A DNA stretch of 64,000 nucleotides from assembly GCF_020149915.1 (NCBI RefSeq), contig NZ_CP083760.1, positions 496,001-560,000 on the forward strand, written 5' to 3'. Made by a program: the position numbers and the translations under genes. Position 1 is the first letter of the stretch; every line of letters begins with the position of its first letter. The DNA is from Candidatus Sulfidibacterium hydrothermale. GTDB lineage: Bacteria; Bacteroidota; Bacteroidia; Bacteroidales; F082. The notes beneath the pieces were generated by a model. The model was not told where the DNA came from. It saw only the letters and a list, made by a program, of their open reading frames with translations, and ran no database searches. Positions 1 to 64,000 of the stretch are shown one piece after another.

Positions 1-395
1 TCCCAGTTCATTTGTGTGAAACCGAAATAACGATCGGTTGAGCTGCTAAACTGCACGGTACCAATGGAGTTCCCGCTTCCTGCACCGGCATTGAAATTCA
101 ACGAAGGCCACTGTTCGGCTTTGGTGTACCCCAGGCTTGCCCGGGCGGCTTCCACACGGGCTGCAGCCACCATCACATTTTTGTTGTTTTCCAGCGCTTT
201 GATGATCAAAGTATCCAGTACCGGGTCGTTAAATAATTCCCACCATCTTAAATTCACGATGGTGTCATTGGTTAGTGAGTCATATTGAAAAGTTGCCGGA
301 CCGGTGTAAACCGGTTTCACAAAATCAGGTCCGAGTTTACAACCCGAAAGATAGAGAAGCATTCCGGCAAGAAGGAAAACGAATATCTTTTTCAT
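1..395 (-). CDS. RND efflux outer membrane factor (TolC/NodT-like), C-terminus cut by window edge
   Basis: Only the first 131 codons are in the window. The translation starts with a lipoprotein signal (MKKIFVFLLAGMLLYLSGC, lipobox LSGC) followed by KLGPDFVKP, typical of NodT-family outer membrane lipoproteins, then the RWWELFNDPVLDTLI segment seen near the N-terminus of OprM/NodT proteins and a helix rich in Ala and Arg that would begin the periplasmic barrel. Family role: outer membrane exit duct of a tripartite pump. It starts 34 bp after the RND pump gene and is the last visible gene of the three-gene operon. The rest of the protein lies outside the window. Confidence 0.9.
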   Translation of the reverse strand, partial: MKKIFVFLLAGMLLYLSGCKLGPDFVKPVYTGPATFQYDSLTNDTIVNLRWWELFNDPVLDTLIIKALENNKNVMVAAARVEAARASLGYTKAEQWPSLNFNAGAGSGNSIGTVQFSSSTDRYFGFTQMNW

Positions 396-429
396 AAAAA
401 TCTTGTTATTTTTTTATTCAAAACCTGAT

Positions 430-3400
430 TTAATCTTTTCCGGGCAACGATTGTTCATCGGCCGCATTTGAAGTGATTTCGGCGGCTTTCATTTTATCCC
501 GTTTTTTCTCATACCCGGCCAGTTTGCCAATCAGTACAAAAAGCATGGGATACATGAAAACTCCAAGGAAAGTAGCAACGGTCATTCCGCCCAGCAGCGC
601 AACTCCCATTACTTTCCGGGCTTCAGCACCGGCACCGGTGGCTACCACAAGCGGCAATACACCAAGGATGAAAGAAAAAGCCGTCATCAGGATCGGACGA
701 AAACGGAGTTTGGCTGCTTTCATGGCGGCATCAAAAAGGCTCAGTCCTTTTTCAAATTCCATGTTGGCAAACTCTACAATCAAAATGGCATTTTTCGCCG
801 CCATGGCAATCAGCATCACCAGCGAAATTTGCATGAACACATTGTTTTCGTAACTGGTGCTGATGATCCGGGCAAACAAAATGAACAACATGGCTCCGAA
901 AACAGCAAACGGTGTTCCGAGCAAAATGCTAAACGGCAACGACCAGCTTTCGTATTGCGCTGCCAAAATCAGGAAGACAAAGATCAAAGCAAAAATAAAG
1001 ACGACATTTCCTGAGCCACTGGCTTTCTTCTCCTGATACGACATGTTCGACCACTCATAACCCATGTCTTTGGGAAGAACTTTCTGGGCTACTTCTTCCA
1101 GGGCACTCATGGCTTGTGCTGATGAATAGCCTTCGGCAGGCTGACCGGTAAGTTCCACGGCCCGATACAGATTGTACCGAATGGTGTAATCCGGCCCGGT
1201 AGTGTCTTTTACGGTGACCAGTGATGAAAGAGGAACATTTTTGCCTTCTTTGTTCTTTACAAAAAACAGATTCAGATCCTGTTGTTTTACGCGATACTGG
1301 GGTTCGGCCTGAATAAATGTTTTGTACAACCGGCCAAACCGGTTAAAATCATTCACGTAAGTTCCCCCCAGAAAAGCACCGATAGTCGAATACAAATCAT
1401 TCAGATTCACACCGGCTTTTAATGCCAGATCTTTATTGATTTTCAGGTATTTCTGCGGGACATTAGCCTGGTATGTGGTAAAAATAGAGCCGATTTCCGG
1501 ACGTTTTTTGGCAGCAGCAATAAACTTTTGTGCCTGTTTGGCCAAATAAGCCGGTGTGTTTCCGCCTTTGTCCTGCAACATCAGACTGAATCCGGAGCCG
1601 TTTCCCAAACCGGGAATAGCCGGCGGACCAAAAGCAAAAACCTGTGCTCCTTTTATTTTTTGATGAAACTCGCGGTTAATCTGATAAACAAACTGGTTAA
1701 CGGTAATATCCCGTTTGTCCCAGTCTTTCATGCTCACAAAAATAAATCCGGAGTTAGGAGCCATAGCACCGGAAAGCATACTGTATCCGGCAGCAGAGGT
1801 GACATAGCTAATGACATCGCGGTGTTCGTTCAAAATAGCTTCCACTTTTTTGGTGATTGCGTTGGAACGCTGCAGCGATGCCGCATCAGGAAGTTGAATG
1901 TTGACAAAGAAATAGCTCATGTCTTCTTCCGGAATAAATCCGCCCGGAATGAATTTCCCAACCAATACAATACCCAAAGTAAGAATAACAATGAAAATGA
2001 CACTGCGTTTAAGGTTTTGAGTGACTTTTTCTGTGTATTTGAGATATCCTTTGGTTGTTTTGTCAAGGACACGGTTAAACCAGCTAAAGAATTTTCCCAG
2101 CAGGCCACCCATCGGTTGTTGTTTGCGAAGCAAAATGGAACAAAGTGCCGGGCTGAGTGTTAAAGCATTTATGGAAGAAAACACCACAGAAACAGCAATG
2201 GTAATGGCAAATTGCTGGTACAGTCTGCCGGTGATGCCTCCCATACTGGCTACCGGAATAAAAACAGCAACCAATACCAGTGTGGTGGCAATTACCGGAG
2301 CCGTTACCTCCTTCATGGCTGCAATGGTAGCCTCTTTGGAGTTCATTCCGCTTTCAATTTTCACCTGTACAGCTTCTACCACCACAATGGCATCATCCAC
2401 CACAATTCCGATGGCCAATACCAGCCCTAAAAGCGACAAAGTGTTAATGGTGAAACCCAGCATCGGGAACAACATAAATGCCCCCACAAGTGATACCGGA
2501 ATAGCAATAGTAGGAATCAATGTAGCCCGCCAGTCCTGAATAAAAATGAAAACCACCAGAATCACCAGGAAAAGCGCCACAAAAAGCGTGATCACAATTT
2601 CTTTGATTCCTGCTGAGATCGGTTTTGTAGCATCCATGGAAACCTGCCACTGGATACCGGCCGGGAATTTTTTAGCCAGATGCTGCATGGTTTTGCGTAC
2701 TTCTTTGGCCAGCTCCACGGCATTGGAGCCCGGTTGCTGGTACAAAGAAATGATGGCACACTGTTTTCCGTTTACCCGGGTAAAGGCAAGGTATTTTTCG
2801 ACCCCGAGCTCCACGTGGGCAATATCCTGAAGTTTTACCTGTGAACCATCAGGATTGGTACGGACAATAATGTTCTTAAACTGTTTTACCGAAACAAGCC
2901 GGTCGGGAAGGCGAACTGTATAGGTAAACTCTGTTCCGGGGGGAGCAGGTTCGGCACCGAATTTTCCACCCGGAATAATTTTACTCTGTTCGTTAATGGC
3001 ATTTTTAATTTCGTTGATGGTAATTCCCAACTGCGCCAGGCGGTCGGGTTTTACCCAAATTCGCATAGAATAATCGGCTGCTCCCAATACATTAACATTT
3101 CCGATACCTTTAATACGTGCCAGTACATCTTTAATGTTGATCAGGGCGTAGTTTCCCAAAAAGTCCTGGTCGTACCGGCCGTCGGAAGTCAAAGTAACCA
3201 GTAAAATGGTATTAGGCAGCATTTTTTTGGTAGTTACACCAAACCGGGTGACTTCCTGTGGCAGTTTGGCAGTAGCTGCCGATACCCGGTTTTGTGCAAA
3301 TACGGTAGCCATATCCGGATTAGAACCTACTTCAAAAGAAATCTGCAACCGCATGGTTCCGTCATTGGAGTTGGTCGATTTCATGTAGATCATATTTTCT

Positions 3401-3615
3401 ACACCATTCATCTCCTGCTCAATGGGCGTGGCAACCGATTGTTCCACACTCACCGCATTGGCACCTGTATAAGTTCCCAACACTTCCACTACCGGAGGGG
3501 TGATGTTCGGATATTGCTCCATCGGCAGGCTGATCAATGAAATAACACCCACGATGACCATTATAATGGCAATAACCATGGCCACTATGGGCCGTCTGAC
3601 AAAGAAATTACCCAT
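430..3615 (-). CDS. HAE1-family RND multidrug efflux transporter (AcrB/MexB-like)
   Basis: 1061 residues, the normal length for AcrB-type pumps. It begins MGNFFVRRPIVAMVIAIIMV, the characteristic RND first membrane helix, and keeps the early conserved PNITPPVVEV stretch. Twelve membrane helices are expected in two halves, each with a large periplasmic loop. The helix-4 proton-relay region contains GIVVDDAIVVVEAV with the paired Asp residues, and the second half has the MAAKNAILIVEFA helix with the conserved Lys. Family role: proton-driven export of hydrophobic compounds from the inner membrane and periplasm. It lies 2 bp after the adaptor gene, so the two are surely co-transcribed. The substrate cannot be told from sequence. 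Confidence 0.96.
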   Translation of the reverse strand: MGNFFVRRPIVAMVIAIIMVIVGVISLISLPMEQYPNITPPVVEVLGTYTGANAVSVEQSVATPIEQEMNGVENMIYMKSTNSNDGTMRLQISFEVGSNPDMATVFAQNRVSAATAKLPQEVTRFGVTTKKMLPNTILLVTLTSDGRYDQDFLGNYALINIKDVLARIKGIGNVNVLGAADYSMRIWVKPDRLAQLGITINEIKNAINEQSKIIPGGKFGAEPAPPGTEFTYTVRLPDRLVSVKQFKNIIVRTNPDGSQVKLQDIAHVELGVEKYLAFTRVNGKQCAIISLYQQPGSNAVELAKEVRKTMQHLAKKFPAGIQWQVSMDATKPISAGIKEIVITLFVALFLVILVVFIFIQDWRATLIPTIAIPVSLVGAFMLFPMLGFTINTLSLLGLVLAIGIVVDDAIVVVEAVQVKIESGMNSKEATIAAMKEVTAPVIATTLVLVAVFIPVASMGGITGRLYQQFAITIAVSVVFSSINALTLSPALCSILLRKQQPMGGLLGKFFSWFNRVLDKTTKGYLKYTEKVTQNLKRSVIFIVILTLGIVLVGKFIPGGFIPEEDMSYFFVNIQLPDAASLQRSNAITKKVEAILNEHRDVISYVTSAAGYSMLSGAMAPNSGFIFVSMKDWDKRDITVNQFVYQINREFHQKIKGAQVFAFGPPAIPGLGNGSGFSLMLQDKGGNTPAYLAKQAQKFIAAAKKRPEIGSIFTTYQANVPQKYLKINKDLALKAGVNLNDLYSTIGAFLGGTYVNDFNRFGRLYKTFIQAEPQYRVKQQDLNLFFVKNKEGKNVPLSSLVTVKDTTGPDYTIRYNLYRAVELTGQPAEGYSSAQAMSALEEVAQKVLPKDMGYEWSNMSYQEKKASGSGNVVFIFALIFVFLILAAQYESWSLPFSILLGTPFAVFGAMLFILFARIISTSYENNVFMQISLVMLIAMAAKNAILIVEFANMEFEKGLSLFDAAMKAAKLRFRPILMTAFSFILGVLPLVVATGAGAEARKVMGVALLGGMTVATFLGVFMYPMLFVLIGKLAGYEKKRDKMKAAEITSNAADEQSLPGKD

Positions 3616-3617
3616 AG

Positions 3618-4808
3618 CTATTGGTTATTAAGAAGTTGTTTAACGACTTTTGATTGCGATTGGAAGGTTTTTAATTCAGGAATTACTTTCATTCCGTCTT
3701 TCACATATTGGAGCCCTTCCAGCACCACATGATCTCCATTTTTCAGGCCTTTTTTGATGATCCACATATCACCCACTGTCGGACCGGTTTCCACCGAAAC
3801 AAAACGGATCACACTGTCTTGTACCACAAAAACGCTTGATTTTCCCTGGGTTTCTTGGATACAACGTTGCGGAATCAGTAACGCATTGGTATCAACATAA
3901 ATGCGGGCTTTTACGCGGGCAAAAAGTCCCGGACGAAGTACCTTGTCCGGATTGGGGAAAGTAGCCTGAATTAAAATCGTTCCGGTGGTAGGATCAACCT
4001 GCCGGTTGATAAAATCTACTTTTCCGGGATATTTATAAGTAGACCCATCGGACAGGATCAGCTGCAGGCTTCCTTTGGTTTCTCCTCTTTTCCGTACTTT
4101 TTCCATTTTCGCCGAATCAGCGCGATAACTTCGTGCCAGTGACAAATAATCGGATTCGGGCAAATAGAAATCCACACTTACCTGTTTGATTTTTGATACG
4201 GTATTCAAAATCACCGGGTTGGGATTTTGTCCTACAAATTCGCCCACTTTGGCATTGGTTTTTCCGATAATACCATTTATTGGCGAGTAAATAGAGCAAT
4301 AACCCAACTGGATTTTAGCCAGTCTTACGCTGGCCTGAGCGGCTTCTACATACGCTTTGGCCGCATCATACTGGGCTTTGGCCGCATCCAGGTCACTTTT
4401 ACTCACGGCGTTCATTTTGGCCAAAGGTTCTATTCGTTCCAGATCGCTCTGGGCTTTTACGAAAGATGTTTTGGCCTCTGCCAGTTTGCTCATCTCCTGA
4501 GCAACTTTGGCCTGATAAGGTTGAGGGTCAATTTTGTACAGTAACTGTCCTTTTTTTACCCGCCGGCCTTCTTGGAAATAAATTCCTTCAAGGAAACCGG
4601 AAACCCGGGCACGGATGGGAATATCCATTTCACCGTAAACTTGTCCCACAAACTCTTTGTAAATGGGAACGTTGTGTTGTAAAACAGCAACAACAGGAAT
4701 TTTTGGAGGAGGCGGAGTCGCTTTCTTTTTACTTCCGCAGGAAGCGGTGAAAATCAGCATGAAAGCTATTGATGCCAGGCTAAATAAACGAAATGTAAAT
4801 TTTTTCAT
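3618..4808 (-). CDS. RND efflux periplasmic adaptor (membrane fusion protein), lipoprotein
   Basis: 396 residues. An N-terminal lipoprotein signal with Cys at about residue 24 (TASC) and a Lys/Pro-rich linker precede a HlyD/AcrA-type fold: beta-barrel/lipoyl start (VYGEMDIPIRARVSGFLEG), an alpha-hairpin of about residues 100-165 rich in Ala and Lys, the second lipoyl half (IYSPINGIIGKTNAKVGEFV), and a C-terminal barrel with the typical LRPGLFARVKA motif. It links the inner membrane pump to the outer membrane duct and is the first gene of the operon. A weak -7-like sequence, TACTTTCG, lies about 45 bp upstream (one mismatch to the Bacteroidota consensus). No divergent regulator gene is adjacent. 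Confidence 0.95.
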   Translation of the reverse strand: MKKFTFRLFSLASIAFMLIFTASCGSKKKATPPPPKIPVVAVLQHNVPIYKEFVGQVYGEMDIPIRARVSGFLEGIYFQEGRRVKKGQLLYKIDPQPYQAKVAQEMSKLAEAKTSFVKAQSDLERIEPLAKMNAVSKSDLDAAKAQYDAAKAYVEAAQASVRLAKIQLGYCSIYSPINGIIGKTNAKVGEFVGQNPNPVILNTVSKIKQVSVDFYLPESDYLSLARSYRADSAKMEKVRKRGETKGSLQLILSDGSTYKYPGKVDFINRQVDPTTGTILIQATFPNPDKVLRPGLFARVKARIYVDTNALLIPQRCIQETQGKSSVFVVQDSVIRFVSVETGPTVGDMWIIKKGLKNGDHVVLEGLQYVKDGMKVIPELKTFQSQSKVVKQLLNNQ

Positions 4809-5026
4809 ACGAACGATGATTATATTTTCAAGAACATATTTAAAAACGAAAGTATAAAATTTTAACCTTTCTTTTCCATTTTTTTAAAGAAAAGCGGCTA
4901 AAAGAAATTATTACTTTTTATAAAAAATTGCAAATCAGCATGTTGTAATTCTATTTTTAATTCTGTAATTCACCGGTCTTTTACCGGAACAACCTGAAAA
5001 AAAGAATACCGGCAACAGCGAAAAGA

Positions 5027-7471
5027 TTACTGTTGTTTGTGGTGAATTCCTTTTTCGTTGGAAGAACGGATATGCAGATCAAGCTGGTTGTACGGAATTT
5101 CTATTCCGGCTTCTTTCAGCGTCTGAAAAACTTCATACATCATGTTGCTCCGGATAGAATACCACTTTCCATATTGATGGGTCCAGAATAAAATTCTGAA
5201 TATCAATGCACTGTCACCCATCTCAATGAAATAAATTCCAGGGGCAGGATCTTTCGCCACATCCGGGTGTCCTTCCAGTAGCCCCAGCATCAACGCTTTT
5301 ATTTTTTGCGGATCACTATTATAAGCCACGCCGATTTTTATTTCAATACGCCGGCGCTGATCGGACAATGTCCAGTTAATTACTTCGCTGGAAATCAAAT
5401 TCCCGTTGGGAATAATGATTTCTGCTCCGTCAAAAGTACGAATATTACTGGCCCGGATACCAATGGAACGCACTTTTCCGATTAAATCGCCCACTTCGAT
5501 GGTATCGCCTATTTTTATCGGACGTTCAAAAAGCAGAATAAATCCGGAAACCAGGTTGTTAAAAATATTTTGCAAACCAAAGCCAATTCCTACACCGAAA
5601 GCGCTAAACATAATGGCCAGGTCGCTCATGGGCATGCCCAGTGCGCTAAAAGCCAGAATAAAACCAATGGTGATCAAAGTATAACGGGCCATCATGGCAA
5701 TGGTGTGTGGCAGGCCTTCTTCCATTTTCAGCCGGTCTAAAATATCTTCTTCCAAAACATCTCTGACGATGCGTGCCAGAAAAATAGAAAACCAGATGAT
5801 AAAAAGGAAAACAAATAATTTCCCCCATGAAAAAGCAAGAGAACCAATTTTATATTCATGCCAGAGCCACTGTTCCAATGCCTGAGAAATTGTTGTCTCC
5901 CAACCAAAAATGACTAACAGATAATGAATCAGAATTAAAGCAGCCACAAAATTGATAAACCGGGGAATCTTTTTAATCAGCCAGCTTTTGTTTTTCTTGA
6001 TGAAATTGCTTTTTTGTGCCCCCCGGCTGCAAACAAAGGCGATGCCTAAGCCGTTAAACATTACAGCCGTTACCATAATAATGAAAAAGACCAGCACCAT
6101 CTCAGCAATGGAAAAAAGCAGATATTTGGCCAGCATCACTTTTCCGATCAGGTTGGCTACCAGCCCGGCAATAATGAACAAGGCGGCTCCGTAACTTAAA
6201 AAGAACAACACTTTTCCGAACCGCTCCCGGCTTTCCTTTTCTTTTCGGAATACCATAATGAAATAAAGGGCCGCCAGCAATTCAACCACCGAAATGAACA
6301 GCAGCAAGATCCGCGAATAAACATTGGAAACCGGCAAATAAGAATAAAAGATGATGGCTACAAGAACAGCAGAAAAAGCATAAATAAAAAAGTGAAACCG
6401 TTTTTTGATAATGCTCTGTAAAAGAATGATAATGGGGATGATAATCAACAGAATGACCAAGTCTCTGAAGATCAGCGGGCGGTTTGGATAAATAATGGCT
6501 GAAGCAAAAATTCCCACAATTAAAGCGGTACTCACCGGCCGCGACAACAATTGTTTCAGCCTTTTGATATAAGAAGCCCCTTCTCCTTTTTCAACGGCCA
6601 ATTCGGTTTTGCTGAGCCGGATAAAAACAAAAATTAAAACAATGATCAGAATGATGTGGAAAGCCACGGTGCCCGAGTGCCGCGACAGATAATTTCCGAG
6701 ATTCTTCAGATCCACTTCATAAAGTTGTTTCAGCGGAGTTTCAAGACTTTTTTTGCTGATGTTGCGGAAATCAAGAGCGAAAAAAGAAGGCTGTTTTTCC
6801 GAAAGGATTTCTTTCTGTTTTTTCTGTAAGATTTTATCCAGCGAAGAAATGCGGGCATCAATTTCCAACTCCAGCGCAGAGAGTTTCCGGATCATTCCCA
6901 TTACGGTATTGGTTAGCCGGTTTACCGAAGAAATGGTTTCTGACAGCAAAAAAATCACATCGTTGGCCGAGTTCTCTACGGTTTTCCCCATCTTCTTTTT
7001 TCGGATGATTGTTCTTGCTTTTTTCCAATAGTCAAGATTTGATGAAAGGATGTTTTTGTTTTCTGCCAGTTGATTCAGTAAACGGTTCAACTCCTCTTTT
7101 TTTCCGGAAACGATACTCTTTTGCTGTCGCAAAAGAATCAGGCTGGCGCGCAATTTTCTGGTGCCTGAAGCCTCTTTGTCCAGTTTTTTCCCGGCTTTAA
7201 TTTGTTTGTCCAGAGTTGTAACCAATGAATCGACAACATGTTTTTCGCGCTGCAATTCCGATGTTTGTATCAGGCGTTCTTTCATCTGGCGGATATCCGA
7301 AATGGCTTCCGACGACTGTTGCGAAATATTGGCAATGTTTATGGTAATCTCTTTTTTCTCAGCCTGTTTTTCGGCAGGTTGATTTTGTCCTGACAGACTG
7401 CCCGGTAATAAGATAACGACAGTAAGAAAAAAAGAGATCAGGTTCCGGTAATAAAAATCCGTCTTCAGCAT
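5027..7471 (-). CDS. Large MscS-family mechanosensitive ion channel
   Basis: 814 residues from the chosen start. A longer open frame begins at 7540, but the Met at 7471 directly precedes a signal peptide ending around SLSGQ, so I prefer it. A periplasmic region of about 230 residues with coiled-coil character (Leu/Lys/Glu-rich) is followed by roughly ten membrane segments and then the MscS core: FGVGIGFGLQNIFNNLVSG as the pore helix, and the beta domain with RPIKIGDTIEVGD and FDGAEIIIPNGNLIS. This resembles MscK/MscM-type large channels rather than the small MscS. Likely role: pressure relief across the inner membrane during hypo-osmotic shock. It follows the DUF481 gene by 69 bp on the same strand. 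Confidence 0.93.
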   Translation of the reverse strand: MLKTDFYYRNLISFFLTVVILLPGSLSGQNQPAEKQAEKKEITINIANISQQSSEAISDIRQMKERLIQTSELQREKHVVDSLVTTLDKQIKAGKKLDKEASGTRKLRASLILLRQQKSIVSGKKEELNRLLNQLAENKNILSSNLDYWKKARTIIRKKKMGKTVENSANDVIFLLSETISSVNRLTNTVMGMIRKLSALELEIDARISSLDKILQKKQKEILSEKQPSFFALDFRNISKKSLETPLKQLYEVDLKNLGNYLSRHSGTVAFHIILIIVLIFVFIRLSKTELAVEKGEGASYIKRLKQLLSRPVSTALIVGIFASAIIYPNRPLIFRDLVILLIIIPIIILLQSIIKKRFHFFIYAFSAVLVAIIFYSYLPVSNVYSRILLLFISVVELLAALYFIMVFRKEKESRERFGKVLFFLSYGAALFIIAGLVANLIGKVMLAKYLLFSIAEMVLVFFIIMVTAVMFNGLGIAFVCSRGAQKSNFIKKNKSWLIKKIPRFINFVAALILIHYLLVIFGWETTISQALEQWLWHEYKIGSLAFSWGKLFVFLFIIWFSIFLARIVRDVLEEDILDRLKMEEGLPHTIAMMARYTLITIGFILAFSALGMPMSDLAIMFSAFGVGIGFGLQNIFNNLVSGFILLFERPIKIGDTIEVGDLIGKVRSIGIRASNIRTFDGAEIIIPNGNLISSEVINWTLSDQRRRIEIKIGVAYNSDPQKIKALMLGLLEGHPDVAKDPAPGIYFIEMGDSALIFRILFWTHQYGKWYSIRSNMMYEVFQTLKEAGIEIPYNQLDLHIRSSNEKGIHHKQQ

Positions 7472-7540
7472 GGTTTTTCGTTGTTCCGAATGAGTAAAGA
7501 ATAATAGCATATTGCGGTCAAATTTAAAATAAAAAACCAA

Positions 7541-8593
7541 TTAAAGTTCCCATCCGATGGTGGTTTCAAAAAGATAATCCCATTTTGGGGCACCTGCTAC
7601 CGGCTGATTGTCAAAGTTGTAAGTAAACCCCAGGTTAATAAAAAAGTCTGCAATGAATTTATATTTCATATTCAAATTAAAATCAGAACGCAAACGCCCT
7701 TTTTCTGTTATTCCGGGATAAATATCCAGATTGGTGTTAATGTTCAGATCGCCAAAATTAAACAGCACATATTCGATATTGAAAAAAGCCTCCAGACTGT
7801 TTTTGTCCGGCTGGTCATTTTCAGAATAGCGCTCAATGTTCCACACGCCGCCGCCGGAAATGGATAAATAATGAACATGATCGTTGATCAGAAAATTCCC
7901 CACACCGAACAGGGTAGTGGTTCGCAAATTTAATTTTTGTTCGGTACTGCTCAACAGATTGGCAGAACCGGTTAAAAACCAGCTTTTTTTCAGAAAATAT
8001 TTCCCGGCAAAGTTGGCTTCCGTACGGCGTATTTTGGTTTTTAGCGTGTCATCTACCGTTTGAAAATTCCGGTTCATGCTGTAATTTATCCGGACACTGT
8101 ACACATTGGCCAGGTATCCGGAGTTTACCCGTGTGATAAACTGGCTGGTATTGTTTGCTTTTGCCAGCGAATAGCCCAGCGAAATATCCAGGCTGAGCCG
8201 GCTGATAAAAGTCTGGTCAGCCTCTTTCAGGTAAATGATCTTTCCTTGCGGTACCAACGCTTCTCCTTTTTGAAAATCAAATAGGTATATTTTGCCAGGC
8301 TGATTTTTCTTAGTGTTCAGCGTGCCGTAATAATGAATGCCTTTTTCCAGATAGATAATAAAAAATCGCTGGGTATGAATTTGTTTAATGTGATCCCATT
8401 TGAGTTTCAGGTCGCTGTCACTGTACTTGGTTTTCATCTGCAAAACCCCGTGGGTCATCTCTTTGATTTCACCCACAAGTACATTTTCGTTATTCATTAC
8501 CAGGGTATCGGCAATGGTTTGGGCCGAAACCGTATTCCATCCCGGCATGATGAACAATAGCAAGAGAAGAAAGAAAAGAGTAACGTTTTTCAT
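7541..8593 (-). CDS. DUF481 family outer membrane beta-barrel protein
   Basis: 350 residues with a cleavable signal peptide ending near NTVSAQ. About residues 27-115 form a small beta-rich domain (NENVLVGEIKEMTHGVLQMK). The rest alternates hydrophobic and polar residues as in a beta-barrel, ending in an aromatic-containing strand (FETTIGWEL), as expected for DUF481 (YdiY-like) proteins. Function in this family is poorly known; it probably sits in the outer membrane. It lies upstream of the MscS-type channel on the same strand and may share its transcript. The family call is from motif memory, not a search. Confidence 0.75.
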   Translation of the reverse strand: MKNVTLFFLLLLLFIMPGWNTVSAQTIADTLVMNNENVLVGEIKEMTHGVLQMKTKYSDSDLKLKWDHIKQIHTQRFFIIYLEKGIHYYGTLNTKKNQPGKIYLFDFQKGEALVPQGKIIYLKEADQTFISRLSLDISLGYSLAKANNTSQFITRVNSGYLANVYSVRINYSMNRNFQTVDDTLKTKIRRTEANFAGKYFLKKSWFLTGSANLLSSTEQKLNLRTTTLFGVGNFLINDHVHYLSISGGGVWNIERYSENDQPDKNSLEAFFNIEYVLFNFGDLNINTNLDIYPGITEKGRLRSDFNLNMKYKFIADFFINLGFTYNFDNQPVAGAPKWDYLFETTIGWEL

Positions 8594-8675
8594 TGACTCT
8601 GGGTTAGCAAAAAAATAACGTGCCGCTTCCGGAATGAATATTTATCCGGAGAGAAACACCACGCTGCAGTGTGTT

Positions 8676-9206
8676 TTAGTAAAATATGACCTTAAATTTC
8701 TGTCCGCCTACCGAAGCTTCGTACATCAATCCACCGATGGCCATGGTAAAAACCAGCATTCCGTCGCGGTATTGTGCATCTTCCGATACGCCTGATTTCA
8801 GTGCCACGGCCGATACCTGAGCAGCAAATTCGTAGCTGTTCCCGGTAAAGCGGTCATATGCCTGTTTGTTTTCCAAAAAAATGATTTCAGCATATTTCTG
8901 TCCACCGGCCTGCAGACCGATGGTGATTTGGGTCATTTTTGCAGTAGCCACCGGTTTTCCGTGTTTAAAAACCGTTCCTTTTCCCCCGGCACCACCAATA
9001 CCTAATCCGCCTTTTCCGATATGCGGAAAAACCACATACCCGTAAGCACTCTGAAAAAATTTACTGATTCCCGGGTCTTTTTGTTTAAACTCCTGAATTA
9101 TGGCACGCGACGCGCTGATGTTTTCCCGTTCTTTTGAATTTTGCGACAACAGTGTTCCTGCTACAGCAAAAAAGAAGAACCCGAAGAAAATGAGTTTTAA
9201 TTTCAT
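8676..9206 (-). CDS. SYLF/YSC84-type lipid-binding domain protein, exported
   Basis: 176 residues. A signal peptide (FFFAVAGTLLSQ) precedes the domain. Recognisable SYLF features are AYGYVVFPHIGKGGLGIGGAGGKG, the GGQKYAEIIFLENKQAYDRF segment and a C-terminal GLMYEASVGGQKFKV. Family knowledge: SYLF domains bind phosphoinositides in eukaryotes; bacterial members are exported proteins of unclear role. It is a monocistronic unit with its own -7 element just upstream. Confidence 0.88.
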   Translation of the reverse strand: MKLKLIFFGFFFFAVAGTLLSQNSKERENISASRAIIQEFKQKDPGISKFFQSAYGYVVFPHIGKGGLGIGGAGGKGTVFKHGKPVATAKMTQITIGLQAGGQKYAEIIFLENKQAYDRFTGNSYEFAAQVSAVALKSGVSEDAQYRDGMLVFTMAIGGLMYEASVGGQKFKVIFY

Positions 9207-9236
9207 AAATAGATAGTTATTTCATGAATACCGTTA

Positions 9237-9267
9237 CAAAACTAAGGAATATTTAATACAGTCACAA
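9237..9267 (-). promoter_or_regulatory. Bacteroidota-type promoter of the SYLF gene
   Basis: On the minus strand there is a perfect -7 element TAGTTTTG (complement of 9237-9244), preceded by a TTG (complement of 9265-9267) 20 nt further upstream, the spacing expected for the -33 element. It predicts a transcript start about 25 nt before the ATG. Confidence 0.6.
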
Positions 9268-9312
9268 TTTTAAATATGTTTGTGTATGAGCGACTTTCTT
9301 TATGTATAATGT

Positions 9313-9480
9313 TTTAGGGCGTGTCTCCGCCAAGGCGGAGCCGGGCTTTCCGTTTTAGTCGGCCGGGTGCAGGCCGTGTTTTGCTGCGGCATCTCCGGGT
9401 GCTTCCTCTGGTCGCTCCGTTTCTGCCGGCATCCATCGGCCTGCGCCCGGCCTCGCTGCCACTTCAATCCCTCACGCAAC
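9313..9480. repeat. GC-rich structured intergenic element
   Basis: This stretch is far richer in G+C than its surroundings. It holds a perfect 7-bp hairpin (9325-9331 with 9334-9340, CTCCGCC/GGCGGAG), the block GGGCTTTCCG at 9343-9352, a 16-bp inverted repeat (9361-9376 with 9437-9452, one G.U-compatible difference) and then CTTCAATCCCTCACGCAA at about 9462-9479. The short open frames that cross it on both strands look like by-products of the composition. From memory, similar blocks recur between genes in Bacteroidota genomes; that is not verified here. It lies between the SYLF gene and the small-gene operon in a 353-bp gap. Confidence 0.6.
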
Positions 9481-9494
9481 GAGATCAAAAATAA

Positions 9495-9528
9495 AAAAGC
9501 CTTGTTACAGGAGCGAAACAAGGCTTTT
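9495..9528 (-). terminator. Rho-independent terminator of the small-gene operon
   Basis: A perfect 12-bp stem (9495-9506 with 9517-9528, AAAAGCCTTGTT/AACAAGGCTTTT) with a 10-nt loop. Read on the minus strand it ends in a run of six T, so it mainly serves the two small genes that end at 9560. Confidence 0.85.
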
Positions 9529-9559
9529 AAGGGCGGGCTTTGTGGGTATTAAACCCGAA

Positions 9560-9754
9560 TTAAAGGAAAAAGGATCGCTTGTGAATAACGGAGTAAAGAC
9601 GGTAATGTTTATTCTCAATTTCATCAAAAAAATAAACCTTGTCATCCTTAACAAATATTTTGGCCGAAAGCTCTTTTACATCTCTCTCTTTTAGTCCTTT
9701 ACGGGCTAACTCTTCAAGAGAAAAAGTCTGATTCATTTCGATAACCGATTCCAT
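9560..9754 (-). CDS. Hypothetical 64-residue protein
   Basis: No family recognised. The protein is small and charged, with a helical amphipathic start (SLEELARKGLKERDVKEL) and an aromatic, basic C-terminus (HYRLYSVIHKRSFFL). No signal peptide or membrane helix. It begins 3 bp after the stop of the zinc-ribbon gene, which supports both the start at 9754 and a two-gene operon closed by the hairpin at 9495-9528. The close coupling suggests a functional link to the zinc-ribbon protein, but nothing in the sequence says what it is. Confidence 0.65.
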   Translation of the reverse strand: MESVIEMNQTFSLEELARKGLKERDVKELSAKIFVKDDKVYFFDEIENKHYRLYSVIHKRSFFL

Positions 9755-9757
9755 AAA

Positions 9758-9904
9758 CTATTGAAGTTTAATTTTTAAACCTTCTTTTGCACAAACCGGA
9801 CAATATGAATTTTTTACGATGGAAACATAACCACAGCGCGGACATTTGTAATAATGATGCACTTTGGCTTTTTCCTTTTTTTCTTCCGGTTTGGTCTTGC
9901 TCAT
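9758..9904 (-). CDS. Small zinc-ribbon protein (48 residues)
   Basis: Starts ATG at 9904 and encodes a basic N-terminus (MSKTKPEEKKEKAKVHHYY) followed by KCPRCGYVSIVKNSYCPVC. The two CxxC pairs, 16 residues apart, make a compact rubredoxin-like zinc ribbon. Family knowledge: such mini zinc ribbons bind one Zn2+ and usually contact nucleic acid or another protein. It is first in a two-gene operon with the 64-residue protein, separated by 3 bp. The gene is short, but the cysteine pattern and tight spacing argue that it is real. Confidence 0.75.
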   Translation of the reverse strand: MSKTKPEEKKEKAKVHHYYKCPRCGYVSIVKNSYCPVCAKEGLKIKLQ

Positions 9905-10104
9905 GGGAACAAGGTAACAACACCTGTGCCATGATATAAAAGGTGAAGGTTTTAAATGTGTAATTTGTTGTTTGTCAAAAAATTATTGGTTAAAAATTTT
10001 TTTGCTTGCAGAATAAAACCGGGTTTTCGTTTCCCAAGACTTTCTTTTCTTTACATTTTCGGATAATCTGTTTTTCCGAAAACGGCAGGTTTTACAAAAA
10101 CCCG

Positions 10105-10112
10105 TACCTTTG
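10105..10112 (+). promoter_or_regulatory. -7 element of deoC
   Basis: A perfect TACCTTTG, 26 nt before the ATG at 10138. A transcript start near 10119 excludes the longer open frame that begins at 10006. I see nothing else in the gap between 9905 and 10137. Confidence 0.65.
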
Positions 10113-10137
10113 CCTTGAATTTAAAAATGACAAACAC

Positions 10138-10992
10138 ATGAAATTCAACCGATATAATTCATCGCTTGCTGAACTGACAGGGCGGGCACAAAAGATTTTG
10201 AATCAGCAATTTAACCCGGCAGAACTGTTGGGGTTATACAAAAGAATTTTAGGACTTATTGATTTAACCACACTCAACGGCGATGACACTACCGAAAAGG
10301 TAACCCAATTGTGTCAGCAGGCTGTCGGATTTGAGAATAAAGAACTGGGGACTCCCAAAACAGCTGCCGTTTGTGTTTATCCGGTTTTTGCCCAAACCGT
10401 TTCCAAAGCACTTCATGGAACCGGTATTCAAACCGCTTGTGTAGCAGGAGCTTTCCCGAGCGGACAATCTCCTTTAAATGCACGGATACTTGAAGTTTCC
10501 TACGCGGTGGAAAATGGTGCCGATGAAATAGATATGGTAATTAGCCGGGGGCGGCTTCTCGAAGGAGATACCGATTATGTTCTTAACGAAATTAAAGCAC
10601 ACAAAGAGGCCTGTGCCGGAAAACACCTGAAAGTTATTCTTGAAACCGGAGAACTGAAAACCCCGGAGATGATACGAAAAGCTTGTGAATTGGCTATTGA
10701 AGGCGGAGCCGACTTTTTAAAAACATCCACAGGAAAGATTACGCCGGCAGCTACTCACGAGGCTGTGCTTATTATGCTCGATACCATTAAAGAATATTAT
10801 AAATCCGAAGGAAAAATGCTGGGTATAAAACCGGCAGGAGGTATTTCAACTCCCGGAGAAGCGTTGAATTATTATTTGCTGGTACAGGCTGTTTTGGGCG
10901 AAAAATGGTTGAACAACCGTTATTTCCGTATTGGTGCCAGTCGTCTTGCCGGCAATCTTTACGAAGCGGTGGAAGAATTGGCCACTGTTTGA
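10138..10992 (+). CDS. deoC: Deoxyribose-phosphate aldolase
   Basis: 284 residues from the start fixed by the promoter. It reversibly cleaves 2-deoxyribose-5-phosphate to acetaldehyde and glyceraldehyde-3-phosphate in deoxynucleoside catabolism. Active-site segments are clear: ENGADEIDMVIS with the catalytic Asp, GGADFLKTSTGK with the Schiff-base Lys, and GIKPAGGIST with the second Lys. The protein has the longer N-terminus of E. coli-type DeoC. The gene is followed 18 bp later by a small lipoprotein gene on the same strand. The thymidine kinase gene of the same broad pathway is 20 kb away. Confidence 0.95.
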   Translation: MKFNRYNSSLAELTGRAQKILNQQFNPAELLGLYKRILGLIDLTTLNGDDTTEKVTQLCQQAVGFENKELGTPKTAAVCVYPVFAQTVSKALHGTGIQTACVAGAFPSGQSPLNARILEVSYAVENGADEIDMVISRGRLLEGDTDYVLNEIKAHKEACAGKHLKVILETGELKTPEMIRKACELAIEGGADFLKTSTGKITPAATHEAVLIMLDTIKEYYKSEGKMLGIKPAGGISTPGEALNYYLLVQAVLGEKWLNNRYFRIGASRLAGNLYEAVEELATV

Positions 10993-11010
10993 TTTTAATG
11001 AAATAACATT

Positions 11011-11436
11011 ATGATAAAACCGGTAAAAACAGGCATAGGTGTTTTTTTGTTTGTTCTGCTTTTTTTCGGGATTTTTTCCTGCAAAGAAGATGAACCCACT
11101 ACGCCTAAAGCGCCGGTTGATGCCGTGGCTAAATTCATTGGTGTTTGGCATGTGACGGATAGCACGGCGAATCAGAAATACGACGTAACCATTGAGCGGC
11201 ATAAATTATACCCTCAAACCAAAGTTTATTTGTATAATTTCAGTAACCTGAGCGGCCGTATCGATGGGGAGGTGATTGGTAATACCCTTCTTATTCAAGA
11301 TGCCGTAACCGGAACTCCGGGATATACTATCGACGAAGGAACCGGCACCTGGATTAGTGATTCGTGCATCGATTTTATCTACACCTTAAATGATGGGGTT
11401 GTAACAAAAGTCCATCAGGCCGTTTTCCTTAAATAG
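11011..11436 (+). CDS. Small hypothetical lipoprotein
   Basis: 141 residues. An N-terminal hydrophobic helix ends in GIFSC (lipobox Cys about residue 25), followed by a Glu/Asp/Pro/Thr-rich linker and a beta-rich domain beginning AKFIGVWHVTDST, which recalls lipocalin-like domains of Bacteroidota lipoproteins. No catalytic motif. Its last 51 bp overlap the 3' end of the convergent DUF4296 gene. Probably exported to the outer membrane; function unknown. Confidence 0.8.
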   Translation: MIKPVKTGIGVFLFVLLFFGIFSCKEDEPTTPKAPVDAVAKFIGVWHVTDSTANQKYDVTIERHKLYPQTKVYLYNFSNLSGRIDGEVIGNTLLIQDAVTGTPGYTIDEGTGTWISDSCIDFIYTLNDGVVTKVHQAVFLK

Positions 11437-11832
11437 GTACGGAAAAACCTGCTGCTGATTACGCCGGATTTCCTGCTCCAGATTCAGGAGAGCCTGTTTC
11501 TCATGAAGGTTTTTTAAAACCCGGTCATAAATGGAAGCCATTTCATCTCCCCGGTTATTGTAATAGTTTAGGCTGGCTTTTATCTGGTCTTTAGTTACGC
11601 CATAACGGTCAAATAAAATCTGGTAATATTCTTTTATTCTGTCCGGATAGCCCGGATAACGTCCCCGGTTGTAAACTTTAGCGCCCTCAATAATTTCCAT
11701 GTCGGTTAAAATGTCAGCCATTTTTTCTTTGGGGATCAGGTTGGCCGGTTTGGGAACAACATCTTTGTTCACCTTATAGCATCCTGTAAGGAGCAGCGTG
11801 ATCAATAGAAAAATAACCGGCTTTTTGAACAT
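11386..11832 (-). CDS. DUF4296 domain lipoprotein
   Basis: 148 residues with lipobox LLTGC at about residue 18. The domain starts LIPKEKMADILTDMEIIEGAKVY and contains RIKEYYQILFDRYGVTKDQIKASLNYY, which matches my memory of DUF4296, a Bacteroidota-specific lipoprotein family of unknown function. It starts 3 bp after the stop of recQ, so both share a transcript. Its tail overlaps the convergent small lipoprotein gene by 51 bp. Confidence 0.85.
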   Translation of the reverse strand: MFKKPVIFLLITLLLTGCYKVNKDVVPKPANLIPKEKMADILTDMEIIEGAKVYNRGRYPGYPDRIKEYYQILFDRYGVTKDQIKASLNYYNNRGDEMASIYDRVLKNLHEKQALLNLEQEIRRNQQQVFPYLFKENGLMDFCYNPII

Positions 11833-11835
11833 GAT

Positions 11836-14055
11836 TTAGTTTCCCACTTCCGACATGAACTTAATACGCATTAAGCGGATTTCTTCTTCGCTGTATTCCG
11901 CCTCACCCAGTTCCTGCAAGGCATCTTCCACCGAATCGGTCTCTGCCTCCAAAAAGTAGTCGTAAATATCTTCCTGATGGTATTCGTCGATGTGCTCATC
12001 AATATAATAACTGATATCTAACCGGGTTCCGGAAGCAACAATTCGTTCTATTTCTGTCAGAAGCTCGTCCATGGTCAGGTTTTTGGCATGGGCAACGTCT
12101 TCTAAGGGCAATTTGCGGTCAATGCTTTTGATAATATACACTTTCAACCCCGATTTATTGACGACCGACTTCACCACGATGTCGTTGGGGCGCATAATGT
12201 CGTTTTCTTCTACGTATTGTTTGATCAGGTCACAAAACGGCTGACCGTATTTTTTGGCTTTTCCAACACCTACTCCCACAATTTGCTGCATTTCATTGAT
12301 GGTAATCGGATATTGAATGGCCATATCTTCCAGTGAAGGATCTTGGAAAATAACAAAAGGAGGCAGGTTTTCGCGTTGCGATATCTCTTTTCGCAAATCT
12401 TTCAACATGGCAAACAATACCGGATCAGAACCACTCAGTTTCTGTCCTTTCCCCGGAACGACAACGTTCTCGTCGTTTTCGTTCTCGTAATTATGGTTTT
12501 TCGCAATCATAATACTGTAGGGTTGTTTAATAAATTCTTCACCTGATTTTGTAAGCTTTAAAATACCGTAATTTTCAATTTCTTTTTCCAGCAACCGCTG
12601 TATAAGGGCTTGCCGGATAACCATTACCCAATAGCGGCTGTCTTTCTCTTTTCCGCTGCCAAAAATAGGATTTTTATCCAGTTTGATGGCTTTTATATCG
12701 CCTGTTTTTTTCCCGGCCAAAATATCAGCAATCATCTTTACTTTGTACTGCTGTTTCAGTTCTTTAACGGTCTCCAGCACTTTTTTGATGTCCTCTTTCC
12801 CCTCAAATTTCTCCTTCGGATGCAGACAATTGTCGCAAGCGCCGCAATTATCTTTGTTGTATTCTTCGCCAAAATAGTGCAGAAGCAGTTTATGCCGGCA
12901 TACCGACGATTCGGCATAAGCCACTGTTTCAAACAGCAGTTCTTTGGCAATTTCCTGTTCGGCAACCGGTTTATCCTTCATAAACTTTTCCAGCTTCTGA
13001 ATATCATCGTAGCTGTAAAAAGTGATACAGTTTCCTTCGCCGCCGTCGCGGCCTGCCCGACCGGTTTCCTGATAATACCCTTCAATACTTTTGGGTATGT
13101 CATGATGAATGACAAACCGGATGTCGGGTTTATCAATTCCCATGCCAAAAGCAATGGTAGCCACAATTACATCCACTTCTTCCATCAGGAATTTATCCTG
13201 GTTGTTTCTGCGGGTAGCAGCATCCAGTCCGGCATGGTAAGGCACGGCTTTTATTCCGTTGACCACCAGTGTTTCGGCTATCTCTACTACTTTTTTCCGG
13301 CTTAAGCAATACACAATTCCCGATTTCCCGGGTTGGGTTTTGATGTATTTGATGATGTCTTTGATAACATCTTTGGTTTTGGGCCGGACCTCGTAGTATA
13401 AATTGGGTCTGTCGAAAGACGATTTAAAAACTTTGGCATTGGGAATATTGAGCGTTTTCAGGATGTCTTCCTGTACTTTTAAGGTGGCAGTAGCGGTTAA
13501 GGCAATAATGGGTACATCCTGGCCGATAGCCTGAATGATCGGCCTCAGTTTACGGTATTCCGGCCGGAAATCATGCCCCCATTCCGAAATACAGTGGGCT
13601 TCGTCAATGGCATAAAAAGAGATTTTAATCTGTTTTAAAAATTCGATGTTATCCTCTTTTGTCAACGACTCCGGCGCCATATAAAGCAACTTGGTTTTAC
13701 CCGAAAGCAAATCCGAACGAACCTGGTTCATTTCGGTTTTGGAAAGCGAGGAGTTCATGACGTGAGCAATACCGTTTTCGGAGCCAAAATTGCGTACCAT
13801 GTCCACCTGATTTTTCATCAGGGCAATCAAAGGAGAAACCACAATGGCGGTTCCGGGTTTTACCAGTGCCGGAAGCTGATAGCACAACGACTTCCCTCCG
13901 CCGGTAGGCATCACCACAAAGCCGTCGTTTCCTTCCATCAAATTATTGATGATTTTTTCCTGATTTCCTTTAAAACTGGAGAATCCGAAAAAGCTTTTGA
14001 GTAATGGTCGCAGCCCATATACATCACGATTTGCGCTTTCCATAGGTCTCGTCAT
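11836..14055 (-). CDS. recQ: ATP-dependent DNA helicase RecQ
   Basis: 739 residues, longer than E. coli RecQ (about 610) because of an extended C-terminus, as is common in Bacteroidota. Motifs in order: GGGKSLCYQLPA (Walker A), AIDEAHCISEWGHDFRPEY (DEAH and aromatic loop), ALTATAT, GIVYCLSRKKVVE, FGMGIDKPDIRFVIHHD, QETGRAGRDG, the zinc-binding cysteines CRH...CGACDNC near residues 385-410, winged helix, and an HRDC domain around residues 545-620. It unwinds DNA 3' to 5' in recombination and stalled-fork repair. An alternative Met lies 4 codons downstream. Confidence 0.96.
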   Translation of the reverse strand: MTRPMESANRDVYGLRPLLKSFFGFSSFKGNQEKIINNLMEGNDGFVVMPTGGGKSLCYQLPALVKPGTAIVVSPLIALMKNQVDMVRNFGSENGIAHVMNSSLSKTEMNQVRSDLLSGKTKLLYMAPESLTKEDNIEFLKQIKISFYAIDEAHCISEWGHDFRPEYRKLRPIIQAIGQDVPIIALTATATLKVQEDILKTLNIPNAKVFKSSFDRPNLYYEVRPKTKDVIKDIIKYIKTQPGKSGIVYCLSRKKVVEIAETLVVNGIKAVPYHAGLDAATRRNNQDKFLMEEVDVIVATIAFGMGIDKPDIRFVIHHDIPKSIEGYYQETGRAGRDGGEGNCITFYSYDDIQKLEKFMKDKPVAEQEIAKELLFETVAYAESSVCRHKLLLHYFGEEYNKDNCGACDNCLHPKEKFEGKEDIKKVLETVKELKQQYKVKMIADILAGKKTGDIKAIKLDKNPIFGSGKEKDSRYWVMVIRQALIQRLLEKEIENYGILKLTKSGEEFIKQPYSIMIAKNHNYENENDENVVVPGKGQKLSGSDPVLFAMLKDLRKEISQRENLPPFVIFQDPSLEDMAIQYPITINEMQQIVGVGVGKAKKYGQPFCDLIKQYVEENDIMRPNDIVVKSVVNKSGLKVYIIKSIDRKLPLEDVAHAKNLTMDELLTEIERIVASGTRLDISYYIDEHIDEYHQEDIYDYFLEAETDSVEDALQELGEAEYSEEEIRLMRIKFMSEVGN

Positions 14056-14139
14056 ATAAATTTAAATCGTACTTTTGAAGAAAATTCAAGACCTTTAACG
14101 ATGTTGAATTTTATTCATTGTTATCCTTTTGGATTATTA

Positions 14140-14147
14140 CAAATATA
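14140..14147 (-). promoter_or_regulatory. -7 element of recQ
   Basis: The complement of 14140-14147 is a perfect TATATTTG, 85 nt upstream of the recQ ATG. The 304-bp gap between recQ and lptB is AT-rich and holds the two divergent promoter regions; I could not find a convincing element for lptB. Confidence 0.5.
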
Positions 14148-14359
14148 ATAATAATATTTCACAACGATGTGAAAAAATTTTTTTGGACAGTTGAAAATTT
14201 CAGAAAAAATAAAAACCAATCATCACCAAACCCGCACGGGAAACAGTAATTCGGTATTTAAAACAAAAAAATCTGGTTCACAGAATTTTATATCATTTTT
14301 GACAGAAATGTTCTCCCCGGGATGAAAAAAGCCCGGTTTGCGATAAAAAATTTTCAGGC

Positions 14360-15109
14360 ATGAAACTTTGGACAAAAAATTTAGTGAAAAAATATCATCA
14401 GCGGACAGTGGTAAAAAAGGTGTCTATTGAGGTAAATCAAGGAGAAATTATTGGGCTGCTTGGACCCAACGGAGCCGGGAAAACGACGACCTTTTATATG
14501 ATGACGGGGCTGATTAAACCTTACGAAGGTCATGTCTATCTTGATGATATGGAAATAACGGAACTTCCCATGTACAAGAGAGCCAAGCTGGGAATCGGTT
14601 ATCTGGCACAGGAAGCTTCTGTATTTCGTCAGTTGAGTGTGGAAAATAACATTAGAGCGGTCATGGAATTTACGGATATGACCAAGGAACAGCAAAAAGA
14701 ACGGCTGGAATCATTATTGGATGAGTTTGGTTTGCAAAATATCCGAAAAAGCCTGGGGATACAGCTTTCCGGTGGTGAACGCCGCCGGGTTGAAATTGCC
14801 CGCTCCCTCTCGGTGAACCCTAAGTTTATTTTGCTGGACGAACCTTTTGCCGGTGTAGACCCCATTGCGGTGGAAGATATTCAAAATATTGTGGCCAAAC
14901 TGAAAACAAAAAACATTGGTATTTTAATTACTGACCATAACGTTCATGAAACCCTTTCCATTACCGATCGGGCCTACCTCCTCTTTGAAGGTTCGGTACT
15001 TAAATACGGAACATCTGAAGATCTGGCCAATGACGAACAGGTACGCCGCGTTTATCTCGGACGGAATTTTGAACTGCGGAAAAAAGATTTTATGACAGAA
15101 GGAAATTAG
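14360..15109 (+). CDS. lptB: LPS export ABC transporter ATP-binding protein
   Basis: 249 residues. Walker [22 protein letters not shown]-loop, ABC signature [15 protein letters not shown], Walker [16 protein letters not shown] and switch His in [14 protein letters not shown] are all intact. Length and the [12 protein letters not shown] segment are typical of LptB, the cytoplasmic ATPase that powers lipopolysaccharide extraction by LptFG. No lpt partner is adjacent, which is normal in this phylum. Other ABC ATPases are possible, but the fit to LptB is good. Confidence 0.9.
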
Positions 15110-15144
15110 CTGTTGTTTTTTTCGGTGTTCTGATCAAGATGGTT

Positions 15145-15879
15145 TTACCCCTGAATATCGGTGAGAAACAGGATCAGCGATAAAAAAAGATAAAGCAGAA
15201 TAATAAACGGAATAGCCACCATTTTCAAAAAAACGAGCAATAAAAGCGAAAGGATTAAAAAGGAATACTTTATCATGTTTTCTTTCCATCCAAACGTTTT
15301 AAGCTTCAACGAAAACATCGGAAAAGAACTCACCATCAACAAAGGACCGAATAGAGCAATCGACAGTAAGAAATAACTGTTGGTGAAAACCATGTACCAG
15401 AAATCCTTTGAAGCATAAAGCTCTTGCCGGATAAGCGGTAAAGAGGCAATTAAAATGGCTAAAGCCGGAGTGGGCAAGCCTTTGAAAGAGGTCGCCTGTG
15501 TTTTATCTATGTTGAATTTTGCCAGTCGTACTGCGGACATCCAGGGGACAAGCAGCGCAAAAAAGGGTAAATAATCAAGCCCCTCGGCTGTGGGATTTCC
15601 ATGGCTGCGCAAAATCATCTGATATAGAATAAATCCGGGGGCCACACCAAAAGTTACCATATCCGACAACGAATCGAGCTGTAAGCCGATGGCCGATTTT
15701 ACCCCGAGCAAACGGGCTGAAAATCCGTCAAAAAAATCAAATAAAGCTCCGATAAAAATGAAAATACCGGCAAAAACCAAATCGTTCGGAGAGCCTTTTA
15801 CTCCAAAATAGATAGAAATTATTCCCGCTGTCAGGTTCAATAGCGTGATACTGTTGGGAATATGTTGCTTAATTGTCAT
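15145..15879 (-). CDS. pssA: CDP-diacylglycerol-serine O-phosphatidyltransferase
   Basis: 244 residues with about seven hydrophobic segments. It contains the CDP-alcohol phosphatidyltransferase signature around residues 48-72 (DFFDGFSAR then GLQLDSLSDMVTFGVAP, with DG..AR and D...D). It begins IPNSITLLNLTAGIISIYFG, typical of PssA. Reaction: CDP-diacylglycerol plus serine to phosphatidylserine, the precursor of phosphatidylethanolamine, at the inner membrane. It is convergent with lptB (35 bp between stops). Confidence 0.92.
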   Translation of the reverse strand: MTIKQHIPNSITLLNLTAGIISIYFGVKGSPNDLVFAGIFIFIGALFDFFDGFSARLLGVKSAIGLQLDSLSDMVTFGVAPGFILYQMILRSHGNPTAEGLDYLPFFALLVPWMSAVRLAKFNIDKTQATSFKGLPTPALAILIASLPLIRQELYASKDFWYMVFTNSYFLLSIALFGPLLMVSSFPMFSLKLKTFGWKENMIKYSFLILSLLLLVFLKMVAIPFIILLYLFLSLILFLTDIQG

Positions 15880-15896
15880 GCCGTGTTTTTCTGTTT

Positions 15897-15904
15897 CAAA
15901 AATA
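15897..15904 (-). promoter_or_regulatory. -7 element of pssA
   Basis: The complement is a perfect TATTTTTG, 18 nt before the ATG, giving a very short leader. Confidence 0.5.
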
Positions 15905-16056
15905 CACCATTTTTTTATCCGAAAAAAAAGAAAAAATAACAGTTTGTTCCGGCGCTTTTTATTTCCCTGTTTAACCGAATGATCTTCTGTACTTGTATCA
16001 AACCGAAGCCCCCGCTGTTGTTAAGGAGTTAACTGTAATCATTCTAAATTTTTTAT

Positions 16057-16064
16057 TAGCTTTG
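16057..16064 (+). promoter_or_regulatory. -7 element of the SQR-like gene
   Basis: A perfect TAGCTTTG 33 nt upstream of the ATG at 16097. No clear -33 partner. Confidence 0.5.
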
Positions 16065-16096
16065 TGCCCGGTATTAATTTAAACTAAATATAAATT

Positions 16097-17554
16097 ATGG
16101 CAAAAATACTCGTTCTGGGCGCTGGCATATCCGGCCATACCGCTTCTACTTGGCTTAAAAAGAAACTGGGTAAAAAACACGATGTTATTGTTGTAGCACC
16201 GACCATGCACTATCATTGGATTCCTTCTAATATTTGGATTGGTGTGGGCCGGATGACTCCGGACCAGGTAAAATTCAGACTGGAAAACCGTTACAAAAAA
16301 TCAGGAATTATCTTCAAACAGGCTAAGGCAGTTTCCATTCATCCTGAAGGAAACGAAAAATCAGACCGGGGGTATGTGACCATTGAATATACCGGTCAGG
16401 ATAAAATAGGAGAAACCGAAACAGTAGAGTACGACTTTCTGATTAATGCCACCGGTCCCCAATTGAAATTTGATGCCACCGAGGGACTGGGACCTGGAAA
16501 AAATACCGTATCCGTTTGTTCTTTTAGCCATGCTGCCGAAGCATGGGAAAAGCTGAAAGAATCCATCGAACGGATGGAAAAAGGAGAAAAACAAAAATTC
16601 ATTATTGGTACCGGTCACCCGGGAGCTACTTGTCAGGGAGCGGCTTTTGAGTACATTCTTAATGTGCATTATGAAATAGCTAAACGTAAACTGGAACATC
16701 TGGCTGAATTCAAGTGGCTGACCAATGAATACGAAGTGGGTGACTTTGGTATGGGAGGCGCTTACATCAAAAGAGGCGGATATATTACTTCTACCAAAAC
16801 CTTTGCCGAGTCGTTTTTGAAAGAACGGAATATTGGCTGGATAAAACGGGCCGGAGTGAAAAAAGTGGAACCGGGAAAAATCTTTTACGAGTTGCTTGAT
16901 GGTACCGAACATGAAGAAACTTTTGACTTTTCTATGTTGATTCCTGCATTCAGTGGACCGGGAATGAAAGCATACAATAAAAAAGGAGAAGATATTACTT
17001 CGGTATTGTTTGCTCCTAACGGATTTATGAAAGTAGATGCCGATTACACCAAAAAGCCTTTTGAAGAATGGAAAGCTTCTGACTGGCCATCCACTTATCA
17101 GAATCCGGATTACAAAAATATTTTTGCCGCAGGAATTGCTTTTGCGCCGCCGCATCCGATTTCTAAACCCATGTTCAGTCCTAACGGAACCGGTATTTTT
17201 CCGGCTCCGCCGCGTACCGGTATGCCTTCCGGCGTTATTGGGAAAGTAATTGCCGATAATATTATCGACTGGATTAAAAAAGGAGATGACTCGTTAAAAC
17301 ATAAAGCCTCCATGGCCCGGATGGGAGCTGCCTGTATTGTTTCGGCCGGTTTTGGTCACTTCAAAGGAGCAGCTGCCACCATGACGGTTTTCCCCATTGT
17401 ACAGGACTGGGAAAAATATCCTACTTACGGGCGTGATTTACGTTATACCGTTGGTGAAGCCGGATTGGCCGGACATTGGCTGAAATGGTTTATGCATTAT
17501 ATGTTTTTACACAAAGCCAAAGGTTATCCGTTCTGGTGGTTATTGCCTGAATAA
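16097..17554 (+). CDS. Sulfide:quinone oxidoreductase-like FAD-dependent oxidoreductase
   Basis: 485 residues. N-terminal dinucleotide-binding motif ILVLGAGISGHTAS, then VVAPTMHYHWIPSNIWIGVG, which resembles the FAD-adjacent segment of SQR/FCSD flavoproteins. The protein has exactly three cysteines, near residues 141, 179 and 413, matching the three redox cysteines of classical SQRs. The C-terminal stretch (WLKWFMHYMFLHKAKGYPFWWLLPE region) is rich in Trp and aromatics and could be the amphipathic membrane anchor. Expected role: oxidise sulfide to polysulfide and pass electrons to the quinone pool. The subtype cannot be assigned without a tree. Confidence 0.85.
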   Translation: MAKILVLGAGISGHTASTWLKKKLGKKHDVIVVAPTMHYHWIPSNIWIGVGRMTPDQVKFRLENRYKKSGIIFKQAKAVSIHPEGNEKSDRGYVTIEYTGQDKIGETETVEYDFLINATGPQLKFDATEGLGPGKNTVSVCSFSHAAEAWEKLKESIERMEKGEKQKFIIGTGHPGATCQGAAFEYILNVHYEIAKRKLEHLAEFKWLTNEYEVGDFGMGGAYIKRGGYITSTKTFAESFLKERNIGWIKRAGVKKVEPGKIFYELLDGTEHEETFDFSMLIPAFSGPGMKAYNKKGEDITSVLFAPNGFMKVDADYTKKPFEEWKASDWPSTYQNPDYKNIFAAGIAFAPPHPISKPMFSPNGTGIFPAPPRTGMPSGVIGKVIADNIIDWIKKGDDSLKHKASMARMGAACIVSAGFGHFKGAAATMTVFPIVQDWEKYPTYGRDLRYTVGEAGLAGHWLKWFMHYMFLHKAKGYPFWWLLPE

Positions 17555-17585
17555 TTTATTGATAATAAACAAAAAACAGTATAAG

Positions 17586-17750
17586 ATGAAAGAACAGGAA
17601 ATGAGAACCGAAGCTTATTCGGAAGAATCGTATCCGCCAATGCCTACGAAAACCACATTGTTTTGGCGCCGTTTTTGGCCCTGGCAGGTTATACGATGGA
17701 TTGTCTTGAATATTAAGATTTTACGTATTGTTGTAGGGGGCCACTCTTAA
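17586..17750 (+). CDS. Small hypothetical protein downstream of the SQR-like gene
   Basis: 54 residues from the ATG at 17586 (a TTG at 17559 would add nine). The N-terminus is acidic and polar (MKEQEMRTEAYSEESYPPMP). It is followed by a Trp- and Arg-rich amphipathic or membrane-associated segment (FWRRFWPWQVIRWIVLNIKILRIV). It begins 31 bp after the oxidoreductase stop and ends 31 bp before the terminator at 17782, so the two genes form an operon. I do not recognise the family. It could be a small membrane-bound partner of the oxidoreductase; that is inference from position only. Confidence 0.65.
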   Translation: MKEQEMRTEAYSEESYPPMPTKTTLFWRRFWPWQVIRWIVLNIKILRIVVGGHS

Positions 17751-17781
17751 AAGCGGGCTTACTGCATTCATGACTTTTCCT

Positions 17782-17818
17782 TTCATCGTTCGGGCATCCG
17801 CCCGGACGATGAATTTTT
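17782..17818 (+). terminator. Terminator of the SQR-like operon
   Basis: Strong hairpin: TTCATCGT/ACGATGAA outer arms, one T.G pair, CGGGC/GCCCG inner arms and a 4-nt loop (ATCC), followed by TTTTT. Confidence 0.85.
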
Positions 17819-18195
17819 CGACTTCATCCGCTCTCTGACGGGTAAACACGGATAAGATGAGTGCCCTAAAGGGAGAAATCCCAAAAGACAAAAAAACAAA
17901 TCACAAAAAAATCTCAAATCCCAAAAACCAACCGGTTTGTCATGCTGAGCAACGCGAAGCATCTCGTTTAACGGCCTCTTTCATCGTTTGAGTGTCCGCT
18001 CGAACGCACCGATAAGATGTAGTGTAATGGAGTCCCGGAGGGACGACTTATCGCCATTGACGCTGAATTTATTCAGAGGTCGCTGGTTTTAATCCCTTCG
18101 GAACTGATTCAAACACAAGATATGTATCTTTTTTACTTTAAGTACTTTTAACTTCAAACTTCAAGTACTTCAAATACTTCAAGTGCCTAAAGTGG

Positions 18196-18298
18196 GAAAT
18201 CCCCAAAAACAAAAAGAGCAAATGACAACTCCAAAAGCTAACTGTTTTGTCATGTTGAACGTAGTGAAACATCTCTTTTAACAGCCGTGATTGTTTTT
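18196..18298 (+). repeat. Direct repeat, copy 1
   Basis: About 100 bp beginning GAAATCCCCAAAAACAAAA and running through the TTGTCATGTTGAACG unit to CGTGATT. It is nearly identical to 18431-18533, 235 bp downstream. Confidence 0.85.
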
Positions 18299-18430
18299 AG
18301 ATCCTTCACTTCGCTATCGCTCCGTTCAGGACGACAGCAGGAATGTGATAAGATGTTGAAAAATCAACAGTTAAGTACCTGTCAATTATTATTTATCCTT
18401 TCCAATGTCCAATGACTAATGACCAAGTTT

Positions 18431-18533
18431 GAAATCCCCAAAAACAAAAAGAGCAAATGACAACTCCAAAAGCTAACTGTTTTGTCATGTTGAACGTAGT
18501 GAAACATCTCTTTTAACAACCGTGATTATTTTT
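18431..18533 (+). repeat. Direct repeat, copy 2
   Basis: Second copy of the 18196-18298 unit. The visible differences near the 3' end are AACAGCC to AACAACC and TGTTTTTAG to TATTTTTGAG. Confidence 0.85.
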
Positions 18534-19000
18534 GAGATTCTTCACTGCGCTTCACTTCGTTTAGGATGGCAGTAAAAAACACAACTAAAACACTAAAAAT
18601 CAACCAATCACTAATACCAATGACTTTTCCCTATTCATCGGTTCATCATTCTACATTTATCATTCATCCTTCCCAATGACTAATGACCAAGTTTGAAATC
18701 CCCAAAAACAAAAGAACAAATCTCCAAAAAAATCACAAACGCTAAAGCGCAAAACCCTAAACCGCTAAAAATCAACCAATCACTAATGACCAATAACTTT
18801 TTCCCATTCACCGGTTCATCACTCAACATTTATCGTTCATCGTTTCCTAATGACCCTTTTCCTCTTAAAAATAAAACATCAAAAATCCTCCATCCTTCCA
18901 TCTTCACATCCTCCATCCAACATCCTTCACATCGAAAATCCTCCATCCTCACATCCAAACATCTTCCATTAGATTTCCGTTTCCGTAAAGAGATGTTTCT

Positions 19001-19008
19001 TACTTTTG
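19001..19008 (+). promoter_or_regulatory. -7 element of queA
   Basis: A perfect TACTTTTG 21 nt before the queA ATG, at the very edge of the repeat block. Confidence 0.6.
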
Positions 19009-19028
19009 CCCGTTTTTAAGCTTATAGC

Positions 19029-20246
19029 ATGGACGTTACCGGAATAAAAATTGATGACTATGATTATCCTTTACCGGATGAAAAAATAGCCAAATACCCG
19101 TTGGCTCAACGCGATCAGTCGAAATTACTTCTTTTAAAAGATGGTGAAATTTCCCAACGAAAATTTTCAGAAATTCCGGATTTATTGCCCTCGGACAGCT
19201 TGCTTTTATTTAACGAAACGCGGGTGATTCAGGCCCGGCTGTTGTTTCAGAAATCTACCGGTGCTCAGATAGAGATTTTTTGTTTGGAACCGGTAGAACC
19301 GGTCAATGATTTTCAGCTGGCTTTTCAGCAATCGCCACCGGTGGTGTGGAAATGCTTTGTGGGTAATGCCCGTCGCTGGAAATCAGGACCTCTCCAAACG
19401 GAGTTGACGGTGGCAAACCAGCCGGTAATTTTACAGGCTGAAGTCAAAGAAAAACTTTCCGATGCATTTCTCATTTCCTTTTCGTGGGATAAACCGGCAC
19501 TTTCTTTTGCTGATATTCTAGAAACTTCTGGCCATACGCCGTTGCCTCCTTATCTGCATCGCGAAGCTGAAGAAACCGACAAAACCCGTTATCAAACGGT
19601 TTATGCCCGGCTAAATGGTTCGGTAGCTGCGCCTACCGCCGGATTGCACTTTACAGAAAAGATCCTGCAACAGCTTGACGAAAAAGGGATTGATAAAGAC
19701 CGGTTAATTTTGCATGTGGGAGCCGGAACCTTTAAACCGGTTTCTGCCGATACCATTGGCAAACATGAAATGCATACCGAACAAATCAGGGTTTCGTTAC
19801 GAACGCTGAAACATTTGTACCGGGCTTCTGAAAAAAAGATCATTCCGGTAGGCACTACTTCCATGCGGTCGCTTGAAAGCCTCTTTTGGATGGCCCTGCG
19901 TTTGCATAAAAACCTGCCGGATCCTTTTCATGTGCAACAATGGGATCCGTATCAACTGTCTATTCCGGAAGATTTTTCATCCCGGAAAGCTTTGGATGTT
20001 TTGATTCGTTTTCTTGAAAAAGAGCAAAGCAATGAGCTGAAAGGAACGACGCAGTTGATTATTGTCCCGGGATATACTTTTCGTTATGCCCGGGGAATCG
20101 TTACCAATTTCCATCAACCGAAAAGCACGCTTTTACTTCTGGTTTCAGCGCTTATTGGTCCCCGGTGGAAAGAAGCCTACCGGTTTGCGCTGCAAAATGA
20201 TTTCCGGTTTCTGAGCTATGGCGATAGCTGTTTGTTTTTGCCCTGA
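19029..20246 (+). CDS. queA: tRNA preQ1(34) S-adenosylmethionine ribosyltransferase-isomerase
   Basis: 405 residues, slightly longer than the E. coli enzyme (about 356). Recognisable QueA segments are YDYPLPDEKIAKYPLAQRDQSKLL at the N-terminus, GHTPLPPYLHR in the middle, AAPTAGLHFTEKIL, LHVGAGTFKPV, PVGTTSMRSLES and FHQPKSTLLLLVSALIG. It transfers and isomerises the ribose of S-adenosylmethionine onto preQ1 in tRNA wobble position 34, forming epoxyqueuosine. Monocistronic, with its own -7 element. Confidence 0.95.
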   Translation: MDVTGIKIDDYDYPLPDEKIAKYPLAQRDQSKLLLLKDGEISQRKFSEIPDLLPSDSLLLFNETRVIQARLLFQKSTGAQIEIFCLEPVEPVNDFQLAFQQSPPVVWKCFVGNARRWKSGPLQTELTVANQPVILQAEVKEKLSDAFLISFSWDKPALSFADILETSGHTPLPPYLHREAEETDKTRYQTVYARLNGSVAAPTAGLHFTEKILQQLDEKGIDKDRLILHVGAGTFKPVSADTIGKHEMHTEQIRVSLRTLKHLYRASEKKIIPVGTTSMRSLESLFWMALRLHKNLPDPFHVQQWDPYQLSIPEDFSSRKALDVLIRFLEKEQSNELKGTTQLIIVPGYTFRYARGIVTNFHQPKSTLLLLVSALIGPRWKEAYRFALQNDFRFLSYGDSCLFLP

Positions 20247-20391
20247 TTTTTTACTCATCCGGTTTTATTTCTTCAAAAGCTCTAATTTTTACTGGTTTTA
20301 GTCAGTGTTGTAAATTGTTGTTAATCAGTATTAACTGATTTGATAGTGAATCGTTCACAACTACGAAAAAGAAAAAATCCTGTATAAAAAA

Positions 20392-20422
20392 TTGGGTTTG
20401 TAAAATTTCCGTTTTACTTTTG
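20392..20422 (+). promoter_or_regulatory. Promoter of the acyl-CoA synthetase gene
   Basis: TTG at 20392-20394, 20 nt spacer, perfect TACTTTTG at 20415-20422; the ATG follows at 20454. A good match to the Bacteroidota -33/-7 arrangement. Confidence 0.65.
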
Positions 20423-20453
20423 AAAGGTATATTCACTTAAAAACAATTAACCC

Positions 20454-22223
20454 ATGAAAGAAATAAGCCACGATGCGCAAAAGTTCTTTGATTTGCGTGA
20501 ATTTGTATTGAATGTTCAATCGTATGAAGAAGCGGTTGCCGGCTTTAAATGGCCCCGGATCACCAAGTTTAACTGGGCATTGGATTATTTTGATGTCATT
20601 GCGGAAGGGAATCAGAAACCGGCTCTGATTTATGCTGATGTTGAAGGAAATGACGAAACGGTTACCTACGATGATATGATGAAACGCTCAAACCGGGTGG
20701 CTAATTTTTTAAATGACCTGGGACTTGAGAAAGGGGATCGTGTGATGTTGATGATGGATACCTCTGTGGAGATTTACGAGCTCTTTTTGGGAATTATGAA
20801 AGCCGGCGGAGCGATTATTCCGGCTTCCACCCTTCTGTCTCCGGCTGATGTATCCGACCGCATTGTTCGTGGTGATGTAAAATTTGTAGTGGCGCACAGT
20901 AAATATATGGATCGTGTAGACGAAGCCGGTGAGGCTCTTTACCGGTTAAAAGGTTTGGTTTGTGTAAGGCCTGAGAAAGAAAGATGCCAGTGCGAAAACA
21001 AGGAAAATATTCCCTGCTGGGTAGATTACAACGAAAATAAAAACTACGAAGAAACGTATGAATCGAATTTTATCACTTTTTCAACAGACATTCTCTTTTT
21101 GTTTTTCACCTCCGGAACCACTTCCAAACCTAAATTGGTAATGCATCCGCATCATTATCCTGTCGGACACCTGACCACGATGTACTGGCTTGACCTGAAA
21201 CCCGACGATGTGCATTATAACATCAGTTCGCCGGGCTGGGCAAAGTTTGTATGGAGCAGCTTTATTGCCCCGTGGAATGCCGGATGTACGGCTTTTACCC
21301 TGAAATATGATCAGTTTGATCCGGACAAGGTGCTCGATGCCATGGAGAAATACAAAATTACCAGTCTTTGTGCTCCGTTGAGCGTTTGGAAACTCTTTGG
21401 CAGTCGTGATTTCTCAAAGTATAATTTTTCATTGAAAAAAATGGTGAGTGCCGGCGAACCGGTGAATCCTGAAATCAGTAAAATGGCCAAAGACCTTACC
21501 GGAGTAGAATTGCGTGAAGGTTACGGACAAACCGAAACCACAGCCATGATTGCGACTTTCCCGGGAATGAAACCGCAAGCCGGTTCCATCGGAAAAGTAG
21601 CTCCGGGTTATGAAGTGAAAATTCTCAACGCCCAGTTGGATGAAGTAGTGCCCGGACAAGACGGACAAATTTGTTGCGCTACTTATCCGGTGAAACCCAT
21701 GGGATTGTTAACAGCCTATGAAGATCAGCAACGCAACAAAGACATCTTTAAAGGCGGTTGGTACCTCACGGGCGATACGGCATACATGGACGAAGAAGGT
21801 TATGTGCATTTTGTCGGACGGGTGGACGATGTCTTTAAGAGCCTGGATTACCGGATTAGTCCTTTTGAAGTGGAAAGTGAAATTATTGAAAACCAGGCGG
21901 TACTGGAGGTCGGAGTCATTCCTACTGTAGATGATAAAGACCGGATTGTTCCCAAAGCTTTTATTGTGTTGAATCCGGAGTACACGCCCAATCGGAAGAT
22001 GGCACTGGAAATTTTCCGCTACATTCGTGACCACATGGCACCTTACAAACGTCCCCGCTCCATCGAATTTATGGATGAGTTTCCAAAAACGATCAGTTCT
22101 AAGGTAATGCGGAAAGACCTGCGGGCTTACGACGAAGAATTACGTCGCAGTGGTAAAAAAGGAAAATACGAATTCTTTGAAAAAGAATTTGCCAAAGAAC
22201 TGAATCTGAGAAGAAGAAAATAA
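20454..22223 (+). CDS. AMP-forming acyl-CoA synthetase (acetyl/medium-chain type)
   Basis: 589 residues of the ANL superfamily. Motifs in order: P-loop FFTSGTTSKPKLVMHPHH, GEPVNPEI, A5 GYGQTETTAMIATFPG, A7 YLTGDTAYMDEEGYVHFVGR, the DDVFKSLDYRISPFEVE hinge, and the C-terminal catalytic Lys region PKTISSKVMRKDLR. It activates a carboxylate with ATP to an acyl-adenylate and transfers it to CoA. The layout resembles the medium-chain/acetoacetyl group rather than long-chain FadD, but the substrate is not certain. The gene is monocistronic, between its own promoter and a strong terminator. Confidence 0.9.
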   Translation: MKEISHDAQKFFDLREFVLNVQSYEEAVAGFKWPRITKFNWALDYFDVIAEGNQKPALIYADVEGNDETVTYDDMMKRSNRVANFLNDLGLEKGDRVMLMMDTSVEIYELFLGIMKAGGAIIPASTLLSPADVSDRIVRGDVKFVVAHSKYMDRVDEAGEALYRLKGLVCVRPEKERCQCENKENIPCWVDYNENKNYEETYESNFITFSTDILFLFFTSGTTSKPKLVMHPHHYPVGHLTTMYWLDLKPDDVHYNISSPGWAKFVWSSFIAPWNAGCTAFTLKYDQFDPDKVLDAMEKYKITSLCAPLSVWKLFGSRDFSKYNFSLKKMVSAGEPVNPEISKMAKDLTGVELREGYGQTETTAMIATFPGMKPQAGSIGKVAPGYEVKILNAQLDEVVPGQDGQICCATYPVKPMGLLTAYEDQQRNKDIFKGGWYLTGDTAYMDEEGYVHFVGRVDDVFKSLDYRISPFEVESEIIENQAVLEVGVIPTVDDKDRIVPKAFIVLNPEYTPNRKMALEIFRYIRDHMAPYKRPRSIEFMDEFPKTISSKVMRKDLRAYDEELRRSGKKGKYEFFEKEFAKELNLRRRK

Positions 22224-22236
22224 TAATTTGAGTTCA

Positions 22237-22273
22237 GTATCTGCATCTTTTTTTGCGAGATGCAGATACTTTT
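22237..22273 (+). terminator. Terminator after the acyl-CoA synthetase gene
   Basis: Perfect 12-bp stem GTATCTGCATCT/AGATGCAGATAC (22237-22248 with 22258-22269), a 9-nt loop and TTTT. Confidence 0.9.
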
Positions 22274-22406
22274 CCGGTTTGAAAATCAGCTTTTCCCCAT
22301 CCTTTCTTTTTGTGTAAGTTGGGAAGAAATTCTTGTGTTTAGAATATTTCCCTTTATCGTCTCATCGAAAATGCAGAAAATAAATTTCCGGCGTGGAAAT
22401 TATATG

Positions 22407-22414
22407 TATCTTTG
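22407..22414 (+). promoter_or_regulatory. -7 element of the 22.5-kb lipoprotein gene
   Basis: A perfect TATCTTTG. The leader to the first likely ATG is about 90-110 nt. Confidence 0.5.
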
Positions 22415-22526
22415 ACATTAATATTACTTGTTAAACAAAGAGTTATAGACTAATTTGTTTGTTGTTTTAACAGACAAAAACTATATTACTAAATTTTTTA
22501 ATCTATTAATGAATAAAACAGAAAAA

Positions 22527-23168
22527 ATGAAAAAATTATTGGTTTTTGCAATGGGCTTGTTTTTGATTAGCCTGGTATTTATGGGATGTGATGATTCAGA
22601 CTCGGACAATCCGGGTAATTACATCAAACACGACAATGTATCATACGCGTTGAGCAACGGCTTTGTTTTTGATGCTTCGCAAAGTGAAAAAGATGCAAAA
22701 CTTGAAGATGGTTCTCTTGCCGTTTATCCTGTAGGACTGCTGCTGGTTTCTTCTGGCTTCACCATTTATCCTGTGGATGGAAACATTGATTCGATTTCCG
22801 GAACAGGAAGCGGGATTTTTTTTATAGCGTATTCTACCAGCTCGGATAAACTGGCTGATGGACATTATGTATTGGATTCTCTGGCTCTTGACCAATCCGG
22901 CATTTTTTTGTATGCTGATGCCGTTTTTGATTACAATGTAGCCACCGGAGATGGAATTGAAACAGAAATTAGTTCCGGAACGTTGGATGTAAAATCGGAT
23001 GGCGACGATTACGAAATTAGTTTTGATTGTAAAGGCAAAGATGGAAAATCGATTACCGGTTATTATAAAGGAAGCGTGGAATCTTATTTGTCCGCTGCGG
23101 TTCAGGTGAAAAGTTCACTTTCCCGCACGAAATCAACGGATGTGAAACAGCTTTTTGACAAAAAATAA
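22527..23168 (+). CDS. Hypothetical lipoprotein
   Basis: 213 residues from the Met just before the lipoprotein signal (MKKLLVFAMGLFLISLVF, lipobox FMGC). A Met six codons upstream (22509) is possible. After an Asp/Ser-rich linker the protein is beta-rich with no catalytic motif I recognise. DGHYVLDSLALDQSG and DYEISFDCKGKDGKSITGYYKGSV recall surface lipoproteins with a repetitive beta fold. Likely anchored in the outer membrane. It sits just upstream of the aromatic amino acid operon but has a separate promoter, and nothing links it to that pathway. Confidence 0.8.
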   Translation: MKKLLVFAMGLFLISLVFMGCDDSDSDNPGNYIKHDNVSYALSNGFVFDASQSEKDAKLEDGSLAVYPVGLLLVSSGFTIYPVDGNIDSISGTGSGIFFIAYSTSSDKLADGHYVLDSLALDQSGIFLYADAVFDYNVATGDGIETEISSGTLDVKSDGDDYEISFDCKGKDGKSITGYYKGSVESYLSAAVQVKSSLSRTKSTDVKQLFDKK

Positions 23169-23178
23169 CGCTCCATAC

Positions 23179-23208
23179 TTTGAAATAAAAAATATTTCTA
23201 TACATTTG
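23179..23208 (+). promoter_or_regulatory. Promoter of the attenuated aromatic amino acid operon
   Basis: TTTG at 23179-23182, an 18-nt spacer and a perfect -7 TACATTTG at 23201-23208. The expected start near 23215 is only about 15 nt before the leader-peptide ATG. Confidence 0.7.
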
Positions 23209-23229
23209 TCGCGTTAAAGAAAGAATACA

Positions 23230-23313
23230 ATGATTCAATTAATGTCAAACAACTTTTTTTACACCTTTTATTACTTTTATTTTAAAAGTGATACGGGGCT
23301 GTATGTGGTTTGA
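23230..23313 (+). CDS. Phe/Tyr-rich attenuator leader peptide
   Basis: 27 codons: MIQLMSNNFFYTFYYFYFK followed by SDTGLYVV and TGA. Codons 9-18 (23254-23283) contain five Phe and four Tyr in ten positions, which is extreme for any real or random peptide. It lies between a promoter and a rho-independent hairpin directly ahead of pheA. By analogy with pheL/trpL its role is to sense charged tRNA-Phe and tRNA-Tyr by ribosome stalling. It senses both amino acids, which fits an operon that makes both. No Shine-Dalgarno sequence is evident, as usual in the phylum. Confidence 0.85.
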   Translation: MIQLMSNNFFYTFYYFYFKSDTGLYVV

Positions 23314-23371
23314 CAATCAATAAAACAACAAAAACATAAAAGTCCCGGAAGTTTTTCGGGACTTTTTTTTT
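23243..23371 (+). promoter_or_regulatory. Ribosome-mediated transcription attenuator of the pheA operon
   Basis: Four pairing segments can be read. Segment 1 TGTCAAAC (23243-23250) pairs perfectly with GTTTGACA (23308-23315) in segment 2. Segment 2 CGGGGCT (23294-23300) pairs with AGTCCCG (23341-23347) with one G.U, extended by ATGT/ACAT (23303-23306 with 23334-23337): the antiterminator. Segment 3:4 AAAAGTCCCG/CGGGACTTTT (23338-23347 with 23357-23366) followed by five more T is the terminator. A ribosome stalled on the Phe/Tyr codons would mask segment 1 and free segment 2; one at the stop codon would mask segment 2. Confidence 0.85.
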
Positions 23372-23387
23372 GACAAAAAATAAAGAG

Positions 23388-24242
23388 ATGATAAAAATAG
23401 CCATGCAGGGAGTCAGGGGGGCATTTCATGAAATCGCCATCCGGAAATATTTTAATCATGATGATTATGAAGCGGTTCCCTGTGCTTCTTTTAATGAATT
23501 GTTTGATGCATTGCGCTTTCAACGGGCCAGTTATGGAATGGTAGCCATTGAAAATTCCATTGTGGGCAGTATATTGCCCAATTACACGCTTTTGCGGGAG
23601 TCGGGGTTGCGTATTCTCGGTGAAGTGTATTTGCGCATTGAGCAGCATTTGCTGGCTTTGCCCGGACAAAAAACAGAGGATATCAAAAAAGTGTATTCCC
23701 ATCCCATGGCGCTTCAGCAGTGTCGGGAATTTTTAACACCATTCCGCAGGAACGGGGTTCAGCTGGTCGATTCGGAAGATACTGCCTTGAGTGCCCGCTG
23801 GATCAGTGAAGGCAACATGAAAGGAGTGGCTGCCATTGCCAGCCGGCTGGCTGCTAAATTGTATCATCTCGATATTTTGGCCGAAGGGATCGAAACCAAC
23901 AAAATGAACTATACCCGTTTTCTTGTGGTTTCGGATGACGAAAACTACAAAAGTCACCTGGCCGGAAAAAAAATCGATAAAGCTTCGCTCTGTTTTATTT
24001 TGCCGCATCAGCAGGGACGCCTTTCTGAAGTACTTTCCGTACTCTCTTTTTATAAAATCAATCTTTCTAAGATACAATCACTTCCCATTGTGGGACAAGA
24101 ATGGGAGTATCTCTTTTATGTGGATGTTGATTTTTCAGATTTTGAAAAATATCGCCAGTCGCTGGATGCCATCCGGCCGCTTTTAAGTGAATTAACCGTT
24201 TTTGGTGAATATGAAAAAGGAGAAAAATTCTATGAAAATTGA
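23388..24242 (+). CDS. pheA: Prephenate dehydratase (monofunctional, with ACT domain)
   Basis: 284 residues from the ATG at 23388, just past the attenuator T-run; a TTG at 23370 lies inside the terminator and is unlikely. The catalytic domain starts KIAMQGVRGAFHEIAIRKYF and contains the MNYTRFLVVSDD segment with the Thr-Arg-Phe catalytic motif. A C-terminal ACT domain (about residues 195-275, SLCFILPHQQGRLSEVLSVL then KINLSKIQSLPI) should mediate Phe feedback. It converts prephenate to phenylpyruvate. There is no chorismate mutase domain; that activity is fused to the last gene of the operon. Its 3' end overlaps the next gene by 11 bp. Confidence 0.94.
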   Translation: MIKIAMQGVRGAFHEIAIRKYFNHDDYEAVPCASFNELFDALRFQRASYGMVAIENSIVGSILPNYTLLRESGLRILGEVYLRIEQHLLALPGQKTEDIKKVYSHPMALQQCREFLTPFRRNGVQLVDSEDTALSARWISEGNMKGVAAIASRLAAKLYHLDILAEGIETNKMNYTRFLVVSDDENYKSHLAGKKIDKASLCFILPHQQGRLSEVLSVLSFYKINLSKIQSLPIVGQEWEYLFYVDVDFSDFEKYRQSLDAIRPLLSELTVFGEYEKGEKFYEN

Positions 24243-25386
24243 TACAGCCAACCGGTTAAAAGTAGTCAGTGAATATTATTTTTCGCGTAAGCTGAAGGAA
24301 ATAGCCGCTTTGCGCGAAAAAGGCCAGGACATTATCAATCTGGGTATCGGAAGTCCGGATGGCGCTCCTGCTGCAGCGGTTATCGAGACGCTTGTCACCG
24401 AAAGCCGTCAGCCGGGGAATCATGCATATCAAAGCTATTCCGGAATTCCTGAATTACGACAAGCGTATGCTTCGTGGTACCAAAAATATTTCGGTGTGAA
24501 GTTGAATCCGGAGAATGAGATTTTACCGCTAATGGGTTCTAAAGAAGGAATCATGCACATCTCTATGGCTTTTTTAAATCCGGGTGACGAAGTGCTGGTT
24601 CCTAATCCGGGATATCCGGCTTATGCAGCGGTGGCCCGGTTGTTGGGTGCTACTGTGCGTTATTATCCATTGGATGAAAATAAATTTTGGCAACCCGACT
24701 GGACTGCCCTGGAGAAAACAGACCTTTCGAAAGTAAAAATCATGTGGATGAACTATCCGCATATGCCTACCGGTACCCGGGCTTCCCGTTCTCTTTTTGA
24801 ACAGGCTGTTGACTTTGGAAAGAAAAACCAAATTTTAGTGGTTAATGACAATCCGTACAGCTTTGTCCTGAACGATGAGCAGCTGAGTTTGCTAGAAGTA
24901 GAAGGAGCCAAAGAGGTGGCTTTGGAGCTAAACTCACTGAGCAAATCACACAATATGGCCGGTTGGAGACTGGGTTTGGTAGCCGGACATGCTGCGTACA
25001 TCAAAGCGGTTTTGCAGGCAAAAAGTAACATGGATTCCGGAATGTTTAAGCCGCTGCAACTGGCTGCTGTAAAGGCTTTGCAACAACCGGAGAGCTGGTA
25101 TCATGAGTTGAATGCCGTTTACCGGAAACGAAGAAAAATTGCTTTCGGGATTTTTGATGAGCTGCAATGTAGTTACAATAAACAGCAAGTGGGCATGTTT
25201 GTCTGGGCGAAAATTCCGGATACGGCCGAAAGCGGGGAACAACTGTCAGAGAAGATACTTCATGAAAATCAGGTTTTTATTACCCCCGGATTTATCTTTG
25301 GTTCTGCCGGAGAACGTTATCTGAGACTTTCTTTGTGTACGCCCGAAGAAAGACTGCTTGAAGCCAAAACAAGAATGATGAATTAG
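24232..25386 (+). CDS. PLP-dependent aminotransferase, class I/II
   Basis: 384 residues. An AAGGAG at 24217-24222 precedes the ATG at 24232, unusual for this phylum, and decides the start over the in-frame Met at 24211. PLP-fold landmarks: PNPGYPAYAAVARLLGA, WMNYPHMPTGT, VVNDNPYSFV, and the Schiff-base Lys in LNSLSKSHNMAGWRLG. Its position between prephenate dehydratase and prephenate dehydrogenase suggests transamination of phenylpyruvate and 4-hydroxyphenylpyruvate to Phe and Tyr. The fold is also like LL-diaminopimelate/aspartate aminotransferases, so specificity is inferred from context. Confidence 0.88.
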   Translation: MKIDTANRLKVVSEYYFSRKLKEIAALREKGQDIINLGIGSPDGAPAAAVIETLVTESRQPGNHAYQSYSGIPELRQAYASWYQKYFGVKLNPENEILPLMGSKEGIMHISMAFLNPGDEVLVPNPGYPAYAAVARLLGATVRYYPLDENKFWQPDWTALEKTDLSKVKIMWMNYPHMPTGTRASRSLFEQAVDFGKKNQILVVNDNPYSFVLNDEQLSLLEVEGAKEVALELNSLSKSHNMAGWRLGLVAGHAAYIKAVLQAKSNMDSGMFKPLQLAAVKALQQPESWYHELNAVYRKRRKIAFGIFDELQCSYNKQQVGMFVWAKIPDTAESGEQLSEKILHENQVFITPGFIFGSAGERYLRLSLCTPEERLLEAKTRMMN

Positions 25387-25400
25387 AAAAAAGAAAAAGA

Positions 25401-26243
25401 ATGAATGTATGTGTAGTGGGTATCGGATTAATCGGCGGGTCAATGGCCCTGGATTTGAAAAAACGTGAGTTTGCCCAAAAAGTGGTGGGTGTTGATGTGA
25501 ATCCGCAACATGCCAATATTGCCAAACTGAGCCGGTTGGTTGATGATGTGATGGAGCTGGAAGAGGCTATCCGGATTTCTGATCTGGTTATTGTGGCTAC
25601 ACCGATCAATGTAACCAAGAAGTTGTTGCCGGAAATCTTAACTCTTTGTCAGGGAACCCAAAAAGTGGTAACCGATGTGGGATCTACCAAAGCCGGTATT
25701 TTGCAAAAAATTGCCGATCATCCCAACCGGAAACAATTTGTAGCTTCTCACCCTATGGCCGGAACTGAGTTTTCCGGTCCGTTGGCTGCCATCAGCCGTT
25801 TGTTCGATTACAAAACAGCCATTATTTGCGAAAAAGAAAACAGCAGTCCGGCAGCACTCGAAATGGTAGAACAGATGTACGAAACCCTGCACATGAAAGT
25901 CATTTATATGCAGCCGCATGAACATGATGTCAGTGCTGCTTATGTTTCGCATATTTCGCATATTTCGGCTTTTGCTCTTTCGCTGGCGGTGCTTGAAAAG
26001 GAAAAAGACGAGAAGAGAATTCTTGATCTGGCCAGTGGTGGATTTGCTTCTACCGTGCGATTGGCCAAAAGTTCAGCGGAAATGTGGGTTCCTGTTTTTG
26101 ACCAAAATTCCGATTATGTTTTGGAAGTACTGGATACCTACATCCATAAACTGGAAGCTTTCCGGGAAGCTATACAAAAGAAAGATCACGACGAGATTAC
26201 CCGTTTAATTCACGAATCCAATAAAATTCAAAAAATACTTTAA
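25401..26243 (+). CDS. tyrA: Prephenate dehydrogenase
   Basis: 280 residues. N-terminal Rossmann motif VGIGLIGGSMALDL, VGVDVNP after the second strand, then VTDVGSTKAGI, HPMAGTEFSGP with the catalytic His region, and a helical C-terminal dimerisation domain (AAYVSHISHISAFALSLAVL). It oxidatively decarboxylates prephenate to 4-hydroxyphenylpyruvate. It has neither a fused chorismate mutase nor an ACT domain. It lies 14 bp after the aminotransferase and 11 bp before the DAHP synthase gene. Confidence 0.94.
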   Translation: MNVCVVGIGLIGGSMALDLKKREFAQKVVGVDVNPQHANIAKLSRLVDDVMELEEAIRISDLVIVATPINVTKKLLPEILTLCQGTQKVVTDVGSTKAGILQKIADHPNRKQFVASHPMAGTEFSGPLAAISRLFDYKTAIICEKENSSPAALEMVEQMYETLHMKVIYMQPHEHDVSAAYVSHISHISAFALSLAVLEKEKDEKRILDLASGGFASTVRLAKSSAEMWVPVFDQNSDYVLEVLDTYIHKLEAFREAIQKKDHDEITRLIHESNKIQKIL

Positions 26244-26254
26244 AATTAGTTATC

Positions 26255-27361
26255 ATGCCTAAAGATCTGCATATCAAAAAATTGTCAGAATGGGAAGAAT
26301 ATCATGAACGGCCATTTGTCATTGCCGGTCCCTGTAGTGCCGAATCGGAAAAACAGGTGGTGGAAACCGCCATTGGTTTAAAAAAAACCGGAAAAGTAGA
26401 TATGTTCCGTGCCGGAATCTGGAAACCGCGGACGCGTCCCAACAGCTTTGAAGGAGTGGGAGCCAAGGGGCTTTCCTGGCTGAAAAAAGCCAAACAGGAA
26501 ACTGGCTTGCCGTTGACCATTGAAGTGGCCAATGCCAACCATGTTTATGAAGCACTGAAATACGGGGTGGATGTGTTGTGGATTGGAGCCCGTACATCAG
26601 CCAATCCTTTTGCTGTTCAGGAAATTGCCAATGCCATGCAGGGGGCAGATATCGGTGTGTTGATAAAAAATCCGGTAAACCCGGACCTGGAGCTGTGGAT
26701 TGGCGCCATTGAACGGATTTATCAGGCTGGAATAAAAAAAATCGGACTGATTCACCGGGGCTTTTCTACTTATGAAAAATCGAGTTACCGGAATCTTCCG
26801 CAGTGGCAGATTCCTATCGAAATGAAAAGCCGTCTTCCGGAGATTCCCATGCTGAATGACCCCAGTCATATCGGAGGAAAAGCAGAGCTGATTCTGGATC
26901 TTTCACAAAAAGCCATGGATCTGAATTTTGACGGGTTGATGATTGAATCACACGTGAATCCAAAGGAAGCATTGAGTGATGCCCAACAACAAATTACTCC
27001 GGAAGAGTTGGGCAAATTACTTGACCAGCTTGTGTTACGTAGTCCCCGCCCCACTGACGAAAAACAATTGAATGTTTTGGAAGAACTGCGTGGAAAAATC
27101 GATTGGCTCGATAAGCAGTTCTTAGATCTTATTGAACAACGCATGCAGGTGGCCGAAGCCATTGGTGAATACAAAAAACGGAATAACATCAGTATTCTGC
27201 AAAACAAACGTTGGGAAGATATCATTTATAAAAGTATCGAAGAAGGCGCTAAACGCGGCTTAAGCCGGGAATTTATCAACCGGGCTTTTAAAGCCATCCA
27301 CCAGGAATCCATCAACCATCAGATGGAAATCATGAACGGTAAGAAAAAACCGGAAGCTTAA
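26255..27361 (+). CDS. Bifunctional DAHP synthase / chorismate mutase
   Basis: 368 residues. About residues 1-260 are a type I-beta (KDPG-like) 3-deoxy-7-phosphoheptulonate synthase: PFVIAGPCSAESEKQV, FRAGIWKPRTRPNSFEGVG, DVLWIGARTSANPF, LIHRGFSTYEKSSYRN, MLNDPSHIGGKAELI. About residues 275-360 are an AroQ-type chorismate mutase (LEELRGKIDWLDKQFLDLIE, MQVAEAIGEYKKRNN). It therefore supplies both the first shikimate-pathway step and prephenate for the two enzymes encoded upstream. The fusion lets the mutase domain serve as allosteric sensor in known homologues. Last gene of the operon. Confidence 0.95.
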   Translation: MPKDLHIKKLSEWEEYHERPFVIAGPCSAESEKQVVETAIGLKKTGKVDMFRAGIWKPRTRPNSFEGVGAKGLSWLKKAKQETGLPLTIEVANANHVYEALKYGVDVLWIGARTSANPFAVQEIANAMQGADIGVLIKNPVNPDLELWIGAIERIYQAGIKKIGLIHRGFSTYEKSSYRNLPQWQIPIEMKSRLPEIPMLNDPSHIGGKAELILDLSQKAMDLNFDGLMIESHVNPKEALSDAQQQITPEELGKLLDQLVLRSPRPTDEKQLNVLEELRGKIDWLDKQFLDLIEQRMQVAEAIGEYKKRNNISILQNKRWEDIIYKSIEEGAKRGLSREFINRAFKAIHQESINHQMEIMNGKKKPEA

Positions 27362-27378
27362 GATCAACAGGGAAAAGA

Positions 27379-27421
27379 GAACGAAGTGACGACAGGGTGT
27401 TGATCGCACCCTTCGTTCTTT
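27379..27421 (+). terminator. Probable terminator of the aromatic amino acid operon
   Basis: Outer arms GAACGAAG/CTTCGTTC (27379-27386 with 27411-27418) enclose an inner GGGTG/CACCC stem. The T-tract (TTCTTTAT) is poor. The rest of the 302-bp gap to dsbD shows only the -7 element listed next. Confidence 0.6.
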
Positions 27422-27615
27422 ATCCCGGTAGCCGTGGGCTGCTATTGTTCTGTTCTTCAAAGTCACGAGGGGATGCTTCCGGCAGAGTTCTCCGGACAGA
27501 AAAACGGAATCCGGATTTTTGTGTTATGGGGAGCTCCCCAAAGCCAATCGTTATTCATCATACCCGATCATTAAACATCTTTCCATTTCACCGGGATGAA
27601 TCGCGCGGAAAGTAC

Positions 27616-27623
27616 TATTTTTG
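27616..27623 (+). promoter_or_regulatory. -7 element of the dsbD-like gene
   Basis: A perfect TATTTTTG 41 nt before the ATG. Confidence 0.5.
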
Positions 27624-27663
27624 CAACGCAAAAAAACAATCCGTTGAAAAACCTTAATCTGAA

Positions 27664-29697
27664 ATGATGAAACGATTTTCCTTTCTTGCGGTTCTTTTTC
27701 TTTTGTCTGTAGCACCGCTGTTTGCCCAAATCCTGGAACCGGTAAAGTGGTCATTTTCCACACAAAAAATTGCGGACAAAGAATATGCGCTGATTTTTAC
27801 AGCCCGTATTGACAATAACTGGCACTTATATTCGCAGGATATTCCGCAAGCGCCTCCTGCTACTACATTTACTTTTAAGAAAGACAGCAGCAGTTATACG
27901 CTGGAAGGAAAAGTGGAAGAACAAGGACAGGTGATCAAAGAGTTTGATAAAAATTTCAACATGGAGTTGAAATATTATCTTGATAGTGTACGGTTTGTCC
28001 AGAAAGTGAAGATTAAAGGAGCCGGAGCGGTGGTGAAAGGAACGCTGAATTACATGTGTTGTGACAATACCCAGTGTTTGCCTCCGCAGGATGTGGATTT
28101 TTCTTTTGATCTGGGAAAAGTGAAAACGGCAGCCTCTACTGCAGCGATTGCAAAGCAGACTACGGTTTCCGGAAAAAATAAAATTGATATTGGCGGCCGG
28201 AAAAAAGGCCTTTGGGGCTTTTTTGTGTTGGCTTTTCTCGGCGGACTTCTTGGTATTCTTACGCCTTGTGTTTTCCCCATGATTCCGATGACGGTAAGTT
28301 TCTTTATGAAAGAGGGGGAAGACAAAGCCAAAGGAAAAATGCAAGCGTTGTTGTATGGCTTTAGTATTATTGCCATTTATACCCTGATTGGCTCGGTATT
28401 GGCTGTGATTGCCGGGCCGAATATTGCTAATTGGCTTAGTACAAACTGGTTGCCTAACATTATCTTCTTTATTATTTTCATGGTTTTTGCTTTCTCGTTC
28501 TTCGGGATGTTCGAAATCACCATGCCGCACTGGCTGGTGAACAAATCGGATCAGAAAGCAGACCGGGGTGGTATTTTGGGTCCTGTTTTTATGGCGCTTA
28601 CCCTGGTTTTGGTGTCTTTCAGCTGTACGGGTCCTATTGTGGGAACTATTTTGGTAGAATCGGCCGGAGGCGAAATTTTAAAACCCATTGTAGGAATGTT
28701 TGGTTTTTCGCTGGCTTTTGCTCTTCCGTTTACTTTGTTTGCTTTCTTCCCGTCGTGGTTGTCTAATTTACCCAAGTCGGGCGGATGGCTCAATTCGGTG
28801 AAAGTGGTTCTCGGTTTCCTTGAGTTGGCTTTTGGACTTAAATTCCTGAGCATTGCCGATCAGACCTATCACTGGCATATTCTTGACCGCGAAGTATATC
28901 TTGCCCTTTGGATCGTAATTTTCTTTTTGCTGGGATTGTATCTGTTGGGTAAAATCCGGTTTGCTTATGATGATGAGGTAAAACACGTGACTGTTCCGCG
29001 ATTATTGCTTTCTATTATCACTTTTAGTTTTGTGGTTTACATGATTCCGGGGATGTTTGGTGCTCCGTTGAAATTTCTTTCGGGTTATCTTCCGCCTCAG
29101 AGTACCATCGATTTTGATGTCAACAAAATTGTCCGTGACAATTTACAGATCTACGGCGGTGGAGCAACGCATGAGCCCAAAGAGATTTGTGCAACGCCGA
29201 AGTATCACAGCTTTTTGGAACTTCCTCATGGTTTAAAAGGATATTTCGATTATAAACAGGCTGTAGCTTGTTCCAAAAAACAAAACAAACCCATTTTTAT
29301 TGATTTTACCGGACATGGTTGTGTCAATTGCCGTGAAATGGAAGCCAATGTGTGGTCTGATCCGCGGGTGCTGAAAATTTTGCGTAATGATTATGTGATC
29401 CTTGCCCTTTATGTGGATGATAAGTATCCGCTCCCTAAAAATGAATGGGTTAGATCGTCGTATGACGGGAAGCTGAAGAAAACACTGGGGAAAAAAGATG
29501 CCGATTTTCAGATTTCGAAATTCGGGGTAAATGCCCAGCCGTTTTATGTGCTGATGGATAATAAAGGAAATGTTTTGGTACAACCCAAGGCGTACGATTT
29601 AAATGTGGATCATTTTATCCGGTTCTTGAAAGAAGGAATAAAAAATTACAAAGAGGGGAAAAGCCTGTTCAACATCAATAAAAAACCGGCAGAATAA
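27664..29697 (+). CDS. dsbD: Thiol:disulfide interchange protein (DsbD-like)
   Basis: 677 residues. Signal peptide, then an N-terminal periplasmic DsbD-alpha-like domain (about residues 25-155) with MCCDNTQCLPP. The transmembrane CcdA-like core (about 175-470) has eight helices, including LGILTPCVFPMIPMTVSFFM and VSFSCTGPIVGT, each with a conserved Cys. The C-terminal thioredoxin domain (about 530-670) has the active-site Cys pair in DFTGHGCVNCREME. Family role: carry electrons from cytoplasmic thioredoxin across the inner membrane to periplasmic disulfide reductases and cytochrome c maturation. An alternative start is the next codon. It converges with rsmI with 3 bp between stops. Confidence 0.93.
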   Translation: MMKRFSFLAVLFLLSVAPLFAQILEPVKWSFSTQKIADKEYALIFTARIDNNWHLYSQDIPQAPPATTFTFKKDSSSYTLEGKVEEQGQVIKEFDKNFNMELKYYLDSVRFVQKVKIKGAGAVVKGTLNYMCCDNTQCLPPQDVDFSFDLGKVKTAASTAAIAKQTTVSGKNKIDIGGRKKGLWGFFVLAFLGGLLGILTPCVFPMIPMTVSFFMKEGEDKAKGKMQALLYGFSIIAIYTLIGSVLAVIAGPNIANWLSTNWLPNIIFFIIFMVFAFSFFGMFEITMPHWLVNKSDQKADRGGILGPVFMALTLVLVSFSCTGPIVGTILVESAGGEILKPIVGMFGFSLAFALPFTLFAFFPSWLSNLPKSGGWLNSVKVVLGFLELAFGLKFLSIADQTYHWHILDREVYLALWIVIFFLLGLYLLGKIRFAYDDEVKHVTVPRLLLSIITFSFVVYMIPGMFGAPLKFLSGYLPPQSTIDFDVNKIVRDNLQIYGGGATHEPKEICATPKYHSFLELPHGLKGYFDYKQAVACSKKQNKPIFIDFTGHGCVNCREMEANVWSDPRVLKILRNDYVILALYVDDKYPLPKNEWVRSSYDGKLKKTLGKKDADFQISKFGVNAQPFYVLMDNKGNVLVQPKAYDLNVDHFIRFLKEGIKNYKEGKSLFNINKKPAE

Positions 29698-29700
29698 TGC

Positions 29701-30378
29701 TTACAAATCGCCTTTGTGACCTACCACAATGACGATTTCTCCTTTTACCGGTTTGTTTTTAAAATATTCGAGTACTTCGGCAAAAGTACCGCGGATGGTT
29801 TCTTCATGGATTTTTGTCAACTCACGGGAAACAGAAACCGGACGTTCCGGGTCGAAAACAGTCATCATCTGCTCCAGCGTTTTTATTAGCCGGTAAGGCG
29901 ATTCGTACAGGATAAGCGTGTGTGGGTATTGAGCCAGCTCTTTTAAGCGGGTTTGTCTTCCTTTTTTGTGCGGAAGGAATCCCTCGAAAAAAAACCGGTC
30001 TGACGGAAAACCCGAATTGACCAGTGCGGGAACAAAAGCAGTGGCTCCGGGCAATGTTTCTACCGGAATGTTGTTTTTCAGGCATTCGCGAACGAGCAAA
30101 AATCCGGGATCGGAAATGGAAGGGGTTCCGGCATCACTGACCAGCGCGATGGTTTCGCCCGCCAGGATTTGTTCCACATATCTGGCAACTACCTTGTGCT
30201 CATTATGGATATGAAACGATTGTAATCGGTTTTGAATGTCATAATGTTTTAACAGGGTTCCGGTTGTACGGGTATCTTCGGCAAGGATAAGAGAAACCTC
30301 TTTTAAAATGCGAAGTGCCCGGAAGGTGATATCCTCAAGATTGCCAATTGGAGTGGGTACCAGATATAATTTTGACAT
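29701..30378 (-). CDS. rsmI: 16S rRNA (cytidine(1402)-2'-O)-methyltransferase
   Basis: 225 residues, shorter than E. coli RsmI (286) because it lacks the C-terminal extension; this shorter form is common in Bacteroidota. Tetrapyrrole-methylase fold: LYLVPTPIGNLEDITFRAL, AEDTRTTGTLLKHY, LVSDAGTPSISDPGFLLVR, LPGATAFVPALVNSG, FFFEGFLPHKKGRQ. It uses S-adenosylmethionine to methylate the 2'-O of C1402 in the ribosomal P site. It lies 11 bp downstream of the Glu/Pro-rich protein gene, probably on the same transcript. Confidence 0.94.
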   Translation of the reverse strand: MSKLYLVPTPIGNLEDITFRALRILKEVSLILAEDTRTTGTLLKHYDIQNRLQSFHIHNEHKVVARYVEQILAGETIALVSDAGTPSISDPGFLLVRECLKNNIPVETLPGATAFVPALVNSGFPSDRFFFEGFLPHKKGRQTRLKELAQYPHTLILYESPYRLIKTLEQMMTVFDPERPVSVSRELTKIHEETIRGTFAEVLEYFKNKPVKGEIVIVVGHKGDL

Positions 30379-30389
30379 GGCCTTGGGTT

Positions 30390-31193
30390 TTATCCAAATT
30401 TACGTTCCAGTAATTGAAGCAGTTTTTCCAATGCCGGGCTGTTTTCATCCCACTGATATTGAATTTGTAGCTCAGCGAGATAAGTTTGTGCTCCTGGCAG
30501 TCCGGAAAAGCTGTTCAGCTCATCAATAACCTTGTTGTATTGTTCCATGTCGCCGTGAAACATTTCGTTGATAAACAAAAACTTATCGTTTATTCCAATG
30601 GCTTCGCGTAAATCCTGAATTCCGGAAGATTGCAGCGTTTCGGCAATGGCCGGATCGGATGGTTTTAATGTTTCGCCTACGGTTTCAGTCACCGAATCCG
30701 AAAAAAGATCAAGGGTGATCTCTTCCGGTTTTTCCTGTACTGATTTTTCTTCGGTTTCCGGTTTCTTTTCTTTCGGTTCGGGGGTGGCCGGTTTTTCGTC
30801 CTGGATTTGCTGCGGTTCAGCCGGTTTTTCTTCGTTCACCGGTTGTTGTTCTGTTTCTGGCTTTTTTTCTGCCGGTGGTTCCGGAATGGTTTCTTTTTCA
30901 GTGGGTTGTTCTTGTTGGGTTTCTGGCTGTTCTTCCATCACCGGTTCAGAAACAAAAGCCGGTTCATTTTCCAAAGCCGGTTCATGCGATAAATTTTCTT
31001 CCGGAGAGAGCCGTTCCTTTTGTTCCGCTTCTTCCAGCGCTTTCATTTTTTCGTAAAGGCGCCGGGTTTTTTCCAGTAGCAGGTCTTTCTCAATTGTCGG
31101 CATTGGCTGGCTTTGATTTTCCCACTTTTGGGTTTCGACGAGCAGTTTCTCCAGCGCTTTTTTTATATCGGTTAATAAATCGGCTTTGTTCAT
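30390..31193 (-). CDS. Hypothetical protein with Glu/Pro-rich linker
   Basis: 267 residues in three parts: an N-terminal helical, coiled-coil-like region (about 1-62, rich in Lys, Glu and Leu); a low-complexity Glu/Pro/Gln/Thr/Lys linker of about 105 residues with EKP/PEP repeats; and a C-terminal folded domain (about 190-267, LREAIGINDKFLFINEMFHGD). No signal peptide. The C-terminal segment is, from memory, a conserved hypothetical domain in Bacteroidales. The repetitive linker could vary in length between strains. It precedes rsmI by 11 bp. Function unknown. Confidence 0.8.
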   Translation of the reverse strand: MNKADLLTDIKKALEKLLVETQKWENQSQPMPTIEKDLLLEKTRRLYEKMKALEEAEQKERLSPEENLSHEPALENEPAFVSEPVMEEQPETQQEQPTEKETIPEPPAEKKPETEQQPVNEEKPAEPQQIQDEKPATPEPKEKKPETEEKSVQEKPEEITLDLFSDSVTETVGETLKPSDPAIAETLQSSGIQDLREAIGINDKFLFINEMFHGDMEQYNKVIDELNSFSGLPGAQTYLAELQIQYQWDENSPALEKLLQLLERKFG

Positions 31194-31275
31194 TTTTTGG
31201 ACATTATTATTTGAAAATTTAACTGTTATTGTGCCGTAAAAATTTGTCGTAACCGCTAAAATTTTACCGGTTCTC

Positions 31276-31309
31276 TTTGGGGCATGCTAAACAGATTTGG
31301 TTAAATTTG
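31276..31309 (+). promoter_or_regulatory. Promoter of tdk
   Basis: TTTG at 31276-31279, a 22-nt spacer and a perfect TAAATTTG at 31302-31309, 37 nt before the ATG. Confidence 0.55.
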
Positions 31310-31346
31310 TCCATTCAAAAGTAATAAGAAAAATAACAATTGATTC

Positions 31347-31949
31347 ATGTTTCTTGAAAAAGACCGAAACAATTCGGAACGAACGGGATGGATAGAGGTG
31401 ATTTGCGGTTCTATGTTTTCCGGAAAGACCGAAGAGCTGATTCGCCGGTTGAACAGGGCCCGCATTGCCCGGCAGAAGGTGGAGATTTTTAAGCCGGCAG
31501 TGGATACCCGTTATGACGATACGGATGTGGTTTCGCACGATGCCAAATCGGTGTCGTCAACGCCGGTGGAAAATGCATCGCAAATTTTGTTTTATGCCGA
31601 AGATTTTGAAGTGGTGGGGATTGATGAAGCCCAGTTTTTTGGTGAAGAATTGGTTTCTGTTTGTAATGAGCTGGCTATGAATGGAAAACGGGTAATTGTA
31701 GCTGGTTTGGATATGGACTATCTCGGAAAGCCTTTTGGCCCGATTCCTAAACTGATGGCGATTGCTGAATATGTGACTAAAGTACATGCCATTTGCATTC
31801 GCTGCGGAAATCTGGCCCATTATTCACACCGGACGGTAAAAAATGATAATCTGGTGGTATTGGGCGAAACGGATGCTTACGAACCCCTGTGTCGTCGTTG
31901 TTTTCTTGAAGCCCGTAAGGAAAGCAATTCGTCCGAAAAAGCGGATTGA
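31347..31949 (+). CDS. tdk: Thymidine kinase
   Basis: 200 residues, type II (TK1-like). Walker [23 protein letters not shown] with the catalytic Glu, [17 protein letters not shown], and four zinc-binding cysteines ([13 protein letters not shown] and CRRC). The lasso region [14 protein letters not shown] is intact. It phosphorylates thymidine with ATP for nucleotide salvage. It has its own promoter and precedes the cyclophilin gene by 68 bp. Confidence 0.96.
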
Positions 31950-31982
31950 TGCGTATGTTTCCTGATGTATCTTTCTTTTTTC

Positions 31983-31990
31983 TAATTTTG
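31983..31990 (+). promoter_or_regulatory. -7 element of the cyclophilin gene
   Basis: A perfect TAATTTTG, 28 nt before the ATG at 32018. Confidence 0.5.
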
Positions 31991-32017
31991 CCGGGCAAAT
32001 AGAAAGGCTGTGTGCCC

Positions 32018-32653
32018 ATGAAATATCTGTTTTTCATCGTCGGGTTGTTGATGTGTTCCTCCGTGTCGGCACAAAAAAGAGAAAAACCGGAAACCCTTGT
32101 GGTGATTCATACCCGTTTTGGCGATATGATGGCTGTGCTGTATAACGATACTCCTAAAACAACAGCCAATTTTATCAAGTTGGTCAAGAAAGGATGGTAC
32201 AACGGATCTACATTTCACCGGGTGATTAAAAATTTTATGATTCAGGGGGGAAGTAACAAAGATGGTCGTTCGGATCCGGGTTATACGCTTCCGGCAGAAA
32301 TCCGGCCCAACCATTTTCATAAAAAAGGCGCTTTGGCCATGGCCCGCGAAGGCGATGATGTCAATCCGGAAAAACGTTCTGATGGATCACAGTTTTATAT
32401 TGTACAGGGAAAGGTGGTTACCGATCAATATCTTGATGCAGTATCGGCCCGTACCGGTCATGTTTTTACCAAAGAAGAAAGGGAAGTTTATAAAACCATT
32501 GGCGGAGCACCGCATCTCGATGGCGGTTATACGGTTTTTGGCGAATTGCTTTCCGGTTTTGATGTGTTGGATAAAATAGCTTCGGTAAAAACGGATGCCC
32601 ACGACAAACCGCTGGTGCCTGTTACCATGACCATTAAAGTTTTGGATAATTAA
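32018..32653 (+). CDS. Cyclophilin-type peptidyl-prolyl isomerase, exported
   Basis: 211 residues from the ATG at 32018; a GTG two codons earlier is less likely. Signal peptide ending near SVSAQ, so it acts in the periplasm. Cyclophilin core: TTANFIKLVKKGWYNGSTFH, HRVIKNFMIQGGSNKDG with the active-site Arg, a loop insertion, GSQFYIVQGK, and GGYTVFGELLSGFDVLDKIA. It catalyses cis-trans isomerisation of X-Pro bonds. A charged loop of about 25 residues (residues 140-165) is characteristic of the longer bacterial members. It precedes pheS by 13 bp and probably shares a transcript. Confidence 0.94.
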   Translation: MKYLFFIVGLLMCSSVSAQKREKPETLVVIHTRFGDMMAVLYNDTPKTTANFIKLVKKGWYNGSTFHRVIKNFMIQGGSNKDGRSDPGYTLPAEIRPNHFHKKGALAMAREGDDVNPEKRSDGSQFYIVQGKVVTDQYLDAVSARTGHVFTKEEREVYKTIGGAPHLDGGYTVFGELLSGFDVLDKIASVKTDAHDKPLVPVTMTIKVLDN

Positions 32654-32666
32654 AACGAAAGAATAA

Positions 32667-33686
32667 ATGAGAGAGAAAATTAATGCCCTGTTGAAAGAGG
32701 TGGAAGCCTTTTCTGCGGAAAATCTGGAAGAGCTGGAGAATTTCCGGATTAAGTTCTTGGGAAAGAAAGGGGAAATTCCTGCTTTGTTTGCTGATTTTAA
32801 ATCGGTTCCGCCAGAACAACGCCGCGAAATGGGACAGCTCATCAATACGCTGAAGCAGACCGTACAAAATAAAATTGTGGCGCTGAAAGAGAAACTGGAT
32901 ACCCAAACCGGTGATCAGGAAACACAGTTGGATTTGACGCTGCCGGCATCCGCTCCGTTAGGGAGCCGCCATCCGCTTTCCATTGTCCGGAATGAAATTA
33001 TCGATATTTTTTCGCGTATCGGTTTTACCGTTTCGGAAGGGCCGGAAATAGAAGACGATTTTCATAATTTCACCGCTTTGAATTTCCCGGAAGAACATCC
33101 GGCAAGGGATATGCAGGATACCTTTTTTATCGAAAAAGATCCGGATCTGGCATTGCGTACCCATACTTCGTCGGTGCAGGTGCGTGTTATGGAAAAATCG
33201 CAGCCGCCCATCCGTACGATTTCTCCCGGAAGGGTTTTCCGTAATGAAGCTATTTCTGCCCGGGCACACTGTATTTTTCATCAGGTGGAAGGTTTGTATG
33301 TAGATGAAAATGTTTCATTTACCGACTTAAAGCAAACCCTGTTTTATTTTGCCCGTGAGCTTTTTGGCGAGCATACCAAAATCCGGTTTCGCCCGTCTTA
33401 TTTTCCGTTTACCGAGCCTTCAGCTGAAATGGACGTTTCGTGTAATATTTGTGGCGGTAAGGGCTGTAACATCTGTAAATATACCGGTTGGGTAGAAATT
33501 CTCGGCTGTGGTATGGTTGACCCGAATGTGCTGGAAGCTTGTCATATCGACAATAAAAAATATACCGGATTTGCGTTTGGTATGGGTATCGAACGAATTA
33601 CCATGCTCAAATACCAGGTGAACGACCTGCGGTTGTTTTTTGAAAACGACTTGCGTTTTCTGGAACAGTTTACTGCAGCAAGATAA
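32667..33686 (+). CDS. pheS: Phenylalanine-tRNA ligase alpha subunit
   Basis: 339 residues. N-terminal coiled coil (about 1-85, binds tRNA-Phe) and class II catalytic core: HPLSIVRNEIIDIFSRIGF, ALNFPEEHPARDMQDTFF, TISPGRVFRNEAISARAHCI (motif 2) and GFAFGMGIERITMLKY (motif 3). A small Cys cluster (CNICGGKGCNICKYTG) is inserted near residue 255; it replaces residues that in some PheS are non-metal. The partner pheT is not adjacent, which is usual in Bacteroidota. It charges tRNA-Phe, the tRNA that the attenuator 9 kb upstream would read. Confidence 0.95.
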   Translation: MREKINALLKEVEAFSAENLEELENFRIKFLGKKGEIPALFADFKSVPPEQRREMGQLINTLKQTVQNKIVALKEKLDTQTGDQETQLDLTLPASAPLGSRHPLSIVRNEIIDIFSRIGFTVSEGPEIEDDFHNFTALNFPEEHPARDMQDTFFIEKDPDLALRTHTSSVQVRVMEKSQPPIRTISPGRVFRNEAISARAHCIFHQVEGLYVDENVSFTDLKQTLFYFARELFGEHTKIRFRPSYFPFTEPSAEMDVSCNICGGKGCNICKYTGWVEILGCGMVDPNVLEACHIDNKKYTGFAFGMGIERITMLKYQVNDLRLFFENDLRFLEQFTAAR

Positions 33687-33818
33687 TGAAGTTAAACTTC
33701 CGCTTTTTTATGCTTTACAATAAATGAGAAACTGCTGTAAAAGCGATTGTTAACAGTTGATAAAAGAAATACGATTTCGTTTTTTAGACGATTTTGTTGT
33801 GTTGAAAGGAATTTTCAA

Positions 33819-33826
33819 TAGATTTG
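33819..33826 (+). promoter_or_regulatory. -7 element of the serine palmitoyltransferase gene
   Basis: A perfect TAGATTTG, with a TTTG 22 nt upstream (33793-33796); 52 nt to the ATG at 33879. Confidence 0.55.
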
Positions 33827-33878
33827 CAAGGCACCGGAAATAAATTTTTACCCGGTGTTTAAACGTAATTTGATAAGA

Positions 33879-35078
33879 ATGAGTGATTTACAAAACAGGG
33901 CTGAGAAATTTACTGCGCCGCAAAAATATAAAAAACTGGGTGTTTATCCGTACTTCAGGATGCTTGAATCGGGACAGGATGCTGTGGTGGAAATGAAGGG
34001 ACACAAGGTTTCCATGTTTGGTTCTAATAATTACCTCGGGCTTACCAGCCATCCGAAAGTAAAAGAAGCAGCTATTGCTGCCATCAAAAAATATGGTACC
34101 GGTACGGCCGGTTCACGGTTTTTAAACGGTACGCTGGATATTCATATTGAGCTTGAACACCGTTTGGCTCGTTTTGTTCATAAGGAAGCTGCCCTGGCTT
34201 TTTCCACCGGATTTCAGTCTAATCTCGGTGCTATTCCTTCGGTTATCGGCCGGTATGATGTGGCTGTAATTGATGAACAAAGTCATGCTTCTATCATTGA
34301 TGCTACCCGTTTGTCGTTTGGGAGAATCCTGAAATACCGGCACAACGATATGGAATCGTTGGAAAAAGTATTGCGAAACCTGGGCGAGAACAATAATCCG
34401 GATGCTTTACGGCTTATTGTTACCGACGGACTTTTTAGTATGGAAGGCGATATTGCCAAAGTGGATCAGATTGTCCGGCTGGCCAAAAAATATGGTGCTT
34501 CGGTAATGATCGACGATGCTCATGGTCTTGGTGTTTTAGGAGAAAAAGGTTCCGGAACAGTAAATCATTTCGGTTTAGATGATGATGTGGAGATGATCGT
34601 GGGAACTTTTAGCAAATCGCTGGCTTCCATTGGCGGATTCATTGCCGGTTCAAAAGAACTGATTAATTATTTGCAACATACTGCCCGGTCTTTGATTTTT
34701 AGTGCCAGTTTGCCGCCGGCTTCTGCTGCCAGTGTGCTTGCTGCGCTGGATGTTATTGAAGAAGATGATGAATTGGTTCACCGTCTGTGGGAAAATACAC
34801 ACCATGCCCAAAACCACTTTAAAGAGTTGGGAATGGATGTGGGAAATACAGAAACCCCGATTATTCCGGTGTATGTACGCGATAATGACAAAGCTTTTCT
34901 CTTGTCGAAAATGCTTTTGGATGATGGGGTTTTTATTAATCCGGTGATTTCTCCTGCTGTGCGGCCTGAAGATTCTTTGCTGCGCTTTGCCTTGATGGCT
35001 ACCCACACCCTTCCGCAAATTGATGAAGCCATTGATAAAATTTATGCAGCCGGGAAAAAAGTGGGAATTTATCATTAA
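33879..35078 (+). CDS. spt: Serine palmitoyltransferase-type alpha-oxoamine synthase
   Basis: 399 residues from the Met of MSDLQNRAEKF (a longer frame starts at 33855). PLP fold type I: MFGSNNYLGLTSHPKV, GTAGSRFLNGTLDIHIELE, VIDEQSHASIIDATRLS, MIDDAHGLGVLGEKGSG and the Schiff-base Lys in GTFSKSLASIGGFIAG. It condenses serine with an acyl-CoA to 3-ketosphinganine, the first step of the sphingolipids that Bacteroidota make. 2-Amino-3-ketobutyrate CoA ligase and BioF share the fold; the NYLGLTSHPKV and GTFSKSLASIGGF context favours SPT. It is monocistronic, closed by a strong terminator. Confidence 0.88.
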   Translation: MSDLQNRAEKFTAPQKYKKLGVYPYFRMLESGQDAVVEMKGHKVSMFGSNNYLGLTSHPKVKEAAIAAIKKYGTGTAGSRFLNGTLDIHIELEHRLARFVHKEAALAFSTGFQSNLGAIPSVIGRYDVAVIDEQSHASIIDATRLSFGRILKYRHNDMESLEKVLRNLGENNNPDALRLIVTDGLFSMEGDIAKVDQIVRLAKKYGASVMIDDAHGLGVLGEKGSGTVNHFGLDDDVEMIVGTFSKSLASIGGFIAGSKELINYLQHTARSLIFSASLPPASAASVLAALDVIEEDDELVHRLWENTHHAQNHFKELGMDVGNTETPIIPVYVRDNDKAFLLSKMLLDDGVFINPVISPAVRPEDSLLRFALMATHTLPQIDEAIDKIYAAGKKVGIYH

Positions 35079-35183
35079 ACTCCATTTCAGTAAACGGAAT
35101 TCATCTACAAGAACATTTTTTCAAAATGATTCTTGCGAGAGTAATGTCTTTTGTACTTTGTTTTTCGGGGTGCATTAAACCGG

Positions 35184-35227
35184 AAAAGCGCTTTTGGGAT
35201 TGAAATGAACCAAAAGCGCTTTTTGTA
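35184..35227 (+). terminator. Terminator after the serine palmitoyltransferase gene
   Basis: Perfect 14-bp stem (35184-35197 AAAAGCGCTTTTGG with 35210-35223), a 12-nt loop and a T-rich tail. The rest of the gap 35079-35408 holds only the next promoter. Confidence 0.9.
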
Positions 35228-35327
35228 TTTGTAACCGGTATTATTCCTTTTGTTTCTTCTACAGGTTTATTTATAACAGGATTTAAGGTTTTGTTACGGC
35301 TTTAAAAAAGTGTTTCCGCTTTTTAGG

Positions 35328-35335
35328 TACCTTTG
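35328..35335 (+). promoter_or_regulatory. -7 element of the sigma/anti-sigma operon
   Basis: A perfect TACCTTTG. A start near 35342 lies downstream of the longest open frame's first codon (35310) and so favours an internal start for the sigma gene. Confidence 0.5.
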
Positions 35336-35408
35336 TTTTTGTCGTTTTTTTTTCTGTTCAGGGAATAAAACAGTCTTTTTTATTGTCAATAAATTAAACA
35401 AAAGCTTT

Positions 35409-35966
35409 TTGTATAAAGTGGTGGGAAAATATGAAGATGATGTAGCACTGATAAAGGCGGTGCAAAAAGGAGATCAAAAGGCTTTTGAACAAATTGTGCA
35501 GAAGTACAAAGGAATTGTGGCCAAAGTGGTGATAGGGATGCTGGGCAATCAGGCGGATGCTGAAGATATCGGACAGGAGACATTCATCCGGTTTTACCGT
35601 TCACTGCATCAATATAAAGGCGATGCTTCGTTGGGAACCTATCTGACCCGGATTGCTATTAACCTTTCGCTGAATGCGCTGAAGAAAAGGAAAACACAAA
35701 GAACTACCGGATTGGAGGAAAAATATGATGCTTTGTATGCCGATCGGCATACTTTTCAAAAGTCTGACAATACCGAATGGGTTCAGAAAGCATTGGCTGG
35801 CCTGGATGAAAAATACCGTGTGGTGGTGATATTACGCCTCATCGAAGGGTATTCCACCAAGGAAACCGCACAAATACTTGAATTGCCGGAAGGGACAGTG
35901 CTCTCGCGGTTGGCCCGGGCTCAGGTAAAATTGAAATCGTTATTGAAAAAACTGGAGGAATACTGA
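35409..35966 (+). CDS. ECF-family RNA polymerase sigma factor
   Basis: About 185 residues. No ATG fits: the first in-frame codons after the promoter are TTG at 35409 and GTG at 35418 (I use TTG; either is possible). Region 2 is KGDQKAFEQIVQKYKGIV then AEDIGQETFIRFYRSLHQY; region 4 is YRVVVILRLIEGYSTKETAQ followed by the recognition helix (LPEGTVLSRLARAQVKLKS). It directs polymerase to stress or envelope promoters. It forms an operon with a membrane anti-sigma factor (1 bp downstream) and a membrane-anchored protein resembling Spy/CpxP, so envelope stress is a reasonable guess. Confidence 0.9.
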   Translation: MYKVVGKYEDDVALIKAVQKGDQKAFEQIVQKYKGIVAKVVIGMLGNQADAEDIGQETFIRFYRSLHQYKGDASLGTYLTRIAINLSLNALKKRKTQRTTGLEEKYDALYADRHTFQKSDNTEWVQKALAGLDEKYRVVVILRLIEGYSTKETAQILELPEGTVLSRLARAQVKLKSLLKKLEEY

Positions 35967-35967
35967 T

Positions 35968-36345
35968 ATGGAAGAAAAGGAAAAATTATTGATTCGGTCG
36001 TACGATGAAGAGCTGACTGCCGAAGAGCATCAAAAGTTAGCAGCAGCGCTCTCTTCGTCGGAGCAACTAAGAAAAGAAAAAGAAACGCTGGATAAAATCC
36101 GACACGATTTCTCGACGTGGTCGCCCGACTTTCAGCCCGGATTTACTGAAAAGGTCATGATGCGAATGGCTGGTGAAAATCCTTTTGTTTTCCGTTCGGT
36201 ATTTCGTGCAGTGGCCCTTTCAGGCGTGGCTGCCATCATTTTGGTGTTGCTTTCGGTTTATTTTATGGACGGGAGCCTGAATCTTGACAGTTTGTTGGGA
36301 ATTCACGGTTATGCTCCTGATTTGGGCATGTTAAGTATGTTTTAA
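35968..36345 (+). CDS. Probable anti-sigma factor, single-pass membrane protein
   Basis: 125 residues. About residues 1-65 are a cytoplasmic acidic helical domain (SYDEELTAEEHQKLAAALSS), like Bacteroidota anti-sigma N-termini but without the zinc HxxxCxxC motif. One membrane helix (about 79-99, AVALSGVAAIILVLLSVYFM) and a short periplasmic tail follow. The gene begins 1 bp after the sigma stop, so translation is likely coupled. The role is inferred from position and topology. Confidence 0.75.
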   Translation: MEEKEKLLIRSYDEELTAEEHQKLAAALSSSEQLRKEKETLDKIRHDFSTWSPDFQPGFTEKVMMRMAGENPFVFRSVFRAVALSGVAAIILVLLSVYFMDGSLNLDSLLGIHGYAPDLGMLSMF

Positions 36346-36354
36346 AATGGCAAA

Positions 36355-36783
36355 ATGATGAATGATAAAACAAAATATACACTGGCTTTTATTGCGGTAT
36401 TGCTCATCGGGTTTGTTTTGGGCTTTTTGGTCAGCGGCCGGTTGATTCATAACCGCATAAACCGGATGCAACGTTATTATACGCCTACCGGTTTCCGGTA
36501 TGAAATCCGGCGTATTTTGCGCCCGACACCGGAACAATGGCAGAAAATGAAACCCGTGCTGGAAGAGTATGCCCGGAAAAACCGGGAAAACATGATGAAT
36601 TTCCGGCAGCAACAAATCGAATTCATTAAAAAACTACAACACGATTTAAAACCGTTTCTTTCGCCACAGCAGATAAAACGATTGGAAAAACTGGAGTGGC
36701 ACAGGCGAAAGATGATGAAAAACCACCGGATGCATCGCCGGATGTATCCTCCGCCAAATCAACAGCCGCCGGCAAAACCCTGA
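36355..36783 (+). CDS. Membrane-anchored Spy/CpxP-like protein
   Basis: 142 residues. One N-terminal membrane helix (LAFIAVLLIGFVLGFLVSG) then a periplasmic, very basic helical domain. TPEQWQKMKPVLEEYARKNRE, then MMNFRQQQIEFIKKLQHDLKP and LSPQQIKRLEKLEWHRRKMM, recall the LTxxQ repeats of Spy/CpxP. The tail is rich in His, Arg, Met and Pro (HRMHRRMYPPP), which could bind metal. Third gene of the sigma/anti-sigma operon (9 bp gap). It may act as sensor or chaperone of that envelope response; this is inference. Confidence 0.72.
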   Translation: MMNDKTKYTLAFIAVLLIGFVLGFLVSGRLIHNRINRMQRYYTPTGFRYEIRRILRPTPEQWQKMKPVLEEYARKNRENMMNFRQQQIEFIKKLQHDLKPFLSPQQIKRLEKLEWHRRKMMKNHRMHRRMYPPPNQQPPAKP

Positions 36784-36842
36784 GACTGTTTGATGTGAGA
36801 ATGGAAGGATGGAGGATTTTTGATGTGGAGATGTTTGTGTAG
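36784..36842 (+). repeat. Short fragment of the inverted-repeat block left of the IS
   Basis: ATGGAAGGATGGAGGATTTT with TGATGTGGAGATG continues, across the inserted IS3 element, the repeat sequence that resumes at 38225. The matching modules in the left block lie near 18885-18975 on the opposite strand. Confidence 0.75.
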
Positions 36843-36912
36843 ATGCCTGAATATGGTTGACCGTTTTTACTTACTTATTTTCATTATTTACGTTGTTCAT
36901 TCATGAGTGATC

Positions 36913-37743
36913 TTAGAGACTGAAGGATTGTTGTCCATTACAAAGATAACTTTTTTCAAATTCATTGGGGCTTTTTCGTTGTAACTCTATATGAGGCTTT
37001 TCCTGGTTGTAAAGTAACACGGTTCGGTCAACCTCTTTTTGAAGTTCTTCAAAACTGTTTATCTGACGATGGTTCAGGTAATTGTTTTTTATAACCCCGT
37101 TTAGTCTTTCTACTTTCCCGTTCTCCCACGGGTATTCGCACATGCTGTTTTTAAAGCCTTCTTTTTGAGTCAGCTTTAAAAAAGCCTTGTCGTAATATTG
37201 ACCCCCTCCGTCTGAGTGAAATACAATACCGGTTGTCATTGTGTTTTCCTTCATCCGAAGTTTAATAGCCTTCTGTAAAGCCGGTAATGTAGTCTGTTCT
37301 GTAGTCAGCCTTTTTGAAACAGAATGACCTAAAATCCGTCTGGAATAGGAATCTTCAATAAAAGTGATGTAATAGAATCTGCTGTTTATTTCATAGTAGG
37401 TAATATCACTTTGCCATGCCTGATTAATTCCGGTTAAAGTCATGCTTTTTAATAAATTATCAAACCGGACAACGCCTGTGCTATCGGTGGTTCTTCGCCA
37501 GTTTTTTACCTTTGCTACCGTTAACCCTTCTGATTTGCAAAAGGCTTCAAACCGGTCTCTGCCCATGGTCTGGGGACGTAACTTATAATACATATCCCGT
37601 ATTCCCATTGTAGGATGATCCTCTCGTATTTGATAAATCATAACCAGTAATTGCTTTTGCTCTGAGCGTATTCTCAGCTTTTTATCCAGCATCTTATGAA
37701 AAGCCTGTTTACTAATCCCTATGCTCTTATACAGACGGTTCAT
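36913..37743 (-). CDS. IS3-family transposase OrfB (DDE integrase domain)
   Basis: 276 residues. HTH-like start, then an rve core with the DDE triad: WQSDITYYE (Asp), VFHSDGGGQYY (Asp), and ENGKVERLNGVIKNNY with the catalytic Glu about 35 residues later, the IS3 spacing. The C-terminus YNQEKPHIELQRKSPNEFE is typical. It cuts and joins DNA during transposition. Its ATG overlaps the OrfA stop (ATGA), so it can be made by coupled translation as well as by the usual frameshift. Intact. Confidence 0.95.
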   Translation of the reverse strand: MNRLYKSIGISKQAFHKMLDKKLRIRSEQKQLLVMIYQIREDHPTMGIRDMYYKLRPQTMGRDRFEAFCKSEGLTVAKVKNWRRTTDSTGVVRFDNLLKSMTLTGINQAWQSDITYYEINSRFYYITFIEDSYSRRILGHSVSKRLTTEQTTLPALQKAIKLRMKENTMTTGIVFHSDGGGQYYDKAFLKLTQKEGFKNSMCEYPWENGKVERLNGVIKNNYLNHRQINSFEELQKEVDRTVLLYNQEKPHIELQRKSPNEFEKSYLCNGQQSFSL

Positions 37744-38165
37744 GCTGTATCGGTATTGTTCTCTGTGGTGCCAGAAATATTCGAGGGTCGGGTAGAAAAC
37801 TTTTTTTTTATATCTACGCCATAGGTCTCTTCTGCCAGTTCTATCATCTTATCTTTGAAATCAATCAGGATTTGCTTTTGGCCGATTATCCGTTCAAGTT
37901 CTGCTACTTTCTTTTTGAGTTCCAATAGCTGCCTTGTGTCACTATCTGTTTCAATAATAAGTTTCTCTTTCTTGTCTTTCATAGTTCCGAATTTGTTTAA
38001 CCACCGATAAACGTTAGTAGTGGTTACTTCATATTGTTTGCTAATTTCGGAAACTTTTGTTTTGCCTGTTTCTATTTCCCTGACTTTTTGAATCTTGAAA
38101 CTGTCGCTGAAATGACGACGCCTTCGCTCGGCGGTGGTCATTTTAAATTGTCTTCTTGTTGCCAT
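37740..38165 (-). CDS. IS3-family transposase OrfA (DNA-binding)
   Basis: 141 residues from the ATG at 38165; a TTG-led frame to 38210 runs into the terminal repeat and is rejected. Helix-turn-helix of the IS3/IS911 type (FSDSFKIQKVREIETGKTKV then SEISKQYEVTTTNVYRWLNKF) and a leucine-rich coiled coil (LLELKKKVAELERIIGQKQIL) for multimerisation. It binds the terminal repeats and, with OrfB, forms the transposase. The coiled coil normally carries the frameshift site; here the frames meet at an ATGA overlap instead. Confidence 0.92.
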   Translation of the reverse strand: MATRRQFKMTTAERRRRHFSDSFKIQKVREIETGKTKVSEISKQYEVTTTNVYRWLNKFGTMKDKKEKLIIETDSDTRQLLELKKKVAELERIIGQKQILIDFKDKMIELAEETYGVDIKKKFSTRPSNISGTTENNTDTA

Positions 38166-38224
38166 TTTTAACTGTTTTTTAAAGTGAATTCTTATGTTAA
38201 AAGTGGTCAACCTATTTCAGGCAT

Positions 38225-38900
38225 TGACATTGGATGGAGGATGTTTGGATTTTCGATGGAAGGATGTTTGATGTTTTATCTTTTGGTGAAAAAGGGCATT
38301 GGGAAAGGATGAATGATGAGTGTAGAATGATGAACCGATGAATGGGAAAAAGTTATTGGTCATTAGTGATTGGTTGATTTTAGCGGTTTAGGGTTTTGCG
38401 TTTTAGCGTTTGTGATTTTTTGGGAGATTTGTTCTTTTGTTTTTTGGGATTTCAAACTTGGTCATTAGTCATTGGGAAGGATAAATGTTGAGTGATAAAC
38501 GGGGTGAGATTTGTTACATTTCCTTGGCGTTCCTTTGTGATGCCCTTTGAGAGACTTTGTGGTAAAAAGAGTCACTGGTCATTGGGAAGGGAATGATAAA
38601 TATTGGTGATGAACCGATGAATAGGAAGCTATTGGTCATTAGTGATTGGTTGATTTTCATTGCTTTATCCATGTTTTTTGTTGTCGTCCTGAACGGAGCG
38701 CAGCGCAGTGAAGGATCTCAAAATAATCACGGCTGTTAAAAAAGATGTTTCACTGCGTTCAACATGACAATATAGTTGGCTTTTGGAGTTGTCATTTGCT
38801 CTTTTTTTTGATTTCCCATTTTAGGCACTCCAAACTTTAGGCACTTGAAGTACTTAAAATTTGAAGTGTGAAGTACTTAAAGAAAGTAGTAGGATTTTTT
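38225..38900. repeat. Intergenic repeat block, right copy of the long inverted repeat
   Basis: The 38226-38941 gap has no gene. It repeats, in reverse-complement orientation, the module order of 18125-18975: GGATGGAGGATG, AACCGATGAATGGGAAAAAG, TTATTGGTCATTAGTGATTG, AGCGGTTTAGGGTTTTGCG, TTTCAAACTTGGTCATTAGTC, then AATAATCACGGCTGTTAAAA, CATGACAATATAGTTGGC, TTTGGAGTTGTCATTTGCTC and TTTAGGCACTTGAAGTACTT. Much of it is near-identical, with an insertion near 38505-38575 that the left copy lacks. Confidence 0.85.
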
Positions 38901-38941
38901 GTGATTTGTTTTTTGGTATCTTCGTACCAAAGAATTAAAAA

Positions 38942-39388
38942 ATGGCTTACACGTATCGTTATCCTCGTCCTGCTGTTACGGTAGATATTCTGGTTTTCCG
39001 CAAAAAAAAGGATTCCTGGCAAATTCTTCTGATTCAGCGAAATCATGCTCCTTTTGAAGGGAAGTGGGCTTTTCCCGGCGGTTTTATGGATATGGATGAA
39101 ACCCTTGAAGAAGCCGCTGTCCGTGAGCTGAAAGAAGAAACCGGAGTAGAGCAGGTAGCTTTGGAACAGCTTAAGGCGTACAGCGCTATTGACCGCGATC
39201 CGCGACACCGGACCGTTTCCGTGGCTTTTACCGCTTTCCCGGAAAATGACCCGGAGATCCAGGCCGGTGATGATGCCCGGAATGCCCGTTGGTTTTCGCT
39301 GCACGAACTGCCGGATCTGGCTTTTGACCATGCAGATATCCTGGCTGAGGCCTGCCGGAAATTCCACTTTTCCTGCGAAAAAAAATAA
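38942..39388 (+). CDS. NUDIX hydrolase
   Basis: 148 residues. The Nudix box is complete: GGFMDMDETLEEAAVREL followed by KEETGV, matching GX5EX7REUXEEXGU. The N-terminus AYTYRYPRPAVTVDILVF resembles ADP-ribose/NAD-related Nudix proteins of the NrtR/ADP-ribose pyrophosphatase group, and RHRTVSVAFTAF fits too. Substrate uncertain. A near-consensus -7 (TATCTTCG, 38917-38924) lies just upstream, at the edge of the repeat block. Confidence 0.92.
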   Translation: MAYTYRYPRPAVTVDILVFRKKKDSWQILLIQRNHAPFEGKWAFPGGFMDMDETLEEAAVRELKEETGVEQVALEQLKAYSAIDRDPRHRTVSVAFTAFPENDPEIQAGDDARNARWFSLHELPDLAFDHADILAEACRKFHFSCEKK

Positions 39389-39424
39389 TTTTCTTTTGCT
39401 GATGTTTTGCCCCGTCTAAACTAT

Positions 39425-39432
39425 TATCTTTG
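39425..39432 (+). promoter_or_regulatory. -7 element of the YitT-family gene
   Basis: A perfect TATCTTTG, 51 nt before the ATG at 39483. Confidence 0.5.
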
Positions 39433-39482
39433 CCGGCTTTTTAAAATCAGCATACCATTCATATCATTTAAAAATCAAGATT

Positions 39483-40376
39483 ATGGCTTTCCTGAAAAAA
39501 CAAAAGGTCTTCAGTAAAAAATGGCTGATCGATTACAGCCTGATTGTTGTCGGATCGTTTATTCTCGCTTCCGGTTTTGTATTGTTTATCACGCCGTATA
39601 AAATTGTACCGGGCGGCGTTTACGGTATTTCCATCGTTTTGCATTACCTGCTGGGAACTCCTGTGGGAATGATGGCACTGGCTTTCGATATTCCGCTGAC
39701 CATTATCGGAATAAAAGTTTTGGGGCCGCGTTTTGGAATGAAAACCGTTGTGGGTTTTGTCCTTACCGCATTTTTTAATGACGGAATTACCTACTTTTAT
39801 GGTTATCAGCCGTTGGTGCAAGGCGACGCGTTGCTCTCTTCCATTTTTGGAGGCCTTTTTCTCGGGGTCGGACTGGGTTTGATTTTTAAATCGAAAGCGA
39901 CTTCGGGCGGTAGCGATATCATTGCCATGATCATCAGCAAATATACGCGTTTGCCGATGGGACAATTGATGATCTTTGTGGATTCCACCATCGTCCTTTT
40001 CGGCTTGATTGTTTTTAAAGACTGGAAAATCCCGCTTTATTCGCTCATCGTTATTTTTATTTCCGGAAAAGTGTTGGATACGATTCTGGAAGGCTTGAAT
40101 TACGACAAAGTGTTATTCATCATTTCCGATAAATTTGAAGAAATTGGTCACAAGATCATTCATGATCTGAACCGTGGAGGAACACTTTTTTCAGGAACAG
40201 GGATGTATAACCATAAAGAAAAGCAAATCATTTTCACGGTGGTAAACCGCCGTGAGATGGCCATTTTACAGGAATATATTCATAGCATCGATCCGCATGC
40301 TTTTGTAACGGTGCTTAATGCCAGTGAAATATTGGGTGAAGGGTTTAAATCACTCAAGTCGAAACTTGAGTCATAA
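39483..40376 (+). CDS. YitT family membrane protein (DUF2179)
   Basis: 297 residues. Five to six membrane helices in the first 200 residues, including LIVVGSFILASGFVLFITPY and KIVPGGVYGISIVLHYLLG. SKATSGGSDIIAMIISKY is the YitT signature region. A C-terminal cytoplasmic DUF2179 domain (about 215-290) is recognisable from GGTLFSGTGMYNHKEKQIIF and PHAFVTVLNASEILGEGF. Function of the family is not established; transport has been proposed. It converges with tal (14 bp apart). Confidence 0.88.
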   Translation: MAFLKKQKVFSKKWLIDYSLIVVGSFILASGFVLFITPYKIVPGGVYGISIVLHYLLGTPVGMMALAFDIPLTIIGIKVLGPRFGMKTVVGFVLTAFFNDGITYFYGYQPLVQGDALLSSIFGGLFLGVGLGLIFKSKATSGGSDIIAMIISKYTRLPMGQLMIFVDSTIVLFGLIVFKDWKIPLYSLIVIFISGKVLDTILEGLNYDKVLFIISDKFEEIGHKIIHDLNRGGTLFSGTGMYNHKEKQIIFTVVNRREMAILQEYIHSIDPHAFVTVLNASEILGEGFKSLKSKLES

Positions 40377-40390
40377 ACCCTTCGGAAAAC

Positions 40391-41347
40391 TTAAATTTTT
40401 TCTGACAGGTATTTTTCCAGCGTTCGGATATCGTTGCTGAATCGCCGGATACCTTCCGAAAGCTTTTCGTTGGCCATAGGATTTTCGTTCAGGTGCCAGC
40501 GGAAAGCCATTTCGTCCAGACTTACTTTTTCCATTTTGGACTGTCGGGCAGCTTCTAAGGTAAGCTGAGGCTGTACAGGAATGTCAGCATTTTCAAGTTC
40601 TTCAAGAAGTTTAGGCGAAATGGTCAGCAAATCACATCCGGCCAGGGCCAGAATTTCCTCTTTATTTCGGAAACTGGCTCCCATGATTTCGGTGGGATAA
40701 CCAAATTTTTTGTAGTAATGATAAATCTCCCGTACAGAATGTACGCCGGGATCATTTTCTGCCGGAATGTGGTCAACCCCTTTTTCTTTTTTATACCAGT
40801 CGAGAATACGGCCTACAAAAGGCGAAATCAGCGTGACACCGGCATCTGCACAGGCGATAGCCTGTGTAAGACAAAACAACAGGGTCAGGTTCGTGTGAAT
40901 TCCTTCTTTTTCCAGGATTTGGGCAGCCTGAATGCCTTCCCAAGTAGAGGCGACTTTAATTAAAACTCTTTCGCGCGGAATACCCTCTTTCTCATACATC
41001 CTGATGAGCCCTTTGGCATAGGAAACGGTGTCATAAATGCGAAATGACAAACGGGCATCCACTTCCGTGGAAACTCTTCCCGGAACGATTTTCAAAATTT
41101 CTATTCCAAAATTGACAAATACTTTTTTTAGTCCTTCGCGCAGTTTTTGTTTTGTATCTCCACCTGATTTTTGGGCATAACGGATGGCATCTTCTACCAA
41201 AGGCTGATAGGTTGGTTGAAGAGCTGCTTGCAAAATAAGCGATGGATTGGTGGTGGAATCTTGCGGTTTGTATTTTTTAATCGACTGAAAATCACCGGTA
41301 TCTGCTACTACGGTGGTGTATTGTTTTAATTGTTCTAATGTATTCAT
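40391..41347 (-). CDS. tal: Transaldolase
   Basis: 318 residues, the length of the E. coli TalB type. [13 protein letters not shown] near the N-terminus, [12 protein letters not shown], and the Schiff-base Lys in [35 protein letters not shown] and [20 protein letters not shown] complete the fold. It moves a dihydroxyacetone unit between sedoheptulose-7-phosphate and glyceraldehyde-3-phosphate in the pentose phosphate pathway. Monocistronic. Confidence 0.96.
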
Positions 41348-41369
41348 GAATATCTTCTTTTTTGATTTT

Positions 41370-41377
41370 CAAAGATA
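41370..41377 (-). promoter_or_regulatory. -7 element of tal
   Basis: The complement is a perfect TATCTTTG, 22 nt before the tal ATG. Confidence 0.55.
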
Positions 41378-41455
41378 AAACAACTTCTCATATGTAGTAT
41401 TCTTTTTTGTGAAATAGTCTTGGCAAAGAGAAATCCCTGTTTCACCGAATTTGAT

Positions 41456-41463
41456 TATTTTTG
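41456..41463 (+). promoter_or_regulatory. -7 element of corA
   Basis: A perfect TATTTTTG, 64 nt before the ATG at 41528. The transcript also carries AAGGAGG at 41514-41520, an unusually strong Shine-Dalgarno for this genome, which fixes the start. Confidence 0.6.
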
Positions 41464-41527
41464 GCACACCAAATTTTTTTATTCTCACGTGGATTATTCC
41501 TGACAAAAATAAGAAGGAGGCTTGCCT

Positions 41528-42439
41528 ATGGTTGAAACGGTAAAATTAGGTGGACGATTAAAATGGTATCATATTGCCCAGCCCTCCGAACAGGATTTTG
41601 AGTTTCTGGAAAATACTTTTCATTTTCACGCCCTCGATATTGAAGATTGTCGCCAGACAAATCAACGCCCGAAGATCGATGTTTATGATGATTATTATTT
41701 TCTGATTTTAAACTTCCCCAATTTTGATAAACAAAATTTGTTTGTAAAGCCCAAAGAGGTGAAAATCTTCTGGGGCGAAGATTATATCATTACCGTGGGG
41801 AAAACCCATTGGGTGATTACCAGCCTTTTTGAAGAAGCGAAACGTCAGGAAGAACGGGGTGAAGCTTTTGAAATAGCCACTTCCGATGCCTTGCTTTATA
41901 CGATGATGGAAAGATTGATGACCCAAGCCGTTTATTTATTGCGAAAAGTGGGGCTGGAACTGGAACTGATTAATCGTGAGCTTTTTAGTGCTCGTGCAGA
42001 AACGATTATTGAACGGCTTTCGGCTACCCGGAAAAATATTATTGTGCTGAATACCATGTTTAAACCTCAGTTGCGGGTGTTCAATAAATTTGAATCGGGA
42101 AGCATTGAGGGTTTTGCCGACAACATGGAAGATTACTGGGGTAATATTCTGGACTACTACAATAAAATCTGGGATATGACCGAAGATTATGCTGAATTGA
42201 TAGAAGGCCTTTCGGTTACTTTCGATTCTATGCAGACCAATAAAACCAACGAGATCATGAAAATCTTAACCCTGATTTCATCCATTGTGCTTCCATTGAC
42301 ATTTTTAACCGGATTGTATGGAATGAACGTTTCGCTTCCTTTGCAGGAAGAAAGAACGGCCTTTTGGATTTTACTTGGGGTAATGATTACCCTGGGAGTT
42401 GGTATGATTTGGTATTTTAAGAAAAAACACTGGATGTGA
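41528..42439 (+). CDS. corA: CorA-type magnesium transporter
   Basis: 303 residues from the ATG placed 7 nt after AAGGAGG (a TTG two codons earlier is rejected). A large cytoplasmic N-terminal domain, a long helix (about 195-250), and two C-terminal membrane helices with the invariant YGMNV motif in the loop (FLTGLYGMNVSLP). It forms a pentameric channel for Mg2+ (or Co2+/Ni2+). Monocistronic. The convergent omega-amidase gene ends 6 bp away. Confidence 0.94.
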   Translation: MVETVKLGGRLKWYHIAQPSEQDFEFLENTFHFHALDIEDCRQTNQRPKIDVYDDYYFLILNFPNFDKQNLFVKPKEVKIFWGEDYIITVGKTHWVITSLFEEAKRQEERGEAFEIATSDALLYTMMERLMTQAVYLLRKVGLELELINRELFSARAETIIERLSATRKNIIVLNTMFKPQLRVFNKFESGSIEGFADNMEDYWGNILDYYNKIWDMTEDYAELIEGLSVTFDSMQTNKTNEIMKILTLISSIVLPLTFLTGLYGMNVSLPLQEERTAFWILLGVMITLGVGMIWYFKKKHWM

Positions 42440-42445
42440 CAGCGG

Positions 42446-43240
42446 TTATTTTTTGATTTCGAAAGTATCCCAGTCGGGTCCGACATTGAATTTTTTCCGA
42501 AAAGACAGCAGCGCTTCTGCGGATAAGGTGGCATGCATTACAGCTTCCAGGTTGTCAGGAGCTTCCGACAGAATATTTCCTTTGGCATCCACTACTTTTG
42601 AATGACCTGAATAGGAATTTCCCGGTCCGTCGGTTCCTACCCGGTTTACGCCTAAAACATAGGCTTGGTTTTCAATGGCCCGGGCTTTTAGCAAAATGTC
42701 CCACGGATAAGAACGTACTGCCGGCCAGTTAGCGGTGTAAATGGCCAGGTCGTATTCGAAAGTATTTTGGTGATACCGGTTTTTTGACCATACCGGAAAC
42801 CGCAAATCGTAACAAATCATGGGCTTTATTTTCCATCCCTTTAAGGTGGTGAGTAATGGCTGGTTCCCTGGCGTGATGCGATGGTGTTCTCCGCCCATCG
42901 AAAAAACATGCCGTTTGTCATAACGTTCAAAAGTGCCATCAGGACGCATCCAAATCAGCGAATTGAAATATTTCTCTTTTTCTTTCAGCAAAAAACTGCC
43001 GGTAATGACAGCACCTGTAGTTGCCGAAAGTCTTTTCATCCACTGGATGGTTTCTCCGTTAATTGTTTCGGCAAAGGGTTTAGGGTCAACAGGAAAACCA
43101 GTAGTAAAGGTTTCGGGTAAAACCACCAAATCAAATTTTCTTTCCTGTTGTTTTATCAATTGTTCAAACCGGGTCCGGTTTTCCGTCGGATTCTCCCAAA
43201 TCAGGTTGGTCTGGATGTAGAGAATTTCTAAATCTTGCAT
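42446..43240 (-). CDS. Omega-amidase/nitrilase-family carbon-nitrogen hydrolase (YafV-like)
   Basis: 264 residues. The Glu-Lys-Cys triad is visible: VVLPETFTTGF (Glu), FERYDKRHVFSMGGE (Lys), and KPMICYDLRFPVW (Cys). The QTNLIWENPTENRTRF start and NYSGHSKVVDAKGNIL are typical of the YafV/Nit2 branch, which hydrolyses alpha-ketoglutaramate and related omega-amides. It lies 7 bp after a methionine/glutamine-type aminotransferase. The pair is known from other bacteria: the transaminase uses glutamine as amino donor and the amidase removes the resulting ketoglutaramate, making the reaction irreversible. Confidence 0.9.
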   Translation of the reverse strand: MQDLEILYIQTNLIWENPTENRTRFEQLIKQQERKFDLVVLPETFTTGFPVDPKPFAETINGETIQWMKRLSATTGAVITGSFLLKEKEKYFNSLIWMRPDGTFERYDKRHVFSMGGEHHRITPGNQPLLTTLKGWKIKPMICYDLRFPVWSKNRYHQNTFEYDLAIYTANWPAVRSYPWDILLKARAIENQAYVLGVNRVGTDGPGNSYSGHSKVVDAKGNILSEAPDNLEAVMHATLSAEALLSFRKKFNVGPDWDTFEIKK

Positions 43241-43247
43241 GTGTTTT

Positions 43248-44411
43248 CTATTTGATTTCTGAAAGAATTTTAGCTGCTTGGGTTAAAGTTTGTTCTTTTT
43301 TGGCAAAGCAAAAACGCAGTATTTTATAGTCGTCACCGTTTTTATAAAAAGCCGAAACCGGAATGGCTGCAATTTTGTGTTCTTTTACCAGCCATTTTGC
43401 AAACTCGGTTTCCGGTAAATCAGAGAGCGCACTGTAATCCAGCAGTTGAAAATAAGTTCCGTGGGCGGGCAATATTTTAAACGCCGATTTTTTTAATTTT
43501 TTGACAAAAAAATCACGTTTGGCCTGGTAAAATTCTCCGAGATGGAGATAGTTTTCTTTATTACCGATAAAGTCAGCAATGGCATATTGAATGGGAGTAT
43601 TCCCGGCAAAAACCACAAACTGATGTACTTTTCTGTATTCTGCCATGAGTTTCTCCGGAGCCAGAACAAATCCGGTTTTCCATCCGGTGGCATGAAAAGT
43701 TTTCCCAAAAGAGCCAATTACCAACGTTCGCCGGGCAAGTTCCGGAAACAGACAAGCACTGTAATGTTTCAGTCCGTCGAAAATTAAATGCTCGTAAACT
43801 TCGTCGCTGATGACAATAATATCTGTTCCGCGGGTGAGTTTTTCCAAATGTTCCATATCCTCTTTTCCGAGAACACTTCCGGTGGGATTTTGCGGAGTAT
43901 TGATAATGATGAGCCGGGTGCGGTGAGTGATCATTCGCGGGAGTGCGTCCCAGTTAATGCTGAAATCGGGAAATTGTAGTTGTGCATATTTTACCAGTCC
44001 GCCATTTAAGATAACGGCCGGGGCATAACTGTCATAAGCCGGTTCAAAGATAATGGCTTCATCCCCTTCGCGGATAAAAGCCGAAATGGCAGTAAACAAA
44101 GCCTGTGTAGCGCCGGCAGCAATATTGATCTCCGTATCCGGATCGTACCGTACGCCATAGTTATCGTAAAACATGCCTGAAATAGCTTGCCGCAAAGCCG
44201 GAACACCAGGCATCGGTGCATATTGATTATATCCTTTTTTCATGTAAAAATGCACCTTTTCGATCAGCTCTTCCGATACCGGAAAATCAGGAAATCCCTG
44301 CGAGAGGTTCACGGCATTGTTTTCGGCTGCCATTTGCGACATGATGGCAAAAATGGAAGTTCCCGTTCCGGGAAGTTTGGTGGGGATGTTTCCTTTATTA
44401 AAAGTTTCCAT
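43248..44411 (-). CDS. Methionine (glutamine-type) aminotransferase, YbdL-like
   Basis: 387 residues from the Met of METFNKGNIP, supported by the promoter; a longer frame reaches 44441 but begins upstream of the expected transcript start. Class I PLP fold: NLSQGFPDFPVSEELIEKVH, INIAAGATQALFTAISAF, IINTPQNPTGSVLGKEDME, VISDEVYEHLIFDG, and the Schiff-base Lys in VIGSFGKTFHATGWKTGF. It resembles YbdL/kynurenine aminotransferase, which re-aminates 4-methylthio-2-oxobutyrate in methionine salvage. Operon partner of the omega-amidase gene. Confidence 0.92.
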   Translation of the reverse strand: METFNKGNIPTKLPGTGTSIFAIMSQMAAENNAVNLSQGFPDFPVSEELIEKVHFYMKKGYNQYAPMPGVPALRQAISGMFYDNYGVRYDPDTEINIAAGATQALFTAISAFIREGDEAIIFEPAYDSYAPAVILNGGLVKYAQLQFPDFSINWDALPRMITHRTRLIIINTPQNPTGSVLGKEDMEHLEKLTRGTDIIVISDEVYEHLIFDGLKHYSACLFPELARRTLVIGSFGKTFHATGWKTGFVLAPEKLMAEYRKVHQFVVFAGNTPIQYAIADFIGNKENYLHLGEFYQAKRDFFVKKLKKSAFKILPAHGTYFQLLDYSALSDLPETEFAKWLVKEHKIAAIPVSAFYKNGDDYKILRFCFAKKEQTLTQAAKILSEIK

Positions 44412-44430
44412 AGCTTGTATCTTACGATGG

Positions 44431-44438
44431 CAAAAGTA
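44431..44438 (-). promoter_or_regulatory. -7 element of the aminotransferase/omega-amidase operon
   Basis: The complement is a perfect TACTTTTG, 19 nt before the ATG at 44411. Confidence 0.6.
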
Positions 44439-44553
44439 CAAAGTTTTGCGGCTGTAAACGATTGCATGGTATGGTAAGAAGGTTTGTTTTGTCCCGGCTG
44501 TTGTTTTTCGTCTTATTTCTTTCTTTTTAAGAAATTTTTACGGTTTATATTGC

Positions 44554-44561
44554 TATTTTTG
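44554..44561 (+). promoter_or_regulatory. -7 element of pgk
   Basis: A perfect TATTTTTG, 30 nt before the ATG. Confidence 0.6.
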
Positions 44562-44590
44562 TAACAATGCAAATTTAAACAGGTAAGACA

Positions 44591-45781
44591 ATGAAAACAA
44601 TTGATGATTATAACTTTAAAGGTAAAAAAGTTTTGGTTCGGGTAGACTTTAATGTCCCGTTGAACGAAAAATTTGAAATTACCGATGACACCCGTATCCG
44701 GGCTACTATTCCGACGATTCAAAAATTACGGAAAGAAGGAGCTGCTGTGATATTGATGTCACACTTGGGTCGTCCTAAAAATGGTCCGGAAGAGAAATTC
44801 TCGCTGAAACATGTAGTAAAAGACCTTTCGGAAAAATTGGGTACTGAAGTGCAGTTTGCCAATGATTGCATTGGCGAAGAAGCCCGTGAAAAAGCAGCGG
44901 CTTTAAAACCGGGCGAAGTTCTGTTGCTCGAGAACCTTCGTTTTTATAAGGAAGAAACCGCCGGTGATGTGGAATTTGCCAAAAAACTGGCTTCTCTGGC
45001 AGATGTTTACGTAAATGATGCTTTTGGTACGGCTCACCGGGCACATGCTTCCACGGCAGTAATTGCCCGCTTTTTCCCCAATGCCAAAATGTTTGGTTAT
45101 GTGATGGGAAATGAATTGAAAAATATCAATAAAGTTTTAAAAGAAGGAGAAAAACCGTTTACCGCTATTCTGGGTGGTGCCAAAGTGTCGGGCAAAATAG
45201 AAATTATTAATAATCTGCTGGATAAGGTGGATAACCTGATTATTGGCGGTGGTATGATGTTTACTTTTATTAAAGCCCAGGGTGGCCGCGTGGGAAATTC
45301 TTTGGTGGAAGATGATTTGTTGGAAACCGCTAAAGCGGCTTTGCGCAAAGCAGAAGAATTGGGTGTTCAGATTTACCTGCCTCAGGATGCCGTTATTGCA
45401 GATAAATTTGACAATAATGCTAACCGGAAAACGGCTCCTTCCAATGAAATTCCTGATGGATGGATGGGGTTGGATATCGGAGAAGAAACCATCCGTACCT
45501 TTAGCCAGGTGATTGAAAATTCGGCAACACTTTTGTGGAATGGTCCTATGGGTGTTTTTGAAATGGACAATTTTGCCAAAGGTACGCTGGAAGTGGCACA
45601 GGCCATTGCACGGGCAACTTCAAAAGGAGCCTTTTCTCTGGTTGGTGGTGGCGATTCCGTGGCTGCTGTCAACAAATATCACTTGCAGGATAAAGTCAGT
45701 TATGTTTCCACCGGCGGTGGAGCGATGCTGGAATATATCGAGGGAAAAACCCTTCCGGGAGTGGCTGCTATTGAAGAATAA
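44591..45781 (+). CDS. pgk: Phosphoglycerate kinase
   Basis: 396 residues. [15 protein letters not shown] at the N-terminus, [55 protein letters not shown], and the C-terminal nucleotide site [17 protein letters not shown] with GGGDSVAAV. It transfers the acyl phosphate of 1,3-bisphosphoglycerate to ADP in glycolysis. Monocistronic, with a terminator shared in space with the promoter of the following tRNA gene. Confidence 0.97.
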
Positions 45782-45806
45782 TTTCCGGAATATTTGATAA
45801 AAGAGG

Positions 45807-45865
45807 CCGGGCTGTAAATTCCACTATTTCTGAAAAAAGTGTAATTTTGCAGCCCGGTTTTTTTT
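45807..45865 (+). terminator. Terminator of pgk
   Basis: CCGGGCTG/CAGCCCGG (45807-45814 with 45850-45857) with a 35-nt loop and a run of eight T. The loop carries the tRNA promoter. Confidence 0.85.
45842..45849 (+). promoter_or_regulatory. -7 element of tRNA-Arg
   Basis: A perfect TAATTTTG, 17 nt before the tRNA 5' end. It lies inside the loop of the pgk terminator hairpin, with its last base next to the 3' arm. Confidence 0.55.
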
Positions 45866-45937
45866 GGCCTCATAGTTCAAGGGATAGAATAGGAGTTTCC
45901 TAAACTCTAGATCCAGGTTCGAGTCCTGGTGAGGCTA
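45866..45937 (+). tRNA. tRNA-Arg, anticodon CCU
   Basis: All arms fold: acceptor GGCCTCA/TGAGGCT (first pair G.U), D-stem GTTC/GAAT, anticodon stem GGAGT/ACTCT with loop TTCCTAA (anticodon CCT), 4-nt variable loop, T-stem CCAGG/CCTGG with TTCGAGT, and discriminator A. CCA is not encoded. It reads AGG codons. The DNA beyond it changes to mobile-element genes, which makes the tRNA 3' end a likely integration site. Confidence 0.96.
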
Positions 45938-45994
45938 CAAATATTATTTGTAAGATACAGTAAAACAGTATTATATTAGAAGCTGTTGTTTTTG

Positions 45995-46017
45995 TTGCAA
46001 CCACCATTGCAACCACC
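45995..46017 (+). repeat. Two adjacent TTGCAACCACC direct repeats
   Basis: TTGCAACCACC at 45995-46005 and again at 46007-46017. A third copy of the first ten bases is at 50931-50940, on the far side of the replication module. They resemble integrase or excisionase arm-binding repeats near an attachment site; that function is inferred. In the 290-bp gap between the tRNA and the 46.2-kb gene I see these repeats and one terminator only. Confidence 0.55.
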
Positions 46018-46103
46018 TTGCCCTTTATATCCTATTTTTTCTTTTTTCTTTTGTTGAACGTTGAAACAGGTTGAATCGCTTTCGGCTGGCCGTAGAATGT
46101 TAA

Positions 46104-46129
46104 AAGGGCAACCCTTTGGGATTGCCCTT
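46104..46129 (-). terminator. Hairpin at the 3' end of the mobile-element operon
   Basis: AAGGGCAA/TTGCCCTT (46104-46111 with 46122-46129), a 10-nt loop and TT after the stem on the minus strand. Likely ends the minus-strand operon. Confidence 0.65.
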
Positions 46130-46227
46130 CATCTTCTGAACGAAATGTAAACAGAGAATGTCTTGCTTTATTACTTGTGCATATTATGGATATATTACCA
46201 CTGAAATTTTTTTATTGCCCTTTAAAA

Positions 46228-47736
46228 TCAAACCGCTGTTGGTATTTGTATTGAAATCTGCTTTATGGTTGGGGTATTCTGTTTTTCTTTTAATTTTTCT
46301 GATTCATATTGTAGTTTTAATACTTCTATTTGAGTGTATTCTCTGTTTTGAAGTTTGCCGTCTATTTTCAGTATATGGCTGCAATTTAGCAGGCAACCTA
46401 TACAAATCTTTTTACGGTTGTGGTATGGTTTGCCGCAACGACCATTATCTTTTGTTCCAACTATTTCAATCAGACGACCGGCACTGTCATTAAAGATACG
46501 TTTTTTGATGAGGTAGTTTCTATAATCGGTTCCCAAATCAATACTGGAAAATGATATTTCTTCGGGCTCCATGGCTAAGTCTTTATCATCAACAGGTTCT
46601 GTTTGATACGAAATTGTGGCAGGTTTAACTGTTTTGTTGTTCTGCTCTTGTTTTTCTGTTTGTTTAACTTCTCTTTCTTCTGGTATTTCGTTGCTATTAT
46701 TTTGTTTCCTAAATAATCGCCAGTCTTGTTTTATCAAGTAATCTGCAATATCATTTCCTCCTATTCTATCTTTATCCGGTGCAAGATATTCTAATAAGTT
46801 TGAAAAGAGAAACTTTGTCCCTGGTAACCGCATTTCATAATCTTTAGCTTTTTGTTCCCATTCTTTAAATGTACTCCCATCTTTTGATAAGTCAGGAAAC
46901 ACAACAACATCCCTTCCTTGTAGCACTTTCAATTTATCAAAGGAGAAACTACTTTTATTATAAACAGCCAGCCAAATAAAATTTGTATCTTGTTCAGGAA
47001 ATCCGAAATATAGTGTGCCATAAATGGCTGTTTTAGGGGCTTCTGTCAAAGCTACAGGATTATGAGGATATGTTTTTAATAAATGCTCTCCGAACAGGCA
47101 GGAAACCTTTTTGTCGTTTTTATTGTAGGCTTTTAACCATTCTGGTAACGGTTTATTATGTCTGATATATTGTTTTTCGATAATCGAATGTAAAAAATCC
47201 GTACTGGTTGTATGGTTAGATTTATTAAATTGTTTTACTTGGATAGCCCGTATATTATTGTTTTTATCAATAAAAGGAAACGTAATTGCTCCGGTTCTAT
47301 ATCCACTGGTAATTGTTCCTAAATAGTATAGTGAAATAACCCTTTCAACATCTATTTTTTTAAAAGGAAAGGCAACCCGTGTAAGCAGGTTTTGTATAAA
47401 AACATTCTTTTCATATCCTGTTAGAGTTAGTTTTAGTTCCTTGTCGGGAATAAATGAAATTGGGGTTTCCTTGATTGGTTTTGTTTGTTTTGGGTACTTC
47501 TTGTATTGTCCTTGTTCTTGTTCCTGTTTCCATATTTTTTTAGCATACCCGTCTTTATATGGACTAATCCATTTCCCGCATTTATTTGCATTATCACATC
47601 TTCCGTACACATCTGGTAATACTTCTCCGGTTTTGGTGTCGATATACCTTTGCCAGTGTTTTTTAGCACCACAATATGGGCAATCCAATTTTGGTACTTT
47701 GTTACTTGCTAATATGTATCTGTATTTTTTTGCCAT
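46228..47736 (-). CDS. Mobile-element primase-like protein (zinc finger and Toprim-like, DUF6371 type)
   Basis: 502 residues. The N-terminal zinc finger (LDCPYCGAKKHW then VYGRCDNANKCGKW) resembles CHC2-type primase fingers. A Toprim-like part (about residues 210-310) has VALTEAPKTAIYGTLYFG (Glu motif) and GRDVVVFPDLSKDG (DxD-like). A low-complexity Gln/Asn/Glu/Lys linker follows at about 365-385, and a C-terminal Cys cluster (RKKICIGCLLNCSHI). It probably primes replication of the element. It is last in the minus-strand operon after the ATPase gene. The DUF name is from memory; the primase role is inferred from motifs. Confidence 0.75.
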   Translation of the reverse strand: MAKKYRYILASNKVPKLDCPYCGAKKHWQRYIDTKTGEVLPDVYGRCDNANKCGKWISPYKDGYAKKIWKQEQEQGQYKKYPKQTKPIKETPISFIPDKELKLTLTGYEKNVFIQNLLTRVAFPFKKIDVERVISLYYLGTITSGYRTGAITFPFIDKNNNIRAIQVKQFNKSNHTTSTDFLHSIIEKQYIRHNKPLPEWLKAYNKNDKKVSCLFGEHLLKTYPHNPVALTEAPKTAIYGTLYFGFPEQDTNFIWLAVYNKSSFSFDKLKVLQGRDVVVFPDLSKDGSTFKEWEQKAKDYEMRLPGTKFLFSNLLEYLAPDKDRIGGNDIADYLIKQDWRLFRKQNNSNEIPEEREVKQTEKQEQNNKTVKPATISYQTEPVDDKDLAMEPEEISFSSIDLGTDYRNYLIKKRIFNDSAGRLIEIVGTKDNGRCGKPYHNRKKICIGCLLNCSHILKIDGKLQNREYTQIEVLKLQYESEKLKEKQNTPTIKQISIQIPTAV

Positions 47737-47863
47737 TTATCACTTTTTGAAAAAAGATAATAGAACTTAATATTGCATTTCTTATATGTTTGTCTGGATA
47801 TTTACAATGTCACAAACGTAACGCCTGTAACAATTGTAACGTCTGTAACATTTGTTACGGGTG

Positions 47864-48931
47864 TTACGAATTGTTACGATCTAAGACTCTTTTAACTTTC
47901 ATTTTATTGGTACGCAGTTGTTTGGCAATTTGCCCAAAACTTATGTCAGGATTATTTCTTTTTAATTCAATGATGTTATCTTCTAATTCTAATTTTTCTT
48001 TTTCGGAAAGCTTTTTTAAATGTTCGTTTTCAACGCCAAAATCTATAAACTCAAACTGTAAAAAATTGAAAGGCTTATGTAATTGACAAATAACAATATT
48101 TTCAGCATCATAAATTATTTCGGTATTACGTGCTTTTATCTGTTTGATATATCGTAAACTTTTATCCTGAAAACTTTCCCCAATGGCAAAAGCACTGTCG
48201 CAAAAGTTGATAAGCATTTTACTGCCTTGTAAATCATTTCGGGTAATGGGTTTTGATAAGTCCCGTTTTGGGGTGTGTGCAAGTGCCAATATAGATAATT
48301 CATATTTATTTTTTAACTCTTTCAGGTATTTCATTAAGGGGAGGGCATCTTTTGCCTTTTCGGTTTCGTTTTTAAGATATGTGAGATTATCCACAATTAA
48401 TATTTTCGCTTTTGTATCAATAATACTTTGTTCTAATGAGTAGTTTAAATAATCCTCAAAACTTTCCCTTTCGGGAATTTCAGCATTGGGGTTTATTTCA
48501 ACGCGCAAGAACATATTATCAAATCTGTAGTGATTATTAAATCCATCGGAATATCTGATTTCAAATTGTTTGTCAGTAAGCTCAAAATCAAAATATAAGA
48601 CAGGCTGCTTGGCAGCTTCCATTTTAAAACCTTGTATAGGTTCACCTTTACTTATACTGTTTCCAATCTGAACAGCTAATATTGATTTGCCCATATTTGT
48701 ATCAGCAAATAGAATACACAGTTCATTCTCAAACCAGAATTTATCGAATAAAGGTTTGGGAATAGGCCGGTTTTTGGCTTGTTCTATCCATTTATTGGCT
48801 GGCATGACCCGAAACAATCCTTTGTTTTCTTTTTCGCTTGCCAATTGTTCTTTCAATGTATTGAAATGATTAATGAATGTTTCGGGATTATTAAGGTTGT
48901 TAAATTCAGGATTTATATTAATTTTTTCCAT
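47864..48931 (-). CDS. RepA-like RecA-fold ATPase/helicase of a mobile element
   Basis: 355 residues. Walker A FADTNMGKSILAVQIGN, Walker B AKILIVDNLTYLKNETE, then LSILALAHTPKRDLSKPITR with a sensor-like His, and NDLQGSKMLINFCDSAFAIG, as in hexameric DnaB/RepA-type helicases of plasmids and ICEs. The last 55 residues form a small helical domain (LKRNNPDISFGQIAKQLRTN) that looks like a helix-turn-helix. It would load or drive replication of the element, working with the primase-like protein encoded after it. Confidence 0.82.
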   Translation of the reverse strand: MEKININPEFNNLNNPETFINHFNTLKEQLASEKENKGLFRVMPANKWIEQAKNRPIPKPLFDKFWFENELCILFADTNMGKSILAVQIGNSISKGEPIQGFKMEAAKQPVLYFDFELTDKQFEIRYSDGFNNHYRFDNMFLRVEINPNAEIPERESFEDYLNYSLEQSIIDTKAKILIVDNLTYLKNETEKAKDALPLMKYLKELKNKYELSILALAHTPKRDLSKPITRNDLQGSKMLINFCDSAFAIGESFQDKSLRYIKQIKARNTEIIYDAENIVICQLHKPFNFLQFEFIDFGVENEHLKKLSEKEKLELEDNIIELKRNNPDISFGQIAKQLRTNKMKVKRVLDRNNS

Positions 48932-49101
48932 AGTAACCTTTTTTTATTTTGTTATGTGACGATATGTTTTCTGTGTGTAGCGTTTACATATACATGGTGA
49001 ATAATATATACCCACATTCTTTTTCATACATCTATTTTGCCTTTATTGCCGTCCTGCCCTTTTCTGGGTTTTGGCCTGCTTTTACTTTTTATTTTCATAG
49101 G

Positions 49102-49416
49102 TTATTTTTTGGTAATTGCTTTTTCAACGTCTGATTGACGATAACGTACTTTTGACCCAATTTTCAGAGGGACAAGGATTCCTTTCTTTTCCCAGTGCCA
49201 AAGCGTCGATAATGAAACATCTAATGTTTCCGAAACTTGTTGCCGGGTTAATAGTTTATCGGGTTTGTTTTCGGCTTTTATCCGTTGCTCCACTTCCAAA
49301 GCGGTTTGTTTAACTAACTTATCGGCAAAATTTAATAGGTCATATCCTTTTACCTGAATAGTTATGTTTTTTGCCAAATCGGGGTTTTCCAATAACAGGT
49401 TTTGTATGTTGCTCAT
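49102..49416 (-). CDS. Helix-turn-helix protein (excisionase/MerR-like), copy 2
   Basis: 104 residues. HTH_17-type domain near residues 57-103 (LLTRQQVSETLDVSLSTLWHW then VPLKIGSKVRYRQSDVEKAI), with an N-terminal region of mixed composition. Proteins of this kind act as excisionases or regulators in Bacteroidota mobile elements. It begins 12 bp after the other HTH gene on the same strand. Confidence 0.85.
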   Translation of the reverse strand: MSNIQNLLLENPDLAKNITIQVKGYDLLNFADKLVKQTALEVEQRIKAENKPDKLLTRQQVSETLDVSLSTLWHWEKKGILVPLKIGSKVRYRQSDVEKAITKK

Positions 49417-49428
49417 TTTATCGAACTT

Positions 49429-49701
49429 TTATTTGTTAATAGAATGTTTTTCTAAAAACTCTTCCAGCCATGCCGCTTTGACATAAATTTTCTGGCCAAC
49501 CTGTGAAAATCTAATTAGCCGTTTATCACGATATGTTTGCCAGGTTTTTTGGCTAATTCCTAAGATTCTTTGAACCTGTTTGGATGACAGCCAGGTGTCT
49601 TCAATATTTTGAAGTTTCATTTCGTTAAGACGTTCTTTGATGTCTTGAAGGTTCTTGTGGATTTCTTCAAATACATCCGTTTCTATTTTGATAATATCCA
49701 T
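49429..49701 (-). CDS. Helix-turn-helix protein (excisionase/MerR-like), copy 1
   Basis: 90 residues. A short coiled-coil N-terminus precedes an HTH_17 domain (WLSSKQVQRILGISQKTWQT then LIRFSQVGQKIYVKAAWLEE). It is a distant paralogue of its neighbour. It likely regulates excision or transcription of the module. Confidence 0.85.
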   Translation of the reverse strand: MDIIKIETDVFEEIHKNLQDIKERLNEMKLQNIEDTWLSSKQVQRILGISQKTWQTYRDKRLIRFSQVGQKIYVKAAWLEEFLEKHSINK

Positions 49702-49902
49702 TGTTAAAAATATTTATGTTAAACAATGGCGCGAAAGTAAAATGAAGGTAAAACAGGGTATTTGAAAAAGTTTAACCAGTTTTTGCTTGAACTTTATCAG
49801 TTAACAGTTATTTTATTGATACAAATAGAGTTAAGCAAAATAATTTCTTTTAGCAAAATTGTATTTTATTGATATACACGTCTTTATAAAATAAACAAAA
49901 AA

Positions 49903-49934
49903 TGCCCCAACAGGTTAAAATTCCTATTGGGGCA
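49903..49934 (-). terminator. Terminator after the 300-residue hypothetical gene
   Basis: TGCCCCAA/TTGGGGCA (49903-49910 with 49927-49934) with an inner AGG/CCT, followed on the minus strand by TTTTTTG. It separates the 300-residue gene from the HTH genes; the rest of the 275-bp gap shows nothing else. Confidence 0.88.
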
Positions 49935-49976
49935 AAGTACCGCTAAATAGAGAAGTGGGATATTAAAAAAGTTGTT

Positions 49977-50879
49977 TTAAATCAGGCTGTTATTTAATAA
50001 AATAAAATATTCGGGAATGAATCTTTCCTCCTCTATTTTTGCCCTTGTTGTGCGCACTTCGTCATAATCAGAATTCTTTGCTTTATTGAGGTGATACTCT
50101 GCTGGCGACATATAGTTTTCTTGCTCAAAATATGATTTTATAAATCCGATATGCTCCAATATTTCTCCAATAATTGTATATTTTGATTTGTGTTTGCTTT
50201 CTTCTTCGACAACCATTTTATCATTGAGGTAATTTTTAAAACTTGTTACTGCCTGTATTAAAACAGTACCAGCATAATCAATCTTGTTTCCCGGTCTCTT
50301 TTTTAAAATACTATCCAGATAACCATAGTACTGCATTGCCAATAAATAATTTTTTGTATATACCATTCCTGACAGATGTTTTATACTATACCTGAATATT
50401 TCATCAAAAAAGTCTAATGATTTTTTTGATTTAAGTCTAATATTTTTAGTTGTTTCAATAATTTTTTCCTCTGTTTGGGTTTTAATAGTTTCATAATCTT
50501 TTGTTTGAATTGAAATCCTTATGATTTCCTTTTGTTTTTCCATTATTTGGAAAAAAGACCATAGTTCCTTTAAGCTTTTATCCAATTCTTCATTTTCATC
50601 ATTAAAAGTTGAGTTTTTAACTCTATAAATGAATTTTAAATAGTTATAAATGTATCCCACATCATCTAAAGATACTTTTATCTTTCTTGATGTAAATAAT
50701 TTACTAAGGAATTCATATTCTGATGAATCAATCTGCCCCCAGGAACGGGCCATCTTTGCCTGAAATTTATTGGCTTCATCATCATTTGTTTTTTCACGGA
50801 TATATTCGATTGCATTCAAAAAACATGGGAAAAATTTATAAATATTTCCCATATCCGGTTGAATTGAAATTTTAACCAT
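49977..50879 (-). CDS. Hypothetical protein of the mobile-element module
   Basis: 300 residues. Family not recognised. Strongly helical, AT-rich, no signal peptide or membrane segment, no catalytic motif. Segments such as RSWGQIDSSEYEFLSKLFTS and GYIYNYLKFIYRV look like packed helices. Its own terminator separates it from the HTH-ATPase-primase genes, so it is an independent unit. Proteins at this position in Bacteroidota mobile elements are often uncharacterised; an accessory or phage-defence role is possible but has no direct support. Confidence 0.7.
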   Translation of the reverse strand: MVKISIQPDMGNIYKFFPCFLNAIEYIREKTNDDEANKFQAKMARSWGQIDSSEYEFLSKLFTSRKIKVSLDDVGYIYNYLKFIYRVKNSTFNDENEELDKSLKELWSFFQIMEKQKEIIRISIQTKDYETIKTQTEEKIIETTKNIRLKSKKSLDFFDEIFRYSIKHLSGMVYTKNYLLAMQYYGYLDSILKKRPGNKIDYAGTVLIQAVTSFKNYLNDKMVVEEESKHKSKYTIIGEILEHIGFIKSYFEQENYMSPAEYHLNKAKNSDYDEVRTTRAKIEEERFIPEYFILLNNSLI

Positions 50880-50930
50880 TGTTTAAAAATTTAAATTATT
50901 AAATCAATTTTTTTGTCATTAACAATGAGG

Positions 50931-50940
50931 TTGCAACCAC
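50931..50940 (+). repeat. Third TTGCAACCAC repeat
   Basis: Matches ten bases of the pair beside the tRNA and marks the other side of the 46.2-50.9 kb module. Confidence 0.5.
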
Positions 50941-51580
50941 TGTTATTTTACACCCATAAAATTATTTGCTCTTTTTCATTTAATTCGATTAAATTTTTTG
51001 CTGCAATATGTTTACAACCCTTTTACAGCCTGTGATAGAAGCTGTTTCCCGGTGAATAAATTATTAATGGTTGGTTATGGAAAGGGAGGTGTTTTTAAGG
51101 GTAAAAACCTTTGGAAAATTACCTAAAAATACACGAAAAAACGGCACTTGAAAACGACCTTTTTTTACCTGATATTTTTAAATGCAAATTCCTTCTTTTA
51201 TCCCTGTTTTCTGTCAAGTGACAGAATGTTTTTCGGAAAAGGATGTAAACCGTAAAAAAGTAATTCCGGTATTTTGTCAGCAAAAACTGCCCTGTTTTTC
51301 TTTGATACGAATTGTACAGGTGCCCTAATGGGATGCCTCCAAAAGTAGATTCTTAAGAACAAATAGTGTTTGTTTTAATGCAATAGCTAATAGGTTGTTA
51401 ATTAGTCCTTTGCTTTTGTCTATGCCGTTTCATTTCAAAAGAAAGGGGGTGGCTTCGCAAATTTGAATTTCCCTGCTTAATTTATCCCCCCGTTTTCTCT
51501 GTATTGACTATCCTTTCGCATTCACACACCTTTTTGAGAAATTTCTTGGTATTTTTCCATAAAAATCCCCTGTAGCCGGT

Positions 51581-51619
51581 TAACCCGTTGACGGGTTACT
51601 TATCTTTTTCCTACATTTA
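51581..51619 (+). promoter_or_regulatory. Candidate promoter/operator of the hsdM operon
   Basis: A perfect inverted repeat TAACCCGT-TG-ACGGGTTA (51581-51598). Its centre contains TTG (51588-51590), which lies 21 nt before TACATTTA (51612-51619), one mismatch from the -7 consensus. A repressor on the palindrome would block the -33 region. The 809-bp gap 50880-51688 otherwise shows no gene. A 32-codon open frame from ATG 51631, with AGGA before it, overlaps the hsdM start in another frame and could be a leader ORF. Confidence 0.4.
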
Positions 51620-51688
51620 CAGGAAAATTTATGGAAACTTTATTTCCCCGGAAAGGGAAGTCTGAAGATAAAAATCAAACATTGATTC

Positions 51689-53242
51689 ATGGCAAAGAAA
51701 AACGGAACCAAAACAGAAGAACCCCTTGAAAAACAATTGTGGAAAACAGCAGACAAACTGCGTAAAAATATTGATGCCGCCGAATACAAACACATTGTCC
51801 TTGGCCTGATATTTTTGAAATATATTTCCGATGCTTTTGAAGAACTGTATGAAAAACTGAAAAAGGGGGAAGGCGAATATGCCGGAGCTGACCCGGAAGA
51901 TAAGGATGAATATAAAGCGGAAAATGTATTTTTTGTTCCTGCCGATGCCCGCTGGAACTACCTTCAGTCCAAAGCCAAACAGCCCACCATAGGAAAAACG
52001 GTGGACGAGGCCATGGATGCCATTGAAAAAGAGAACCCGTCGTTGAAAGGCGTTTTACCCAAAGTGTATGCCCGGCAAAACCTTGACCCGACCAGTTTGG
52101 GCGAGCTGATTGATTTGATTGGAAATATCGCTTTGGGGGATGCCAAAGCCCGAAGTGCCGACATTCTCGGCCATGTGTTTGAATATTTTCTTGGCGAATT
52201 TGCTTTGGCCGAAGGCAAAAAAGGCGGCCAGTTTTATACGCCGAGAAGTGTGGTGGAACTGCTGGTTGAAATGCTGGAACCGTACAAAGGCCGGGTATTC
52301 GACCCCTGTTGCGGCAGCGGCGGTATGTTTGTACAATCCGAGAAGTTTGTAAACGAACATCAGGGACGAATCAATGATATTTCTATTTACGGACAGGAAA
52401 GCAACCAGACCACCTGGCGGCTTTGTAAGATGAACCTGGCCATTCGGGGTATCGACAGTTCACAGGTAAAATGGAATAACGAAGGTTCGTTTTTAAACGA
52501 TGCCCATAAAGACCTGAAGGCCGATTACATTATTGCCAATCCGCCGTTCAATGTGAGCGACTGGAGCGGTGATTTACTTCGTAAGGATGGCCGATGGCAA
52601 TATGGGGTGCCGCCTGTGGGAAACGCCAACTACGCATGGATACAACATTTTCTTTATCATTTGGCCCCCAGCGGGCAGGCTGGTTTTGTTTTGGCCAAAG
52701 GGTCGCTTACATCCAAAACTTCGGGTGAAGGCGAAATCAGAAAAAAACTGATTGAAGCCGGTTTGGTGGACTGCATTGTCAACCTGCCGGCCAAGCTCTT
52801 TTTAAACACACAAATACCCGCTTCGTTGTGGTTTATGAGCCGTAACCGGGCCAACGGGAAATACCGGGACAGAAGAAACGAAATCCTTTTTATTGATGCC
52901 CGGAACATGGGCCATTTGATAAACCGGAGAACCCGCAAGCTTTCAAAAGAAGACATTCAAAAAATAGCCGATACCTATCACAACTGGCGAAATCCCGAAG
53001 GTGATTATCAGGATATAAAAGGCTTTTGTAAATCGGCCACCGTAGATGAAGTCCGTCAACTGGATTATGTGCTCACGCCCGGAAGGTATGTGGGTTTGCC
53101 CGAAGAAGAAGACGATTTTGATTTTAACGAACGTTTCACAAAACTAAAAGCCGAATTTGAAGAACAGCTGAAAGAAGAAGCGGAGCTGAATAAACGGATT
53201 TTGGAAAACCTCGCAAAGATTGAGCTGAAAGATGAAAATTGA
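51689..53242 (+). CDS. hsdM: Type I restriction-modification system, DNA methyltransferase subunit
   Basis: 517 residues. HsdM N-terminal helical domain ([20 protein letters not shown] then [19 protein letters not shown]), the S-adenosylmethionine motif [11 protein letters not shown] at about 204-214, and the catalytic motif [12 protein letters not shown] near 283-294 (NPPF, an N6-adenine methylase). It forms the M2S methylase with HsdS and protects host sites. It opens the operon; the next gene overlaps its last 11 bp. Confidence 0.96.
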
Positions 53243-54680
53243 GGAAATTATCAAACAACCCGAAGGACGTAAAATTGAGTTTAAGGAAACTTTGCCCCGG
53301 AAATCCGAACTCAATAAAACCGTGGTCGCTTTTGCCAATGATGCAGGCGGACAACTATTTATCGGCATAAAAGATTATCCGAGAGAAATTATCGGATTGG
53401 ATGAAGAGCAGTTAATCCGCATGGAAGAAGAAATAAGCAACAGCATTCACGATAACTGCAACCCTGTTATTTTACCGGAAATTATGTTTTTAAACCATCA
53501 GGGAAAACATATTCTTGTTGTAAACATCCACAAAGGCAGCAACCCGCCTTATTACCTCAAAAGCAAAGGCAAAACAAACGGAACTTATATTCGTGTCGGC
53601 TCCACAAACCGTCTGGCCGATAGCGACATTATCGAGGAACTGGAAAGACAAAAGCAAAACATCTCTTTTGATTCATTAATTGTCCATTCCAAAACGTTTC
53701 AGGATTTGGAACTTTCGTCGTTTAAAAATCATTTTGAGGAGATAACCGGTGAAAAGGTCAATGAAACCGTATTGGAAAAAATGAATTTGATTGTCCGCGA
53801 CCAAAACCGGAAATTTCCGACCAATGCGCTTATCCTTTTGTCCGGCGACCCTCTCCGGAACGCCTTGTTTCCTTATGCCAAAATAGAATGTGCCCGGTTT
53901 AAAGGAACTACCCCGGGTAATTTTATTGACCAAAAAACAATTGATACCCCATTGAGTTTACAGGCAGAAGAAGCCTATAAATTTATTTTAAGACACATAT
54001 CGCAAGGTTCAACCTACGAAGGGGTTTACCGTAAAGACCGGTGGGAATATCCGGTAGTTGCCCTGCGCGAGGTAATACGTAATGCCGTCATTCATCGTGA
54101 CTATTCCCTTCGGGGCAAGGATATAAAGGTGGCGGTTTTTGATGATAAGATTGAAATTACCAGTCCCGGAAAACTGTTGCCTACGGTGGACTTTAATGAT
54201 ATGGAAGCCGGCCAGTCCGATATACGAAACATCACGCTGGCGCCCGTATTTAAGAAACTTGGCATTATTGAGCAATGGGGCAACGGATTGCAACTGATAG
54301 CCGGAGAACTGAAAAAATATCCTGAAATACAAATGCGGTGGAGTGAGCCGGGTATGGGGTTCCGGGTAACGTTTGTAAAAGAAAATTTTGTTGAACAGCA
54401 AGAGTTGCAGCAAGAGACACGGACAATTACGACCAATTACGACCGATTGCGACCGATTACGACCGATTACGACCGATTAACAATAGAGGAACAGAAAATA
54501 TTACTTTTCTTGCTTGATAACATGAAAATATCAAGAAAGTATGCCGTTGATTTATTGGATGTAAAGGAAACGAAGGCAAAAGAAATTTTTAATATGCTGC
54601 TGAATAAAAAACTTATCGAAAGAAAAGGAAAAGGGCGCAGCACCTTCTACACTTTAAAAAACAAAGGCAGTAATGAGTGA
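53232..54680 (+). CDS. AlbA_2/Schlafen-type domain and GHKL ATPase-like protein with winged helix
   Basis: 482 residues in three parts. Residues 1-130 are an AlbA_2 (DivIVA/Schlafen-like) domain: [44 protein letters not shown]. About residues 240-390 are a HATPase-like part with [38 protein letters not shown] and [16 protein letters not shown]. Residues 420-482 are a winged helix ([20 protein letters not shown]). Between the last two, five 10-bp repeats encode TTNYDRLRP-like residues. The family is often called a putative transcriptional regulator or ATP-binding protein. It overlaps hsdM by 11 bp and the next gene by 8 bp. Confidence 0.88.
54426..54475 (+). repeat. 10-bp tandem repeat inside the AlbA_2 gene
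   Basis: Five consecutive units ATTACGACC(A/G), the third ATTGCGACCG, plus a partial ATTA. Ten is not a multiple of three, so gain or loss of one unit would shift the frame before the winged-helix domain. Confidence 0.9.
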
Positions 54681-55458
54681 GGTAATCAAAAATAAAGCCT
54701 ATACCGACTGGCTGAAACAATTAAAAGATAAAGTCCGCACGGCGCAAATAAAAGCAGCGGTAAAGGTAAACGAAGAGTTATTAAGATTGTATTGGTTTTT
54801 TGGTTCTCAAATTGTTGAGAAACAAAAGAAGGCAAATTGGGGAGAGGGTTTTCTAAAACAATTAAGCAACGATTTGCAATCGGAATTTCCTGAAATGAAG
54901 GGTTTCTCTGCCACCAATCTAAAATATATGAGAAACGGGTATCTCTTTTTCAGGGATGCAATTCGTCCGCAACCTGCGGACGTTTCAAAAAATCGTCCAC
55001 AACTTGTGGACGAATTGGACAACCAACCCTTTTTCCGGATTCCATGGGGGCATAACCGGGAAATTATTTCCAAATGTAAAGATATTGAAGAAGCCCTGTT
55101 TTATGTGCAAAAAACCATAGAAAACGGTTGGTCGAGAAATGTTTTGGTACATCAGATAGAATCTGATTTGTTTCGCCGGAGCAGCAAGGCCATTTCAAAC
55201 TTTTGGCAAACACTGCCGGCCCCGCATTCCGATTTGGCCTTGCAAACATTAAAAGACCCGTATCATTTTGATTTCCTGACCATGCGGGAAAAATACGACG
55301 AAAGAGAACTGGGAAATGCCCTGCGGGATATTTCAAAACCTATAGGAGTAAGCGAATACAAGCTCATGAAAAGGTTACCCGAAGAATACCAATCTTCGCT
55401 GCCCACCATTGAAGAAATTGAACAAGAACTGATGAAAAACAAGGAAGACTATGAGTGA
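54673..55458 (+). CDS. DUF1016 (YhcG-like) protein lacking the PD-(D/E)xK nuclease core
   Basis: 261 residues, against about 340-370 for usual YhcG proteins. The N-terminal DUF1016 domain is complete: YTDWLKQLKDKVRTAQIKAA, RLYWFFGSQIVEKQ, FSATNLKYMRNGYLFF, PWGHNREIISKCKDIEEALF, ENGWSRNVLVHQIESDLF. The sequence then passes from LTMREKYDERELGNAL directly to RDISKPIGVSEYKL and LPTIEEIEQEL, the family C-terminus. The roughly 80-90 residues that normally lie between, containing the D...ELK catalytic motif, are absent, and the frame is kept. It cannot be a nuclease of the usual type. It overlaps both neighbours by 8 bp (ATGAGTGA). Confidence 0.85.
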   Translation: MSEVIKNKAYTDWLKQLKDKVRTAQIKAAVKVNEELLRLYWFFGSQIVEKQKKANWGEGFLKQLSNDLQSEFPEMKGFSATNLKYMRNGYLFFRDAIRPQPADVSKNRPQLVDELDNQPFFRIPWGHNREIISKCKDIEEALFYVQKTIENGWSRNVLVHQIESDLFRRSSKAISNFWQTLPAPHSDLALQTLKDPYHFDFLTMREKYDERELGNALRDISKPIGVSEYKLMKRLPEEYQSSLPTIEEIEQELMKNKEDYE

Positions 55459-56545
55459 GTGGAAGAAAGTTAAATTGGGAGATATAATAAATTTAAAAAG
55501 AGGTTATGATTTACCTAAATCAAAAAGAAAAGCAGGGAATGTACCAATTGTCTCTTCTTCGGGTATTAGTGGAAGGCACACTGAATCGAAAGTTAGAAGA
55601 CCAGGGGTAATAACTGGAAGATATGGTACAATTGGTAAAGTTTTTTTTATCGATGAAGATTTTTGGCCGTTAAATACAACATTGTATGTTGAAAATTTTA
55701 GAGGGAACAATCCTAAATTTATATTTTATTTTTTGAGGAATTTTAACTTCGAAAAATATAGCGATAAAAGCACAGTTCCAGGTATAAATAGAAATCATAT
55801 TCATTTAGAGGACGTAATTATCCCCCCACTTCCCGAGCAACGTGCCATAGCCGAAGTATTAAGCAGCTTGGACGACAAAATAGACCTGCTCCACCGCCAA
55901 AACCAAACGCTGGAACAAATGGCCGAAACGCTTTTTAGGCAGTGGTTTGTGGAAGAGGCTAAGGATGATTGGGAGGTGAAACCTCTTGGAGAATTAGTAA
56001 CTGTTAAACGTGGAGGTTCTCCGAGGCCTATACAAGAATATATTTCAGATAGAGGTTTAAGATGGTTAAAAATATCGGATGCTACAAAAACTAATTCGCC
56101 ATTTATTTTTGAAATAAAAGAACATATAAAAATAGAAGGATTAAAAAAGACAACACTTTTAAAAAAAGGAGCATTAGTTCTTTCAAATAGCGCGACACCA
56201 GGTATTCCCAGAATACTACAAGTTGATTCTTGCATTCATGATGGTTGGTTACATTTTCCAGAATCACATTTTTCAAATGAATTTTTATACTTACTGTTTA
56301 AAAAAATACGACCAGAATTATTAATGCAAGGTAATGGAAGTATTTTTACAAACCTTAAAACGGATATTTTAAAAGAATATCCGATTCCAATTCCTGATGA
56401 CGAAAGTTTACAATATTTTAATAACCAAGTAAAATTGATTTTTGAAAAACTACTTAAAAATCAAATCCAAATCCGCACCCTTGAGAAACTGCGGGATACA
56501 TTGTTGCCGAAATTGATGAGCGGGGAGGTGAGGGTGAAAATGTAA
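55451..56545 (+). CDS. hsdS: Type I restriction-modification system, specificity subunit
   Basis: 364 residues with the usual two target-recognition domains and two conserved helical regions. TRD1 about 1-118 (WKKVKLGDIINLKRGYDLPK), CR1 about 119-170 (PPLPEQRAIAEVLSSLDDKI then LLHRQNQTLEQMAETLFRQ), TRD2 about 175-315 (EVKPLGELVTVKRGGSPRP), CR2 about 320-364 (QIQIRTLEKLRDTLLPKLM). It sets the DNA sequence recognised by the whole complex. The TRD-coding DNA is much more AT-rich than the CR1-coding DNA, a sign of domain exchange. Confidence 0.94.
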   Translation: MSEWKKVKLGDIINLKRGYDLPKSKRKAGNVPIVSSSGISGRHTESKVRRPGVITGRYGTIGKVFFIDEDFWPLNTTLYVENFRGNNPKFIFYFLRNFNFEKYSDKSTVPGINRNHIHLEDVIIPPLPEQRAIAEVLSSLDDKIDLLHRQNQTLEQMAETLFRQWFVEEAKDDWEVKPLGELVTVKRGGSPRPIQEYISDRGLRWLKISDATKTNSPFIFEIKEHIKIEGLKKTTLLKKGALVLSNSATPGIPRILQVDSCIHDGWLHFPESHFSNEFLYLLFKKIRPELLMQGNGSIFTNLKTDILKEYPIPIPDDESLQYFNNQVKLIFEKLLKNQIQIRTLEKLRDTLLPKLMSGEVRVKM

Positions 56546-56589
56546 GTTAAGAATAAATAGTTGTTCTCTATAAACAAATCATAATCAAT

Positions 56590-57006
56590 ATGTTTGATGA
56601 AATAAAAAAATACAAAAATAACGGACATTTCTTTTTTCAGAAAGGAGTTTCGTTGCTCGAAGTTAGTGCCGGTGTGCCGGAACTTCCCGGTGTTTATTAT
56701 ATTATTAAACTCGCACATGGTCGTGTTGATTTGGTGTACATTGGTAAATCAGGCACCATGGAACAAAACGGACATTTTAAAAATCAGCTTCTGAAAAAAC
56801 GACTAAATAATAAACAAGAGAATATGCGGCGTGAAGACTTTTTCCTGAAAAAAATAGAAGAGGAAAATATTGATGCACTGGACATTTATTGGTTTGTTAC
56901 CTTTGATAAACAAAACCACGATCTTCCGGCTTATGTTGAGGGGTTATTAATGCAGCGCTATTTTGAAGTACATGGCAAATTACCGGAATGGAATAAAGAT
57001 TTTTAA
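56590..57006 (+). CDS. GIY-YIG nuclease-like domain protein
   Basis: 138 residues. LPGVYYIIKLAHGRVDLVYI followed by GKSG gives the GVYYI...YIG core, with a Lys/Arg-rich helix (FKNQLLKKRLNNK), AYVEGLLMQRYFEVHG with the candidate metal-binding Glu, and a terminal PEWNKDF with Asn. These fit a minimal GIY-YIG domain with no added DNA-binding domain. It may be a nuclease or an inactive relative. It lies between hsdS and the HEPN gene with gaps of 44 and 30 bp. Confidence 0.75.
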   Translation: MFDEIKKYKNNGHFFFQKGVSLLEVSAGVPELPGVYYIIKLAHGRVDLVYIGKSGTMEQNGHFKNQLLKKRLNNKQENMRREDFFLKKIEEENIDALDIYWFVTFDKQNHDLPAYVEGLLMQRYFEVHGKLPEWNKDF

Positions 57007-57036
57007 TATGAGTAATTTATATTTTATAAATTATTT

Positions 57037-58311
57037 ATGAAAGTAGAAAATTTATATACGGGGATGTGGTGGCTCCCAGAATCTCAAGAAGAGAAATATT
57101 TTGGGAATTTGACGATAGATGTTGATGGAAAAGCAAATCTATGTTTGTTTTTCTTTGATCCGTATCAAAACATTTATTCTTTCTATAACCTCCTTTCACA
57201 AAAAAAACAAATAACAGGATTAGTGTATAATCTTAGTGAAAAACAAGATTATACTTTTCAACTAATAAATCCGATCCCAAGAGGAATGAATGAACAGGGA
57301 ATAAAAAAATACTTTTGTTCTTCATCCGAGTATATTATCAAGAAGGGTAATCAAGGTTTTTCAAATCTAATGTTAAAAAAAATTAGATTGTCAACAAATG
57401 TCATTAATGAATGGATAAAACCTACAGGAATAAAAGAAGATAGTTTAACAGACTCTTTTAGTTATATCCCCCCTCCAAATATTATTTTATATGAGGATTC
57501 GTCATATAAGGTTGGTATAGAATATAATGGTAAATACATTAAGGATAGTAAAAATAGTTCTATTCATATTTATGAATTGAAATGGATTTATGTGGAATTA
57601 AAAAAAGAAATATCCCTTGATAAAGTGCAAAACTTTATAGACTCTTTTGAAGATCTGTTTACTTTGATTTTAAAAAATCAAATAAAATTTACAGCTATTG
57701 AACTGGAAGATAAAAACGGAAAAATTTATGAATACCATTCTGCAAAAAGTAAAAAAGAGTTCTCAATAAATGGTCCTATTAGTAAAGAAGATATTGTTGA
57801 TTTTAATCTGTTTAAGAATAATTCCCAATCAATAATAAGCAATTGGTTAAAAAAAAGAGAAGAATTAAGGCTGATAATAAATAAATTTTTAACGACTTAT
57901 AAAAATATTACAATGTATGATGAAAATAAGTTTTTAGCTTATATTTCAATTTTAGAACAATATCATAAAATAAGGTTTAAAATTTTTCTCCCGAAAGGAG
58001 AACGTTATATGAGAATGTACAATAAGGTTTTATCTGAGTTAAAGGGAGATAGTCTTTCTTGGGTCAAAAAGCGTTTAGATGATAAATCAGAAATAAATTT
58101 GCGCTCTCGGTTTCGGGAATTAATAGAGAAAGGTATTTTACTTTGTGTAGAGAGTGATTTAAATAAATTAATTGAAACAAGAAATTTTCTTGTTCATTTT
58201 GATGAAGCTAAAAAAAATGTTTTTGTAAATCATGAATTATCATTTATAAATATATTCCTTGAAAGAAGCATAATACAAATGTTTTATAAAGAGTTATCAA
58301 TTGAAAATTGA
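57037..58311 (+). CDS. ApeA-like HEPN-domain protein (predicted antiphage RNase)
   Basis: 424 residues, very AT-rich codons. The N-terminus GMWWLPESQEEKYFGNLTID resembles the ApeA N-terminal domain: a short Trp-rich start and a beta-rich region to about residue 230. The C-terminal half is helical and ends in a HEPN signature, ETRNFLVHFDEAKK, with R about 381 and H about 386 (Rx4H). Family knowledge: ApeA-type HEPN proteins act as RNases in abortive phage infection. It sits between the GIY-YIG gene and hsdR, 17 bp before the latter. The ApeA assignment is from memory and needs a profile search; the HEPN motif is direct. Confidence 0.72.
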   Translation: MKVENLYTGMWWLPESQEEKYFGNLTIDVDGKANLCLFFFDPYQNIYSFYNLLSQKKQITGLVYNLSEKQDYTFQLINPIPRGMNEQGIKKYFCSSSEYIIKKGNQGFSNLMLKKIRLSTNVINEWIKPTGIKEDSLTDSFSYIPPPNIILYEDSSYKVGIEYNGKYIKDSKNSSIHIYELKWIYVELKKEISLDKVQNFIDSFEDLFTLILKNQIKFTAIELEDKNGKIYEYHSAKSKKEFSINGPISKEDIVDFNLFKNNSQSIISNWLKKREELRLIINKFLTTYKNITMYDENKFLAYISILEQYHKIRFKIFLPKGERYMRMYNKVLSELKGDSLSWVKKRLDDKSEINLRSRFRELIEKGILLCVESDLNKLIETRNFLVHFDEAKKNVFVNHELSFINIFLERSIIQMFYKELSIEN

Positions 58312-58328
58312 AATAAGAATTTGACTTT

Positions 58329-61300
58329 ATGACTAAAATCACCGAATCGGACGTTGAACAACTCACCATAGAGCTGCTGGAAAAACAAGGCTACCAATAC
58401 CTCTACGGCCCGGTTATTGCCCATGATGGTGCATATCCCGAGCGAACGAACTACGAAGATGTTTTGCTGGCTGACAGACTGCAACAAGCCATTCAAAGAA
58501 TAAACCCGTCAATTCCTTTGGAGGCACAGGAAGAAGCACTCAAAGAAATTCGCCGGATTCATTCCCCGGAGTTGCTCACCAATAACGAAACCTTTCACCG
58601 TATGCTCACGGAAGGAATTCCGGTTTCCTATCAAAAAGACGGACAGCAAAGGGGCGATTTGGTATGGCTGATTGATTTTGAAAATCCTGAAAATAACGAA
58701 TTTGTCGTGGTCAATCAGTTTACAGTCATTGAGAACGGAAATAATAAACGTCCAGATGTGATACTGTTTGTAAACGGTATTCCGTTGGTGGTGATTGAGC
58801 TGAAAAATCCAGCCGATGAAAATGCTACTCTTCTTTCGGCTTACAAACAACTGCAAACTTACAAACAAGCCATTCCTTCGTTGTTTACATATAACGGATT
58901 TATGGTTATTTCTGACGGGCTCGAAGCCAAAGCGGGTACTTTATCGTCCGGTATGAGCCGGTTTATGGCTTGGAAATCCGAAGACGGAAAAACCGAAGCT
59001 TCCCATTTGGTCAGTCCGTTGAAAACGATGATAAAGGGGATGCTGAACAAAGAAACTTTGCTGGATTTGGTTCGCCATTTCATTGTTTATGAGAAATCCA
59101 AAAGGGAAGACCCGAAATCGGGGTTAACAACAGTTTCCACTGTAAAAAAGCTGGCCGCCTATCATCAGTATTATGCTGTAAACCGGGCGGTGGAATCTAC
59201 TTTGCGTGCCAGCGGGTATCTGACAAAAGTAAAAAGCCCGGACAAAGGTTTACCGGAACAGCTTGCCACAGAATCGCCGGAAAGCTATGGTGTAGCCGGA
59301 GTAAAAAGTCAGCCGGAAGGCGACCGGAAAGGCGGAGTGGTATGGCATACGCAGGGCAGCGGCAAATCGCTTTCCATGGTGTTTTATACCGGTAAAATTG
59401 TGCTTACCATGGACAATCCCACCATTGTGGTTATTACTGACCGCAACGATTTGGATGACCAGCTTTTTGATACGTTTGCTGCATCCCGCCAGTTGTTAAG
59501 ACAGGAACCGGTACAGGCACAAAGCCGCGAACACTTGAAAAAATTGTTGAAAGTGGCTTCGGGAGGGATTGTCTTTTCCACGATTCAAAAGTTTCAACCC
59601 GACGAAGGCAATGTATATGAAACTCTTTCCGAAAGAGAAAATATCATTGTTATAGCTGATGAAGCCCACCGGACACAGTATGGTTTTAAAGCCAAAATCA
59701 TTGATGATAAAGATGAAACCGGACGGGTAAAAGGTAAAAAAATCGTTTATGGCTTTGCCAAATACATGCGTGATGCCTTGCCCAATGCCACTTACCTCGG
59801 CTTTACCGGAACCCCCATCGAAAGTACGGACATCAACACACCTGCCGTATTTGGTAACTATGTGGATGTGTATGATATTGCACAGGCCGTAGAAGATGGT
59901 GCTACAGTCAGGATTTACTACGAAAGCCGGTTGGCAAAGGTAAACCTGAGCGACGAAGGGAAAAAGCTGGTGGAAGAACTCGACAAAGAACTGGATACCG
60001 ACGACCTCACCGATACGCAAAAAGCCAAAGCCAAATGGACACAGTTAGAGGCTTTGGTCGGCAGTAAAAACCGGTTGGAAAATATAGCCAAAGATATCGT
60101 TACCCATTTTGAACACCGGCAGGAAGTGTTTGAGGGCAAAGGCATGATAGTAACCATGTCCAGGCGGATTGCTGCCGAACTTTATGATGAAATCATCCGG
60201 CTCCGTCCGGAATGGCATGCAGATGATTTAAACAAAGGGGTGATAAAAGTGGTGATGACCTCAGCCAGTTCGGATGGCCCTCAAATAGCCAAGCATCATA
60301 CTACTAAAGAACAGCGCCGATTACTGGCCGAAAGAATGAAAGACCCTGAGGATGAACTCAAGCTGGTGATTGTACGTGATATGTGGCTTACCGGTTTTGA
60401 TGTTCCCAGCTTGCATACCCTGTATATCGACAAGCCCATGAAAGGGCACAACCTGATGCAGGCCATTGCCCGCGTAAACCGGGTTTACAAAGACAAACCC
60501 GGCGGGCTGATTGTGGATTACCTCGGCATAGCTTCCGACTTAAAAAAAGCCCTTTCGTTTTATTCCAGTGCAGGAGGAAAAGGCGAACCGGCCATAGCTC
60601 AGGAACAGGCTGTACAGCTGATGCTGGAAAAACTGGAAATCGTATCACAAATGTTTTACGGCTTTCCTTACGAAGAATATTTTGCTGCTGACACGTCCCG
60701 GAAATTGAATCTCATATTGGCTGCCGAAGAGCATATCCTTGGTTTGGAAGACGGGAAAAAACGGTTTGTTCAGGAAGTCACGGCTCTGTCCAAAGCATTT
60801 GCTATTGCTATTCCACATGAACAGGCGCTGGATGTAAAAGATGAAATTGCTTTTTTTCAGGCGGTAAAAGCCCGGTTGGTCAAATTTGACGCTACCGGTA
60901 CCGGCAAAACCGATGAAGAGATAGAAACTACCATTCGTCAGGTAATCGACCAGGCACTGGTTTCCGAGAAGGTTATTGATGTATTTGATGCAGCCGGTAT
61001 AAAAAAACCGGATATTTCTATCCTTTCCGAAGAGTTCTTGTTGGAGCTGAAAGGAATGGAACATAAAAATGTGGCTTTGGAAGTGTTACGAAAGTTACTT
61101 CATGACGAAATCAAAGCCCGGACAAAAAGAAACCTTGTAAAAGGAAAGTCTTTTAAGGAAATGCTGGAAAAGGCCATCAACAAATACCACAATAAAATCC
61201 TGACTGCTGCTGAGGTCATTGATGAACTCATCAAGCTGGGGAAGGAAATTACCAATATGGATAAGGAAGCCGAGACGTTGGGATTATCCGATTTTGAATA

Positions 61301-61571
61301 TGCTTTTTATACAGCGGTGGCTGATAACGAAAGTGCCCGTGAGTTGATGCAAAAAGATAAGCTGCGTGAGCTGGCCGTTATTTTAACCGAGCGGGTTAAG
61401 GCCAATGCTTCTATCGACTGGACTATCCGGGAAAGTGTGCGGGCCAAGCTCAAAGTGATTGTAAAACGCACCTTACGGCAGTATGGTTATCCACCTGATA
61501 TGCAAAAACTGGCCACTGACCTTGTGTTGAAACAAGCCGAGCGTATAGCGGATGAGCTGGTTACGAATTAA
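58329..61571 (+). CDS. hsdR: Type I restriction-modification system, restriction subunit
   Basis: 1080 residues, normal for HsdR. An N-terminal PD-(D/E)xK nuclease (about residues 140-162): RPDVILFVNGIPLVVIELKN with Asp and ExK. Then SF2 motor: VVWHTQGSGKSLSMVF (motif I), IVVITDRNDLDDQLF, IVIADEAHRTQYGF (DEAH), LGFTGTPIE (III), MWLTGFDVPSLHTLYIDKP (V) and QAIARVNRVYKDKPGG (VI). The helical C-terminus (about 830-1080) binds the methylase. It translocates and cleaves unmodified DNA. All motifs are intact. Confidence 0.96.
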   Translation: MTKITESDVEQLTIELLEKQGYQYLYGPVIAHDGAYPERTNYEDVLLADRLQQAIQRINPSIPLEAQEEALKEIRRIHSPELLTNNETFHRMLTEGIPVSYQKDGQQRGDLVWLIDFENPENNEFVVVNQFTVIENGNNKRPDVILFVNGIPLVVIELKNPADENATLLSAYKQLQTYKQAIPSLFTYNGFMVISDGLEAKAGTLSSGMSRFMAWKSEDGKTEASHLVSPLKTMIKGMLNKETLLDLVRHFIVYEKSKREDPKSGLTTVSTVKKLAAYHQYYAVNRAVESTLRASGYLTKVKSPDKGLPEQLATESPESYGVAGVKSQPEGDRKGGVVWHTQGSGKSLSMVFYTGKIVLTMDNPTIVVITDRNDLDDQLFDTFAASRQLLRQEPVQAQSREHLKKLLKVASGGIVFSTIQKFQPDEGNVYETLSERENIIVIADEAHRTQYGFKAKIIDDKDETGRVKGKKIVYGFAKYMRDALPNATYLGFTGTPIESTDINTPAVFGNYVDVYDIAQAVEDGATVRIYYESRLAKVNLSDEGKKLVEELDKELDTDDLTDTQKAKAKWTQLEALVGSKNRLENIAKDIVTHFEHRQEVFEGKGMIVTMSRRIAAELYDEIIRLRPEWHADDLNKGVIKVVMTSASSDGPQIAKHHTTKEQRRLLAERMKDPEDELKLVIVRDMWLTGFDVPSLHTLYIDKPMKGHNLMQAIARVNRVYKDKPGGLIVDYLGIASDLKKALSFYSSAGGKGEPAIAQEQAVQLMLEKLEIVSQMFYGFPYEEYFAADTSRKLNLILAAEEHILGLEDGKKRFVQEVTALSKAFAIAIPHEQALDVKDEIAFFQAVKARLVKFDATGTGKTDEEIETTIRQVIDQALVSEKVIDVFDAAGIKKPDISILSEEFLLELKGMEHKNVALEVLRKLLHDEIKARTKRNLVKGKSFKEMLEKAINKYHNKILTAAEVIDELIKLGKEITNMDKEAETLGLSDFEYAFYTAVADNESARELMQKDKLRELAVILTERVKANASIDWTIRESVRAKLKVIVKRTLRQYGYPPDMQKLATDLVLKQAERIADELVTN

Positions 61572-61581
61572 TACAAAGAAA

Positions 61582-63057
61582 ATGGAGCAGGAGAAATATT
61601 TTATTGATATATCTAAGCAAAAAGATAAGTTCAAAAGCCATTTGGGTTTAGAACAAAATGACAGGACTATCTTTTCAGCAAAGTTTGGGGATGGTAAAAC
61701 AACCTTTTTGAGGAAGTTCTTTGAGAATAATGTTGAATATAACGCTATACATATCTATCCCGTAAATTATTCTGTGGCTTCCAATGAAGATATTTTTGAA
61801 TTAATCAAATATGATGTTCTTTTCGAGCTCATTGCCAATAAAATTGATTTCGATGATAGTGTGGATTCCTTTGTTACGATTGCAAAAGATTTCTTTCAAG
61901 AGAGTAAAGGAGACATTTTAAAATTATTAACCCCTTTTTTAAGTGTTATTCCTCTTATTGGTGGAGCATTAAAAGAATCAACAGAACGAGCACTTGATTT
62001 TACTAAGAAAGCTTTAGATCATTTTGACAATAGCCAGAAAACGGAGTTAGACATTGTTGAAGAATATTTAAAAGAGTTCACTATCACTAAAGGCAGTATT
62101 TATGAAGAAGATTTTTACGCTCGTCTAATAACAAGTTTAGTTGAGCGCTTTAGGTTGGTCGATACAGAGAATAATAATCCAAAGAAAACAGTTTTGGTTA
62201 TTGACGACCTTGACAGAATTGACCCAGAACACATTTTCAGGATATTAAATGTTTTTGCTGCCCATCAAGATATTAATACTCGCGGCAATAAATTTGGCTT
62301 TGACAAAATAATTGTCGTTTGTGATATTGATAATGTCAGGAACATCTTCCATCATAAATACGGGACTAATACGGATTTTAACGGCTATATTGATAAATTC
62401 TATTCTGTTGACGTCTTTAAATACAGTATGCTGGATGAACTGTATGAAGAAGTAAGTAAAATATTAAATTCTATTGAAGGTAATTCCGTGTTCATTGAAG
62501 CTTTTGAGTTAAGGAGGAACCCTAATCAATTATTTAAACTAATACAGTATTTACTTCTTTCTTTTGTGAAGTTTGGAGTTATAAACGTTAGAGATATTGT
62601 TAAACTGAAAGAAAAGAAATTTATTTTAAATGAGTATGTAATAAATTCTTATAATACTTATTTTAATACTCGATTTGCAGGGATTCTTATTTTTAATGTT
62701 TTGAAGATAATATTTGGAGACTATCAAAATGTTTTGACTGCTTTTGATAAAAGTAAAGTGATAATTGCTAAAAATAATAATTTCTTTTTTGATAAAGAGT
62801 GGTTATTAGAAAATGTGCTTTTACCAATTCATTGCATTGATAAAAATGTTGTTATAGAGTTGCCCATGATTTCTGGAGAAAGTATTGAAATTTCGGCACG
62901 ATTAGATAAAAAAAGTCAATTATTAACCTATGGTTATTGGATATCGGAAATTGAGTCATCATTACCGAACCGTAAAGAAGTTATTCAAAATTACAATTTG
63001 CATGAACTTTTTTACATGACATATAAACTTGCTTTTGAGAAAAATTACCTGAAATAA
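61582..63057 (+). CDS. KAP-family P-loop NTPase
   Basis: 491 residues from the Met of MEQEKYFIDIS; an upstream Met would overlap hsdR by 20 bp and lacks support. Walker A IFSAKFGDGKTTFLRKFF at about residues 30-47, a hydrophobic segment LLTPFLSVIPLIGGALKEST (about 113-132) that could touch the membrane, Walker B KTVLVIDDLDRIDPEHIF near 203-220 with the KAP DDLDR motif, and DKIIVVCDIDNVRNIF (sensor). KAP NTPases are often found with phage defence and toxin genes. It begins 10 bp after hsdR, the last visible gene of the operon, with AT-rich codons unlike hsdR. Confidence 0.85.
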   Translation: MEQEKYFIDISKQKDKFKSHLGLEQNDRTIFSAKFGDGKTTFLRKFFENNVEYNAIHIYPVNYSVASNEDIFELIKYDVLFELIANKIDFDDSVDSFVTIAKDFFQESKGDILKLLTPFLSVIPLIGGALKESTERALDFTKKALDHFDNSQKTELDIVEEYLKEFTITKGSIYEEDFYARLITSLVERFRLVDTENNNPKKTVLVIDDLDRIDPEHIFRILNVFAAHQDINTRGNKFGFDKIIVVCDIDNVRNIFHHKYGTNTDFNGYIDKFYSVDVFKYSMLDELYEEVSKILNSIEGNSVFIEAFELRRNPNQLFKLIQYLLLSFVKFGVINVRDIVKLKEKKFILNEYVINSYNTYFNTRFAGILIFNVLKIIFGDYQNVLTAFDKSKVIIAKNNNFFFDKEWLLENVLLPIHCIDKNVVIELPMISGESIEISARLDKKSQLLTYGYWISEIESSLPNRKEVIQNYNLHELFYMTYKLAFEKNYLK

Positions 63058-63200
63058 AAAGAGTCACTTAGCCACTTTCAAATGGCTCCCACTGTTTAGC
63101 CAAATATCCCGCATGCGTTAACTACTCCCCATCTTTAGACAACTCTTTTACAAAAATAAATTAGATTTTCTTTCTTCGTTTAATCATATTAAAAGAAAAC

Positions 63201-64000
63201 CTAAGCAGCCTGTTTGAACACTTTTACAGGCATTTTATACGCTAATGACTGATGGGGTCTTTGCGTGTTGTAGAACTCTATGTAATCTTTAATTTTCTCA
63301 TATAATTCCAGTCCGTCTTCCGATGGTTCCAAATATAACTTTTCGTATTTTATGTTTCTCCAAAACCTCTCTATAAAAATATTATCTATGGCTCGACCTT
63401 TACCATCCATACTGAAAGTAATCCCCTTACCGGTTACAAACTCCGTAAATTCTGTTGCTGTAAACTGGCTTCCCTGATCGGTATTAATCATTTTAGGTTT
63501 GCCATGATCCTTTATGGCTTGCTCCAAAGTCTGTTTGCACCATTGGGTTGTCATGGTATTCGACAATGACCACCCTACGATATACCTGCTGTAAAGGTCT
63601 ATGATGGCAAAAAGGTACATATAACCGTTGCCAACGGGAACATAGGTAATATCCATCGCCCAGACCTGGTTGGAATGGGTTATTTCTAAATTCCGCAACA
63701 AATAGGGAAATACCGTATGGCCTTCCCCCTTATGGGGCTTGCTCGTATTTGGACGTGGGCCGATGGCTTGCAAATCCATAAGCCGGTACAATCGTCGTAC
63801 GCGTTTGGCATTGACCGGATACCCTATGTTTCGCAGATAGGTGGTCATGCGCATGACTCCATAAAAAGGTGTTTTCATGTATTGCTTGTCTATCAGCTTC
63901 ATCAGTTCCTGATTGTAAGAACCCTCTTGTCGGGGAACATAGTAGAAGCTGCTGCGGTTTACTTCTAAAAGTTCGCATTGCCGTTTGACGCTTATTTCTT
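63201..64000 (-). CDS. IS3-family transposase OrfB, 5' end cut by window edge
   Basis: The frame stays open to position 64000; the Met at 63902 is internal, and upstream codons read EISVKRQCELLEVNRSSFYY, the IS3 OrfB start region. rve core: WAMDITYVPVGNGYMYLFAI (Asp), MINTDQGSQFTATEF (Asp), NIFIERFWRNIKYEKLYL (Glu). Ends RPHQSLAYKMPVKVFK. It belongs to a different IS3 group from the element at 36.8 kb. The terminal repeat should lie in 63060-63200; the gap also separates it from the KAP gene and shows no terminator. Confidence 0.93.
   Translation of the reverse strand, partial: EISVKRQCELLEVNRSSFYYVPRQEGSYNQELMKLIDKQYMKTPFYGVMRMTTYLRNIGYPVNAKRVRRLYRLMDLQAIGPRPNTSKPHKGEGHTVFPYLLRNLEITHSNQVWAMDITYVPVGNGYMYLFAIIDLYSRYIVGWSLSNTMTTQWCKQTLEQAIKDHGKPKMINTDQGSQFTATEFTEFVTGKGITFSMDGKGRAIDNIFIERFWRNIKYEKLYLEPSEDGLELYEKIKDYIEFYNTQRPHQSLAYKMPVKVFKQAA

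Follow-up and report, generated by a model that had tools for sequence, protein, structure and literature searches.

What does the short region between promoter and pheA contribute to the control of the aromatic amino acid operon of Candidatus Sulfidibacterium hydrothermale? The window, i.e. the whole stretch of 64,000 nucleotides that was analyzed and to which the positions in Table 1 refer, carries here a short ORF with a dense run of Phe and Tyr codons, followed by competing RNA stems. According to our analysis, this is very probably a classical ribosome-mediated transcription attenuator of the E. coli type, which would sense charged tRNA-Phe and tRNA-Tyr.

Organization of the operon and its leader region

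To judge by the genes downstream of the leader – pheA, tyrA and a DAHP synthase fused to a chorismate mutase – the operon serves the synthesis of both Phe and Tyr and includes an enzyme at the entry to the aromatic pathway. The gene domains agree with the initial annotation, which had matched the dual Phe and Tyr content of the leader to an operon making both amino acids. For pheA, the top NCBIfam model reaches 207 bits, under its cut-off of 219. The start of the aminotransferase gene is uncertain: its ORF is open from a TTG at 24202, and the first ATG is at 24211. For the protein encoded by 24211-25386, LL-diaminopimelate aminotransferase models score highest, and the best 25 of 66 models are all under their cut-offs.

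Table 1. Features of the leader region and of the genes that follow it (positions in the window).
Feature	Position	Strand	Details
Bacteroidota-type promoter, TTTG-18-TACATTTG	23179-23208	+	TTTG 23179-23182, 18 nt, TACATTTG 23201-23208
Leader peptide ORF, 27 codons, MIQLMSNNFFYTFYYFYFKSDTGLYVV	23230-23313	+	ATG 23230, TGA 23311-23313
Segment 1, TGTCAAAC, outer arm of 1:2	23243-23250	+	pairs with segment 2b
Control codons FFYTFYYFYF (5 Phe, 4 Tyr)	23254-23283	+	codons 9-18, from the sequence
Segment 2a, CGGGGCT (23294-23300) plus TATGT, antiterminator arm	23294-23306	+	resembles the 3' arm of the terminator
Segment 2b, GTTTGACA, partner of segment 1	23308-23315	+	overlaps the final leader codon and the stop
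Segment 3, ACATAAAAGTCCCG	23334-23347	+	common to antiterminator and terminator
Intrinsic terminator, 13-bp stem-loop (23338-23366), T tract 23363-23371	23338-23371	+	AAAAGTCCCG 23338-23347 with CGGGACTTTT 23357-23366
pheA, prephenate dehydratase	23388-24242	+	Pfam PF00800, 196 bits
Class I/II aminotransferase	24211-25386	+	Pfam PF00155 on 24214-25383
tyrA, prephenate dehydrogenase	25401-26243	+	Pfam PF02153 and PF20463; NCBIfam NF006307 above cut-off
DAHP synthase fused to chorismate mutase	26255-27361	+	Pfam PF00793 and PF01817

The promoter, the 27-codon leader with its aromatic run, the stems 1:2, 2:3 and 3:4 and the tract of nine T had all been proposed from the letters of the sequence, and each of them is present as described. 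Two details are refined: four of the nine T fall within the drawn terminator stem, and in the minimum-energy fold the F/Y codons, too, are paired inside the 1:2 arm, a pairing absent from the earlier list. The leader may start at 23230 or at a second, in-frame ATG at 23242, which would give a 23-residue peptide. In the 2:3 pairing, CGGGGCT joins AGTCCCG (23341-23347) with one G-U pair, and ATGT (23303-23306) joins ACAT (23334-23337). The terminator stem ends 21 nt before the ATG of pheA. For the region 23215-23380, the folding energy is -43.2 kcal/mol, compared to -23.5 +/- 3.1 kcal/mol for 200 shuffles, none of which was as good (z -6.3). This anatomy is far beyond chance.

Conservation of the Phe/Tyr leader

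The sample consists of 69 loci of named assemblies, an order-level sample with the enzyme in 127 of 295 genomes, and the own genome. Out of 193 pheA loci, the 188 with at least 150 nt upstream were used; five with less (L064, L065, L068, L101, L160) were left out, as were G154 (a place without sequence), G279 and four fragments. Two records from other groups were retained among the 188, one from Lachnospiraceae (L067, positive) and one from Deltaproteobacteria (L069, negative). ORFs of 8-50 codons, located in up to 400 nt upstream, were counted as leaders if they had six or more F/Y in 10 residues. Such an ORF occurs in 174 of the 188 upstream regions and is absent from 14; the reverse strand yields 8/188 and dinucleotide shuffles 3.4%. 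With at least eight F/Y in 10 residues, the count is 132/188 compared to 0.16% in shuffles. The conserved run in homologs, which the initial annotation had named as a check, is thus clearly present. The closest named relatives are Bacteroidales assemblies, the best being 89% identical in PheA; accordingly, "the class" is taken below as Bacteroidia.

Some genomes are counted twice, so that the 174 loci contain 162 distinct leaders. Both amino acids are well represented: at least two F and at least two Y are found in 156 of the 162, with means of 5.7 Phe and 3.8 Tyr per leader. Synonymous codons are mixed (TTT 581, TTC 196, TAT 330, TAC 219), which argues for selection on the encoded residues instead of on a T-rich stretch. 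Trp lies within the F/Y run of eight distinct leaders (8/162), and examples with Trp in or beside the run are L104, L111, L119 and L206; perhaps these leaders sense all three aromatic amino acids.

Leaders differ in how F and Y are arranged within the run. This bears on the reading that the leader encodes an arrest peptide, i.e. that the nascent aromatic chain stalls the ribosome on some signal, with the same RNA switch downstream. The run is indeed hydrophobic and kept as an aromatic block, and a halt anywhere in it gives the same RNA outcome. The variable order, however, together with runs of H, W and I/L/V before his, trp and ilv genes in the own genome, fits the sensing of codons better than that of one specific nascent chain, and we regard an arrest peptide as very improbable.

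Of 153 loci, 105 have the motif TAnnTTTG within 70 nt 5' of the leader start, compared to 5.6% in shuffles; only three loci have it between terminator and pheA. As far as sequence can tell, this distribution speaks against a start of the operon downstream of the hairpin, which had been named at the outset as a refutation. The two-box pattern TTTG-16..20-TAnnTTTG is present upstream of the leader in 75/165 loci, and the median distance from the end of the promoter box to the leader start is 22 nt (n=113). Shine-Dalgarno-like words before the leaders are not enriched (5/152, with 10 expected), and the preceding region is A-rich. Both features are in line with the lack of Shine-Dalgarno use that is reported for this group in the available text of two studies (PMC3155529, PMC9976891).

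Terminator, antiterminator and their co-variation

A T-tailed hairpin follows the F/Y run in 160 of the 174 leader loci, compared to 2.5% in shuffles; no terminator was detected in the remaining 14. Such T tracts behind the hairpin speak against the view that the leader controls the translation of pheA, by initiation or reinitiation, instead of its transcription. The stem at our locus ends near enough to pheA to affect initiation, and the accessible part of one report (PMC4833913) proposes that several phyla, Bacteroidetes among them, reinitiate translation downstream of leader genes. Yet the distance between hairpin and gene is not kept: among the listed loci it varies from 12 nt (L035) to 205 nt (L036). 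We give translational control a slim chance and continue with transcription attenuation.

An attenuator calls for a stretch behind the run that pairs with the 5' arm of the hairpin. This 2:3 pairing reaches p<=0.05 in 132 of the 160 loci and is without significance in 28. In a swap test, a stretch at a fixed position behind the final F/Y codon was paired with its own terminator arm and with the arms of other loci, a design that avoids a choice of segments guided by the partner. Of the 160 loci, 154 entered the test (spacing 34-110 nt; six left out), yielding 101 distinct arms with one locus each. The own arm pairs at -13.24 kcal/mol, permuted arms at -8.73 +/- 0.24 kcal/mol (2000 permutations); the resulting z of -19, like the other z values given here, is not an independent probability, because the loci are related to each other. 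The own arm is better than the swapped mean in 98 of the 101 cases, within the best tenth of arms in 63, and better than a shuffled arm at p<=0.05 in 87. Furthermore, this fixed stretch and its own 3' arm have a word of at least six bases in common in 57/101 loci, compared to 22% with arms from elsewhere. Judged by these comparisons, the pattern is one of compensatory change in the three-way set of segments 2, 3 and 4.

The outer 1:2 stem behaves differently. Its 7-bp core is invariant in the six nearest sequences, so that no co-variation is visible there; an inspection of base pairs in these six was uninformative, since the stems are nearly constant and the alignment of two rows is off by one base. 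Farther out, the own pairing of the outer stem exceeds the shuffled mean in only 80 of 143 leaders, with z -6.9 for the comparison with swapped partners. Better supported is a pairing between the F/Y codons and the sequence that follows them, which exceeds it in 105/143 (z -14.2). The comparison thus weakly supports an outer 1:2 stem beyond the close relatives, and as a general feature it was not borne out against shuffles. Co-variation in the stems had been suggested as a second check at the outset: it came out for the antiterminator and terminator arms (2:3 and 3:4), with a mixed outcome for 1:2.

The spacing is constrained as well. With the first nucleotide of the final F/Y codon as reference, the antiterminator arm starts at a median of 15 nt (sd 3.4), compared to 23 nt (sd 14.4) in shuffles. 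In 90 of 101 loci (shuffles: 61%), its midpoint falls within the footprint of a ribosome at the stop codon (-17 to +14). A ribosome covers about 12 nt of RNA downstream of its A site, so that the 15 nt correspond to roughly its leading edge. With this general value, the geometry predicts that the antiterminator would be free when the ribosome is halted in the run and covered when it stands at the stop.

Could the hairpin simply terminate the upstream gene, with a short ORF next to it by chance? An ORF on the same strand does end at 23168, and the hairpin is a good intrinsic terminator. A promoter box, however, stands between this ORF and the leader, and the conservation of the leader, the preference for the own arm and the fixed spacing all argue against a coincidence, which leaves this reading with practically no probability. 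The locus instead joins the features of leader-peptide attenuators: an ORF rich in codons of the pathway, a terminator before the first gene, an exclusive and co-varying antiterminator, and a geometry suited to the ribosome.

A model for the switch

In the attenuation model, RNA polymerase would start roughly 15 nt upstream of the leader ATG, as judged from the promoter box. When Phe and Tyr are ample, the ribosome would reach the stop codon and cover segment 2; the 3:4 terminator would then form and end transcription near 23371. When Phe or Tyr is short, the ribosome would halt within the control codons, leaving segment 2a just past its leading edge. Segment 2a could then pair with segment 3 before segment 4 exists, the terminator could not form, and pheA, the aminotransferase gene, tyrA and the gene for DAHP synthase/chorismate mutase would be transcribed. 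Probably, the genes of the operon are transcribed only under such a shortage. Because F and Y codons are interspersed, a shortage of either amino acid should suffice, as in an OR gate.

Masked folding agrees with this scheme, as does the spacing, and both favor the earlier proposal that the position of the ribosome would choose the fold through segment 2. For an RNA that ends at 23350 and a ribosome halted at codon 9, 11, 14, 16 or 18, the fold of minimum energy contains 2:3; for the RNA between the stop-codon footprint and 23371, it contains 3:4. Once the RNA is extended to 23371, the terminator is part of the minimum-energy fold in every masked state tested. Readthrough would hence have to be kinetic, like in known attenuators, and would depend on a leading ribosome coupled to RNA polymerase. 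Without any ribosome, the RNA ending at 23316 folds into 1:2 (-24.4), and the RNA ending at 23347 (23215-23347) already folds into 2:3 (-27.1), which makes the fold of the untranslated leader uncertain.

Taxonomic distribution

In a phylum-level sample, the enzyme is present in 258 of 296 genomes. The 29 best-scoring loci of this sample – top matches, hence a biased set, for which shuffles were not run – include 28 with a leader: 23/23 from the class, 3/4 from outside it, and two repeats from the same order. Among 52 further chosen upstream regions, the leader occurs in 8 of 10 class members and in 2 of 42 genomes outside the class (shuffles 0.4%). A phylum-wide leader was dropped on account of these 2/42. 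According to the sampled genomes, the Phe/Tyr leader is mainly a feature of Bacteroidia, with few cases outside.

Two class members, L274 and L275, have no leader. The ORF upstream of their pheA resembles the C-terminus of an EPSP synthase; pheA therefore seems to lie inside another operon there.

Other candidate amino acid leaders in the genome and the order

In the own genome, a putative trp leader, MNKMNLNNNWWWLLFVRN, lies at C1:850480-850598 on the minus strand (loci L194 and L229), with a WWW run and a T-tailed hairpin; by eye, the ORF after it looks like trpE. This locus matches the Rfam family Bacteroid-trp at 48.5 bits, just below the cut-off of 49, and is the one listed match of the genome.

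Similar candidate leaders precede genes for other amino acids. On the minus strand at about 2.706 Mb, MRTTRRHHHHLHFHPLR stands before hisG (L224) and is followed by a T-tailed hairpin. In the order-level set for hisG (36 genomes, six of which gave no locus), an ORF with at least three His in 10 residues precedes the gene in 24 of 30 loci, compared to 6.3% in mononucleotide shuffles. Likewise, MKRVFSNIHIIIVLLLVVISP with a T-tailed hairpin precedes ilvD (L225; minus strand, about 2.247 Mb). In 19 of 28 order-level loci (29 loci, one fragment left out), ilvD is preceded by an ORF with eight or more I/L/V in 10 residues, compared to 1.8% in shuffles. Upstream of a thrA-like gene (L228; minus strand, about 2.391 Mb), a short ORF ends in VVTGTTTTTP and has no clear terminator; judged by its residues, it is a possible Thr leader.

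Taken together, we consider it likely that Bacteroidia, without Shine-Dalgarno pairing, possess a set of classical attenuators – for Phe/Tyr, Trp, His, Ile/Leu/Val and perhaps Thr – with short leaders that lack a Shine-Dalgarno sequence, and that the Phe/Tyr member acts as an OR gate with two inputs, set before an operon that includes an entry enzyme of aromatic synthesis. If this is true, the leading ribosome and RNA polymerase would be closely coupled in leader regions throughout Bacteroidia.

Comparison with known systems

At the gathering score, Rfam predicts one tRNA and nothing else in the whole window. The family Phe_leader (RF01859) aligns to 23251-23371 with 28.2 bits, under its gathering score of 55 bits; membership in this sequence family was hence rejected, though the leader would work in a similar way. 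At lax thresholds, the leader resembles Phe, His, Trp and Thr leaders as well as unrelated small RNAs, with MicC highest (31 bits), and because such unrelated RNAs score alike, this resemblance says little. With an E limit of 10, the pheA leader has 30 matches, and Bacteroid-trp (RF01692) is not one of them.

Bacteroid-trp is nevertheless a known motif of Bacteroidota, as described in the text available from Weinberg 2010 (PMC2864571). Like our leader, it is a cis-regulatory leader of Bacteroidota; unlike ours, it has Trp codons and a trp gene. Among the Rfam families met here, this Trp case alone is specific to Bacteroidota. For Flavobacterium psychrophilum, a study from 2021 (PMC9723704) gives, in the portion at hand, strong clues for leader-peptide attenuation before amino acid operons and places before pheA a structured element without Rfam hits that is present in other Flavobacteriaceae. 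No peptide is given there for this element, nor any occurrence beyond Flavobacteriaceae, and the main text does not use the word phenylalanine. A transcriptome map of B. thetaiotaomicron mentions, in its available text, short ORFs reminiscent of leader peptides, where pheA is not named (PMC7366714). Actinobacterial leader peptides, according to the accessible part of PMC1262725, are similar in that amino acid genes outside Proteobacteria are regulated by RNA, and differ by phylum.

The initial annotation had hinted at novelty, recalling no such case from Bacteroidota. This holds insofar as no Phe/Tyr attenuator of Bacteroidales is described in the open-licence literature, among the matches listed; it was too strong in view of Bacteroid-trp and of the pheA element of F. 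psychrophilum, as far as the available text describes them. The kind of attenuator is known, and in Bacteroidota it has in part been described before. New, in the sense that we did not meet them in the open-licence literature among the matches listed, are the Phe/Tyr content, the conservation across the class, the co-variation and the spacing rule. What our comparison would add is the Phe/Tyr case across Bacteroidales and the sampled class members, together with candidate His and Ile/Leu/Val leaders in Bacteroidales. A work by Lopatovskaya from 2010 reportedly covers Bacteroidetes/Chlorobi, and an earlier prediction may exist.

As far as sequence can tell, the switch is real, ordinary in kind, well supported and widespread. 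A large class with members in gut, soil and sea thereby gains a defined and testable mode of amino acid regulation. Since the switch works only with a ribosome close behind the polymerase, it also offers a handle on the coupling of transcription and translation in Bacteroidota. The spacing rule, about 15 nt from the last control codon to the antiterminator, can be used to find further leaders; the family is large.

A classical counterpart is the enterobacterial pheL-pheA system, which consists of a leader before pheA, competing helices and an intrinsic terminator; our locus has the same three elements in the same relation to the gene. It departs from pheL-pheA in several points: in the leaders described here, Tyr codons come close to Phe codons in frequency (3.8 vs 5.7 per leader), Shine-Dalgarno-like words before the leader are not enriched, and the operon behind the terminator includes tyrA and a DAHP synthase.
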